This document shows positions 1 to 64,000 of a DNA stretch of 64,000 bases, one piece after another. Source of the stretch: Haliclona indistincta. Lineage: Eukaryota; Porifera; Demospongiae; Haplosclerida; Chalinidae. Both the position numbers and the translations under genes were made by a program. How positions within the stretch are numbered: the first letter of the stretch is position 1; every line of letters begins with the position of its first letter. The notes below the pieces were generated by a model that had not been told where the DNA came from, ran no database searches, and saw only the letters and a program-made list of their open reading frames with translations. The stretch lies in the NCBI GenBank assembly GCA_964017065.1, contig OZ024788.1:1783021-1847020 (forward strand). The letters are read 5' to 3'.

Positions 1-90
1 GCCTCGTAGTTGTGATAGAAAACAGACTGATACAACCTGCAGAGAGGGAGAGAGAAAGATAAGAAAGTATTAATTTTTTTGACTAAAAAC

Positions 91-3000
91 CTGTTGAAAA
101 GGTCTCGCAAGAGCAGTTCCATACTCATGATTGTCAAAGTTAATTTCGAGAGCAATTTTCTTTTCCTTAAGAGGTATTGAGTGGAGTGAATGGTGCAGAC
201 ACTGATAGATGATCTTATGAACACTAGGCAATGGTGGCTGTGGGAATAATAGCATGGATAATAAGAGAGAGAGGCAAAAGTTAAACTTTCATACAATATT
301 TCCAAGTAATCGATGGTAGACTCTGTAGAGCTCATGATCAATATCAACTTCTTTTTTGAATCCGTACATAAAATACCGTTCTCGTGCACTGATATCATCT
401 TTTTCATCAGAACCATAATTATGAGAAAAACACGTAAAATGTAAAAAACAAAAGACCGATAATGCACTTACCTTCTCCTTTAAGGAATCTATTACTCTGT
501 ACATTCTTCATGAGCCGGAAAAGCTCGTAATGTTTCTTCAACCGAATATGCATATGTCTATGAATGTGAACATCTAAGACAGTGGCAGCCAGACATGAGT
601 CAACATTATCAAGCAGTTGAAATAGAAAATCCAAGTCGCTGGCACGAGCGACAGTGAAGCCATCAATCAGGAAGTGCTCAGGAGAAAGGTGAGTATTTAG
701 GCAAAATTCAACAGTTTCTTTAAGACTCCTGATAGGCTGTAAAAAGTACCATCTAAAGCTGTAGATAATAGAGCCAAGAGAAATAAGAAGAATGAAGAAG
801 TTTGCTGCCACTAGATTCTGAGATTGAGAGAGGAGACAGTCAATGAACTGAGAGTCTTGGACAGAATCTTTGCATCTAGAGAAAATTGACTTGGGACACT
901 GGAATCGTGAATCATGACCAAAGAACAGTACAAGTGTTACAACACTGCACACAGTCCATAAGATGAGGTGTACAAACATTTTTCTAGCGTACAGTCTTAT
1001 TAGTCCATCACTCCCGCTAAATTGTTTATCAAGCTTCTCCACAGCTTTGAATGCCTCTAGTTCACACTCTCCTTCTGCTGTGAATGGATGTCGATTGAAC
1101 CTCTGTAGAACACTGAAGAAGAACTGGACATGCCATTTGGAGTAAGAGTGCCACAGATACTGAGGCAGTAGTAGAACGATACTTTGCAAGAAAACAAACA
1201 GTGGATAGTAGGACCAGTGAGAGAGAGACTGCTGACAAGCTCTGTTCACGAATGAGCTACTGAGGTGAGGAGGAGAGTCACAAACCACTTCACCATTACC
1301 ACTATAGTATACTGCTAGTAGAGACAACACTAATAGACCCAATGATGACCAGGTAAGCAACCTCTCCCATGGGAAATCATGAGCTAGGTCAATTGGACTA
1401 GTCACACTAGAGCTCACTACATTCACTTGAGGTAGCCTTGGTAAAGAAGGACCAGTGGCTTCTTCAGCAACTAGTTCCTTGGGCTGGCTTGTTGAAATCT
1501 CCTCCTGACGTGCAACAGGTGGTCTTGCTCTTTGTGCAGAAGAACTTGATGTACCTTGTGTCAGACCAAGAACACTCTCTTCAGATTTAGTAAACACCTG
1601 AACAAGGGAATGATGATCGTTAGTATAGTGAGTTTACATAACCATAATGCTGGGAATAACTGTGGTAAACAAATATATTGAGATCACCTGTGTTTCAGTT
1701 ATGTCAAATATCACTGTTCCTCCCACTTGCAACAAAATAACTCTCATTTTCTTAGCTATGTCTTGCTGCTCTTCGGCCATTTGTATCAGCACAGCCTCTA
1801 AGTGCTTAGGAGCCCAGCAAGTAAAACACACACAACCACTGTAGACTACTTTAAGATGAATCCACTTGCGCAGACCAGGAAAAACACGCCGAACAAGGTT
1901 GCGAAACTCTGTGAGTGTAGCTTCGTGCCAATCTAAATCAACTTCTAGTCGTATCTCTGTCTTTGGTAGGTCAGAGTTAGATTGATGGCGTGCTTCCTCT
2001 TCGTTCATGACTGAACCAAGTTCTTCACGGAGGCAAGTTTTAAAATTCTCAGCTTCATTTTTTTCGAATTCTTTAGCTGCGTCTTTAATTTCATGAACAC
2101 CGAGCTCAGTAGCAAGACAAATCAGCATAGTATAATTAGCAACAGTACACCTGGGCAAAATGATTTCTTCAAAAACTTCCCTTATACTGTTGTACTTTGA
2201 AAGATAGGCGCGATTTATTCCTTCGCTGTGGTGAGAATAAAACAGCTGGTCTTTCAGGTCATCGATATCAACGCGCTTCTCAAGACACATTTTAGCTTTC
2301 CTCATCATAGACCCAAATCGACTCTTCAGTGAAAATAACTCATCACTCATCCTTTCTGTGACATCTAGCCCTGAATGAATAAAACAAGACTTAAAGGCCA
2401 TCTTTGTTTATTTTAGTAGCCTTGCTAATCGGAATCTCAGAAACTTGTGGATACATTGCGGATGCATAAACACATTTCAAGTCGTTTCATTCCTTGAATT
2501 TCATGCAAACACCCTATCAGTACAGAGAAAACAATCGGTATCCTACAACCGATTTTTTTTGTACTGATAGTCTTTTCTAAGAACAAGGATAAAATACATC
2601 ATCACAATAAACTATCATCACATGATAGTTTGTACCAGAGACTAACAATCTGGTCATAATTATGGGTGAAACATAATAAACATAATGCCCTTGATGGTAA
2701 CTTGAGTAGAGGTCTAAACAACATAGCTATCTTCTTAGGTATTATACTTAGTAGCACTCACGTCTTAGCATTGGTCTGGTCTCGGTAGGCACATCTTCTT
2801 CGCTGCTGCCTGTGGTATAACATGCAAAAAATTAAAATGGCACTGATCAACTAACCTAGATTACATTGTAGTTTCAAATCATAATCAAAATAAACTACAT
2901 AGTGGATAGTATAGTATAATACTCACCGCCATAACTACTCATCGAGTCTCGACGTATCCTTGCCGCAAGAAAACCAGTTGATGTAGAAGCATGCTTCTCA

Positions 3001-3275
3001 AGAATAGAAATAACATTGAAGGCGTCAGATGATGAATCACAGACTTCCAAAAATGTTTGCACTGCTTCTACCACTTTGAGACTACGTCTGAATCTTATAT
3101 CTTTGTCGTTAGTTGCCTCCTCTAGTGTGGTCTTATTGATAATTTTGTTCGAGAAGAGAGCTACGGCGGCTTTGTCCGGATCAATCGCTTTCACAAACGT
3201 CTCGTAGTGCGTCTGGAATGCGCTTGCAATGCGCTGATTGGCTGGCTCGTCATTAGGCCCTTGAGGAGTCGCCAT
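91..3275 (-). CDS. Death-fold / LRRC8-like channel fusion gene, copy A (3' end outside window)
   Basis: Divergent partner of the plus-strand gene at 3925-9153. Exons on the minus strand: 3275-2927, 2809-2762, 2370-1688, 1597-472, 398-295, 237-91; all junctions are GT-AG and in phase, giving 819 codons before the window edge. Exon 1 encodes a CARD-like six-helix domain starting MATPQG. Exon 3 encodes a second helical domain (starts near MSDELFSL) and then a small domain with the motif GCVCFTCWAP. Exon 4 has four hydrophobic segments and paired loop cysteines. The stretch WSYYPLFVFLQS, then FNRHPF, then ASDLDFLFQLLDNVD follows the order and spacing of the LRRC8 pannexin-like region (family knowledge). 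The likely role is a membrane channel or channel-like receptor controlled by death-fold contacts (inference). No leucine-rich repeats are seen; the end of the protein is missing from the window. The start is placed at the ATG shared with the sister gene. Confidence 0.72.
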
Positions 3276-3924
3276 GATCGGCTTCACTCTCTTGAGAGTG
3301 CACGCCTCTAGTAGTAGCCAGAGGGGCGTTCCCAGACCAGTGAACGAAAAATTACGAGGAATCGATCATGATATTGGGATGTGTGCAGAAAGATGGTTGT
3401 GCAGAACCATGGGATGTGGGATATGGAATGTGTGATGTGGGATATGGGATGTGCATGGTTACAGCATGGCTGTGTATTCTGACTTCCGAGCCCATTACGA
3501 CGGCATGGCGGAGGCGATGACTGTCTGCAGGAGATTAACATACACTCGCACACGCGTACGAATCACTCAGTCACACCACTGCACACATAGTCAGTCAAAC
3601 CACAACAATTTTGAATTTTGACACTTCTGAATAAAAAACCTACAAACAGTAACAGAAAAGGCAGTAAAGGATCCGATTCCTTGTCAGTGTCCACCAGAAG
3701 CCAGCCAAAGGAACAATTGTCTTTACATAATACCTAATCCAACTCAAGTGAAACTAAAACAAATCAGTATTACTTAATTTCATTTAGTAGTTATGTTCAG
3801 TACAGTGCAATAAATGCAGCATAGCATTTGTTTAATTAACAATGCTTTTTGGGCGCTAGAGTCTGGGAACGCCCCTTTGGCTACTAATACAGAGGCGTGC
3901 ACTCTCAAGAGAGTGAAGCCGATC
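3276..3924. promoter_or_regulatory. Shared divergent promoter region between the two channel genes
   Basis: The 649 bp between the two start codons are the only upstream DNA available to both genes. About 60 bp next to each ATG are inverted copies of one another (3276-3335 and 3865-3924; both contain CTCTCAAGAGAGTG), so the duplication included the 5' leader. Near 3375-3470 there is a degenerate short repeat of GGGATATGGGATGTG type. No clear TATA box was seen. A bidirectional promoter is inferred from layout only. Confidence 0.45.
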
Positions 3925-6900
3925 ATGGCGACTCCTCAAGGGTCTAACGACGAGCCACCCAATCAGCGCATAGTGCGCGCATTCCGATCCCACTACGAGA
4001 CATTGGTGAAGGCGATAGATCCGGACGGGACAGCACTGGCGCTGTACTCGAATGAGCTGATTACTCCAATAGTATTCGACGAGGCTACCAACAGCAAAGA
4101 TACAGAATTCGCTCGTAGTCTCTGTGTTTTAAGAGCAGTGGAAAGGTACTTGAACTCCTGCAAATCTTCATCTGATGCCCTCAAGATTCTCTCTGTTGTT
4201 GATAAGCACATTCCTCCAACATCTGATGGCGGTGTCATTGCTAGGATACGTCGAGAATCAATGTGTTTTGGAGGTGAGTAGTAAATATGTCTAGTAGTTG
4301 TGATAAAGCGAGTGATAAAATAATTTACTGCAACACAGGGAGCAGTGAAGAAGATATGGAAATTTCTTCAGCCACCAGCCCTGCTGCTTCAAGACCCAGA
4401 CTAATAGGTGAGTTACCCACTTTACCTGAGGGGCCTGACACAAGTGAAATCTCGTATGCTGACTGGTGAAATCACAGTTGAAATCATTAATGATGGATAT
4501 TTGAAACCGATAAGTAGTTAATTTTCAAAGACATAAATGGTAGTTATCATGACCAATACCAATACAAATCCACGCTTTTTAACTTATCCAAAAGGGTATG
4601 ACTTTGAGTAAACAAGTAGTAGAATCATGAGAAATAACATCACTTGCATTGCTAAAGAATATTAATTTTACTGTACGGAAAGACAATTATAATGTACACA
4701 TACACATGTATTGGTGAGGAACGGGCTCTAAGAACCGATACCGATATTAACGATACTGTCAAAATTTCACCTAAACTGGTTTGTGGTATCTGTATCGGTG
4801 CTTCACTAGAAATCATGAAATCACGGCTGAAATCTGCTAGTTGGTTGTCACCTTGTACCTGCTCATTCATTCCCTGTGTACAAACTTGTAAAAAGGAAGA
4901 AATTACTGTATTTCCAGTGTACTAATACACACGCTCAAGTTAACTCAGACAGTAGTTACGCTAAATCATGAGCCAGTGTCGGATGATCGGATCCCTCGTC
5001 TTTACCCTACATTGTCAGTCATATTTTACTCAGGGTTAATTGTTTTGGGGAAAATTGACAATGTAATTAATTTTATTCGATCACAAGCTACATGTAGTGT
5101 GGTAATGCCGGACTGCATCTCAAATATTGTGTGCTGAAATTTTCGATCTTCTTGCATACAGAATTAGGTGTCACAAAGAGAATGAGTAATGAGTTTTCAT
5201 TACTGAGAGGTCGGTTTGGGTCAATGATGATAAAAGCAAGACAACATCTTGAGAAACATTGTGATATTCACAAGTTGAAAGAACATCTTCGCTATTGCTA
5301 TTATCGTGAAGAAATAAATCATGACCGTCTTTCAGATTGTAACAGTATAAAGGACATTTTTGAAGGATTCATTTTGCCCCAATGTAGTGTATCTAATTGT
5401 TCTATGCTGATATCGCTCGCTACTGAACTGCATATTCATGAGATTATCGAAGCTGTTGACAAGTTTGAACAGAGCGAAGAGAAATTTAAAACATGTCTTC
5501 GTAATGAAGAACTCGGCACTGTGGTAAATGAAGAAACAACTCGACATCAATCTAACTCAGAGCTTCCAAAGACGGAAATAAAACTGAAAGTGGATTGGAA
5601 ATGGCCTGAAGCTACACTTACCGATTTTCGCTCTCTTGTACACGAAGTATTTCCAGGACTGCATCGATGGATACACCTTGAAGTGGTTAACAGTGGCTGT
5701 GTGTGTTTTACTTGCTCAGCTCCTGCACGCTTGGAGGGAGTGCTCATACAAATGGGCAAACAGCGACAAAAAGAAGCTATGAAAATGAGAGTCATTTTAT
5801 TGCAGGTGGGAGAAACGGTGATATTTGAAATAACTAAAAATCAGGTAAAATATATTATTTTGACTGTTTACCACTATTTCCTAGAATGTGCTTATGTAAA
5901 CAATTTGGTTTTATTACACTAACATCAATCATTCCCTTGTTCAGGTGTTGGTTAAATCTGAAGAAAGTGTTCTTGGTCTGACACAATTCACCAGTTCTAT
6001 TTCACAAGGAACAAGAACTATTCCTACTAGTGAGGAGACTTCAAAAAGCCAACCTAAACAACAAGTTGCAGAAAAAACTTCCAGTCCTTCTTTACCTAGT
6101 GTATCAAGGCTACCTCAAGTGAATGTAGTGAACTCTAGTGTGAGTGACCTAGCTCATGATTTCCCATGGGAGAGATTGCTTACCTGGTCATCATTGGCTC
6201 TATTAGTGTTGTCTCTACTAGCAGTATACTATAGTGGTAATGGTGAAGTGGTTTGTGACTCTCCTCCTCACCTCAGTAGCTCATTCGTGAACAGAGCTTG
6301 TCAGCAGTCTCTCTATCACTGGTCCTACTATCCACTGTTTGTCTTCTTGCAAAGCATCATTCTACTACTGCCTCAGTATCTGTGGTACTCTTACTCCAAA
6401 TGGCATGTCCAGTTCTTCTTCAGTGCTCTACAGAGGCTCAATCGACATCCATTCACAGCAGAAGGAGAGTGTGAACTAGAGGCATTCAAAGCTGTGGCTA
6501 ATCTTGATAAACAGTTTAGCAAGACCCGAGGACTAGTGAGACTATATGTTATGAAGATTGTTCTACTCCTGATCTTATGGATCATGTGTAGTGCTAGCAC
6601 AGTAATGCTGTTCTCTGGTCATGATTCACGATTCCAGTGTCCCAAGTCATATCTTCCTAGTGGACATTGTCTATCACGAGATGATTGCGAAACTCTCAAA
6701 GACTCTCCATTCATTAACTGTTTCTACCCTCAGCTACAGAATCTTGGCAGTGTGTGGGCAGCAAACTGCTTCATTCTCCTCGTCTCTCTCTCCTCCATTA
6801 TTTACAGTTTTGGATGGTTCTTCTTGCAGTCTATCAAGAGCTCAAAGGACATGACTATGTTCTGTTTGAACAGCCATCTTTCTCCTGCACACTTCCTCTG

Positions 6901-9153
6901 TCACATTTCTTTAGCTCGAGCTAGTGACTTGGATTTTCTAGTTCAACTTCTTAGTCACGTCGACTCTGACCTTGCTGCAGTTTATCCTAAAATTCAAGTG
7001 TGTGTGCATATGAATCGCTCACTCACCAAACATGCTGAGGTGTTTAGGTTAATGAAATATGTCCAACAATACGGATATCTTGCTGGAGAAGGTGAGTGAA
7101 TCTTTTGAACCTCGTACAGATATGTCTTTTTCCATAAGATGGGTCTCATTGTGAAGATGATATACAAATCAGAGACAGACATTTCAAGTATGGATTTGAA
7201 GACGATATAGACGACAAGTTACAGAGTGCTCATGCTGGTGTCCTTGGGAGCACTGAGATAGTGAGTTGCAAATTTATGATTGCGTTGATTTTGTGAATTC
7301 GTTTTCAGCCACCGTTGTTGAGTGTTCATAAGTTAATCTATCAGTGTCTGAACTGTGTTAATCCACCTGACAAGGAGAAGCAATGTTGTCTGGATATCAC
7401 GTTTGGTACTAGTGTTTATGGAGTTGCCCTGGGCAGAGCTTTCGTTCAGGTATACTGTACAAGTTGCAAAACACTGCCACAGCATGTTTCTTCAATACCG
7501 ATGATTTTGCTGGAAAATATTTTTAGCTAAGCTTTTGCTAAAATTAAATTTGCCAAAGTTTGGTTTTACTATAGCTAGTAATTTAGCGCTGGGTGCCAAA
7601 ATTAAAATTAATTTGCAAACAAAATTTAGGTTATTTGCTAGGGGTTTGACCCTTTAAAACAAGTTTTGACCCTTTTAAATATTCTGTTATGATTTCAAAC
7701 CTCATTACACCAACTAGATAGCTACAAAAAAAAACCGCCAATTTTAATACCATTGTCAATATGTATAGTTAATTACTGTAACAGTCACAATGATTCTAAT
7801 ATCCATGGTTATATTTATGCCACGGTGGGCGGAGCCACGAGGCATACACTAGTCGTGTTGTCTGTCGTTCAGTCTGTCTGTTACACCATTTTTGCGGCGC
7901 ACGCTGAAAGGTAAGCTCTGAAACTTTCAATGCAGGTAGAAATCGATATTATCTCGCTTTTCAACTTGTGAAAATTGTATACGAAGCTTCGTTCTCAAGT
8001 TATGGCGTGATTTGCCTACTTTGTTTATCGTTACTGGCGATCTGGACTTCTCCAAAGGCAAAGCTGTCCACAGTTGACTGCCTAGAAGCTGATAGGTTCG
8101 AATTTTACTACAGGATAGCAGCGCCGGTCCAGAGAAACCGTGAAAGCAAGCTATGGAAGCTATCTCGCTCGTGCTATGCTAAACACTGTAGACACGCCCA
8201 GTTTAATTGTGGTTAGCACTGATTGGCTTCTGATTGTATTACAAAAGCACACATGTATTGTGATTGCTGTACAGAAATCCTGTATACATGCATCTTCAGT
8301 TGCTGTGTTTGTGGAATGGTGGATAGTTGTGTTTGTGGATATTGTGTCATTCCACCGAAGCATCTGCACCTTAGGTGCTTCATTACTGCTCTGTTTTTCC
8401 ATAGGCTGTGTCAGTTAGCTTTTTATCACAGCTGAGTGGATCTAGTGTGACACCAGCTAACACACAAGTTGGTCTGAGTCACTCTCGTGTGACACTACCT
8501 GATACGATTTATGATCAACTGAACGATGACATCAAGAAGGTTAATACTCTACTGTAATGCTCAGACATTTGTAATTGCTGTATTTAGAGTGATACAGCTA
8601 TAAAAGATTTGCTGTGGAAGCATTTAAATGCTCAAAAGAGGCGAGATGTTGAGAATAAGACTGTTCTTAATTTCATTCTTGTCGGTCCCATCCAAGAGGA
8701 GCGAAACATTACCACTGGTATGAAAGATAACTTGTGCTACAGTTTTTTTTTAATGCTCTTTCTTCTCTCTCTCTCTAGCAAATATTTTACTCAGTAAGCT
8801 CTACTCTTTCTGCTGTTTCAATAGAAACTGCCACATGCTCACCCTACGACCGATAAAGATTGGTGACCATGATGTCACTCATGTGTTTCACAAGTTTGTT
8901 CCTGTTGAACGGTGAGAAAATTGACTACTTAATAAAAAAGTATTATTTTTGTACTAGGATGTTTAAATTGGATGAGACAAAGATTGAGAGAATGACTTCA
9001 GGAGAGAGGGCAGTTCAATGTGGTCCTCTAGAATGTGTGTTTGAAGTGAAACTTTATCGTTTTAAAGATTACGGTATTCGTCATCAACTGTATCGTCACC
9101 CATCATTAGAGGATGATGTGTTTCTTCAAGTTGATAATGAATTGCTTAATTAA
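3925..9153 (+). CDS. Death-fold / LRRC8-like channel fusion protein, copy B (complete, 10 exons)
   Basis: Exons 3925-4273, 4339-4407, 5162-5844, 5945-7091, 7157-7260, 7309-7449, 8405-8539, 8588-8717, 8779-8911 and 8958-9153 join without a stop into 1028 codons. Residues about 10-110 form a CARD-like helical domain. About 145-240 is a second death-fold-like helical domain. About 265-367 is a compact domain with GCVCFTCSAP. A Ser/Thr/Pro-rich linker leads to four predicted membrane spans near residues 447-463, 495-514, 570-590 and 637-660. Extracellular loop 1 has Cys in EVVCDSP and NRACQQ; loop 2 has four Cys. FPWERLL before span 1, RLNRHPF after span 2, LVRLYVMK at span 3 and ASDLDFLVQLLSHVD after span 4 match the layout of the LRRC8 channel region. 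Residues 750-1028 are soluble and not recognised. Intron 6 holds a MITE (7816-8384); the 754-bp intron 2 holds nothing recognisable. Confidence 0.78.
7816..8384 (+). mobile_element. MITE of the TATGCCTCGGTGG family (intron of channel gene B)
   Basis: Begins with a hairpin-forming head (TATGCCACGGTGGGCGGAGC, then CACGAGGCATA) and ends with an inverted version (CCACCGAAGCAT) plus a small hairpin around GCACCTTAGGTGC. No transposase is encoded. Related copies lie at 21305-23500, 32357-33197 and, truncated, 46832-46940. Confidence 0.65.
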
Positions 9154-10197
9154 TTAATTATTACATTGAATTAGTATGTGTATTATGGCAATTGCTCCAC
9201 CATTTCTCTCTTAGTTTGAGCTATCGCACAGCAGTGGCGCTACAACACGGATGAGACGTGAAAATCACCAATCCGTACTATCTATAGTGGGTGTGGCTAA
9301 TAACACACAAAAGTAAAAGTTCTTACCATTAGAGCTGCCCAACAACTTAGTGAGGGCATGAATACATAATGAATCAGTGACAACAAAATAATTAACAAGG
9401 AAAAGTAGACAAAAATTAGTAAAACGATATCTAGTGAAATCAAAAGGATGTAGTGATGTCCAAAATCCACAGGTGCACAGAATATACACCAACAAGTAAC
9501 ACAGAATGGTAAAAGAGATAGACCATGCAACCATATATTAGTGGCTGTTATTGCCATGCAGGGCTTGGTAGGCTCTCAATCAACAGCAAGCATTACCAAA
9601 ATGCAGCTACATGTATGCTCACAAGAATAAGGACTCGATCATCTAGCTATTTATACCACTGACTGGCCATCAATGTAGGCAACACAGAATAGCAATGAAC
9701 AGGTTTAACAAGGCAACAGATAATTTTGCATTCGTATAGACAAGATGATGTAGGTAGGGTTCACAACAGCAGCAGCAGACATGTAGCCTGCATTTCTATA
9801 TTGGTTAGCAATACTGCCTTCACTGACCACAGTCTATTGTCTAGTCAAATGTTTTATCACTCTGTGTTACTCTTTAATTGCTGTACATTGATGACCAGAG
9901 GTAGACTTTGGTACATTAAATCTTTTTACTTTCTTGGGTACTACTTATCTAGCTAATAGCTATACATATACCTGTAAGTTTGTACTGACATCCTTTAAAA
10001 AACTTGGCATGTAGTAACATTCATCTAGCTATATAGCTGCCTGTTAGTTTGTACGCTGTTTCAATAGCTAAAACAGACTGAATACAGAACTACCTAATTT
10101 TTCTGAAGAAACTACCTCATACACTTAATTGCAGCAACATATGCAGCTGCTCTCTAGTTATTAATAATTCGATGAATTATTAATTTTTTCATGTGGG

Positions 10198-10205
10198 TAT
10201 AAAAG
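10198..10205 (+). promoter_or_regulatory. TATA box of subtilase copy 1
   Basis: TATAAAAG lies 108 bp before the ATG and recurs at the matching place in all five copies. Confidence 0.7.
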
Positions 10206-10305
10206 AAGTGAACCAGGCAGGTAAAACCATCACTATCAAGCAGATTGCTGACTCTCTTAGAAAGCTATCTTAACCGAGTGAAGTACAACAGTGTGTAGCA
10301 ACTGG

Positions 10306-12757
10306 AATGCGTTATTTGTTTCTTGCTGCTTTGCTCATTGGAGCAGTTTCTGCAGGTGTTCTTCGTCCACCTCTTGGTAAAATTTTCTTTTATCATGCAC
10401 ATTAATAATTACAATCTTGTTTCAGCTCCTTTGCTACCACTGGAAGAGTCCGAGAATGTAATTCCAGAGGAATACATTGTTATTTTCAAAAAAGCTGCAT
10501 CTGAAATAGATGGTTAGATCTAAAAGTACATATTGTTAACACACACTATACCATCTGTGCAAGTAGCATGTGACATTGATATTTACTGCTATTTATGCAG
10601 ATACAGTGTGCGAAATTTAGCTTTGTGCATGGTTTTCTTGTTTTTGTACTTTCAGTCAATCAACCATCCTTACGTACATAATCTTAATTTGCTGCAGTTC
10701 AGCGTCACATGAACTATCTTGACAACATGATTGAGTTCATCAATGGAACATACAAAGTCCAGCATGTCTACTGATGACATGGGTCCCGACCTGCGTGGAT
10801 ATGCTGCTATCATGAATGAACAGTGAGACTTGTTTATTGATGTGTATAATGTAACTATTTTTGATGTGTCTTTACACTATATTATGTACACACATGCAGA
10901 ATGCTGTATAGTGTGCGCAGTATGCAAGAAGTTGAATACGTGGAGAAAAATCAGGTTTGGTTATAAAAATAATTATTATTTGTCTGTAACTTTATCTTCT
11001 TTGGCTATTTTCAGTGGGGAGAATGGGGAGATACAGATCATTTAAAGAACATTGACTACCCAGACTCAGAATATCAAGATGAATCAGATGAATTTGACCA
11101 AGATGAAGCGGAGGACACTGATGAAGTAGAGGAACCTGAAGACGAGTCAGAGCTGGATGATGATGAGGAAATGGAGCTCCAGAAAAAATGTAAAGTCCAA
11201 AAACTGACTAATGCTAATTGGGTAAGAGTTATAGATCAAAAATGAGTAGTGGCTATGTGCTGATAATTTACTTTCAAATTGTAATTTAAATCACATGCAG
11301 GCTCTGTCAAGAATTTCTCACAAAAAAATTCAGAGTAGCAAATTAAGATACCGCTACAAAAGTGAATTTAGTTATGCTAAAATTGTGTTATGCTAATATT
11401 ATTATGAATATTTCAGGAAACAAACGTTCACAAGGTAAAGGAGTGAATATCTACATCATTGACTCGTACGTTCAAATTATTAATTCCTCAAATTAATTCT
11501 ATTGTCACATTGTCATATCAGTGGAATTGATGTCAAGAATCCGGACTTTGGAGGAAGAGCAAAATGGGTACACTCAACACACACATGCACAACAATATAA
11601 TTGAAATCTTCTCCCAACAGGGTATTAATTTATCCGGTCAACCAGAGATAGACCCAGTTGGCCATGGAACTAATGTAGCAGGATGTGCCATGTCAAAGAC
11701 GTATGGTGTTGCAAAGAAAGCAACAGCAATTGCCGTCGGTATTGATAGAAATGGAAGTCCGGATACAGCGTTAGTTCTAGTATAATGTATTGTAAAAATT
11801 ACGGTTTTTCTCAGTCTAGTAATTAAAGCATTTGAATGGGTTCAAAAAAACCACAAAAAAAGAAAGTCCATTGCCAAGTAAGCAATAATGCATTTTATTG
11901 ACAGTGCTTTATGAATTAATTCAATTATAGTGGGTCATTTGATGTCGGCAGTACGGCGACTGCTGCTGCTGAGGCACTTGTTAAATCGGTAAAGAGTATT
12001 ATAGTTTCTTAAATTCTGATTCAATTAACATGCAGGGAGTTCCTGTGGTTATTGCTGCTGGAAACAGCAGAAAGGATGCGTGTTCATCTCATCCAGCTTC
12101 TTCAAATAAAGTGTAATGTTATAGCTACTCTTATAGCTATAGTGTAATCTTTTGCATTATAGTATTACTGTTGCTGCAAGTGATCGCAATGACAATTTTG
12201 CAAGCTTCAGTAACTTTGGGAAATGCGTCGACCTCATTGCACCAGTAAGTGAATAAAATTAATATCCAAATAAATTATAAACGTCACTATAATATACAAT
12301 GATGCTTGCAGGGTGCTAGTATTCAAACAACAGGAAAGAATAACAAAAATCCTACAACAACGAATGGTGACTATTTTAGTATAGATCTCTTGATTGCTAA
12401 TGTTTTTTTTTCTTCCAAGGAACATCTTTCTCCGCTCCATACACTGTATGTGATCAACAATAACACATGTGCAAACACATAAGTTCAAATAAAAGCTAGT
12501 TATAGCCCATGCTCATATACAATGTCTGTCTATAAAATTAATTTTGTTTTTTTAGAGTGGAGTTCTTGCTACTATAATGGGCAGGAGGAGAAGGACAACA
12601 CCATCTAAAGCAAAGAAACTACTGGAGACCAAGTATAATTATGCTCTTACATTGTGTTCACTCATGAATTGTTATGTCATTTAGGTTTTCTCTGAGTGGT
12701 AAAATCAAGAATGTCCCAAAGGGCACACCCAATCGTCTCCTCAACAGCAGGTGTTGA
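10306..12757 (+). pseudogene. Proteinase K-like subtilase, copy 1 (frameshift in prodomain)
   Basis: Same exon series as the intact copy at 14541: signal peptide [17 protein letters not shown]9-type inhibitor prodomain, Asp/Glu-rich linker exon, and S8 catalytic domain with Asp in IIDSGID, His in GHGTNVAG, oxyanion Asn in AAGN and Ser in GTSFSAP. All catalytic residues remain. Exon 3 (about 10699-10820) has four extra bases (CTGA at about 10771-10774) compared with the other copies, which puts a stop right after HVY. As written it can make only a short prodomain fragment. The last exons and stop at 12755-12757 are otherwise normal. Either a young pseudogene or an assembly error. Confidence 0.75.
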
Positions 12758-13134
12758 GTCTGTTCCTGTGAACACTGAATCTCAGCAGAGTATATGCTAT
12801 GTAGCTAGGTTATGCCAATTAGTTTGAATGCATAGTGCTTGCAAGCTATGAAAATTTCATTTCAACAAACTATTCTTGTCATCTATCAATTGAAACTTCT
12901 GGGGATTCAAGGGAATTGATAAAATATATTCAAAAATTATTGTAGTTTGTAAGTCAAATAATGATATTCTTTAGATGTAACTTGACATCCATACACCTAG
13001 TATTCAAGTTAAAATAATCCGTACACTAATTAAAATACCTAATAAAATCACATGCCTAATTGAATATAGAGAATTTTTGCTTTCAAGGGATATTATTTTT
13101 TTGTCTATAGCAGCACTAGTACTGCTCCAGGCTA

Positions 13135-13230
13135 GGAAGGAAGGAAGGAAGGAAGGAAGGAAGGAAGGAAGGAAGGAAGGAAGGAAGGAAGGAAGGAAGG
13201 AAGGAAGGAAGGAAGGAAGGAAGGAAGGAA
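13135..13230. repeat. (AAGG)n microsatellite at the duplication junction
   Basis: About 24 uninterrupted AAGG units. The block sits exactly between the end of tandem unit 1 and the restart of homology to the channel-gene last exon in unit 2. Confidence 0.97.
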
Positions 13231-13240
13231 AGAAGTGTGA

Positions 13241-13363
13241 CGATGTGTGTTTGAAGTGAAACTTTATCGTTTTAAAGACTACGGTATTCGTCATCAACTG
13301 TATCGTCACCCATCATTAGAGGATGATGTGTTTCTTCAAGTTGATAATGAATTGCTTAATTGA
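13241..13363 (+). pseudogene. Fragment of channel-gene last exon (duplicated)
   Basis: Repeats about 120 bp of the last exon of the gene ending at 9153, from the CVFEVKL codons to the stop, with no upstream exons. It is a passenger in the tandem duplication and has no start of its own. Confidence 0.85.
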
Positions 13364-14431
13364 TTATTTAAATTGAATTAGTACATGTATTGTGGTAATT
13401 GCTCAGCCATTTCTCTCTTAACTCGGGTTATCGTGCAGCAGTGGCGCTACAACACGGATGTGGCGTGAAAGCAGGGATCACATCCGTGAGTCACTAATCC
13501 GTACTATCTATAGTGGGTGTGGCTAATAACACAACAGTATTAAGTTTCTAACCATTAGATCAGAGCTGCCCAACAACTTAGTGAGGACATGAATACATAA
13601 TGAATCAGTGACAAAAAAGTAATCAACGAAGAAAAGTAGACAAAAAAGTATTAAAACGATATATAGTGAAATCAAAAGGATGTAGACAGTGATGTCCAAA
13701 ATCCACAGGTGCACAGAATATACACCAACAAGTAACACAGAATGGTAAAAGAGATAGACCATGCAACCATATATTGGTGGCTGTTATTGCCATGCAGGGC
13801 TTGGTAGGCTCTCAATCAACAGCAAGCATTACCAAAATGCAGCTACATGTATGCTCACAAGAATAAGGACTCGATCATCTAGCTATTTATACCACTGACT
13901 GGCCATCAATGTAGGCAACACAGAATAGCAATGAACAGGTTTAACAAGGCAACAGATAATTTTGCATTCGTATAGACAAGATCATGTAGGTAGGGTTCAC
14001 AACAGCAGCAGCAGACATGTAGCCTGCCTGTCTATATTGGTTAGCAATACTGCCTTCACTGAGCACAGTCTATTGTCTAGTCAAATGTTTTATCACTCTG
14101 TGTTACTCTTTAATTGCTGTACAATGATGACCAGAGGTAGACTTTGGTACATTAAATCTTTTTACTTTCTTGGGTACTACTTATCTAGCTAATAGCTACA
14201 TATACCTGTAAGTTTGTACTGACATCCTTTAAAAAACTTGGCATGTAGTAACATTCATCTAGCTATATAGCTGCCTGTTAGTTTGTACGCTGTTTCAATA
14301 GCTAAAACAGACTGAATACAGAACTACCTAATTTTTCTTAAGAAACTACCTCATACACTTAATTGCAGCAACATATGCAGCTGCTCTCTAGTTATTAATA
14401 ATTCGATGAATTATTAATTTTTTCATGTGGG

Positions 14432-14439
14432 TATAAAAG
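14432..14439 (+). promoter_or_regulatory. TATA box of subtilase copy 2
   Basis: TATAAAAG, 109 bp before the ATG, with conserved flanks shared with copy 1. Confidence 0.7.
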
Positions 14440-14540
14440 AAGTGAACCAGCCAGGTAAAACCATCACTATCAAGCAGATTGCTGACTCTCTTAGAAAGCT
14501 ATCTTAACCGAGTGAAGTACAACAGTGTGTAGCAGCTGGA

Positions 14541-16986
14541 ATGCGTTATTTGTTTCTTGCTGCTTTGCTCATTGGAGCAGTTTCTGCAGGTGTTCTTCGT
14601 CCACCTCTTGGTAAAATTTTCTTTTATCATGCACATTAATAATTACAATCTTGTTTCAGCTCCTTTGCTACCACTGGAAGAGTCCGAGAATGTAATTCCA
14701 GAGGAATACATTGTTATTTTCAAAAAAGCTGCATCTGAAATAGATGGTTAGATCTAAAAGTACATATTGTTAACACACACTATACCATCTGTGCAAGTAG
14801 CATGTGACATTGATATTTACTGCTATTTATGCAGATACAGTGTGCGAAATTTAGCTTTGTGCATGGTTTTCTTGTTTTTGTACTTTCAGTCAATCAACCA
14901 TCCTTACGTACATAAACTTAATTTGCTGCAGTTCAGCGTCACATGAGCTATCTTAACAATATGTTTGATGTCATCAATGGAACATACCAAGTCCAGCATG
15001 TCTATGACATGGGTCCGGACCTGCGTGGATATGCTGCTATCATGAATGAACAGTGAGACTTGTTTATTGATGTGTATAATGTAACTATTTTTGATGTGTC
15101 TTTACACTATATTATGTACACACATGCAGAATGCTGTATAGTGTGCGCAGTATGCAAGAAGTTGAATACGTGGAGAAAAATCAGGTTTGGTTATAAAATA
15201 ATTATTATTTGTCTATAACTTTATCTTCTTTGGCTATTTTCAGTGGGGAGAATGGGGAGATACAGATCATTTAAAGAACATTGACTACCCAGACTCAGAA
15301 TATCAAGATGAATCAGATGAATTTGACCAAGATGAAGCGGAGGACACTGATGAAGTAGAGGAACCTGAAGACGAGTCAGAGCTGGATGATGATGAGGAAA
15401 TGGAGCTCCAGAAAAAATGTAAAGTCCAAAAACTGACTAATGCTAATTGGGTAAGAGTTATAGATCAAAAATGAGTAGTGGCTATGTGCTGATAATTTAC
15501 TTTCAAATTGTAATTTAAATCACATGCAGGCTCTGTCAAGAATTTCTCACAAAAAAATTCAGAGTAGCAAATTAAGATACCGCTACAAAAGTGAATTTAG
15601 TTATGCTAAAATTGTGTTATGCTAATATTATTATGAATATTTCAGGAAACAAACGTTCACAAGGTAAAGGAGTGAATATCTACATCATTGACTCGTACGT
15701 TCAAATTATTAATTCCTCAAATTAATTCTATTGTCACATTGTCATATCAGTGGAATTGATGTCAAGAATCCGGACTTTGGAGGAAGAGCAAAATGGGTAC
15801 ACTCAACACACACATGCACAACAATATAATTGAAATCTTCTCCCAATAGGGTATTAATTTATCCGGTCAACCAGAGATAGACCCAGTTGGCCATGGAACC
15901 ATGGTAGCAGGATGTGCCATGTCAAACACATATGGTGTTGCAAAGAAAGCAACAGCAATTGCTGTCGGTATTGATAGGAATGGAAGTCCGGATACAGCGT
16001 TAGTTCTAGTATAATGTCTTGTAAAAATTACGGTTTTTCTCAGTCTAGTAATTAAAGCATTTGAATGGGTTCAAAAAAACCACAAAAAAAGAAAGTCCAT
16101 TGCCAAGTAAGCAATAATGCATTTTATTGACAGTGGTTTATTTTAATTAATTCAATTATAGTGGGTCATTTACTGTCGGCAAAGCGGTAAATGCTGCTGC
16201 TGAGGCACTTGTTAAATCGGTAAGGGATAATAATTCTACCTGATTTTTAAATTCTTATTTCAATTAACAGGGAGTTCCTGTGGTTGTTATTGCTGGAAAT
16301 AACAGAAGAAATGCGTGTTCCTTTCATCCAGCTTCTTCAAACAAAGTGTAATGTTGTAACTACTTTATACTTATAATGAACTATTATTGCATCATAGTAT
16401 TACTGTTGCTGCAAGTGACCGCAATGACAAATTTGCAAGTTTCAGTAACTTTGGGAAATGCGTTAACCTCATTGCACCAGTGAGTTAATAAAATTAATCC
16501 ACATCACTATATATTATACTATGATGCTTGCAGGGTGTTAGTATTCAAACAACAGGAAAGAATAACAATAATCCTGTGACAGCAAATGGTGACTATAATT
16601 TTTTTATTAGTACAGATCTTTTGATTACTAATGTATTTTTTTGTTTCTAAGGAACATCTTTCTCCACTCCATACACTGTATGTGATCTACAATAACACAT
16701 GTACAAGCACATAAGTTGAAATATAAGCTAGCTATAGCCTATGCTCATACATGTACACAATGTTAGTCTATGTTTTATTAGAGTGGAGTTCTTGCTACTA
16801 TAATGGGCGGGAGGAGAAAGACAACACCACGTCAAGCACTGAGGATACTGAAGAGACGGTATATATATGCTCTTACATTCACTCACTCATGAGAATTATG
16901 ACAATTCCTTTAGTTCTCTGCGTCGTAAGATCAAGAATGTCCCAAAGGGCACACCCAATCTTCTCCTCAACAGCAGGTGTCCCTGA
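14541..16986 (+). CDS. Secreted proteinase K-like subtilase, copy 2 (intact, 17 exons)
   Basis: Exons 14541-14610, 14660-14746, 14932-15052, 15130-15184, 15244-15450, 15530-15599, 15646-15694, 15751-15796, 15850-15998, 16044-16106, 16162-16219, 16271-16347, 16398-16479, 16534-16588, 16652-16677, 16782-16858, 16914-16986 give 454 codons, all in phase. Residues 1-16 are a signal peptide. An I9 inhibitor prodomain follows (ends VEYVEKNQ). Residues about 112-180 are a very acidic linker. The S8 domain carries Asp219 (IIDSGI), His250 (GHGTMVAG), Asn335 (IAGN) and Ser399 (GTSFSTP). Family members are secreted serine endopeptidases whose prodomain folds and inhibits the enzyme. The acidic linker between prodomain and protease is unusual. 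Frames and catalytic residues suggest an active gene. Confidence 0.85.
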
Positions 16987-17399
16987 ACACTGAACCTCAG
17001 TAGAGTGCATGCTATGTAGCTAAGTCATGCCAATCAGTTTATTATGCAAGAATGCATGGTGCTTGCAAGCTAGAAAAATTTTGATTTCAACAAACTATTC
17101 TTGTCATCTGTCAATTGAAACTTCTGGGGAATCGATTGGTACGTGCAGAGTAACATTTCAGTCAATATCTGCACTACTGAATACAACAGTAGTAGTGTGT
17201 GTACGTAATAAAGAACCCGTATTGAAAAAACCAATATATTCAAAAATTGTAGTTTGTTGGGAAATAATGATATTCATTAGAAGTGACATGACATCCTATA
17301 ATAATTTATTTAAAATAAACCATAATACTAATTAAAATATTGCCTTAAACTATAATAAAATCTCATGCCTAGTGGATCGGATATTAGACATATTTAATT

Positions 17400-17930
17400 T
17401 TTATCTAGCAACACTAGTACTATATTCCCCTTTTCAAGAAAGGGAAGGCACCATGTAAAGCACCAAAATACTGTGAGGAGGTGATAAATTCATTCATCCA
17501 TGAATCACGACAATTGTTATTCTTTAGTTATCTCCGTCATAAGACGAAGAATTCCCATAGGATAAACCCAATCATCTGCTCTACAAGATGTGTCGATGCT
17601 GAACCTCAGTTATGCATAATTATGCTAGTTAGGTTATGCCAATCAGTAGAATGCATTGTGCTTGCAGTTCATTTTAACAAACTATTGTTGCCATCTACTT
17701 CTGGGGGAAATCTACATGTAGGGAATTGAATCACATGCCTAGTAAGATGCCTATAGCAACACTTACTACTATTCCCCTTTTTAAGAAAGGGAAGGCACCA
17801 CGTAAAGCACTAAAATACTGCGAGGAGGTGATAAATTCATTCATCCATGAATCACGACAATTGTTATTCTTTAGTTATCTCCGTCATAAGACGAATCACA
17901 TGCCTAGTTTACTTTATACACACATTTAAA
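17400..17930 (+). pseudogene. Two decayed copies of subtilase 3' exons
   Basis: Two similar blocks (about 17420-17600 and 17770-17910) resemble the last two subtilase exons (AAGGCACCACGTAAAGCAC, then TCTCCGTCATAAGACGA), each without the rest of the gene. Around them, 16987-18619 has no other recognisable gene. Confidence 0.6.
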
Positions 17931-18619
17931 GTTTTAGCCTTGCAACACTGCTCCTCTTCTCAATAGCTGGCTATGGCCTTGGCCTAGCAATGAGGTCACA
18001 GAACTTCTGTTCTTAGTTTGTTCCTGTGGTTTGAATCTCAACACCCTGGTAGCTTTATTGCCTATAGTCAAACATGGTATCACTCTGTGTTGCTCCTTAA
18101 TTACTGTACATTGAAGACCAGTGATAGACTTTGGTACATGATATCTTTACTAGCTATACGCATACCTGTAAGATTGTACTGACATCCTTTAAAACATTTG
18201 GCATGTAGTAACTGTCACCTAGCTGTATAACTATGTTGCGATTTCAAGTTCTCCATGACTTAGATCAAAACATACTGATATTATTCCTTACAGCACACAC
18301 TTAAATGCTAACAACTCAGACAAATCAAGATACGAAAACCCACAAACAGACCAATCAGTGATACATGTACAATAACACAAAACTACACGACTAACAAAAG
18401 ACAGTTAACACCTACTTAACTTAGTACATGAGGTAGTCCTACCACATAGACAAAGGACATTGTCACAAACTACCTGCAAATTGTATGCTGTTTCAATAGC
18501 TACAACAGACTGAATACAGAACTACCTAAGTTATCTAAGAAACTACCTCAAGCAGTTAATTGCAGCACAACAATGCAGCAACTCTCTAGTTATTAATAGT
18601 CATTAATTTTTTCATGCAG

Positions 18620-18627
18620 TATAAAAG
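18620..18627 (+). promoter_or_regulatory. TATA box of subtilase copy 3
   Basis: TATAAAAG, 101 bp before the ATG. Confidence 0.65.
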
Positions 18628-19400
18628 AAGTTGACCAGCAAGGTAAAACCATCACTAGCAAACAGATTAGAAAGCTATCTTAACCGAGTGAAGTACAACA
18701 GTGTATGTGTAGCAGCTGAAATGCGTTATTTGATTCTTGCTGCTTTGCTCATTGGAGCAGTTGCAGGTGTTCTTAGTCCACCTCTTGGTAAATTTTTCTT
18801 TTATCATGCACATAAATAATTATAATCTTGTTTCAGCTCCTTTGCTACCACTGGAAGAGTCTGAAAATGTAGTTCCAGAGGAATACATTGTTATTTTCAA
18901 AAAAGCTGCATCTGAAATGGATGGTTAGATCTAAACTTAACATAATAATAATGTTGATACCCCCGGTACACACATCCATCTGTGCAAGCAGCATGTGAAA
19001 TTAATATAATTTTACTGCTATTTTTAAGTAGGGATGGTCAGGGGATGGTTGTTTGAAATTTAGCCCTGTGAATGGTTTCTTGTTTGTGTATACTTTCAAT
19101 CTCAGCCATCCTTACATATTAACTTAATTTCCTGCAGTTCAGCGTCACATGATCTATCTTAACAACATGATGGAGTTAATCAATGGAGCATACCAAGTCC
19201 AGCATGTCTATGACATGGGTCCCGACCTGCGTGGATATGCTGCTATCATGAATGAACAGTGAGACTTAGTTGTTTATTAATGTGTAGAATGTATATCTTT
19301 ACACTATACTATGTGCTCACATGCAGAATGCTGTATAGTGTGCGTGGTATGCAAGAAGTTGACTACGTGGAGAAAAATCAGGTTTGGATTAGAATATTTA

Positions 19401-21037
19401 ACCCTTGGCGCATGCGCGAGGGTTACGATACTTGGTCTGTCATTTTCGATCTTTCTTTCGTTCCTTCATTATCATTGTCGCTCGGGAATGATATGTAGGG
19501 AAGTCCTCGAATTAAGATAGCAGCTACTCATTAGTACTGTAGTGGAAATGAGTTATCGCACATAATTATTTCTACTGCTTTATTTTCATACTGTATCATC
19601 TATGGTTCATTCATTGAGCTGCAGAGATCAGCGATCATTTCTACGTACTGGTAAGGTTATGAGTATGATAAGCACGACAATGGCTACATGTAGCAATTTG
19701 ACTCTTTGATTTTGCTATAAAGAAGTGAGTGAAAAATACCTAATAACACACCTATAGAAAATAACACCCGTGCTAAAATAACATACTTCTCCAAATAACA
19801 CAAGTGCAATGGGTTGTTTTTTTAGGACATCGATTAAAGTGCTTTCGTTTTTTTATAACAATTTAGCAAGTTGCACGGATACACACAATAGCAATTTAAA
19901 TAATATTATGCTCGTTCTCAAGTTATAGCTGGCTCACCTTGACGGCCATCTTGGAGCTCCCTGACTACAACGAAAGCGGCCACAGTGCTTACTGTAAGTC
20001 ACCTCGAGCTCAGCGGCAAACGCGCGTTTGGCTTAGCGATGGTTCGTGGCTCCACGTGGACGGTTGGGCATAGTGAACATCGACATGCTCTGCCAACGCA
20101 TTATAGTAGGCATTTCCAGACTCCATCGGCAATGGCTACATGCAGGCCAGTTTCTTTGCAATTCTGGGTTCTCAAGCAGGCTTGATGATGGCTGAAAGGC
20201 GTCGTTCGCGAGTCGTTTTACACAAAATTTGAACAAAATTAAGTATAAGATTTTATTATCGAAAGGCCTAAGCCATTTGAAAATTAAGTACAGTCTAAAA
20301 TGAAAATAATATTAACTCTTTAGTGACCGACTTATTTTGACGAAAACTTGACTTGCTCTTAACTGACAGTTTGTCTTGCAATTTTCTACAACATGCAGTA
20401 CGCTAGCTGTTCCAAACTAGCACTGTTTTTTCCTGGCATATCAAAGTTTACGACCATGTACTAAACTCCAAGCTGGCCACTCCCACTTCGGAACTGAAGC
20501 CACTTAAGTGCTACGACATCGTCATTTTTTGCCTAATTTTGGTCTTCGTTTAGCCCTGGTGACTGATACAAAAACCTGGTGGTGTCCATGTGAGCAAACA
20601 GCACAGTTTAGACCATATTCTATGCCAAAGTATGCATTTCCGGACATCCTGAAGCCCTAAAAATGCCGAAAGCGGCGAGGGGCTCCGCCCCTTCGAACCC
20701 CGGGTTAAAGGGGGGACACCCCCCTTTAAAAATCACCCTGTTCTATATATTTTAGTGGGGAGGGCGCGGCGAAAAACAGTGGGTTTTTTTCAGGTAAAGT
20801 TATCTTCTGCAATTAAACTTGATTTGACCTTTCTAGAGCACTTTTCACACTATTTATGACGTCTACAGTAGGTGGAGTCAATTATGACGGATAAACCCGC
20901 TATAGGCCCTAAAGGGTTAAATCGAAAATTATCGGTTATACGCATACGGTACTAGCTGCTCCAAACCTAACAGGCTCTTGCTGCAAACCAAAATAGGGAC
21001 TGGGCTAATACTACAATGTGCATACATGCCAAGGGTT
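19401..21037. mobile_element. Insertion in subtilase copy 3 with AACCCTTGGC inverted ends
   Basis: Compared with copies 1, 2 and 5, the short intron after the prodomain is expanded by about 1.6 kb. The insert starts near AACCCTTGGCGCATG and ends near CATGCCAAGGGTT, which are imperfect inverted repeats. No transposase frame was recognised. It contains a nested TTAA-type MITE (20312-20920). Confidence 0.45.
20312..20920. mobile_element. piggyBac-type MITE (TTAA target), diverged copy
   Basis: Bounded by TTAA on both sides with ends CTCTTTAG and CTAAAGGG. Internal sequence (for example CTCCCACTTCGGAACTGAAG) is related to the copies at 29851-30449 and 42800-43811. TTAA duplication with CCCTTT-like ends is typical of piggyBac elements (family knowledge). 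Non-autonomous. Confidence 0.6.
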
Positions 21038-21304
21038 TTGTGAAATCTGTTCAGTTTAAATGGAAGTGACTATAATCTTCTTTGACTATTTTCATTTAAA
21101 GAACTTTGAATGGCCAGACTCAGACGATCAAGATGAATCAGATGAATTTGACCATGATAAAGTGGAGGACACTGATGACGAGTCAGAGATGGATGATGAT
21201 GAAAAAATGGAGCTTAGTAGCAACTGTACAGTCCAAAATCTGACTTATGCTAATTGGGTAAGAATTATAGATCAAAGATGAGTAGTAGCTATTGTGCTGA
21301 TAAT

Positions 21305-23500
21305 TATGCCTCGGTGGGCGGAGCCACGAGGCATACAGTAGTTCGTCGGTTTGTCATTATGCCTCGGTGGGCGGAGCCACGAGGCATACTGTAATCGCGT
21401 TGTCTGTCATTATGCCTTGGTGGGCGGAGCCACGAGGCATACAGTAGTCGTGGTGTCAGTCAGTCAGTCAGTCAGTCTGTCTGTCGCAACGATTTCTCGT
21501 AGCTCGCTGAAAACTAATCGCTGAAACAAGCAACACGGGTAGAAATCGATACTTGCTCGGATCTGAATTTTCAGAAGTTTGATTTTAAAGCTTAGTGCGT
21601 AAGTTACCGCGTGAATTGCTCACGGCTGGTTCGGTTTTGTAGCCGCGCACGCTGAAAGTTAAGCTCTGAAACTAGCAATGCAAGTAGAACACGGTATTAT
21701 CTCGCTTTAGAACATTGGAAAACTATATACGAAGCTTAGTTTGTGAGTTATGGCGTAATTTGCTCACTCGCGTTCGATCATGGCTGTTGCTGGCGATCTG
21801 GAGTTCTTCAAAGGCAAAGCTATCCACAGTTGACTGCCAAGAAGCTGATAGGTTAGAATTTTACTACAGCAATTGTGTAAGCAAGCTATGGACGCTGTCT
21901 CGCTCATGTGCTGTGCCCTGCACTCAAACTGAACATTATAGACACGCCCAGTTGAATTAGTGGTCAGCACTGATGGCTTCTGATTGCACTGCATTGTGAT
22001 TGCTGTACAGAAAGGTATAACAGCTGCAGTTTGTTGTTGTGTATGTGAAATGGTGTGAAATGGTTGCATTCCACCGAGGCATCTGCACCTTTGGTGCTTC
22101 ATTCTGTCTGTCAGTCTGTCTGTTACACCATTTTTGCGGCGCACGCTGAACGGTGAGCTCTGAAACTTGCAATGCAGGTATAACTCGACATTATCTCGGT
22201 TGTGTATTAGCGAAAGTTCGATGCAAAGCTTTGTTCTAGAGTTATGGCGCGGTTTGCTCACCTATAGATGGCTTTGCTGACGATCAGGACTTCTCAGAAA
22301 ACAAAACTACTCACAGCAGACTGCCTAGTAGCTTGTAGGTTAAATTTATACTACATGATGGCAGCGCAGGTCCATAGAAACTGCGCGAGGAAGCTACTTG
22401 CAACCAGAACCCGGCAGGTTACTGCCATTCAATGCATAGGCACGCCCAGTTAATTAAAATAATATTAATAATACTCAGCACTGTTTGGCTTCTGATTGCA
22501 TAACTACAAGTTTGCTATATTGCTTCTGCTCGTGCTATATTCGAATGCTGCAGCTGATGAATATGAATATTACTCTGTTATAGCATTACATGCTCAAATT
22601 TTAACATCCACCGAGGCATAACCAGCACCAATGGTGCATTTTTCATTCTGTCCGCAGGCAGAACTCCGCGTCGGCGGAAAACTAAGCGCTGATACTTGCA
22701 ATACATGTCCAACTCGGAGTTGCCTCGGAATTGAATTGATAGACTTTTGGTTCCAAAGCTTCGTTACCTTGAATGGCATTGCTGGACTCGCTCAGCATTG
22801 TGGGACTTCGCTGAAGATAAAGCTGTCTACTATAGTCTTCTCACAGCTTGTAAGACAATTCTTTACTCAAGGTAGTACAGTGAGTGCTGAGAAATCAATC
22901 GTGCTATCGCTAAGCAGCGCCAGCTCCAGCAAGCTAGCAACCAGCGCTCACGTGCTGTGTTGATTATAGGCACGCCCAATTGAATTCCATGTGGTTAGCA
23001 CTGCTAGGCTTCTGATTGCATAGTTGCAACCCACTAGCTTATTCTGCAAACAGTGCTGAATTGCAGCTTGTTGCAGCGCTCTTCAGCTTTAATTTCATCA
23101 TACAGGAATTGCATTGCATAACTATTATACTGCATTGTGATTGCTGTACAGCAAGGTATAACAGCTGCAGTTTGTTGCTGTGTATGTTTGCTGTACAGAA
23201 ATCATGTATACATGCAGCTGTTCAGTTGCTGTATTTGTAGAATGGTGGATAGTTTACTGTAATCAAGAGTATATAATCTTACTGTAATGGTAGATATTAT
23301 TCTGTTTGTGGATATTCATGTATGTTTCTATAACTTTTAGTTTTATGACTGCACCGAAGTATCAGCACCGCTTTGGTGCTTTTTACTGTACAGAAATTGT
23401 GCTATGGCTTGTATAATAGGTGGAGTTTACTGTAGCTAGTCCTGCTGTGTACTATGGAATTCCACCGAGGCATCAGCACCTTTGGTGCCTAGTTTATTTT
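21305..23500 (+). mobile_element. Cluster of nested or tandem TATGCCTCGGTGG MITEs
   Basis: Three heads of the family lie in a row at about 21305, 21357 and 21411, followed by three or four body copies with tails CCACCGAGGCAT (near 22070, 22610, 23462) or CACCGAAGTAT (near 23350), each next to a GCACC...GGTGC hairpin. All sit inside one intron of subtilase copy 3 between the acidic exon and the exon at 23519. No open frame looks coding. Confidence 0.65.
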
Positions 23501-25122
23501 GTAATTTTAAATCACATGCAGGCTCTGTCAAGAATTTCTCACGAAAACATTCAAACTAGCAAATTGAACTACCGCTACAAAAGTGAATTGTTTTAGTTAT
23601 GTTGAAATTGTATAATTAATTTTTATACTATTAATGAATAATTCAGGAAATGAAAGTTCACAAGGTGAAGGAGTGAATATCTACATCCTTGACTCGTAAG
23701 TTCAAATTATAAATATATCAACCTATTATTTTATTGTCACTTTTCATAATTAATTTTATTAGTGGAATTGATGTCAACAATACAGACTTCGAAGGAAGAG
23801 CAAAATGGGTACACACAACACGCACATGTACAACCATATAATTGTAACCTTCTCCAAACAGGGTATTAATTTATCCGGTGATTCAGAGATAGACAGGGAT
23901 GGTCATGGAACTAAAGTAGCAGGATGTGCCATGTCAAAAACATATGGAGTTGCAAAAAGAGCTACAGCGATTGCCGTCGGCGTGGATAGAAATGGAAGCC
24001 TGGATACATCGTTCGTTCTATAGTGTATGTCTTGTAAAATGTACTGTTTTCTCAGTCTAATAATTGCTGGATTTCAATGGGTTCAAAGAAACCACAAAAA
24101 AGGAAAGTCTATTGCAAAGTAAACAATAATGCATTTTTATCATTTACAGTGTTTTATGACTGAATTATGTAGTGCATCATTTCACGCCTCCAGTACCATA
24201 ATTACTGCTGCTGAGGCACTTGTTACATCGGTAAAGATGGATAGATTCTTTAATTCTGATTCGATTAACATGCAGGGAGTACCTGTGGTCACATCATCTG
24301 GAAACAAAAAAGGAGATGCGTGTTCATATGCTCCTGGTTCTTCAAATAAAGTGTAATGATATAGCTACTTTTATAGCTATAGTGTAATCTTTGCATCGTA
24401 GTATTACTGTTGCTGCAAGTGACCGCAATGACAATTTTTCAAGGTACAGTGACTATGGGAAATGCGTTGACATCATTGCACCAGTGAGTGAATAAATATC
24501 CGAATATAAAAATCACTATAATAATTATGCAATGATGCTTGCAGGGTGTTAGGGTTCAAACAACAGGAAGGAATAACAACAATCCTGTGACAGTATATGG
24601 TGACTATTTCAGTAAAGATCTCTTTGATTGATTGCTAATGTATTTTTTCCTCTTCTAAGGAACATCTTACTCCGCTCCATACACTGTATGTGATCAACAA
24701 TAACACATGTACAAGCATATAAGTTCAAATATAAGCTAGCTATAGCCCCATGTTTATACACAATGTCTGTCTATAAAATTGATTATATGATTTTAGTGTG
24801 GAGTTCTTGCTACTATAATGGGCACAAGAAATACAACATCACCATCTAAAGCAAAGGAACTACTGAAGACCAAGTATTATTATGCTCTTATATTGTGCTG
24901 ACTCACGAAATGCTATGTCATTTAGGTTTTCCCTGACTGGTAAGATCTAGAATGTCCCGAAGGACACACCCAATCGACTCCTCAACAGCAGGTGTCTCTA
25001 AACATTGAAACTCAGTAGAGTGCATGCTATGCAGCTATGTCATACCAATCAGTTTATTATGCAAGAATGCATGGTGCTTGCAATTTATTAGAAACAATAA
25101 TTATTTCAACAAACTATTATTG

Positions 25123-26480
25123 CAATAGGCCATTGATGATTACGTAGGCGCTAAGATTAATACACGAATTTATATGGGGCTTATGGGAGAGATCGCGATA
25201 CTTTCGACATCTTTCAGTGTAGTAATCTCCGTAAACTTGACAACCGCGTGGTCCTGCTGCTTGGGTTCCGCGGCCTCTACCTTCGCTCTGTCGAACGCAA
25301 AGGACTACGCGTGCATTGGCAACATCGTGCAAACAAGCCCAAGTTACGCTAACTATGACAAGCTGTGGATCTATGCAGTCAGGATGTAGTTTCTGTTGGG
25401 CATTTTTCTGGAGAGAAACAATTTTGTAAAGCTGGACACTGTAAGAGTATACTGCGTGCAGGTACTGCTGCCAGTGCTCACTTGAACTGTGGAGCGGACT
25501 GTGTCCTTTGTTAGCTTGATCTATAGTGCGAGTAGCCAGTACGAGGCCTTGTTTGCGCGCCTGATTATCCAAAACGCTGTTGCGCGGCAATGCACGCGTA
25601 GCGTAGTCTTTTGCGTTCGACAGAGCGAAGGTAGAGGAACCCAAGCAGCAAGACCACGCTGTTGTCAAGTTTACGGAGGGTACTACAAAGATGTCGAAAG
25701 TATCGCGATCTCTCCCATAAGCCATATAAGCTAAAGTATAATCTCTGTGACGATGAAGATATTCTGCTAAAATCTCGTTATTTATCCAGGGCGGCTAATA
25801 GCTTATTTTCTACTTTTCCAAATATCAGACCGATTCCTATGACATATCTGTTTTCATCATATTGTCTAGCTCTATATGGTTGCGAACTCTGTAATATTTC
25901 TTCTCCTGGTCTAAGGAGTTTAGAGGTTATATTAAACAACTGTCTGCGGCGTATCTGGAGATTACCTCCTAGAACGCATACCGGTATCCTGCATCGATGT
26001 GCTAGAGTCCAAAGTATTTATAACTTGGTTTCTTCAAGATCGCTTAAATTTATCAAAAATGCAAAAAACAACTCTAACACTTTGGTCAAACTGATCTTTA
26101 ACGAAGATTTGGCTTATACTTTCTCTGGACACAATATTTTCTGTGGTCGTACTTATTTAAAAGAATATTCCACTGATGACGAGAGATGTGCTATAGTACT
26201 AAGAGATTTCCTGCTGTCATCAAGCACTGTTAACATTTGTCAGGGAAGCTCTTCTATTGACTTAATGTTAAGGACAATTGCTACTGATTAACATTAATTT
26301 TAAATCTACATGTACACCTTATGTGGTGTGTTTTTCAATAATAATAACAATAATAATAAATTCGTGTATTAATCTTAGCGCTTACGTAATCATCTCACAC
26401 CCCAGCTAGCCCGGAAGCCAATTACGCTAGCCAATATCGCTAATTAAATTCTTTTTGCTCTTAGTAGGAATGGCCTATTG
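25123..26480. mobile_element. Foldback element with long inverted arms, split by a LINE fragment
   Basis: Outer ends CAATAGGCCATT and AATGGCCTATTG are exact inverted repeats. Inside, GATTACGTAGGCGCTAAG is mirrored near 26360-26390, and the stretch 25170-25335 is mirrored in 25590-25735 (for example GAGAGATCGCGATACTTTCG versus its complement). The right arm is interrupted between CCATATA and ATTCGTG by the LINE at about 25736-26355. The element sits just after subtilase copy 3. Its minus-strand frame is an arm artefact. Confidence 0.75.
25736..26355 (+). mobile_element. 5'-truncated LINE (reverse transcriptase C-terminus and AT-rich tail)
   Basis: The frame ending at 26291 reads YCLALYGCELCNISSPGLRS, then NNCLRRIWRLPPRTHTGIL, the usual region after the polymerase domain of CR1/L2/RTE-like non-LTR retrotransposons. 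A short untranslated stretch and a run of AATAAT-type repeats (26336-26355) form the 3' tail. Only the last fifth or so of an element is present, so it is a dead copy nested in the foldback right arm. Confidence 0.75.
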
Positions 26481-26941
26481 GAACTTCTGGGGATTGATAC
26501 TACCTATCTAGCAATAGCTATATAGCTATACAAGATTTTACTGACATCCTTTAAAACATTTGGCATGTAGTAACTCACCTAGCTGTATAACTACTGATGT
26601 TGTGATTTCAAGTTCTCCATGACTTAGATCTGATATTATTCCTTACAGCACACACTTAAATACTAACGGCTCAGACAAATCAAGATAAAAAACCCACGAT
26701 ACAAAACACAAAACTACACGACTAACCAAAGAAAGTTAACATCTACTTCACTTAGTACATGAGATAGTCCTATACCACATAGACAAAGGACTTTGTCACA
26801 AACTACCTGCAAATTTGTATGCTGTTTCAATAGCTACAACAGATTGAATACAGAACTACCTAAGCTATCTTAGATACTACTTCAAGCAGTTAACTGCAGC
26901 ACCATATGCAGCTGCTCTCACAGTCATTAATTAATTTGTTT

Positions 26942-26949
26942 TATAAAAG
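26942..26949 (+). promoter_or_regulatory. TATA box of subtilase copy 4 fragment
   Basis: TATAAAAG before the first-exon fragment at 27050. 26481-26941 is otherwise upstream flank shared with the other copies. Confidence 0.55.
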
Positions 26950-27049
26950 AAGTCACCTAGCCAGGTAAAACCATCGCTATAAAAAGACTGCTGATTCTCT
27001 TAGAAAGCTATCTTAACTGAGTGAAGTACAACAGTGTGTAGCAGCTGGA

Positions 27050-27119
27050 ATGCATTATTTGTTTATTGCTGCTTTGCTCATTGGATCAGTTTCTGCAGGT
27101 GTTCTTCATCCACCTCTGC
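27050..27119 (+). pseudogene. Subtilase copy 4: signal-peptide exon only
   Basis: Encodes MHYLFIAALLIGSVSAGVL and HPPL, matching exon 1 of the other subtilases, with promoter and leader upstream. No further subtilase exon follows; the next recognisable sequence is a channel-gene exon fossil at 27212. A deletion has removed the rest. Confidence 0.75.
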
Positions 27120-27211
27120 CGCATGGCTACGACCTTGGCCTAGCAAAGAAAAGGGTCACCTGCTACCATGAGACATTACCTAAAAGAATTACTATCAAAT
27201 ATGTATTTACT

Positions 27212-27306
27212 GTATTTAGAGTGATGCAGCTATAAAAATATTTGCTGTGGAAGCATTTCAGTGATCAAAAGAGACGAGATGTTGAGAATTAGGCAGTTCT
27301 TAAATT
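27212..27306 (+). pseudogene. Fossil of channel-gene exon 8
   Basis: Matches the exon at 8588-8717 of the channel gene together with its acceptor (TGTATTTAGAGTGATGCAGC), with indels and a stop. 27307-27799 downstream holds no recognisable gene. Confidence 0.7.
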
Positions 27307-27799
27307 CAGTCGCATCTAATACACTGTCTATGTGGCGATGCAATTGCATCACATAATATACTCTCTTCGTTTGTGCAGACATGAACATGCAAACTGGTGT
27401 TTCTGTACAATAATTTGTCAGCTTTTAATACATGTAACAACACATTGTCTTTAGTTAAATGCAACTCTGAGTCAATAGCATTATAAATTATAGCAACAAC
27501 ATATGAGAGCATAAGAGATCATAAGAGCATATTATGAAATGACCAATGAGCAGCAACAACATAGGCAAATCAGTACTGCAGCAAACTACAGAAAAAAATC
27601 AGTCAAACATACAGAATCATGTAACGCACAGTAGTATTATTACGGCAAGAAACTGAAAACTTTAAATTTCTCTTTAAAGAGGAACAGCGATTTCTAATTT
27701 GCTTGCTAACTGCTATAATAAATTATTATTACTAACTTTGGTCATCCCTACATACCACTACCGAGTGATAGTGGTAATAACGCTACATGAGTTACTTAC

Positions 27800-29729
27800 C
27801 AATAGGCCTGCAATAGTAAAACTAACTGCAGCAGTAACGGTGAAACAAATGTTGAAAAATGACTCCAGATGGGACCACACTGCAAAAACTAAAGTGGTCA
27901 TATCACACCGAAGGTGTGAGAATTGCCTCACTTTTCCCACCAAAAGTGGGAAAAGTGAGGCAATTCTCACACCTTCGGTGTGATATGACCACTTTAGTTT
28001 TTACAGTGCAGCAACCCTTTAAAATGATGAAAACACAGAATAATTATATTATTCTTAAAAGTCTAATTGTTTAACTGACTTCAGAGTATATTAGACCAGT
28101 TTGGTTGATAATTTGCTGTGTATTCCTCACAATACCAGGACATTTACTGGCTAGTGGATTAGTGGTGTTACAGCATGACTCTGGTACAGAGAAATTATTA
28201 AACACTGTTTCATAGTCAGAGAAGTTAGATACTCCACAACATTCCATCTGAAGATAACAACGATATAAACATGAATTAATGCTTCTGTAACTATACTGAC
28301 ATTTTTCTGTAAATCATTCCAAGTCTCTTGAATGGTCTGATTCTTGAGATATTTATGTAATGTGTCGTTTAATTCTGTACTGGTCTATAGCAGAAAGGAC
28401 GTCGATGCTTACAGCTACGTACACACAATAACAAGTATCTAAGACAACACTCACCGGTCCTCTCATATTATATGCTACAGCACCAATGACAATTGCTGAT
28501 ATTGTGAACATCGGTATAATACACAGACAAGAAAAACCCTGGATCAATTAATTAAGCAAAATTATTAGCATGTGCTTCATATTGATAGACATACATATCT
28601 GCCCGGGGATGATTCAATTTTGCCTCCACATAGAGTTATACAAGATACAAGTATACCAGTAACCAAAAGCATTGAAGATAAGGTTACAATATTGCTGTTG
28701 GCTGGAGCAATGATAGGATCATAGAATGATTTAATTTGTACCTGCATGAGAGCGAGAGCGGAAATTATCTATAACCAGTTCACAAAATGTGTTGAAAATC
28801 TAAGGTGCAGAATATTGTGCTCAATTATACAATTATATAAGTTCATAAAAGAGAGTATTGCTCTCAGCACTGTCATAGCTGTATGCTACCAATACTGAAG
28901 TGAAACACTACTTCTCCTAGACAGAAGTAGTGTTGTAAAATTAATTGCACACCATGCACTATCAACTATCTATAAAACTGCATGCCACTGACTCTTTTCG
29001 TGTGGCCGCTACATTCATCCTCCACATTCAGTATTAGAGAGGCACGGTACTATGTAGGGTTGAACGGAAAAACAAGATGGCGGCTACATACAATGTATTA
29101 GCGTTCAAATTAACGCTGATATTTCGCCTGGTGATGAATTTCATACGTCCAAAGACACTTAGAACTGCTATCTGGCGTTGGACCATCTTACACTTGCAAG
29201 GAGATTGCTCGAAATTGTTGCTAAAGAGGTGAAATCGAGTTTCGTTATCTTCGTCTTCTGTTCTGCTTTCTATCTTCAGCTAACGCGCCTAGTGCCTTTA
29301 CGCGAGCAGCGTTGAGACCAAAACACTCACGAACAGTCGTGAAATTTGAACCTTGTTTTAGCAAAATGGCGATATAAATTACGCGATTTCTCGATCGTGA
29401 TCCATTATTGTGATTGCGCAATACGCACGTGACCAGGCCGTGGTTAGCGCACGTGACCGAACACTAGCTTGAGTATCGAGGCTTACACGTACAATTGACT
29501 TTTATGGTATTCAAATTATTCAATGTATGCTCACCAATGCCCAAACTGCAACAGATACAATGGCAAGACACAAAACCTGTACATGCATGTGCAACAACAA
29601 TATAATATTAAAATATAATACATGCATGTAGCTATTTTTAATAACTATAAAGCCGCTCACCAAAATGGAACCAATAATAATACAGTACATGTTGTCATGA
29701 CACGTTTCACTTTCATATCTGCTAATATC
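27800..29729 (-). CDS. Tetraspanin-like protein 2 (start not found; last exon doubtful)
   Basis: Minus-strand exons 29729-29661, 29576-29535, 28741-28595, 28538-28455, 28384-28301 and 28247-28080 all join in phase 0. They encode membrane span 1 (MYCIIIGSIL then VLCLAIVSVAVWAL), span 2 (LLVTGILVSCITL), span 3 (IIPMFTISAIVIGAV), and a large extracellular loop with WNDLQKN, MECCGV and PESCCN, the CCG and SCC motifs that define tetraspanins. A presumed fourth-span exon (27877-27800) follows directly after the palindromic MITE. Its best hydrophobic frame (FTVTAAVSFTIAGLL) is not the frame set by the nearest acceptor, so the end may be damaged. No N-terminal methionine exon was found; it may continue from tetraspanin 1. 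The long introns hold other repeats. Confidence 0.6.
27878..28008. mobile_element. 131-bp near-perfect palindromic MITE
   Basis: Two 63-bp arms (27878-27940 and 27946-28008) around a 5-base loop CAAAA, with one mismatch noted near the outer ends (CACTGCAAAAAC versus CACTGTAAAAAC in complement). It lies between the last extracellular-loop exon and the presumed fourth-membrane exon of the minus-strand tetraspanin 2. Reads on either strand would fold into one long hairpin. Confidence 0.9.
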
Positions 29730-29850
29730 CTTAGAGACACACACACTAGAGTCACACACACTAGAGTCACAGCAATTTTTACGACTCTGACATCTAGTTA
29801 AACCTATAGTAAATATATAGTTATACATCACATTGAACAAGTATCAACAT

Positions 29851-30449
29851 TTAACCCTTTAATTACTAAATTATCTTGCTGAAATTTTAACCTCGTAAAT
29901 GCTGACCACTTCTCTTGTGAATATCTCGTGTGTCTTTTGTGCTACTGGTCTCAAATTTGCGTCCTTTTACGCCAGTGAGTAGCCGCAATTGCCCACACTC
30001 AAGTCAGTCGATATGCCCCTCCCACTTCGAAAGTGAAGCCGATAAAGTGCAACGACCTCGTCAAATTTTGCTCAAAGTTAGTGCTTTGGGGCTGGATACT
30101 GAAAAGTACACACAACTAGCAGTGGTTTAGGTGAGTGCAAAATGTAGTCCGGATCATAGAGAATGCACGAAAATGTGTTTCCGAGCACCCTGAAGCCATA
30201 AAATGTCCAAATTTTCTTGGCAGCCATTTTGTTTTTCCTAAAATGTTGTAAAATTTGCACTGAAGCCATAGAAATGCCGAAGCCAATACGTTTAGCGCAG
30301 GGGGCGCGCCGAAAACCGGTCAATTTTTTGCGGTTATTTGTATTCTTCAATTTGGCTCAATTTTGGGATATTTTAGCACTTTTTCATAAAGTTATGGTGT
30401 CTGAAGTATGTATGTCGCCAAATGGCGACAATAGGGGTTAAAGGGTTAA
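29851..30449. mobile_element. piggyBac-type MITE, 599 bp with TTAA ends
   Basis: TTAA at 29851-29854 and 30446-30449 flank ends CCCTTTAA and TTAAAGGG. There is no transposase. The interior is shared with 42800-43811 and, more distantly, 20312-20920. It lies between the two tetraspanin genes. Confidence 0.75.
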
Positions 30450-30547
30450 ACAAAATTACCAATTAGAAACGATAGATACAATCCCACACTGATCTACACA
30501 AAGAGTATTCATAAAACATCTCATACATTTTTGTATTTGTATACTAC

Positions 30548-32171
30548 CGGTGCTGCCCCTATTGTGACACCAACTCCAGCAACAACACTGAGAATGTAAT
30601 GATAAAATGGTAAAAACTTAGGAGCACATCCCTGTAGAAAAGAAGGGATGAAACTGCTAGACATGTCTTGGGTTTATGTACCTCAGCATATATTAGCTCA
30701 GTTGCATTGCCTACATTGGTGTCCATGACAATATCTGGACATGTTGTCTCATTGACCAGTGGGTTGGTGGTGTTACAGCAAGAGACTGGTACAGAGAAGT
30801 TGATGAAAACTAGTTCGTAATCACTGAAATTTACCACTCCACAGCATTTCAACTGCATAATTATAATACATTAAAATTAGTAGAATATTAACTTGTATGT
30901 AATTTTACAACACTTAGTAAAACATTTAGCTAAGATGTATTACTACAAGTAATACTCCACATCAGTTTAACCAGTTTTACTAATTAAAAATATTGCCGGC
31001 ATGACTAGTCATTGGGTTTCAAAGTGCGTCAGATCAGTACTAACTTAACCGCTATAGTAGAACACTTACTTTCACGAAGTATTGTAAGTATCAAAATGAT
31101 TATTTGCAATTTGCAGCATTTTGAACCTTACTAGCTAGAACGTGCACTTTTGTCCAAGACCTGCTTCTTGTGTGCATATAGCTACTGAGCATGAAGCGAT
31201 AATTATAAAATAGCTGGACGTTGTTGGTGAAGTGCCCAGCCTAATTATTATTAATGATCGTTACATGTAGCAGTATTATTATAGGTTGACATGGAAGTAA
31301 TAAACCTCTCTCTCTCATAGAATAAACAATACATACTGTGCTTTGAGCAGTATCCCAAGCATCTTTGGCTTCTTGAGAGTCATGAACGGCGAATAATGAA
31401 CTGTAAGCACTAGATTCAATACTCCCTGACAACTGTAAAATAATGTGCGCAGTTTAATTCAAACACAGTATAATAATGTCATCTCTCACACTAGGGATCA
31501 GAGCACCTGCTGCAATACCAAGAGCTGTTAAGATCACAATAAGACTAACAAGAATAGCTTTAGACTAAAAGACAGAATATTTAACTATTTGGCAAGAAAA
31601 TGTATAAAAGTTATGTATACATACTGTTGCTTTGAGAAAATTGCGAAGTATATCAGATTTAGTAGGTCTTTCATATTTCATAAAGAGACTGAAACCAACA
31701 ACAAGAGCAATCGCGACCACACCCACGATGATGAACAAGACTGATAGTATGGACAAAGGGAAGTTGGCTTGAGTTGTGATAGTGGGTAACAACATCGTGC
31801 ACTTGACCTTGAGCAGAGACTGATAAAAAGATGCACATGTGTGCAGTGACTCACCAGTGACCATACTCCAGTTACTATCACTGCCAAACTAGATAATGTT
31901 ATCTGTGATAATTATAGCTGTTTAGAAAGAATTTCAAGTGTGAAACTTACCAAAATGATTATAACCGCATATCCTGACCAGAAATTATGATCATAAAACA
32001 TTCCACGTAGTGTGTACTTCCTTTCAAACTCTGCATAGAGCTCAGTTTAAGCTCAAGTTTATTAGAGACTCTACGTTTGCTGTATTAAGGCTTACTTTCC
32101 TCTTCTCGTGTGGTATCTTGTATCATAGTCCGGCGGCCACCTGACAACAATCTAGCTCGCTCCGGATCCAT
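30548..32171 (-). CDS. Tetraspanin-like protein 1 (C-terminal end not resolved)
   Basis: Minus-strand exons 32171-32096, 32030-31951, 31902-31855, 31819-31625, 31564-31490, 31432-31337, 30852-30682 and 30631-30548 give 275 in-phase codons from ATG (MDPERARLLSGG). Span 1 covers YAVIILITLSSLAVIVTGVW; span 2 is in VLFIIVGVVAIALVVGFSLF; span 3 in ILVSLIVILTALGIAAGALI; the large loop has AWDTAQST, LKCCGV, PVSCCN and TTCPDI; span 4 is YILSVVAGVGVTIGA. The CCG and SCC motifs, the Cys count and the span order are those of tetraspanins, which organise membrane microdomains. After 30548 a donor (GTAGTA) is present but no ending exon was recognised before tetraspanin 2. Confidence 0.75.
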
Positions 32172-32356
32172 CGCAGTAGCTTAGTGCAGCACTGCTGATG
32201 GGCGGTAGGCCAGGTCAACGTGTCAGAGTTTTCACGTCATGTGATGGTACCTATCTGAACTGATAATCTGGCAGCCCCGCCCATTCGCACTTCAGTGGAC
32301 ATGGACTGCGATGGTGCGGGGCTGCCAGACTATTGTAGTAGAGACTGCGTGATATT

Positions 32357-33197
32357 TATGCCTCGGTGGGCGGAGCCACGGGGCATACGGTAGTCGGTTT
32401 GTGTATCTGTCTGTCTGTGTGTGTGTCTGCTGTCTGTGTGTGTGTCTGCTGTCTGTTTGTCGGCAAGATTTCTCGTCGCTCGCTGAAAACTAAGCGCTGA
32501 AACGTGCAAAACAAGCTAAAATCGATATTTGCTTGACAATGAATTGTAAGGATTTTGGTTATAAGGCTCTGTTCGTGAGTTATAGCGTGATTGCTTACCT
32601 CGCGATCGCCGGCTGGCGATCTAGTTGCTGATGTAAAGACAAAATTGTCTATTCTGGCTGCCTTACAGCTAGTGAGTTCGCCTTTACTTCAGAACAGCAC
32701 GGCAGACTTGTATATGAAGCTGCGTTCTAGAGTTATGGCGTAGCTTTGCTTACCTCGCGATCGATGGCTGTTGCTGGCGATCTAGAGTTCTCCGTAGACA
32801 AAACTATCCACAGTTGACTGCCTAGAAGCTGATAGGTTACATCGTATGTCTAAAGAATTTGTGTAAGCAAGCTATGGACGCTATCTCGCTCGTTGTATGT
32901 GTTGTGCCCTGAACAATATAGACACGCCCAGTTGAATTAGTGGTCAGCACTGATTGGCTTCTGATTGCATAACTATTATACTGCATTGTGATTGCTGTAC
33001 AGAAAGGTACAACTGCTGCAGTTTAACTTTACTGTGTATGTTTGTAACAGCAACTGCTAAATAATAAGCTCAAGATCATGTTCAACTAGCAACAGCAGAC
33101 TTTCATTACTGCTTGTGTATTTCAGTTCAGCGTATTTAGTCAGACAGGCATGTATGCATAAAATTCCACCGAGGCATAAGCACCTTCGGTGCCTAGT
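32357..33197 (+). mobile_element. MITE of the TATGCCTCGGTGG family (full length)
   Basis: Starts TATGCCTCGGTGGGCGGAGC and ends CCACCGAGGCATAAGCACCT plus TCGGTGCC. Start and end are inverted repeats. Contains a short GT-rich run (TGTCTGTGTGTG). About 840 bp with no coding frame. Confidence 0.7.
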
Positions 33198-33238
33198 CTG
33201 TCTGGCAGTCTGGCCGTGGGATGCCTTAAACTGCCCAC

Positions 33239-33556
33239 GTGCAGGTTTGCCCTCTAACAGCTGCCCTACTGTCTGAAGTCTGTCATGATGATGAGGTGCA
33301 TGGAATCAAACTACAGCCTCTATCGGGAGAGAATTCGAACTTACACTACCGCACTGCCATCTACACTGATGGAGCCCGACTAATTGATGTTAAAACTCAA
33401 GGCTTCTGGGGGGTTACAAACACAAAAGACTATTTTGATGTCGAAGTATTTAATCCGTATGCCAAATCTTATAAAAAAGGCCTTCTTCAAAAATTCTTCT
33501 ATGTTTCCACTATGACAGCATATGAAGTACTGTTGAGTCTTGATTTCTGCATGTAA
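33239..33556 (+). pseudogene. Fragment of a retroelement-linked protein (LLQPLSGE-type domain)
   Basis: The frame contains LQPLSGE, DGARLIDVKTQGFWG and YFDVEVFNP, in an order that recurs at the C-terminus of some reverse-transcriptase-bearing proteins of invertebrates (from memory of such sequences; family name uncertain). The frame is short and has no start or partner exons, so it is probably a decayed transposon piece. Confidence 0.45.
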
Positions 33557-35319
33557 AATGATTTATGTATTGGAAGTGTAACATGGCAATTATAATACAT
33601 TTGTAGCACATACCAGGTAAACAAGAGCCTTTTGATTCTTGATCACGAAGGTAGTGCAAGATGCATCTCCCTCAGTTTCCTTCCAACTGTTAAAATTAAT
33701 TCTTCTGAAACTCTAGAATCCTCTTTCCTAAAACGATCAGCACTACAAAACACCTGGTATATTTTGTGAGGTTAAATTTTCATTCTACAGGTGTACCAGG
33801 ACAAAATAGCATTCTGCACAGCATGCATGTACTTTGCAAGAGTATACAGTGTGTATGCTACTTCGAGCAAGTAGTAAGTCAGAATTGATTGGTGGATAGA
33901 AAATCCACGTGTGATTTGCTTGTGTGAGCCAACAACACTCTGCTTGTCATGTGATGAAAGTTATACCAGCTATACGTCGGTATAACCTTATCAAACAATC
34001 CAATAGTCAAGAGAACAGACTACAATGAAACAACGGTCAACCAAACACAATTGACAACTTATGACAATTTAACTTTAACAGCATAAGCCATGCACCGCAT
34101 GCATGTTCACTAACTTGCCTAAATTTTCATTATGTATACTCCCTCACAGTGATTCAATACTCGATGTTGGTCCTAAATGGCTAACAGTCTTCATAGCTAA
34201 ATGGCGGACACTGAAAATGTCTTGTACAGTAGCTGTCTGCTTCACCATGCTCAAGCTTATGATGCTCGTTGAGGTGATATCTCTGTGGAATAACTTTTCA
34301 GTGTTGCTTTCAGCAAAAAAGAGCAGTGGTAACTAATACTGTCAACAGAGACGAACCTCAGTTCTTCAGTGCTGTGCCATACATGTAAAGGTTCTACCTC
34401 CATGCCGTCATAGGCAGTGGTTTCACGGTACTTAAATGCTACCTGCATCTCATTTCCTGTACAATAACCATTCTAACTTGTGTTATTAATAATAAGTGGT
34501 CACTTACAATGAATATTAATGAGTAGTGAATTTTTGCAACTTTTCAGTGGTCAAAGGGATATACAGCGGCATATCTATTTTATTGTCAGGGTGTGGTCTA
34601 AGCTCTCAGTGAACAGCAAGCAGTACCAAACTATAAATATACTCAGTGCAGCCGCAGTCAAAACTGCATTTTATGGACAGGCTGCTGGTTTGACCATGAC
34701 ATATCAAGCGCCTTTTTCTTTGATTTTGATATCATAACTATGCTTTGTCACCAGAATAAGGACTCAAATATCTAGCTAAATGTACCACTGGCCTTCAATG
34801 TATGCCAAGAATGGCCAACACAATGATAACAGGTTTAACTTGTACTAGACAATGTTGCAGTCATACATTTTTAGTGGCTGCAGACAAGATCATGTATACG
34901 GCCTGGGTTCACAACAGCAGCGAACATGCATGCAGCCTGCATGTATTGCTATGGTCTTTTGCAGGTTATTTTCACATCAAGTTGTTGTACATTGATGGAC
35001 ATACTTAAGACTTTGGACTTTCCTACATACGTTAAAACGTTTGGGGTATGCATGTAGTAGCACTTACCTAAGGCTAGCTACCCGTAAGTTTGTATACATG
35101 TACTGACATCCTTAAAAAATCTTTTTACCATCTTGGCATGTAGTAACTGCCATCTAGTTGTATAGCTGCCTGTAAGTTTGTATGAATTGTCTCAATAGTT
35201 AAAACAGACTGAATACAGAACTACCTAATTTTTCTTAAGAAACTACCTCAAGCACTTAATTGCAGCAACATATGCAGCTGCTCTCTAGTTATTAATAGTC
35301 ATTAACTTTTTTCATGCGG
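33557..35319. other. Intergenic region, no gene recognised
   Basis: Only short frames without splice context. The last 250 bp resemble the upstream flanks of the other subtilase copies and belong to the copy 5 promoter region. Confidence 0.5.
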
Positions 35320-35327
35320 TATAAAAG
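35320..35327 (+). promoter_or_regulatory. TATA box of subtilase copy 5
   Basis: TATAAAAG, 93 bp before the ATG, in the conserved setting seen at the other copies. Confidence 0.7.
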
Positions 35328-35412
35328 TTCGGTAAAACCATCACTATCAGCAGATTGCTGATTCTCTTAGAAAGCTATCTTAACCGAGTGAAGTACAGTG
35401 TGTAGCAGCTGG

Positions 35413-38215
35413 AATGCGTTTTTTGTTTCTTGCTGCTTTGCTCATTGGAGCAGTTTCGGCAGGTGTTCTTCATCCACCAGATCTTGGTAAGATTTATCCT
35501 ACTATTATTCTATCATGCACATATAGTAGTTATATACCGACTGTGAGGTATATAACTACTTTAAACCATAGTGCGCTTCTTGCCTGACGTCTAGCTGGCT
35601 ATCTTACGTCGCAGGAAGACCGCAGAGCAGCCCGAGCGCCGTTTCTTTGTGGATTCTGGAACGCGGCGGCCATCTTGAAACGAGTGCGGGCTGTACACGA
35701 TTTATAGCCCTCGTTAACGCTCGTTACATCAAAGAGAATTATTCATACTATGGTTTAATAATAATTATAATCTTGTTTCAGCTCCTTTGCTACCACTTGA
35801 AGAGTCTGAAAATGTAATTCCAGAAGAATACATTGTTATTTTCAAGAAGACCGCATCTGAACTTGATGGTTAGATCTAAGAAGTACCAAGATAATTCATT
35901 TTTAACTCACAACCATCTGTGCAAGTTGCATGTGTCATTGCGGATATTCACTACTTTATGTAGAGATGGGCATGGGAAATTTATATACTTTGCATTCTTT
36001 CCTTGTTCGTGTACTTTTAACCAGTGCCTCGTTCAACTATCCATATTCATAAATTCTGTGTATGTAAATTTGCTGCAGTTCAACATCACATGATCTATCT
36101 TGACAACATGTTTAAAGTCATCAATGGAACATACCAAGTCCAGCATGTCTATGACATGGGTCCCGACCTGCGTGGATATGCTGCTATCATGAACGAACAG
36201 TGAGACTTATGTAAATATGTGACTATTTCAACACCATTATGTACACACATGCAGAATGCTGTATAGTGTGCGTGGTATGCAGGAAGTTGACTATGTTGAA
36301 AAAAATCAAGTTTGGTTATGAATAATTATTAATTTTGTCAGTAACTATATTTTTCAGTGGGGAGAATGGGGAGACACAGATCATTTGAAGAGCTATCAAC
36401 GGATAAACTCAGATGAATCAGGTGAATATGAAGTGGAGGACACTGATGAAGTAGAAGACCAAGAAGAATCAGAGGAAGAAGAATTAGAGGAACCAGCTGA
36501 TGACGAGTCAGAGCTGGATGAAGATGATGAAGATGATGATGAGGATGATGAGGAGAAGCGAAGAAAATGTAGAGTACAAAGACTGACTAAAGCTAATTGG
36601 GTAAGAGTAATAGATCAAAGAAGAGTAGCATTATTTTGTGACTTTGAATAATTTTAAATCACATGCAGGCTCTGTCAAGAATTTCTCACAAAAAGATTCA
36701 ACGCCGCCGATTAAGATACCGCTACAAAAGTGAATTTAGTTTGTTAAACTTGTATAAGCTAATATTGTATGAATAATTCAGGAAACAAACGTTCACAAGG
36801 CAAAGGAGTGAAGATCTACATCATTGACTCGTACGTTCAAATTACTAATACTTCTTAAAATTGTCACATTTTATATCAGTGGAATTGATGTCACGAATCC
36901 GGACTTTGGAGGAAGAGCAAAATGGGTAAACACAACACACACATGCACAACAATATAATTGTAACTTTCTTCAAACAGGGCATTAATTTAAACGGTGGAC
37001 CAGAGATAGACTGGGTTGGCCATGGAACTAGTGTAGCAGGATGTGCCATGTCAAAGACGTATGGTGTTGCAAAGAGAGCAAAAGCAATTGCTGTCGGTAT
37101 TGATAGGAATGGAAAGCCGGATACAGCGTTCGTTATAGTATAATAATTATGTCTTGTAAAAATTACGGTTTTTCTCAGTCTAGTAATTGCTGCATTTCAA
37201 TGGGTTCAAAAACACCACAAAAAAAGAAAGTCCATTGCCAAGTAAGCAATAATGCATTTATATTGACTGTTTTATTAATTAATTCAATTATAGTGGATCA
37301 TTTAATGTTGGCAGAACGGCTACTGCTGCTGCTGAGGCACTTGTTAAATCGGTAAAAGACAATAATTACTGTGGGACCTCTCTTAACGGACATTCTCAAA
37401 AGTGGACACCTCGCCAATGCGACCACTGTGGACACTATTTTTGGTCCCAATGGTGCCCGCTTTAGAGAGGTTCCACTGTATACTCGATTCTTAAATTCTG
37501 ATTTGATTAACAGGGAGTTCCTGTGGTTATTGCTGCTGGAAACGACAGATGGGATGCGTGTTCATTTCATCCAGCTTCTTCAAAAAAAGTGTAATGTTAT
37601 TGCTATACTGTTATAACTATAATTATAACCTTTGCATCATAGTATTACTGTTGCTGCAAGTGATCGTAATGACAATTTTGCAAGCTTCAGTAACTTTGGG
37701 AAATGCGTTAACCTCATTGCACCAGTGAGTTAATAAATATTCGAATAAACATCACTATACTGTGATGCTTGTAGGGGGTCAATATTCAAACCACAGGAGC
37801 GTATGTCAAAAATCCTGTGACAACAAATGGTAACTATACAATCATTTCTCTTGATTGCTAATAATTTTTTCTCTTCTAAGGAACATCTTTCTCGGCTCCA
37901 TACACTGTATGTGATCAACAATAACACATGTACAAGCACATAAGTTCAAATAGAACTTACGCTATGCTCATACACAATGTCTGATCTGTCTATATGTTTT
38001 TTTTAGAGTGGAGTTCTTGCTACTCTAATGGGCAGGAGGAGAAGGACAACACCACGTAAAGCAATGAGACTACTGAGGAGACGGTAGATGCTCTTGCATT
38101 GATTCCCTCATGAATTACGTCAATTATTGTTATCCATTAGTTCTCTGCGCCGTAAGATCAAGAATGTCCCAAAGGGCACACGCAATCGTCTCCTCAACAG
38201 CAGATGTCGTCGCTG
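35413..38215 (+). CDS. Secreted proteinase K-like subtilase, copy 5 (intact, most diverged)
   Basis: The exon series parallels copy 2 from [19 protein letters not shown] to a last exon ending at 38215 (NSRCRR). Exon 1 ends near 35487, exon 2 begins near 35781, the prodomain exon is at about 36079-36199, and the acidic exon runs to about 36600. Catalytic residues are present: Asp in IIDSGID, His in GHGTSVAG, Asn in AAGN, Ser in GTSFSAP. The acidic linker is longer than in copy 2 and includes DDESELDEDDEDDDEDDEE; basic residues (KRRKCRVQR) follow it. Two MITEs sit in introns (35561-35758, 37367-37480). No broken frame was found. Predicted to be secreted and self-inhibited until the prodomain is removed. 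Confidence 0.8.
35561..35758. mobile_element. MITE in intron 1 of subtilase copy 5 (TTAA ends)
   Basis: TTAAACCATAGT at the left and ACTATGGTTTAA at the right form inverted ends with TTAA on each side; 198 bp, absent from the other copies. Just before it, 35529-35560 forms a small hairpin (TAGTTATATAC mirrored). Confidence 0.65.
37367..37480. mobile_element. 114-bp MITE with TA-flanked inverted ends (intron)
   Basis: Ends TACTGTGGGACCTCTC and GAGAGGTTCCACTGTA are inverted repeats with one mismatch; the other subtilase copies lack it. TA target and this kind of end suggest a Tc1/mariner/pogo-related non-autonomous element. Confidence 0.65.
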
Positions 38216-38504
38216 AACACTGAACCTCAGTAGAGTGCATGCTATGTAGCTAAGTCATGCCAATCAGTTTATTATGCAAGAATGCAGGTGTTTGCACTTT
38301 ATTAAAAACAATTTATTTCAACTAACTATTAATTTCAATTGAAACTTCTGGGGAATTGATACATGTAGTAAATTTAATTAATGAAATAACATAAAATCCG
38401 TCATACTTAATATAATAGGTTAAAATAATCCTTTTACTAATTAAAATACCACCGTGAACTAATAATAAAAATCATATGCTTATAGGGAGTTTTGCTTTCT
38501 AGTT

Positions 38505-38685
38505 TAAATGCTCAAAAGGAGAATAAGACATGCATTTCTTAATTTCATTTTTTTGGTCGACTAGTTTCATTTTTCACTGGATATAAGTATTTATTTTCCT
38601 CCTCTGGTTTACAGACAGTACACTGTCTTCAATGACATTGACAAAGGTGCTCTGAACAGAAACATTACCTCTGGTGAGAAAGACC
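38505..38685 (+). pseudogene. Fossil of channel-gene exon 8 after subtilase copy 5
   Basis: Contains TTTAAATGCTCAAAAGGAG, AATAAGACATG and CTTAATTTCAT in the order of the exon at 8588-8717, and GAAACATTACCTCTGGTGAG like that exon's donor end. Decayed, with no open frame. Confidence 0.6.
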
Positions 38686-38929
38686 AATAAAAGAACTTAA
38701 GAATTATAGTTTTTCTTCGAAGCAGCATTCCAACTCCACACCTGTTACTACGTATATTCCAGCAATCTAAAATAACTCTTGAACATTATTTTATATAATA
38801 CCAGTCCACTAACAATTACTTTTGCTAAACAGAACACTCCCTATGATACAGAATGAATGCCACGACTGTTAGCAAATCACAGTAACCGCTAATGTTTGAC
38901 ACTTGTTACAGGTTTGACAAGTTGGTTCA

Positions 38930-38990
38930 CCAGCAGGACGAGGACATCAACCAGATTGTATAGCATTAGGACAGTAAAACCCCTTTAATT
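38930..38990 (-). pseudogene. Fossil of the ROCO gene C-terminal segment
   Basis: The minus strand reads GFYCPNAIQSG, a stop, then CPRPAGE, matching GFYCPHAIQSGQCPHPA of the Roc-COR gene at 40625-42762. A small leftover of a second copy. The rest of 38216-39865 has no recognisable gene. Confidence 0.6.
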
Positions 38991-39865
38991 ATAAGTCCGT
39001 ATAGGGTTTGTTATTATAGTATATGTATGCACATCTAAATTAAAAGAAAAGTATTATGCTGACAAGAAAGTACATAATCTGTAGTTCTAAGTTTATAGCT
39101 TAAATTTATACAATGCTAATGAACAACATTATGCATTATCATGTATGACAGTCACTATAAACGTGTATCTTTTGTTATCGAGTGATTATACTCGAACAAG
39201 TAGTCAGTCTGTAAATGAATACATGCATGCATGAGTAAAATTAGGTGTATGAGTGAGGAAGTGAAGTAATAATTATTACTTCGTTTTGCAGAGGGATTTT
39301 ATCATCACAAGCAGCTAAGGACTATTTTCCCTCAGTGCTTGTTTGAATCATCAAGAGAAGCGTCCGTGAATTAGGCTTAAATCTTCAACTAAAACATCAG
39401 CTATAGTATTGACAGTAATTATTGCAATGATTAAAGTAGGTGTATTACTACCAGCATTGAGGACTCTAGAATACCTACTGATATTGCATAAGCCCATTGT
39501 GTTTGTCAGTATGTTACCATCAACTAGTAATAGTGTCTTTTAGATCAACAGTGACCACATGCATGTATGCAGTTGATTTCTCTGATCATATTCATTATTA
39601 TTCTCATGCATGCATGTATCCCGAGATAGCCAATTCATGATAAAAATTAATTATTATCTGGTTTAACAGTTCTGTTCTTTAGAGAGGACATATAATGGAA
39701 GTTTATACAGTTCAGAAAGCAGCTATGTAGCAATGAAATAATTGTCACATGAGTTAAGTTATGATTATCCATTGTGCATATCGATAATTACGGAGTCAGC
39801 TGGTCTGTAAAGTTGACACATGAGAAAGAAGTAAAATCACTGTTGAGAGTGTGTGATAAAAATAC

Positions 39866-42800
39866 CTTGTTTCCGCTTTTTTGTAGGAGGAGCTTCATCA
39901 TTACAAGTACCTATGCGTAATTATACAGTCATAAACACGTACCAACAAAGCATTAAACAAATTCACCTGATGGCTTCTGGGCTCTACAGGTTCTAACTTG
40001 ATCGGCAGCAGTGACCTCGCCCATATCAGTCAAAGCTTCAATCATGTTATCCCAAGAAGCTTCGGGACGTTTTTTCAGCCATTTATCGAACATCATCATC
40101 TTAAGTGTGTTGACTCCTTGTGCATGGTGGGTGGTGTGAATGTCTTTCAGTTCAGCTGGTTCAAGACCCAGATACAGACCAAGTATAGACCAATCACTGA
40201 CACTTGTTGCAGCTTTGACGAGCATCTTAACTGTAGGAGGATCTACATAAGCATAGTAATATTGATCCAAATGACTAACATGTTAATGTACCTGTATACT
40301 TGCAAGATGGCTCAGCTGTAGTACCTATTATCACTGGGTTGACTATCTTCTGTGAAGTATTAAAAAATAAAAAAATAATACTTTTATAGCAATGTATGTA
40401 CATGTAAAAGTCAGGCCTTGCATGTTGAACAGTTAGTCAGGCTATGACGAGTTGTCTTATAAGCAATATTATTGTTTTGTGACCATGCAGAATTCAATAC
40501 AAACACTGTGACGCAACGCAAAATAATGTAATATAATCTGCATTGCATTAACGGCTGCATGATTAGTACATGCCACTGTGTCATACCATAAACCAGCCTG
40601 CAACTACAAAGTGTATTCACTCACAGTAAACCAGCATGCGTGTTTATCATCCAGATAAACTGGTCCATCTCTACAACCTTCTTGAGAACAGATCACTTCT
40701 TGTGGTTTGTCCTTTGTCATGCAGCTAGCAGGATGAGGGCATTGACCTGATTGTATAGCGTGAGGACAATAGAAACCGAAGTCCCACTTCAATCCTTTTG
40801 TGTGTGGATAAAAAGACAAAACGTCATCAAAACACTTCGTCAGTTCAAGCAGGCAATCTTGGATCAATCGAGGGTTGATAGGCTTACAAGAGGTATCATG
40901 GCGAATACGAAACTCAAGGTGTGTGGAGAGAGCACATAACTCAACGTCTAGTACTTGCTCCGATGGTGGTAGAAAGTAAAAACGAATTCTATTTCTAAAT
41001 CGTGGACGCTTAGCCAGTGTCCAGTTACTGCTCTGAGACAGCTTGACAATTGTAGCTGGAAATGGACCAAGAGGAACATATCCAACTCTTGGTATAAGCA
41101 GAATGGAAGGATATGTGAGACTACTGAGGTGGCAAGGATTTTTAAATTCTGCATCAATCTTGTGATCAGGATAAAGAAGGCAAGGTAGAAAGTAGACATT
41201 TTCTTCATTAGCAGATTGGGCATTTTCATAGAGAATATAACGAGAATTCAGTAGTTCCACAATCTCATCGGTTGGAATTTCACTGCCGGTGGACTGACCC
41301 TTGTTTGTGGAACATATCTTTTCCATCAGACGATGAGGAATCTCTCCTGTACGGCGTATTTTCTCAGCTGTTGCTTGTTCACTTGTTTTAGCACCAAATG
41401 CAGTCACAAAGAGCTCTACTGGTGGGCGCATGATGATGTTAGGGTTAACAATGACTTTCTGACCAATCTTCAAGCCACGATAATGGAGAATAGTACCAAA
41501 CCTGTCGTGTAAATATTGAAGGATACCACCCTTCTTGGTGAGGTCTTCTCTGGAGATGCCACAACGCTCTGCTATCTCTATACATTCCTCCAAGCTGCAC
41601 CATCCTGGAGTGGGGTCAAATTTCATACGAAGAATCAGATGCAGCAGTAAAGCAGATATAGGTACTGGTTCAGATTTGAACCGGTCATGAACCACAGTCG
41701 AAATTAATTTTTGCAAATCCTTAACATCACTGCAGTCTTCACTAACATTATCTAATAAATGTATATATTTATTGCTTTCACCTGGCCCACTAACTGGGCA
41801 TAGCACACAATCTTCAATGAAATTGGCAAAGGTATTCTGAACGGACTGTTCTAGAGCAGGAATATTTTTTCTATCACACTTGTCACAATGCGTACCAACA
41901 AGAATGGCTGCTGGCTTGCTATAGTTAGTTGTACTCGATTGAAGAGATGAGATGCTATGAAGGGCGCGCTGAATGATCTCTCTGATAGTAAACTCACAAT
42001 CGTACTGTATGGGACTAGAACTAGTATCTTCAGCTCTGTATACTACAGTGTAGGGAGAGTCCAGATTTTGGGTCAAGTCAAAGAAAAGCATGTTTAGTGC
42101 AAGACCGTGTAGCAGAAGAGGTAGTATTTCATGGAATTCTGGTTGACCTCCAATATCAATGAAGTGAACAAGTGTGAAATCTTTTAAATTTTTGAGTTTT
42201 AATCGAGTGTTTTCTACATCAATTGGCAAAGTGAATTGAGAAATAATGTCATCTTGTACAACTGGTTTAGATTGAGTTGGGAAAGAGCTGACAGTGTCCG
42301 CAGATTCAGTGTCTGCAGATTCAGTGTCTGCAGATTCAGTGTCTGCAGACTCAGTGTCTGCAGATTCAGTGTCTGCAGACTCAGTAGGTTTTACTGTAGA
42401 AGATTCAATCTGTTCTGAAATACAGTTCTTGCTAGAAGATGATATTGCCGAGTTACGAATATGGCTAAAGAGTGATTGACACTGTTCACTTAGTTCTTGA
42501 ATTTGCCATCCTTCTGATACGAGCACAGATGACTGTTCAACTTGATGTGTATACAGCTGTACAGTTAAAGGAGCTTCGATTCCTGTACTAGGAACAATCT
42601 CATCAGGTGACAAGTGATTGATTTTTCCTGTAAGACGACGTAAGGTGGTAGTTTTACCAACACGAGAAGGACCGATAAGATACGACTTGAGTGAGAGTAC
42701 GTCCACACTACCTTGCTGCTTGATGTGCTCTTTCACAACAGCAAAGTCTGTCTCAGCATCATCTGCAAGAACAAAAAATTTAAGATGTCACAATGCTTCT

Positions 42801-44163
42801 TAACCCTTTAAATACTAAACTAGTACATTTATAAAATACTGGGGGCGAGCCTGAGCTGATTTATGTCCTGCACAATTCAAGAACAATCCATTTTTCTACA
42901 TATGCACAACAGTAAGCCCTCTGCTCTTGTATTCCCGTTGTCGCTGCAGTCGTAGAGCTCTGTGATCAGGTGACTCTGCTGCTCGTTGTCGCTTCCTGGC
43001 AGTACTCTTACCTTGTAGAAGTCGATCCAGGCGCCTCCAATGCGCTGTCTTGTTTTGAATCACCCCACGTGAGGATTACATCATGGGGCGCAGTCAATGT
43101 GTACGCGCACGTGACTTCTCGGGAACATAGGGAGGACAAATGCACCACGCGGCCAGATACATACATACATACATACATATATACAAACATTCCCCGCGAC
43201 GTGGGACGCACATCACCATCAATGTGGGGCTCGCTCAGGCTCGCCCCAATTATCTGGCTGGAATTTTAACCTCGTAATTGCTGACCAATTCTCTCGCGAA
43301 TATCTCACGTGTCCTTTACGCTACTGGTCTCAAATTTGCGTCCTTTTTGCCAGTGAGTAGCCGCAATTGCTCACTCTCAAGTCAATCAAGATGCTCCTCC
43401 CACTTCAGAAGTGAAGCCAATAAAGTGCAGTGACCTCGTCAAATTTTGCTCAAAGTTAGTCCTCTGTGGCTAATGAAAAGTACATACAAATAGCAGTAGT
43501 TTTGTTGAGTGCAAAATCTAGCCCAGATCATGGAGAATGAGTTTCTGAGCGTCCTGAAGCTGTAAAATGTTCAAAGTTTCCCGGCGGCCACTTAGTTTTC
43601 TTAAAACAGTGTGAAATTTTCATCGAAGCGATAGAAATCCCAACGCCAATACGTTTTGAGCAGGGGGCGTGCAGAAAACCACTGGATTTTCTACGGTTAT
43701 TTGTATTCTTCAATTTAACTTAATTTCTGAATATTTTAGCACTTTTGGGAAAGTTATGGTGTCTGAAGTATGTATGACGCCAAATCACATCATTACAGGG
43801 CTTAAAGCCATTCACATGGAGGCAGCGATGCGCATCGAATCCAATGTGACATAAATTCGCATTGATCGAATTCACGTCCATATGTGGATTGGAAGCGAAT
43901 CGCAATTTGGTAGGATTACACGTTTAGACAGACGGCAGCTAGAACAAGGTGCCTCATAGCTCATTCTCCCTCGAAAATTTCTGTGTCTATGGTACATGAT
44001 AAGAAAATTAAGTACCACATTGACGTTTGACTAAACACAAATCATGCAAGTATCAAGTGGCATGTATTATAATTTCTAGCACATACCAACATACTGTACT
44101 AACCAATTTGAGGAGGATCAGATGCAGAGGAATGTGGTAGAGGTGTTGAAGCAGTTTGTTGAC
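39866..44163 (-). CDS. Roc-COR GTPase with C-terminal Death domain (ROCO family; both ends incomplete)
   Basis: Minus-strand exons 44163-44104 (linker), 42762-40625, 40349-40292, 40242-39967 and 39910-39866 join in phase. The large exon holds the Roc GTPase: P-loop GPSRVGKTT, G3 motif DIGGQPEF, G4-like THCD; then the COR domain, and a Cys/His-rich tail (FYCPHAIQSGQCPHPASC). The exon at 40242-39967 encodes a Death domain (WSILGLYLGLEPAELKDI, later DKWLKKRPEASWDNMIEAL). The last exon found is basic (PPTKKRKQ) and could be a nuclear localisation signal. ROCO proteins are GTP-regulated scaffolds; Death domains recruit signalling partners. Six repeats of ESADTE/ESADTV lie between the P-loop and G3. 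The first exon and final stop were not identified. Confidence 0.8.
42290..42384 (-). repeat. 18-bp coding minisatellite (ESADTE repeats) in the Roc domain
   Basis: About six units based on TCAGTGTCTGCAGATTCA on the plus strand, in frame, encoding Glu-Ser-Ala-Asp-Thr-Glu or Val on the minus strand. Units are nearly identical, indicating recent expansion. Confidence 0.95.
42800..43811. mobile_element. piggyBac-type MITE, third copy, carrying a nested insertion
   Basis: Left end TTAACCCTTTAA; right end decayed (AGGGCTTAAAG). The body from about 43255 matches 29890-30430. It lies in an intron of the ROCO gene and is split by the element at 42841-43247. Confidence 0.65.
42841..43247. mobile_element. 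Nested inverted-repeat element (407 bp)
   Basis: Ends GGGGCGAGCCTGAGC and GCTCAGGCTCGCCCC are exact inverted repeats. Contains a CATA microsatellite near 43158-43182. Inserted into the piggyBac-type MITE around it. Confidence 0.65.
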
Positions 44164-47100
44164 CTAATAGTAGTGAATACCGTAATAATTATAAGTTATT
44201 AATTTCTTGGATAAAAGTCAACCATGATAACCAATGAAAATTTTCTATCCGCTACAACAGATAGAAAATTTTGACTAAAAACACATTCTTTATCATAAAA
44301 TTATTCGCTCTATTATATTTTTGCCTTGTCATTCATTCTGCATTGCATTCTTGCTTATTAAAAATCTGTTATTATTTATAAAAAAAATCAAAAACATCTG
44401 CTACAACAGTGTTCCACATGAAAATTTAAGAGCATTTTTTCATGTTGCATTCGATTAAAATACCAGTGATTGTATTAGCAAGTTAGCTCAAACAGTTATT
44501 TTTATAGCAAGCCGCGAAGACGCATGTACATGTACGCCCATGCACAATTAAGTCGGTGAGGCAATTTTTGACATCGAACGCATGGTTTGTCAACACAATT
44601 CAACTAAGATCGCGTTGGCCGAGGTTTCTTACCGGCTTAGAGTATAGTAATCGTTGCTATCCAACAAGGAATTTTCGACGCTGCGCAAATGTTTTGTGAA
44701 AAACATAGCCATACTTCAGCAATGGGAAAACACGGGCGAGTTTAGCTAGAGTACGTCGCTAAAAGGATTTCGACGTCTTGTTACACCTTGCTGGTACTCT
44801 GTGACTCTGTCTTGTCACCTACCGTCCTTCCGCCATCGCTTTCGTGTCTGCTAGTGGCTTTCTGAAGTTAGTTTCTGGAATTCACTCACTCTCACATGCG
44901 TACAAGCCTCACATCAAGTATTCTTGTAATAACAATTTTATGGTTTCTTATGAATGCACTTTCACTAAGCAAACTGTGGTCTATCTGTTCAGGGATGGAC
45001 TCTATCCTGTCGCAGATGGACTCTACAGTAAATACAGCCTCTGCTCTAATAACTCTGATTGGTTAATACCATTGAGCTATACTCTAAGTACTAGTTAGAC
45101 ATTGGTAGGCATGCACGGATTAAGCCTGCATAATAGAATAATTAAGATACTGCAAATTGGGAAATTTTCGTCTAACAAAATTCCATGCGATAAATTTTGA
45201 TTAAAAAAATATTTATCATTGTGCATGTGAGCACACACAGTTTCTAGACACATGACTGTAGCCACTGACAACTGTAACAATGCTTGTATTGTGTATACAC
45301 AAGAGCGCATAATGAGAGTGAACATGGTAAAAAGGTAGGAGCGTGAAGTGTTTCTAAAGATAGACTAGTGATGGCCGGTGGTACGAGTACGTTAGTTTGG
45401 AACTGAACTTCTAGAAGGTATAAGCAGCTTTCCACTATCTCAAGATGATTGTCGCTGCCTGCAAGCTCGAGTAGATACTGCTAAAGTGAGAAATGAGTAG
45501 AATCTGTTGTCGTGGACATCACGCTTGTTCTCTAAAGCAGGTATGCCGCTGGTGGTGATCGTCGAGTCATCGCGGGTGTAGAAAGCTTCTATGAGCTGTT
45601 GCTTACCAATAAGGAGTCTCTGACTGCCAAGTTCCAGCCACTACGAAAATGACGTATGCGTACCGTCGGCCATCACTACCCAATCATTAGAAACACGTCT
45701 ATCATGTGTGGAGTTCCAATTTTTAATCAAATGCATTGGAGAGTCATACTCCTGCCTTTATACCGCGCTCACTCTATTATGCGCTCCTGGTAAAATCGGG
45801 TAACTTCGAGTGCACAAGCCTGGCTATTAATACGAACTAAAATCAGCACGATCGTGCTTGGTTGAACGGCAAAACAGCGATGCCAGAAATAGCTGTATAA
45901 CTGGAAGGAACACGTTACTGAAAGAAGCACAGGTTTGTGGAAGCGCCAACCATATGCGAGCAGTTCCGCTTTGTCGGTGTAGAGTGTTTGGCGCCGGTAA
46001 GCAACGGTATGACGAAGGCAAAGACGAGGATAAGCTTGGTACTGCGTACGGTAGCGCGGCGTGTTAGTAGTCACGAACAACGGTTGTTTACAGCGGGAAG
46101 AACACTAGTACAGCTTGCTACAACGTTAAGCAGAAGTGCAGTAGTGTGCAGCGCCGGCAGTCATTGTCATTAGTGAAGTAAAACCAAAATGAGTGAACGC
46201 TACAGCATGCATCTATGCACCCTGCAGCGCTGGTTGTCAACGTAGATCGCGTGTGAAATTCATAGTAAAGAATAGCCAAAGTACCGCCAATTACACTAGC
46301 GGAGTTTTAAAACTTGTGCCTGAAAGGTGTAAGAGCACGCGCAGTCTAAAGTTCGCCTATTTTAGGCTATTTTCTCAATCACTCCCATACATTACAGCCG
46401 CTGGGTGGAGCTAAATGGGACTCCGGAAGTGAATTAACGCTTCATTAACGCTTAATTACATTCTTTAGCTCGTTATTGGGAAAGGCTTATTCTGCCCATT
46501 TGTTCACCAACCAAGACGCTCAGGTGCTGGCAATCGTCGGAGATGTTCCTGACAGCAAAGAAGTCTTCATACTCACCGTCGCTGGCTAAAAAGTAACACC
46601 AGACAGACAGCATTTCAGCTGCAGCCAAGCTCTTGAGCATAAACTTCCAACATATAACTCACAATTCGGCATTAATGTGTTAAAAAATTTCTATTGCTAA
46701 AACATTTTTGTGTTTAATTTTCGTGGTTGATCCTACCCACGAATATATTTTAACAACGAAATATACAGTAGTGTAAAGCACCAGCAATAATTCCAGCATA
46801 ATAGGTTAATTTTTAGTGAAAATTACCTCATTATGCCTTGGTGGGCGGAGCCACACAGTAGTTCGTTTGTGCATGTATGTTTGTGTGTATCTGTCTGTCT
46901 GTTCACGGTATAACGCATCGCTTGCTAATTACTAAGCAGGCATGATCAAGTGATCAAAGCCAGACTTCAGACGATGAAGATCTTAATTTCGTTAGTGAGA
47001 TAAGGGGTAACCCCTTGGTTGGTCTGGTGAGTGGGGAACTCCGCTATAAACCACAAACATCTTGTTTCATTACAGCAGTACAGTCCTATCTAAAGACAAT

Positions 47101-47495
47101 TTTGCGTGTTCTTTAAATTCAATGGAAAATATTCTTGTGAACAAAAACTTTTGGCATAATTTTAGATGAAAATTCCCAAGTTATGGTAGTACAGAATACA
47201 ATACTTATACCATACTAAGACTATTCTGACCAATCAGATTGTGCTATTTGAGGGATATAATGGGTCATATTTCCCTCCGCGTCACGTGCCCAAGATCAGA
47301 ACAGCCTTTAGCATGGTACAAGTAAGTTATATCACATGTTGGCGGGACGTATGACCCGTTATATCCCGCAGGCAAGGGCTAGCGCTCTCGTAAAGTCTTG
47401 AAAGCGCCTTGGGCTTCACCCTCGCACTTCCTCGACTTCACTTGAGCGCGCCCTTTCCCGCGGGATATAACCTACACTAATAACTACACACTAAC
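44164..47495. other. Region with no recognised exon
   Basis: Should contain the missing 5' exons of the ROCO gene and possibly the missing 3' exons of MED15, but none could be assigned. It holds the MITE at 45366-45678, a truncated TATGCCTTGG MITE head (46832-46940) and an inverted-repeat block at 47252-47472 (GGGATATAATGGGTCATAT mirrored as GTATGACCCGTTATATCCC). Confidence 0.5.
45366..45678. mobile_element. MITE with TAGTGATGGCCG inverted ends
   Basis: TAGTGATGGCCGGTGGTACG at the left and CGTACCGTCGGCCATCACTA at the right are inverted repeats with few mismatches; 313 bp; TA at both edges. Confidence 0.6.
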
Positions 47496-50400
47496 CATCG
47501 ATCTGCTTTTCAAACAGCTTTTCTAATGCTTTTTCACACTTCACCAGTGTCTGTAGAGAAACTCTAAAGAAATTGAAAAGTAATGCTCTGGCAAAACTTG
47601 CTCACTAACAAACACAACCTTTCATTCCTGTCAGTAAGAATAGAATAAATCCTATTTAATTTAAGATACTGTTCTGTCTTTTTTTCATCATCTCCCTGTT
47701 GGTGACTCAATTTTTCAATCAATCTTGCAAGTAGCGGTACATAAGGTTGTAGGTCTTGTATCAGTCGCATATAAGCATAATTTTCTTCCGGAGATATGGC
47801 AGGACTGCTGGTAGCCATTGAACTTGGTTTCCTTGGAGTGCTGTTGTGTTGCTGTAGTGATATAAATATAGTTTAGACGATGGTTCGAAGTGTCTATGGA
47901 GAGTTAGACCATACTTCAATGTAATTCTGCAATTTGATTGGTCAGCCAGAGGTGTTCTAAATCAAGTAGAACACTGCTGAATTTACTTAGACCATTACTT
48001 AGACCACCTTTAATTAACCATGTCATTAATAACCACAACAAAATGGCGTCGTCGAAAAACACACGCGAGTTTATCGTTCAAAAACGGGCTGTCGCTTGAC
48101 TTTGGGAACTTCTCTGGGTCCTCTACTACCTCGAGCGCTTTGTTTGCTTACGCAGGTATGGTCTAAATACCTCAGATGATAGATTCTCGGTGCCAGGAAA
48201 CCGAACTAGATGCCCTCGCGCTACACGCTCGGGACGTCTACAAACATCGGTTTCCGCGGTGATCTAAATCCCGTAGACACCTCGAATACATCATCTAACC
48301 TATATTTAGATCGCCGCAGAAACCGATGTATGGACGTCCCGAGCGCGTAGCACGAGGGCGTCTATTTGGGTTTCCAAGGGCAACCTAACACTCCTTGTAC
48401 TACAATGCGTGGGTGGATCAAAGGCGCCGACATGTGTCTTAATCCCATACACATCGCCTCCGGAAGTAAGAAGACGCTATCTTAGTGCCGTTGTGAGGTT
48501 AAACATATAATTCAAGAGATGCGCAAAGTCTCGGTGTTCCTCAACAAATGATTGCCTCTAGCCAGGAAAAACCAAGCGCTTGTCGACACACAATGGCTAG
48601 CCAACAGGAAACGATGCAATCGACGAGCGATGCCTTCTTACAGCAATCCTACGCTCATCTCAAAATACCTTGGGAACGCTGGCTGGCTCCACTCCTAGAC
48701 ACGCAATGCCTTCGAGTGAGCGATTCTTGGATTGCAAATGGGCACGCAATGCCCTCAAACAGCAACGGCCACTTTGAATACACGCACAATGCCACCACAG
48801 AAGGACACCTAGCTAGCTGACTGTGCTAGGGTCTTGCTGTGCTTCGATACAGCACAGCAAGACCCTAGCTACAGGGTTTTGCAAGTCACTTGTCGTGGTT
48901 AAAACGACAAATAGATGAGGCCACGCCCACTTATCCAGCACCACAGAATGTTAGCGAAAAGAAACGCTTGTAGTATCGTGTATGCTGCTTTTGCTGGGTG
49001 AACTTTGACCGTTGCAGTCAAAGCATAGACTATACTTGGTGATTTGAGAAAAATAACGGCAAGCCGCTATACCTTACACGATACTACAACTTAGTACAAG
49101 CGTTTCTTTTCGGCAACTTTCTGTGGTGCTGGAAAAGTGGGCGTGGCCTCGTCGATTTGTCGTTTTCACCGCGACAAGTGACCTGCAAAACCCTGTAGCC
49201 ATATTGCTGTGCACGAGATAAACGCGCATGCGTAGACACCCACGCACTGCCAGATAAACTCCATGCACCTACCTTGGGTTACGGGATATATCCTCGGCTG
49301 TTAATTAACTAGACGCCCTCACGTGGGGGGTTCCAGCATCGGAAATTCTAGACCACAACCCGATTTTTCAGTTTGCCCCTTTACCCACCACCCACAACGT
49401 CATTTTGCATCACTATAATGATATTCATAATCATCGCTTGATTATTCATGGTGTTAATTATATTCACGCAATACCACGTACTTAATATTCATGCGTCGAT
49501 CGCGCGAACGATGGCTATGAAAGTGCAGCAGTAGAAAAAGCACTGTTACTGTGGCTGTGGTTTTGAAACAACAGCCCTCAGTGACTACCACACAGCAGAA
49601 CAGAAAAGAGCAAGCGACTTAGGCGGCAAGCCATGACAGCAAACAAGATGCAACGCCTGCATGGTCAGCTACTTTCCTAAGGCTGTATCATGGCAGCAGT
49701 TCAGTCCACTACCTCTTGACTTCGATTTTTCAAACTTTCCAGCTTTAAGAACTCGTGATTTCTCAGCTCTAGTTCCACAACAGTTGTGTCCAGCTTGTTT
49801 TTTTGTGTGTATGCATGTTTTTGTTTAATTCTTCAGTTTACTTACAATACACAAGTTTTTATTATGCATAATTATTACTTGCTGGCCCGGGGCTGAGCAC
49901 TGTTAATACTGTGGTATATCACTGTAATCAACATGAACAATGATTGATCATTACCATCAGGAGCACATAAAAAGAAGGAGCGTGCAACTGTAAACCGCGC
50001 GTTATAGTGCCAACAGTGTATAATTAGATTCACAGATGTGTGCTCAGAACTTCCATATTTGGAAGTTTTTGTGCTTCATTAAATATGCGTGACGTACGTT
50101 CTGTGCACGTGATACATAATAGATCTAAGTGCGGCAAGAGAGGATGGCGCGAACCCCTCGACGTCTTAGTCAGGCCAGCTCCAAGAGAAAGCTGATCATG
50201 CTGTCTCCCCGGCGGATTCGTTTACAATAAGTTAAGAACTCGCCCGTGAGGAGCGCAATGAAAGCTGGGATGACCGTATTCAAGCTGAGCAACACCAGGC
50301 GCGCTCGCTGTCGTAAACTTACCAGTAATGCGCGTTAAATAGATATGACGTACGTTCATACTCAGGTAAAGCGGAAGTACGTCATTAATTATTAAAGTGT

Positions 50401-52007
50401 TGGCACTGTAAGTTGCACGCTCCTTCTTTTTATGTGCTCCTGTTACCATGCAATTAAGCCACTCTGCTGGTGAACATTGTCAGAAAATAAAATGATTTAA
50501 TGAACATGATTGTAGAAATTACGTACATATCTGTCTGAAATAGATCAGAAACTCCTAAATATGCCTGTACCATTTTTTCAATAAATGGACTTTTTTTCCA
50601 AAATGGTCTTTACCCACAGGCCACCAATCCTCTTTTTTGGCTTCGGGTCTGAAACTTTTAGTACTGGAACCCCCTGCCCTCGCGTCTAATTAATCAACCG
50701 CATCGTGTACATCCCTTAACCCACAGTAGGTGTAGTTTATCTGTAACGTAGACACCGAGAATCCATTGTCTAACGTATTTAGACCATAGCTGTGCTCACC
50801 AAACGAAGCACTTAAGGTAATAGAGACACCAGAAAAGTCGCCAGTGCTGAAAAACAGCGCGTTCTCAAAAGATAGCAGCATTATCTCGCATGCATTTTTT
50901 GACGACACCATGTTTTTGTGGTTATTAAGTACGCGGTTATATTAATAGGTTGTCTCCAGAGTTGAATAAGTTATTTATACCACCTCTGGCTGACCAATCA
51001 GAATGCAGAATTGCACTTATTTCCCTATATATAGCTATGGTCTACTAATTGATAGCAGATAAGAGAGAGAAAGGACAAACCAGTGCAGGGCCAGAGGGAG
51101 GTGGAGCAGGTGAGTGTGATACTGGAACAGCAGAAGGAGGGCCCTGATAGCCATCTACAAATGGTGACGAAGTTGCTGGAGGCTTGGAAAACATGTTAGT
51201 GTTGGCAGTATCTTGCTGTCCGAACGACATGTTTGGCAAGGCAGAGTAGGACTGCTCAACACCCATTCCAGGCTGAGGCCCACCAGCTAATATGTATGGA
51301 GGTGGACGTTGCTGTATCTCGCTCACTTGTTGACCGTAAGGCATTGTTCCACCCATCCATATGTTACCTATTCCTGGGTTAGGGGGCTGACCTGCCATAT
51401 AATTAGCATAAGGTTGAGAATGTTGCGGCATTATTTCAGTGGGAGATGGTCCTATGCCTGGCATGTATGAGTGTCCTGATCCCATCATCTGAGGAGAGTA
51501 GATGTTGGGATGAAGTGGGCGTGGGGTGTTGTAGTACTGTTGTTGAGGTAGCCCAGGGCGTACCATCTGCTGTTGAGGATCCATTGGACCACCAGCAAAA
51601 CCAATATTGGGTCTATACCTAGCAGCAGCTGCCGCTATAATTTATACATAATGGAAAGCTACACTGTACATATACCATGAATATTTATTCACCTTGTTGA
51701 CGCTGTCCTTGATGCTTGATGGAGACTATGACTTTAGCCACAGTCTGGTTGTATTCAGCCTAGTATAAAGACCTCATGACATAGTCAGGTCTCTCTGAAA
51801 TTAGGCACTAACCTCCACCCCCTTCGCTAATTCGTAGATTCTATTTTCTATGTCATTTGGATTACGGTTCAGAACTTCAGGATAGGCTCTCATTGCTTCA
51901 GCACTACGACAGGCACCACAGTATATATACAGTATAGGATATACAGAGGATGCTTACATTTTTGAGACCATTATATTCCGCCTTTCAGGGGTTCTCCACT
52001 CTTCCAT
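47496..52007 (-). CDS. MED15: Mediator complex subunit 15 (3' end not found)
   Basis: Minus-strand exons 52007-51958, 51903-51813, 51759-51693, 51634-51081, 47851-47619 and 47563-47496, all in phase. The first three encode a KIX-like domain (MEEWRTPERRNIMVSKI, then NRNPNDIENRIYELAKGVE, then YNQTVAKVIVSI), matching the WR...F/R and VF-type layout of MED15 KIX. The next exon is Gln/Pro/Gly/Met-rich and low in complexity, as in the middle of MED15. The last two hold the conserved MED15 block: LQPYVPLLARLIEKL, then YSILTDRNERVSLQTLVKCE. MED15 is a tail subunit linking DNA-bound activators to RNA polymerase II in the nucleus. The 3.2-kb intron is filled by a foldback element. The C-terminal exons were not identified downstream. 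Confidence 0.78.
48206..48362. repeat. Inverted repeat with about 60-bp arms
   Basis: CCCTCGCGCTACACGCTCGG mirrored by CCGAGCGCGTAGCACGAGGG; both arms also carry AACATCGGTTTC/GAAACCGATGT. Confidence 0.75.
48825..48869. repeat. Perfect 19-bp hairpin
   Basis: GCTAGGGTCTTGCTGTGCT, 7-base loop, then the exact complement. It overlaps the left end of the next inverted repeat. Confidence 0.95.
48862..49203. mobile_element. Foldback element with about 115-bp arms
   Basis: The left arm (CTACAGGGTTTTGCAAGTCA ...) is matched by the complement of the right arm with a small number of differences, including GAGGCCACGCCCACTT and AAAAGAAACGCTTGTA. Confidence 0.8.
49959..50441. mobile_element. MITE with perfect 31-bp terminal inverted repeats
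   Basis: AGGAGCACATAAAAAGAAGG (continuing through GTGCAACT) at 49959-49989 and its exact complement at 50411-50441; a 483-bp element without a coding frame. Confidence 0.85.
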
Positions 52008-53660
52008 TTTGTAGAATTACTAACACGCGGAAGAGTTCTAAATGTTTAGTAGCTCAGTAGCAGGTCAAGATGAGCTATCTAGCGCGTGGAAAAACGATTC
52101 TTACTGCTACGAACTTCGATCGCCACTGCCCTGCATGCCTGTAAGCTAACTTAGCTAAGGCAGGAAACAGCTCAAGTCACGTGAGTTAAGACTTACTGCA
52201 TGACGTCATTTGTTTTGTGTGAAATCGAAAGACCTGTGCTGTTACATGTGCTTAAGAGCTGGCCTGCCAGAACGCTCCCATAAAGATTCTTCTGTTGTAC
52301 TGAAGCTACTTCCTGTAATGTTGACGAACTATTGACTGTCTCGCCGTTTCTGGAGCAGAGCCGTGAGCTATAGCATTAAATTCGCAACAGAATTCTGTTG
52401 TAAATTAACTATGAATCACATTATTATGCTTATGAATCTCATTTCCACTGTTCACTATCAATAGTCTTCCATTATCTAAGCTTCTCGACTGAAGGAGTTC
52501 CGATAAACAAGGTTGTACATATGAATTGCTTCCAGTAGTGTGTCAGTGGAGGAAAGAAATTTGAAATGATCATTACAAGCTGTTTTAGTGCATTTGTCTT
52601 CCCATAAGCTAGTGGATGGGGTCTTGTCTTATAGAATCATTTATCAGTAGTCTATAATGTATTCAGTCTTCAGACCATTAATAAGAAGATTTCTACTCAA
52701 AAACCTGAGCAGAACCACAGCATTTGCCGAAGCAAGAGAGTAGAAAAGTTTGGCAGGATTGCCCCTGATAGTATTCTGTCAAGATAATTTGTCCTTAGAA
52801 AGAGCATATACTTTGCAGTTTTTGTGACTGCACTTTCATGAGAAACCACTGCTCTTTATCGAACAAAACCTTTTTTGCAATGTGACCATTGAGAACATTA
52901 AGATTACTATAATTTTAATTGTACGAACTGCAACAACCGTCTGTAGAAAAAGTGCTCTCTTTGAGTCCGCTGCTGTTCTACAATAATTATTAGTGTATTA
53001 TCTGTCAGGAGTTTATCATGTTTATCCATGCAGGGAACGTACAACTGTTGAACAACGGAAAATAAATGGACCCGGCATTGCGCACAAAATGTAATACAGC
53101 ATTTGTTGACATTATAACTCAAACAGACAATTTTCAACGTGCCGAGCAGTGGAAATATTTTGTGTGAGTGCCATTGCGCTATTTGAAGTTGTATGCTTCC
53201 TTGGAATGATAAGCTTCTGTCCTGTATTGTGTTAAAAATCCTGTTTTAGGTGATTTGAAGAGCATTATTTACAAGTTGAAAATTAATTCTCTTTTTTATA
53301 TTAAAAAAATGGGATAAAATTGCACAAAGATTGTGGTTTTAGACTTATTCTAGAGCATGAAGTGTTGTTAATCACTTTCTTGAGTAACTATTGGGACAAA
53401 AGCTGTTGTTCTCATAATTTTCACACATCCAATAGTCATCATAACACTCCGGTTATTGACTAATGACAATTCACCACTTCCTAAGAAAGTTCACAAATTC
53501 CATAGCCCATGATGGTCTAGTAATTATGAGCATCGTACTAATTATAATACTCGAATTTGACCACTATAATTGGTATCTAACAGGTCATGAATAATTATAA
53601 TCAACTAAAGCATGCTACAGGATCAGGGTTAACAAGTGTTATTACATAGTACGTCATCTT
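52008..53660. other. Intergenic, no gene recognised
   Basis: Upstream flank of MED15 and beyond; only short frames without supporting splice sites or motifs. Confidence 0.5.
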
Positions 53661-53817
53661 TCACCAATCAGATTGCTCTATTCGAGGGCATTAATGTAGG
53701 TTATTGACCGCGCGTAGCGTCTTCTATAGCAACAGACCGTTGCGTCTTTGCGAGTTTGAAAAATTCGCAATGTTATTGCGCTCACAGAGATGAACTATGT
53801 AATAAATCATTTATTGC

Positions 53818-53956
53818 CTCACAACTCGGGCAATAACCGACATTAATGACCTCGGGAAAGTCGGTTACCCTCGTACAGTCTCGGGCTGCGCCCTCGACCG
53901 TAACTCGGGCAACCTACTTTCCCGCGGTCATTAATGTCGGTTATTGCCCTCGTGTG
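53818..53956. repeat. Foldback with GGGCAATAACCGACATTAATG arms
   Basis: The 23-bp core arms at 53828-53850 and 53927-53949 are exact complements and extend imperfectly outward (CTCACAACTC / GTGTGAG). The flank at 53663 (CCAATCAGATTG) is shared with the block near 47231. Confidence 0.8.
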
Positions 53957-54059
53957 AGGGCAATAACTAATACTTAAATTTTGCTCGAGATAAACTGGCT
54001 ATCTCTCATGCTTTTCTTTTAAAACTTTAACCTTTAAATTTTTTATAAGGTTCATTGCC

Positions 54060-54270
54060 GATAAACCTCTTTCTGTATTGTAGCTCCATACTTCAGTATG
54101 AGCCAGGACTTTACCAGCGATAGGAGAACTGGTCAAACCAGTTTGATTGCATCAGCCGCAGTGCAACATTCGAGAGAAAAACAGGATCACGTGAGAGACG
54201 AGTGTGTACAATATGTATCAGTAGGTGGGGTTTAGTGAGTTATTCACAACCTCTGGTTGCAGCATGTCAT
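54060..54270 (+). repeat. Segmental repeat, copy 1
   Basis: Closely matches 55490-55720, from CTGTATTGTAGCTCCATACT through GTGAGTTATTCACAACCTC. The frame AILQSEPGLYLGKA in copy 2 is not recognised. Confidence 0.8.
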
Positions 54271-54672
54271 TATAATGTTATAATGTTTGTTTGATGTGAA
54301 AACTTTACCTATTCAACCTACCAGAAGATGATGCTTTCCAATACCTTTGAAATGATAACTAGGTTTTGGACACACATGTTGTGAAATAGCAGTTTATCAC
54401 TTGGATAAAGTTTTAGACAAATAACAGGCTTGTCACTACAGGTCAGTTTGCTCTTATGAAACCCTGTCATACCGTATAACCGGTAATTTTCGACACCCAA
54501 ATATTTCGTACGTAAAATTTTAGACCAGATTTAATATTCGTAACGCTTGCACCTTTCGAAAATTAAATCACACCGAAATTTAAATTTGCCTATTATAATT
54601 TTGACGCGCTTGACACACGGAGGAGGACGGAGAGACGACGACTGTTTCCATGCAGTTGCGTAAGAACCTATC

Positions 54673-54935
54673 ATGTCTATAGTTGGAGAACACTTGCCTG
54701 CCGTCATAATTAAGTCTAGAAACATTCAAGATCGTTATGCGGTGGCTGTGGTTAGAACCGACACAGAGACAGAAACAGATACCGGTACTTCCGCCACGAC
54801 TGCAGGGCATCTGCCATGGAAAATATCTTGCCTATGTTCTCTTTCTTCGTCGCAGCGGTACCATCTCACACTGTGTAGGGATGACTGTGAATTAGATGGC
54901 GGCTACTCATGTGAGAAATCTTCCTTGCCTTGAGT
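54673..54935 (+). pseudogene. HIRAN-like domain fragment
   Basis: The frame reads IVGEHLPAV, then NIQDRYAVAVVR, then AGHLPWKISCLCSL. This is the order (E.L....N..D.YAVAV....vGHLPr.iS..CSL) seen in a HIRAN-like domain widespread in sponges and cnidarians (from memory). It is short, has an expanded ETETDTGTSATT run, and loses the usual ending, so it is likely a decayed exon. Confidence 0.45.
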
Positions 54936-55136
54936 TGATAAACTGTTGACCTTGTAGTCAGTCATCTCAAAGCACTACTTTTCACTAAATATATTTCATA
55001 CCATACTCTGCAATAAGCAGTTTTTAAGAATTATTTTAATAATGATTAATTTTACAAATTAAAACTTTTGCTATGGTATACAAAGACAACTATGGAATAA
55101 AATACACTGTTTGAGAGTACCATAAGCTTTTGTGTA

Positions 55137-55293
55137 ACTGTTAACTTGTTTCATAACCGTCTGGACATTTGCTGTTGTTTTCACAGCTGCTGCACATCTC
55201 ATGACTGTCACCACACTCCCAATTGCTGACAGATGATACTGAAGTGCTGGTGTTGCATCCTTCACAGATTCCGTCGCCCGTGATCATTGTCTA
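55137..55293 (-). CDS. Possible cysteine-rich terminal exon
   Basis: The minus-strand frame after an acceptor-like ATTAG reads GDGICEGCN, then WECGDSHEMCSSCENNSKCP, ending DGYETS and a stop. The Cys pairs resemble a small zinc-binding or disulfide module. No upstream exons could be joined, so its reality as a gene is unsure. Confidence 0.3.
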
Positions 55294-55489
55294 ATATTGG
55301 CATCATTAAAATACGTAAATCTAACCACAATTCATTGTATCTATAGATCTGTTGAAAAGCATTTTACAACTCACCAAGAATTAAGGTTAGATGTCAACTG
55401 TTGCAGAAAACAAACTAGCTATGCCACGCTTTTCTTTCTAGGTCTTTTATAGGAGTCCTCACCTTTTAATCTTTAATGAGGTTCATTGC

Positions 55490-55720
55490 CGATAAATCTC
55501 CGATCTCCACCTCTCTGTATTGTAGCTCCATACTTCAGTCTGAACCGGGACTTTACCTGGGGAAGGCAGCGATAGGAAAACTGGTCAAACCAGTTTGCAT
55601 CAGCCACAATGGAACATTCGAGAGGAAAACAGGATCACGTGAGAGACGAGTGTGTACAATATGTATCAGTAGGTGGGGTTTAGTGAGTTATTCACAACCT
55701 CTGGTTGCGGCATGTCATTA
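55490..55720 (+). repeat. Segmental repeat, copy 2
   Basis: Second copy of 54060-54270, about 1.43 kb away in the same orientation. 55721-56870 after it has no recognisable gene. Confidence 0.8.
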
Positions 55721-56870
55721 CTTGTTTCCACAGATTCAGTGATGATGACTACGATCAAAGAGCACCGCAACTCACCAATCAACATATGTGACTCACTGAC
55801 CCTCCTCAAACCCTCCTCCTCCAGCACAACTAGCCAGCACTCATGGAGAGAATGATAACACTTGTAATGGACTGGGATGCATAATTGGGTCAAGTCCCTC
55901 CCTCTTGAAGCTGCCGGCAGACATCTGATCCTCATGTAAGCATCCAGAATCAACACAGGAACCCATAGAGAGCTACCCCACTCCACACGATGAATGTCAT
56001 AGATAATGCAACTGTTTAAATCAAGTTACCTCTTCCCGAGGCGGCTTTGCAGTGCATACAGTACATATTGGAGGTTAGTTTCTGATCAATTTGTAGTGTG
56101 TTAAAAATCCAGAAAGATATGCATTCTGATTTGTTTCATGGTGGGTCTGTACTTGGGTATTTGTAATGCAGTTATAACAGTTCTTTCTTGAGCTTTGTTA
56201 GTTGTGTAATTGTAGTCATGGAAACAGCTTGCCTATGAGGGGTGTGGTTATTCATCCGACTGACGTAACTACATGTCACATTTACTGGCACTGCCTAAGC
56301 TTAGAACTGCTGGTCGTGAATTTTTGATGATTTGTGTAGGCACATATTTGGAAGCCATCACTGCTTCAGACATTTACACACTCTTGATGGACGTTTACAT
56401 AACAGTGTTCTTGATGCATGAAATTGTAAGTCATCCTAATTGTGTTATTGGAGAATTCTAAAAATAGCAACATTGTTATGACATAGCTTCATACTTGAAA
56501 TTTTGTGTAAAATTCTGACACTGAGTTGATTTTTATTATAGAGTTGTAATTTAACCTCTCCCTCTCTGCATTCTACATGTACGTTGAATGATGGTAGTGC
56601 ATGCTTTTGGCACTTTCCTTCTGAACATTGTCATAATGTTATAATTTATAATGCCTAAAATGCCTTTGTAATGTCATGCCGATAAGTATGTGAGTGTATG
56701 TGAAATGTTTGACTAGATAGAACTACGGAATTCTACTTTCTTCTCTAATGGTGATGTAAAGCTTCTTCCCCCAGCCGTACTTCATCATGTCACTTCTTCT
56801 TGCCTCGTGATGATTGAAGACGTTTTGGTGCACGCTACAAAAAAGATATAAAAGCACTAAGAGCATCAAA

Positions 56871-57208
56871 CTAGGTATACCAGACTACCAGTATACCAGG
56901 TATACCAGTATACTAGTATACCAGGTAAACCAGGTATACCAGTATACCAGTATACCAGGTATACCAGACTGCCATACCAGGTATACCAGACTACCAGTAT
57001 ACCAGGTATACCAGTATACCAGGTATACCAGTATACCAGGTATACCAGGTATACCAGTATACTAGGTATACCAATACCAGGTATACCAATACCAGGTATA
57101 CCAATACCAGGTATACCAGTATACCAGTATACCGGTATACCAGGTATACCAATACCAGGTATACCAGTATACCAGGTATACCAGTATACCGGTATACCAG
57201 TATACCAA
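56871..57208. repeat. Self-complementary minisatellite (GTATACCAG units)
   Basis: About 340 bp of GGTATACCA and GTATACCAGTATACCAG units of 9-11 bp. Because GTATAC and GGTATACC are their own complements, both strands have similar frames (GIPVYWYTW-like), which are not genes. Confidence 0.97.
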
Positions 57209-57323
57209 TGTAGTAACAACATGCACTCTGTACTTATAACAACCTGACACACAACACATACACAAAAGTCCATGTTCTATTATGTTGTCAAATAAACAGT
57301 GTTTTTGTTTAATGTATTGCTGT

Positions 57324-57790
57324 ACTCTGTTAGTGTATTATACCGGTTTAGTTGCTCTTGAGGTGGTTTTCGTGGTCCTAGTAGTCACCTGCCATCAGTT
57401 GGTAAAACAATGGCTATAATTATGTTACTTCTGTCTACTCACCGTTTTGGTTTTAGTGACAGTCTTGGTTGCCCTAGGTTTGCTTGGCTAAAGAAAGCAC
57501 AAATGGAATTCTCATCGATAATTATAACGAAATTCCAAGCTGTGTACAGACTTTAAGAGCTTACCGCTTTCCTAGGCATAATTGTGGTGAAGTCAGTATT
57601 TTATCAGTTGACTATGATAACACAGTAAGGATAGATTTTCGTAGTAAACACTCTGGGGTGTGGCTTTTTTTGAATTGTTGCCGGGTATTTACCTTACCTG
57701 TAACTCACATGTCTATCACATGCAGCTACTCATAAACATAGATGAGTTATTCATAACCTAATGAATGTTTGTCAATCAGTTCCATGAATA
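57324..57790 (+). repeat. Segmental repeat, copy 1 (partner at 63225)
   Basis: From CTCTGTTAGTGTA through GTTGCTCTTGAGGTGGTTTT to GTTTGTCAATCAGTTCCATG the sequence recurs at 63225-63690. No function recognised. Confidence 0.8.
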
Positions 57791-58066
57791 TGATTTTTCA
57801 GCACAGAAAGTGAATCTGTCTCTTTAGTTGTGAAATAGAATGGTTAGTGTATTAGCCCTTGTTTCTGTATAATTGTGCATAACTTGATGTTGCTGAAAGA
57901 CACTATTATTGTGCACATATACCATTTCCTGTGTGCCAGGAAGTAGCTGTAGTTGACTGGTAATTACCAGATCGGGATTGTCAAGTTGTTTATAGCTTAC
58001 GGGATTATTATCATCAAAGAATCGACCACAAGTATCTACCTTTTGAAAAAAGACAGTAACTATGCA

Positions 58067-58374
58067 CAGTGGCGGATCCAGGAAAAGAAGATGGGGAGGG
58101 CCAATGTGTGGCGCAGAGCGGCGGCGAAAATTTTTAGCTAATTAATATTCATGAAGGTCGTAATAATTGACTCTGGCACGCATCATCGCAGCGAGCGCGC
58201 TAGTCAGTACACAACACAGCGAGCGCGCTAGTCAGTAGTGAGAACTCTGGTAAGAGTGTTGCACTGTAGGTAAAACTTTAGGCGTGGCAATCAATAAAAT
58301 AGTCTATGAATTAATTAAATGTGCTCGCGAAGGGGGGGAATTGGCCCCCGATTCCCCCCCTGGATCCGCCACTG
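58067..58374. mobile_element. hAT-type MITE (CAGTGGCGGATCCAGG ends)
   Basis: CAGTGGCGGATCCAGG at the left and CCTGGATCCGCCACTG at the right are exact inverted repeats; 308 bp. ATGCA on both sides may be part of the target duplication. This end is common to hAT-like MITEs in many animals. 57791-59021 contains no other gene. Confidence 0.85.
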
Positions 58375-59021
58375 ATGCAGTCCACTAGCTATTAAAGCAC
58401 TAGTTTGGGGCAATAATACTAGGGTGACCTAATTGCTTAGCAGCCAGTAGTGGGAAACTATAGATATTGCGAAACAAAGCTTGACTTTGTTGTCGTTCTG
58501 TAATAATGATTGACAACAGCAAAACTATATTTGTTTGTTCTAGGAATTATCATAGGGCTGGTAAATTTTTTTCAGCACAAAACTTTCACTTAGTTAATTT
58601 TAGTGAGACCTAATTTTTTGATTACAACAAGTTCATTATTTTTGCTAATTCTTCACTATCAGCTCTACGACATACATGTGGTTTAGATATTACTACCAAC
58701 ATGCGGTCACTGGTACTTTAATGCTCTACATGTAAGTGAAACCAAGCTGCTTCTTGCGCTATTGAAAATCGTTCTTTTAGAACAACAATGAGTTTTGAAT
58801 ACATCGTGAAAATTCAGGTCTCGCTAAAAAAATAAGTAAATAATTTTTGGTGCCATAAAATTATTGGATCTACAGTACTATACAAAGCATCCCTTTTCCG
58901 GCGCAACACATTTTGAGCCATTATTGTTAACCAGCTATCATCAATCTTGTTCTAGTTCACTGATTTGAAAGGAGTAGCTACTTCTGTCATAATTTTGCGT
59001 TTAGCACATTATAGTATTTTT

Positions 59022-59400
59022 ATTATTATTATTAATATTATATGACACAAGCCGAAGCTCCAACTAGTGGAGCAGCCTACTACAATATGATTTAACTAAT
59101 GATGAAGAGATGAGCATGAGGAGCGGGGACACATAAAATGAAAAGTACACAGAGTGAAAATGAGCATTAAAATGATTCCAGAGAAACTCAGATAAAAATG
59201 TTTTATGGTTTTAAATGGAAGAGATAAGTCAATTGTGGGAAGGGCGTTCCATAGCCTAATGATTCTGTTTAAGTAGAAATGTTGACCAGTTCTTGCATGT
59301 TGCCTACCACTACATGCAACATGCATTATACATGAGAAGCTTTTATCTATTTGTCCCCTACTCTGTCTGTTGGATTTTGTTTTTTTTCTGATCACCTTTT
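59022..59400 (-). mobile_element. LINE 3' fragment
   Basis: The minus-strand frame contains HARTGQHFYLNRIIRLWNAL followed by PTIDLSLPFKT, the characteristic end of many CR1/Jockey-type reverse transcriptases. A run of AATAATAATA-type repeats at the minus-strand 3' side (59022-59041) is the tail. 5'-truncated and inactive. Confidence 0.75.
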
Positions 59401-59637
59401 GTAGTTGTGTGTTTTCACTGCTTAGCGAGTGTGTAGATGATGGAATGAGGGAGTTAGCCTATAAGATGGGGTCAAACAGTTCATGTTAGTTTATCACTGT
59501 TAAACTGTCAGGTACGTAGTTCCTTCCTCTGTCTCAGCCTTCTTCCTCTCTGACTGACCTTTTCTCTCTAGTGATCTTTGTCTGGACACTCAGCTGAGAG
59601 GTAGAGAGTACATGGAGTACAAGTAGCACACTCTACC

Positions 59638-60004
59638 GGAGTACAAGGATGGCTGCTATAAGGGACAGTGGATGAATGGAAAACCACATGGCAGGTGAGA
59701 CTGAGAGAGAGGGAGAAGAAGGGAATGGAGTGAGGAAGGGGAGAGAGAGGGAAGGAGAGAGAGAGAGCTAGAGGGTAAAGAGGAGGACAGACATTGTTTA
59801 ACTCTCTATTGCATTGTACATTTCTCCGTCATCTTAGTGGTGAGTTCTGGCATGAGCCCACTGGAAGGCTGCAAGGGTCGGTTCAGAGAGGACAAATTTC
59901 ACGGCCAGGGAGAGCTGCTCTGGTTCGCTGACAGTGAGTCACGCATCATGAAGTACATCGGAGAGTTCCGCAATGGAGAAATGAATGGACAAGGAGAGAT
60001 GAAG
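59638..60004 (+). pseudogene. MORN-repeat gene remnant (two exons)
   Basis: Exon-like pieces encode EYKDGCYKGQWMNGKPHG (59638-59692) and, after an acceptor near 59837, GCKGRFREDKFHGQGELLWF, then YIGEFRNGEMNGQGEM. The YxGxWxxGxxHGxG pattern is the MORN repeat. A stop (TAG) lies just upstream in frame and the second piece changes frame near 59868, so this is probably a remnant. Confidence 0.6.
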
Positions 60005-60127
60005 TGAGTAATAGTGAATAATGTGAAGTGATTATCATCTGTGTCTCGCTGTATCAAAATTACTCTTCACACACACTTGTCTTGTGTCTCTGCAGCTCAG
60101 TAATGGAGCTTGTTGACACATACTCTA

Positions 60128-60935
60128 AAGTAAAGTAAAAAAGTTTTAATAAAAAAAAACTAAAAAGTGTAGGGATGACGCTTGCAAAAGTAAAGGAACA
60201 AGATGGGATGATGCTTGCAAAAGTAAAGGAACAAGATGGGATGATGCTTGAAAAAGTAAAGGAACAAGATGGGATGATGCTTGCAAAAGTAAAGGAACAA
60301 GATGGGATGATGCTTGCAAAAGTGAAGTATGTAAAAGTCCCAAGTATCCCTACATCAGCGGCTTGCTGCGATGGCGTGTAACTGACAAATGCGGAATCCT
60401 CTTCCTATACCTTTTACAACCGTCAATTACTTAATCGGACTGTGTGACAGTGTCTTCCAAACCACAGATACCTCTAGTTATTCACAACTGTCAACTACTT
60501 CATCGGACTGCGTCCTCCAAACACAGATACCTCTAGTTGTTTACAACCGTCAATTACTTCATCGGACTGCGTCCTCCAAACACAGATACCTCTAGTTGTT
60601 TACAACCGTCAATTACTTCATCGGACTGCGTCCTCCAAACACAGATACCTCTAGTTGTTTACAATCGTCAATTACTTCATCGGACTGCGTCCTCCTTCAA
60701 GCCGCTGATGTAGGGATACTTGGGACTTTTACATACTTCACTTTTGCAAGCATCATCCCATCTTGTTCCTTTACTTTTGCAAGCATCATCCCATCTTGTT
60801 CCTTTACTTTTTCAAGCATCATCCCATCTTGTTCCTTTACTTTTGCAAGCATCATCCCATCTTGTTCCTTTACTTTTGCAAGCGTCATCCCTACACTTTT
60901 TAGTTTTTTTTTATTAAAACTTTTTTACTTTACTT
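60128..60935. mobile_element. Foldback element with tandemly repeated 237-bp arms
   Basis: Left arm 60128-60364 and right arm 60699-60935 are equal in length and essentially exact complements. Each arm contains about 4.5 units of a 33-bp repeat (GGAACAAGATGGGATGATGC ...). The 334-bp middle contains about four units of a roughly 60-bp repeat (CACAGATACCTCTAGTTGTT ...). The frames AKVKEQDG on both strands are repeat artefacts. The design is like Drosophila FB elements. Confidence 0.9.
60440..60690 (+). repeat. 60-bp tandem repeat in the foldback loop
   Basis: Four to five units containing ACAACCGTCAATTACTTCAT and CGGACTGCGTCCTCCAAACA; the later units are almost identical. Confidence 0.9.
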
Positions 60936-61750
60936 GTTCCTGTTACTTTTTTTATCACTATCAGTTTGAACTTATTAGCTGTATTCTAGCTATGCTAGCT
61001 CTTATTTCATTTTTTACAACTCTGTGAGCAGCAGATACTAGTCTAGTAGATCAGAAGGTTAATAGCCTCTAGACAGAGAGTCAAGGAACATGGAATGTTA
61101 TTATCGGCAATCACAAGAATAATGAAAAGTTAAATTAGTTAGAGAGGTTGAGAGTATGAGTTGACAACATGATATTTCTTAGCACTGTGATGGATGAAGA
61201 AAGACTAACACTAACAACTCAGGCTTGCATGTTGATATCACGATCACAGAGGCTTCTAGCTTGTTACAATGTCCAGTTGTCAACAGCACAGGGTCCTATG
61301 GGTATAGCCTACGCCGGGTAGTGTAAGAAACTAGTAGCCTATGCCCCAGGCTGAGATCGGGTAGCCACCGTCGTCCGGTTCGCGCCTGCCGTGGGTCATG
61401 ATGTCAGCATAGACAGATCAGTGCTACCCAGGGTATAGTATACTGCTTGTTCATACCTCTAGGCTCTACCTTGCGCGCTGAAGCGCCCAGAGCAGAGAGA
61501 AAGCGACAACCGAGTTCAGTTTCAAAACTGATGTGGGCGGAGTCAATGATCAGCAGCGACAAGAGGGTTAATTAATGGAATCGCTCTAACTGTCCAAAAC
61601 GGTCCAAAACCCATGTTTTTCAAGGATTATTCGTTTCTTGTAGTGTTTGATGCCTATCTAAGAAGTAAGTGCACTACCCCAGATGCATACACATGCGATG
61701 GTGCAGGTTTGGTAGTGATTCGTTCACTCAGGACAGCGCTAGGCTTACTG

Positions 61751-61788
61751 AAAGAAGAAGAAGAAGAAGAAGAAGAAGAAAGAAGATG
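61751..61788 (+). repeat. (GAA)n microsatellite
   Basis: About ten AAG/GAA units within 60936-62645, a region otherwise without a recognised gene. Near 62105-62140 the sequence AGTAGCCGCCATCTTAGTTC is related in inverse to 29055-29085, marking another dispersed repeat. Confidence 0.9.
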
Positions 61789-62645
61789 AACAATTCGCGT
61801 GGGCGGCGATTTTAGTTTACCACTTTAGAAACGTCTGCCAGCTTCGCCAAAGATATTTTCTTGCTCAGAACAATCGTCTGATCAATCCTAGATGTCTGGA
61901 ATCTCGAGAAACTCTAAAACAGCGAAGATCTGCAACGGCTCTCTGAGAGTCGCCATCTTGATTTTCGTCGTCAAGCAAGCAGTCCCGGCGACTTTCATAG
62001 ACTTCCTGCAAGCGCTCGCACTTCAGATTCCCTCAGAGATAGTTAAAATGCAGTAGAAATGTATAACAGTAGAGATATGTGCGAAAACTCATTTTCACAC
62101 ATGAGTAGCCGCCATCTTAGTTCGAGGTCATCCCTACATATCATTGCCGATCGGCAATGATAATTGATCTGTTGTGTGTTTGCTCATTAGCATTAGTAAC
62201 ATGTCACATGACGTGTGAGAAAAAGACACTTATACCACAGCATGTACTTAAATTTGTCAAAATGACTCAAAATCATATTCATTTAGTGCTATAGGAATTT
62301 ATTATCGTTGTCAGTTGATGATTCTGATGAGTAGCGTTGCATAAGCATTCTGTTCTGCTTTGTACATCCTGGGGAGCTGGGGGACTTATGTCAGCTTCTT
62401 AGGGGTTAAATGTTAATTGGAGTATCTTCATGATTGATCAAATGATATATTATTAGAGCTGTTTCACAGTGTACAATACTAGCCTATACTAGAGTGTGTG
62501 GAAATGTTTGATGCATGAAAAGTCCTATTGTGACAGCTCTAGCTCCTAGTTCCATGATCTCTTTCAGCAATCTGTATAGTAGTATGATAAACAATAGTAT
62601 CAACACTGCAGTGAGTCACTGCTACATAATAATAACTTATATTAC

Positions 62646-62932
62646 CATGCAGTGTTAGCATAAGGGCAATTTTGACATATTCCGTTTAGACTGTAAGATT
62701 TTCCACGAAAAGCTTTGCAACATTCACTAGCACCCGCTGAAGTGGTCGATGGTCCAATACAGGTTGGTTCGGCATAATAGCAATGAACTGCAAAGAGTAA
62801 AATACATTTGCAAATAATAGTTAGCTTGTCCAATTTACCATATTCTGGTGATTCCTGGTTATTAGGCGGCCATTGACAGTAGCAGCAGCCAATGGTCACT
62901 GCCACTAGCATGAGAACCAGTGTAGCCTTCAT
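62646..62932 (-). CDS. Small secreted cysteine-rich protein (5' two exons)
   Basis: Minus-strand exons 62932-62839 and 62787-62646 join in phase. The first encodes a signal peptide (MKATLVLMLVAVTIGCCYC). The second encodes a mature segment with CIGPSTT, ASECCKAFRGKSY and GICQNCPY. The CC...G.SY....C..C pattern suggests a disulfide-rich extracellular module; the family is not recognised. A donor (GTAATA) follows, and the ending exon was not identified. 62933-64000 upstream holds the repeat at 63225-63690 and no convincing gene. Confidence 0.5.
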
Positions 62933-63224
62933 GACGAGATAATGTGACAGTAGTTGAGCTAGTCTTGAATAGCTGTGAAGTCACTCTTCTAGAGAGCTAT
63001 AGTTATAGCAGCAAATCAATACCTGACAGTATTGTATGGTGTCAGGTAGTGATGAACACTGACAATAGATACTTACATGACAGTGACATTGGTTGCACAG
63101 TGAGGCACCATGTATCTTGTTTATGTTCCTTGGTTACCTGTGTTTCTGTTACCATAGTTTTTCAAAAAATTATGTCACGTCTACAACGTGGCATAATAAT
63201 ATTATTATTTTGTGCTATGTAGTG

Positions 63225-63690
63225 CTGCACTCTGTTAGTGTACAGGTTTAGTTGCTCTTGAGGTGGTTTTCGTGGTCCTAGTAGTCACCTGCACACCATT
63301 TTGGTAAAACAATGGCAATAATACCTGCTCACTGTTTTCGTTTAATTTGGTGACAGTCTTGGTTGCCCTAGGCTTGCTTGCCTAAAGCATACATGTATGC
63401 ACAAATGAAATTTTCATTGATAATTATACTGAAGTTCTAAGCTTTGTAGAGCTTACCGATTTCCTAGGCATATTGTGGTGAAGTCAGTATTTTATCAGTT
63501 GACTGTGATAACACAGAAAGGATAGATTTTCGTAGTAAACACTCTGGGCTGGGTGCGGCTTTTTTGAATTGTTGCCAGGTATTTACCTTACCTGTAACTC
63601 ACATGTCAGTCACATGCAGCTACTCATAAACATAGTTGTAGATGAGTCTCAATAATGGACCGATGTTTGTCAATCAGTTCCATGAATGAT
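63225..63690 (+). repeat. Segmental repeat, copy 2 (partner at 57324)
   Basis: Same order as 57324-57790 with small indels, about 5.9 kb away in the same orientation. The frames after it (63686-63963) show no family motif. Confidence 0.8.
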
Positions 63691-64000
63691 TTCTCAGCAC
63701 AGACTGTGTAACCAAGTGAATGAACAGATTTTACAAAACCCTCGGCGTGTTGCACATTGTAGAGTTAGCTCCTTAGTTATGGTTTGCAGAAGGAGCTTTG
63801 TAGCTAAAGCCAACCTGTTTGCTATTAAAACTGCACTGCTAAACAGAAGACAGCAAAGTGCTGACCACAAGGACAAGGTGTGACAAGTGGGCGTGACTGT
63901 GAACACTGAGTAGGTAGCCATTGCTCTGATAGGCTTTTTCTTGAGATGTCTACGCCCCCTCATATTTGTTTAGTCATTTCGGGATAATGCTGTTATATAA

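Follow-up and report, generated by a model that had tools for sequence, protein, structure and literature searches.

A sponge gene predicted to join a CARD fold to a four-span region of the LRRC8/pannexin/innexin superfamily

Introduction

Can one polypeptide carry both a death-fold assembly domain and a large-pore membrane channel? Vertebrate pannexin-1 and LRRC8 channels work alongside inflammasomes and cGAS-STING, but they are separate proteins, linked for example by caspase cleavage. The transport of cGAMP is an example of a link between such channels and cGAS-STING (PMC8204762). The question is raised by a locus in a 64,000-nucleotide stretch of the genome of the sponge Haliclona indistincta (the window), for which an earlier note had proposed a fusion of death-fold domains to an LRRC8/pannexin-like channel. 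With a CARD and a pannexin/LRRC8-type pore in a single chain, the link from death-fold assembly to a large pore could be tested directly.

Results

A ten-exon gene with colinear paralogs

Gene A lies on the plus strand of the window at 3925-9153, where ten exons, in phase as the earlier note had claimed, give 1034 codons and a stop once spliced; all nine introns are GT-AG. Its product is laid out as a CARD fold, a helical domain, an RRM-like domain resembling TRADD-N, a linker, a four-span region and a C-terminus free of LRRs. Exon 2 (4339-4407) is a short linker of 23 codons with GT-AG borders in phase. The C-terminal region is encoded by exons 5 (7139-7260), 6 (7309-7449), 7 (8405-8539) and 8 (8588-8717), by exon 9 (8779-8911), whose segment is common to CARD-less paralogs, and by exon 10 (8958-9153), which includes the stop codon; these six exons were delimited by tblastn and spliced alignment.

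Gene A and three paralogs with colinear exons (B, C and D) are found within ~30 kb of the same contig. Nine of the ten gene A exons, all except the 23-codon exon 2, were recovered in all three with their order unchanged (tblastn, E <= 0.05), which places the exon set beyond chance. Spliced alignment gave identical phases (1,1,0,1,0,0,0,1,2) at the nine introns shared by A, B and C; a micro-exon near exon 2 of gene B and a split exon 10 in B and C were taken as artefacts of that alignment. Gene B, a divergent paralog inside the window at 3275-1 on the minus strand, has a CARD-like exon 1 (2927-3275, 58% identity to that of gene A), an exon 2 seen in spliced alignment only (2762-2809), a helical plus TRADD-N-like exon 3 (1688-2370, 63% identity) and a channel-region exon 4 (472-1597; tblastn and spliced alignment), whose end was set by eye at GTAAGT, five codons short of where the spliced alignment extended. 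Its exons 5 (295-398, spliced alignment) and 6 (91-237, tblastn and spliced alignment) follow, and the later ones lie mostly or wholly beyond the window (L012). In addition, CARD-less paralogs share the four-span and C-terminal regions with the CARD-type proteins.

These data support the prediction that exons 1-10 form one gene rather than two, probably expressed as one transcript, in line with the earlier note. Were exons 1-3 instead carried on a transcript separate from the channel, the fusion would be an artefact of gene modelling; we regard this as very improbable. Introns 1 and 2 of paralog D are indeed in phase 2, and its exon 3-4 intron can be read through in frame, as that alternative would allow, in a model whose exons 7-8 are uncertain and in which one stop remains. 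Against it stand the exon order kept in all three paralogs, the phases common to A, B and C and the finding that, in other assemblies, homologs of exon 1 and channel exons of the CARD type are on contigs of identical length (1366213 and 12345 bases), probably the same contigs.

Every domain is under purifying selection among A, B and C. Over the three pairs, dN/dS was 0.13-0.41 per domain (0.16-0.41 for exon 1 and 0.28-0.40 for the four-span region) and 0.58-0.82 for the linker, the regional counts having been made without paralog D, exon 2 and aa 256-269. That the cluster is functionless, decaying duplicated DNA is hardly credible on these values, and no internal stop interrupts the gene models of A, B or C. 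Debris of the kind expected from decay does occur: an incomplete fifth copy, which contains a stop, adjoins paralog D (L011, plus strand), and fragments lie inside the window at 3436-3621, 13244-13360 and 27236-27307.

A predicted CARD in exon 1

Exon 1 (3925-4273, aa 1-116) was modelled by AF2 with a pLDDT of 77.8 and a pTM of 0.69. The predicted fold is a six-helix death fold with a broken first helix that is nearest to solved CARDs, and CARDs were the leading matches in a structure search of the PDB. The model thus supports a CARD in exon 1 as a predicted fold, and the CARD-like domain of the earlier note was borne out to that extent. By sequence, Pfam CARD (PF00619) had no match in any of four members with E up to 10, and a PDB profile search with exon 1 gave weak, scattered matches only. 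Protein A therefore resembles CARD adaptors and sensors such as Apaf-1, CED-4, RIG-I and NLRC in its predicted N-terminal CARD fold, but differs from them in that its CARD escapes the Pfam CARD model and is joined to a channel, whereas theirs are joined to a nucleotide-binding or helicase part.

A helical and a TRADD-N-like domain in exon 3

Exon 3 (5162-5844, up to aa 367) encodes two further domains in an AF2 model with a pLDDT of 79.8 and a pTM of 0.49. The first half is modelled as helices and is read as a helical domain that may at most be the second death-fold-like domain of the earlier note; the fold searches covered mainly residues 133-219. The second half, mainly covered by the VIA-align rows, has a predicted RRM-like, two-layer fold and is best read as TRADD-N-like; it is the small GCVCFTC domain of the earlier note. 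Among the best 50 matches listed for each exon 3 structure search there was no TRADD-N or death-fold chain, which excludes nothing. Among 18 exon-3-like copies, two matched Pfam TRADD-like_N (PF20694), at E 0.0035 for the better one, the window copy not being one of them; L050 reached E 0.016 and 15.4 bits against a cut-off of 23.7, and for one copy the unrelated MRS2-like family outscored PF20694 (E 0.00052). The PDB profile search with exon 3 gave only weak and scattered matches, and no Pfam family scored above its cut-off in exon 1, exon 3 or the C-terminus of the window copies.

A four-span region of the LRRC8/pannexin/innexin superfamily

Exon 4 (5945-7091, aa 368-749) encodes a linker followed by four hydrophobic spans. 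The best hydropathy windows place TM1 at aa 445-463 (6176-6232), TM2 at aa 498-516 (6335-6391), TM3 at aa 572-590 (6557-6613) and TM4 at aa 643-661 (6770-6826); an extra hydrophobic stretch in exons 6-7 (aa 826-844) is barely above the same threshold. Loop cysteines at aa 471, 486, 599 and 626 are invariant in a 14-sequence alignment, and the P-x-YLW and DL-x-FL stretches likewise contain residues that are invariant in members with and without a CARD. The predicted topology accordingly shows the superfamily pattern, in which there are four spans and each extracellular loop has two or more conserved cysteines.

Profile searches of the PDB support the placement of this region within the LRRC8/pannexin/innexin superfamily. 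A mixed profile of CARD-type and CARD-less sequences matched LRRC8 or pannexin in all 57 of its PDB matches (best E 5.4e-11), and 38 of 41 matches of a CARD-less-only profile were superfamily members. The earlier note had named a profile placement outside the LRRC8/pannexin/innexin/CALHM fold as the outcome that would tell against it; this was looked for, and the region fell inside. For the CARD-type region the placement depends on the CARD-less relatives in the profile, since the CARD-type profile alone had no LRRC8 or pannexin among its PDB matches. Sequence does not allow the region to be assigned to LRRC8 in preference to pannexin/innexin. This is because the CARD-less profile matched LRRC8A and pannexins about equally, the window exon 4 scored below the Pfam cut-offs (17.6 bits and E 0.0021 against a curated cut-off of 25 for Pannexin_like, PF12534; 11.1 bits against 25 for Innexin, PF00876), and it has four loop cysteines in place of the six that form three extracellular disulphide pairs in LRRC8. 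A genome search with PF12534 gave one match, below the cut-off. The LRRC8-like region of the earlier note is hence retained as a superfamily member and given up as specifically LRRC8. The absence of LRRs that the note had also claimed is supported, since Pfam listed none in aa 1-749 or in the 294-aa C-terminus; a profile search of the PDB with the C-terminus had no match.

Compared with LRRC8 (VRAC), protein A has four loop cysteines that align with those of LRRC8C, but it lacks the C-terminal LRRs and the third extracellular cysteine pair and has an added N-terminal CARD unit. It shares with pannexins and innexins the pattern of four predicted spans and two cysteines per loop, and for the CARD-less members the matches to pannexin-1 and -3 are about equal to that to LRRC8A; it differs from them in its long N-terminal death-fold unit, strongly divergent sequence and a C-terminus with no Pfam or PDB match.

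Potentially, the four spans could be a poreless membrane anchor or scaffold, and the protein a membrane-tethered adaptor. The CARD-type region has diverged to the point that a profile of that group alone retrieves neither LRRC8 nor pannexin from the PDB, which would suit an anchor, whereas the invariance of the loop cysteines and of residues in both motifs in CARD and CARD-less members, together with the dN/dS of the region, makes this improbable.

Discussion

The reading that we prefer, at a probability of roughly 45%, is that gene A encodes a subunit of an oligomeric large-pore channel that is controlled through CARD assembly and acts as an effector in immunity or cell death. Each subunit of this superfamily channel would have a cytosolic N-terminus with a CARD and with a TRADD-N-like adaptor like those in the large death-fold repertoire of the host, and the assembled channel would present a ring of CARDs. 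A CARD-bearing sensor or caspase complex acting upstream may dock on that ring and open or unblock the pore, which would let ions and small metabolites (ATP, for instance) out of the cell. The outcome would be a channel effector under CARD control in immunity or cell death.

Signalling could also run in the opposite direction through the same architecture, with the channel as sensor and the CARD/TRADD-N unit as output. The channel would be altered by swelling, by damage to the membrane or by a ligand, and the clustered CARDs and TRADD-N domains would recruit caspases or TRAF-like proteins. We consider this quite possible, though doubtful; no direct evidence speaks against it. LRRC8 channels are known to respond to volume, and the DEATH-e3-ankyrin order is present in ORFs of the same genome. 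Moreover, in the theme published for sponges, the Death-like and TRADD-N domains are the adaptor and the commonest C-termini, ankyrin and SH3-LRR, look like binding parts (PMC8195603).

That theme also bears on how novel the effector channel would be. NCOA6-clade TRADD-N proteins of the sponge Amphimedon consist of one to three Death-like domains, a TRADD-N domain and a variable C-terminus (Kaur et al. 2021, PMC8195603), those named being ankyrin, SH3-LRR, kinase, MATH, SH2, PDZ, caspase, PNPase and HD. In them, as in protein A, a TRADD-N-like domain comes after the Death-like domain(s), and both groups are large lineage-specific expansions whose C-terminus varies between paralogous groups. 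The N-terminal unit is therefore not unique to gene A, given this published theme and at least 144 further copies of the exon-3-like module in the Haliclona genome, and the earlier note's view of the layout as undescribed must be narrowed: the new element seems to be the channel as C-terminus of that unit. Section 10 of PMC8195603 names no channel C-terminus, and the words "pannexin" and "LRRC8" are absent from its main text, although an Amphimedon list outside the main text may hold one. A literature search of titles and abstract openings, its scope leaving aside subscription journals and preprints, gave no fusion of a death fold with innexin, pannexin or LRRC8. A CARD/death-fold unit and a pannexin/LRRC8-type channel in one protein thus appears to be undescribed.

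Sponges have been said to lack innexins and pannexins (PMC9949713, PMC6391747, PMC9816575), and a sponge host for gene A means that the claim, as worded in those sources, of no innexin/pannexin relatives in sponges would change. We tentatively suggest, at a little below even odds, that sponges possess a branch of their own within the LRRC8/pannexin/innexin superfamily, one group of which became fused to a CARD/TRADD-N unit, so that CARD assembly would either open the channel or be seeded by it. Such a protein would amount to an inflammasome with a large pore as its effector in place of a caspase or gasdermin. The genome search with PF00876 gave three matches, two of them from the family of gene A; the third, considered as a canonical innexin, has a stop in frame, falls below the cut-off and was taken as noise. 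Two CARD-less members, P0029 (31.0 bits) and P0031 (28.1 bits), score above the Pfam Innexin cut-off.

Gene A and its paralogs

The earlier note had read ten in-phase exons as one gene, and this was borne out: the exons of gene A (window 3925-4273, 4339-4407, 5162-5844, 5945-7091, 7139-7260, 7309-7449, 8405-8539, 8588-8717, 8779-8911 and 8958-9153, all + strand) join in phase into a single predicted protein of 1034 aa, with GT-AG borders at 9/9 introns. Exon 1 encodes a predicted CARD fold, exon 3 a helical and TRADD-N-like part, and exon 4 a linker and, by hydropathy, four spans. The window occupies G000:C6:1783021-1847020 in a genome of 144 Mb and 46 contigs. The divergent paralog B starts at 3275 in the opposite orientation and exits the window at position 1, while paralogs C (L010) and D (L011) lie beyond it on the same contig, the whole cluster spanning ~30 kb. 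Nine of the ten exons, all but the 23-codon exon 2, were recovered from B, C and D alike, in an unchanged order. Spliced alignment gave B and C the intron phases of A at nine shared introns, and additional breaks near exon 2 of B and within exon 10 of B and C alike are read as artefacts. The first two introns of D are in phase 2, not 1, and its model is uncertain at exons 7-8, where it has one stop.

The four-span region

A search with exon 4 retrieved relatives that have no CARD (e.g., P0004, E 5.2e-19), five of which occur in the genome (L006 and L007 being near-identical). A profile of 14 sequences of both kinds, searched against PDB at E <= 10, matched 57 distinct sequences, all of them LRRC8 or pannexin (LRRC8C 5.4e-11, LRRC8A 3.7e-7, pannexin-3 1.6e-6). 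With CARD-less sequences only (n=16), 38 of 41 matches were LRRC8 or pannexin (LRRC8A 1.2e-5, pannexin-1 3.2e-5), the remaining three being unrelated at E 0.65 or worse. The profile of CARD-type sequences only (n=11) had no LRRC8 or pannexin match in PDB; it is homologous to the CARD-less profile (hhalign E 7.7e-36), and the window sequence by itself matched solely LRRC8D (E 0.037). In Pfam, Pannexin_like and Innexin were matched by 12/14 and 11/14 members of the mixed profile at E up to 10, and by 9/11 (best 0.0021) and 7/11 (best 0.0011) CARD-type members at E up to 1. Both scores of the window protein fall below the Pfam cut-off; the Innexin scores of the CARD-less proteins P0029 and P0031 are above it. 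Together, the PDB and Pfam comparisons place the region in the LRRC8/pannexin/innexin superfamily by way of its CARD-less relatives. The earlier description of an LRRC8-like region holds at superfamily level, but the comparisons do not single out LRRC8, the CARD-less profile matching LRRC8A and pannexin-1 at 1.2e-5 and 3.2e-5.

Origin of the fusion

Exon 1 and exon 3 profiles found nothing credible in the CARD-less loci L013-L017, including 3.7-5.9 kb of upstream DNA (best E 0.69), whereas each of these five loci has frames that match the C-terminal profile (E 2.9e-7, 2.8e-5, 3.4e-4, 0.012 and 0.071). The simplest history would be an older four-span/C-terminal channel which the immune unit, the CARD and TRADD-N-like part, joined later. 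In other assemblies, homologs of exon 1 and channel exons of the CARD type both occur on contigs of 1366213 and of 12345 bases, and from the matching lengths we infer that in each case the two lie on one contig. Passages of three papers state that innexins or pannexins were not found in sponges, or are absent or lost (PMC9949713, PMC6391747, PMC9816575). Among titles and abstract openings in one open-licence collection, we found no paper on a CARD/TRADD-N-like unit fused to a channel.

Proposed mechanism

Channels of this superfamily are large-pore hexa- to octamers, and because of this an assembled channel would display a ring of CARDs, the layout displayed by the apoptosome. Our preferred direction, to which we tentatively give a probability of about 0.45, is that CARD docking would open the pore. 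The reverse, in which a stimulated channel would display its CARDs, is a possibility that we rate at roughly one chance in three. Candidate partners for CARD docking in the genome comprise 25 CARD and 45 caspase-domain matches.

Selection and gene conversion

Nei-Gojobori dN/dS for the three pairs among A, B and C (D, exon 2 and aa 256-269 excluded) was 0.16-0.41 in exon 1, 0.16-0.24 and 0.21-0.22 in one and the other half of exon 3, in that order, 0.58-0.82 in the linker, 0.28-0.40 in the four-span part and 0.13-0.25 in the C-terminus. Since dS in exon 4 (window 473-1597, 5945-7091; linker 0.29-0.49, four-span part 0.48-0.50) is lower than in exons 1, 3 and the C-terminus (0.78-3.0), these values suggest gene conversion among the paralogs in exon 4.

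Fragments and other genes

Between A and B, a short frame (window 3436-3621, +) resembling part of the D CARD exon (exon 1 profile E ~0.003) is probably a degenerate fragment. A partial fifth copy adjoins D (L011:5283-6864, +), with tblastn pieces of exons 1, 2, 8, 9 and 10 only and a stop within the exon 1 piece. The final 39 codons of gene A exon 10 (window 9034-9150) are repeated with 100% protein identity ~4.2 kb downstream (13244-13360), and ORFs 10973-11245 and 15202-15474 are nearly identical; these repeats point to a tandem segment duplication. A lone exon 8-like fragment (71% protein identity) lies at 27236-27307 (+).

Exon-3-like modules gave 148 genome matches, including the four paralogs, with large clusters at G000:C4 ~8.8-11.0 Mb and C8 ~7.76-8.88 Mb. 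This large TRADD-N-like expansion and the silicatein-like residue described below together suggest that the host is probably a demosponge. By eye, two ORFs in window 39953-42787 (-) recall known families: 39953-40282 a DEATH domain, and 40604-42787 a large protein that is GTPase-like and perhaps ROCO-like. Next to a CARD-less channel gene, but on the other strand, a long single-exon ORF (L013:4633-5934, +) has by eye the features of a secreted LRR protein that spans the membrane once. Of seven exons sampled from a tandem cluster of cathepsin-L-like exons, the active-site motif was read in three: L065 and L070 keep the active-site Cys, and L066 has Ser in its place (CSSYAFS), as in silicatein.
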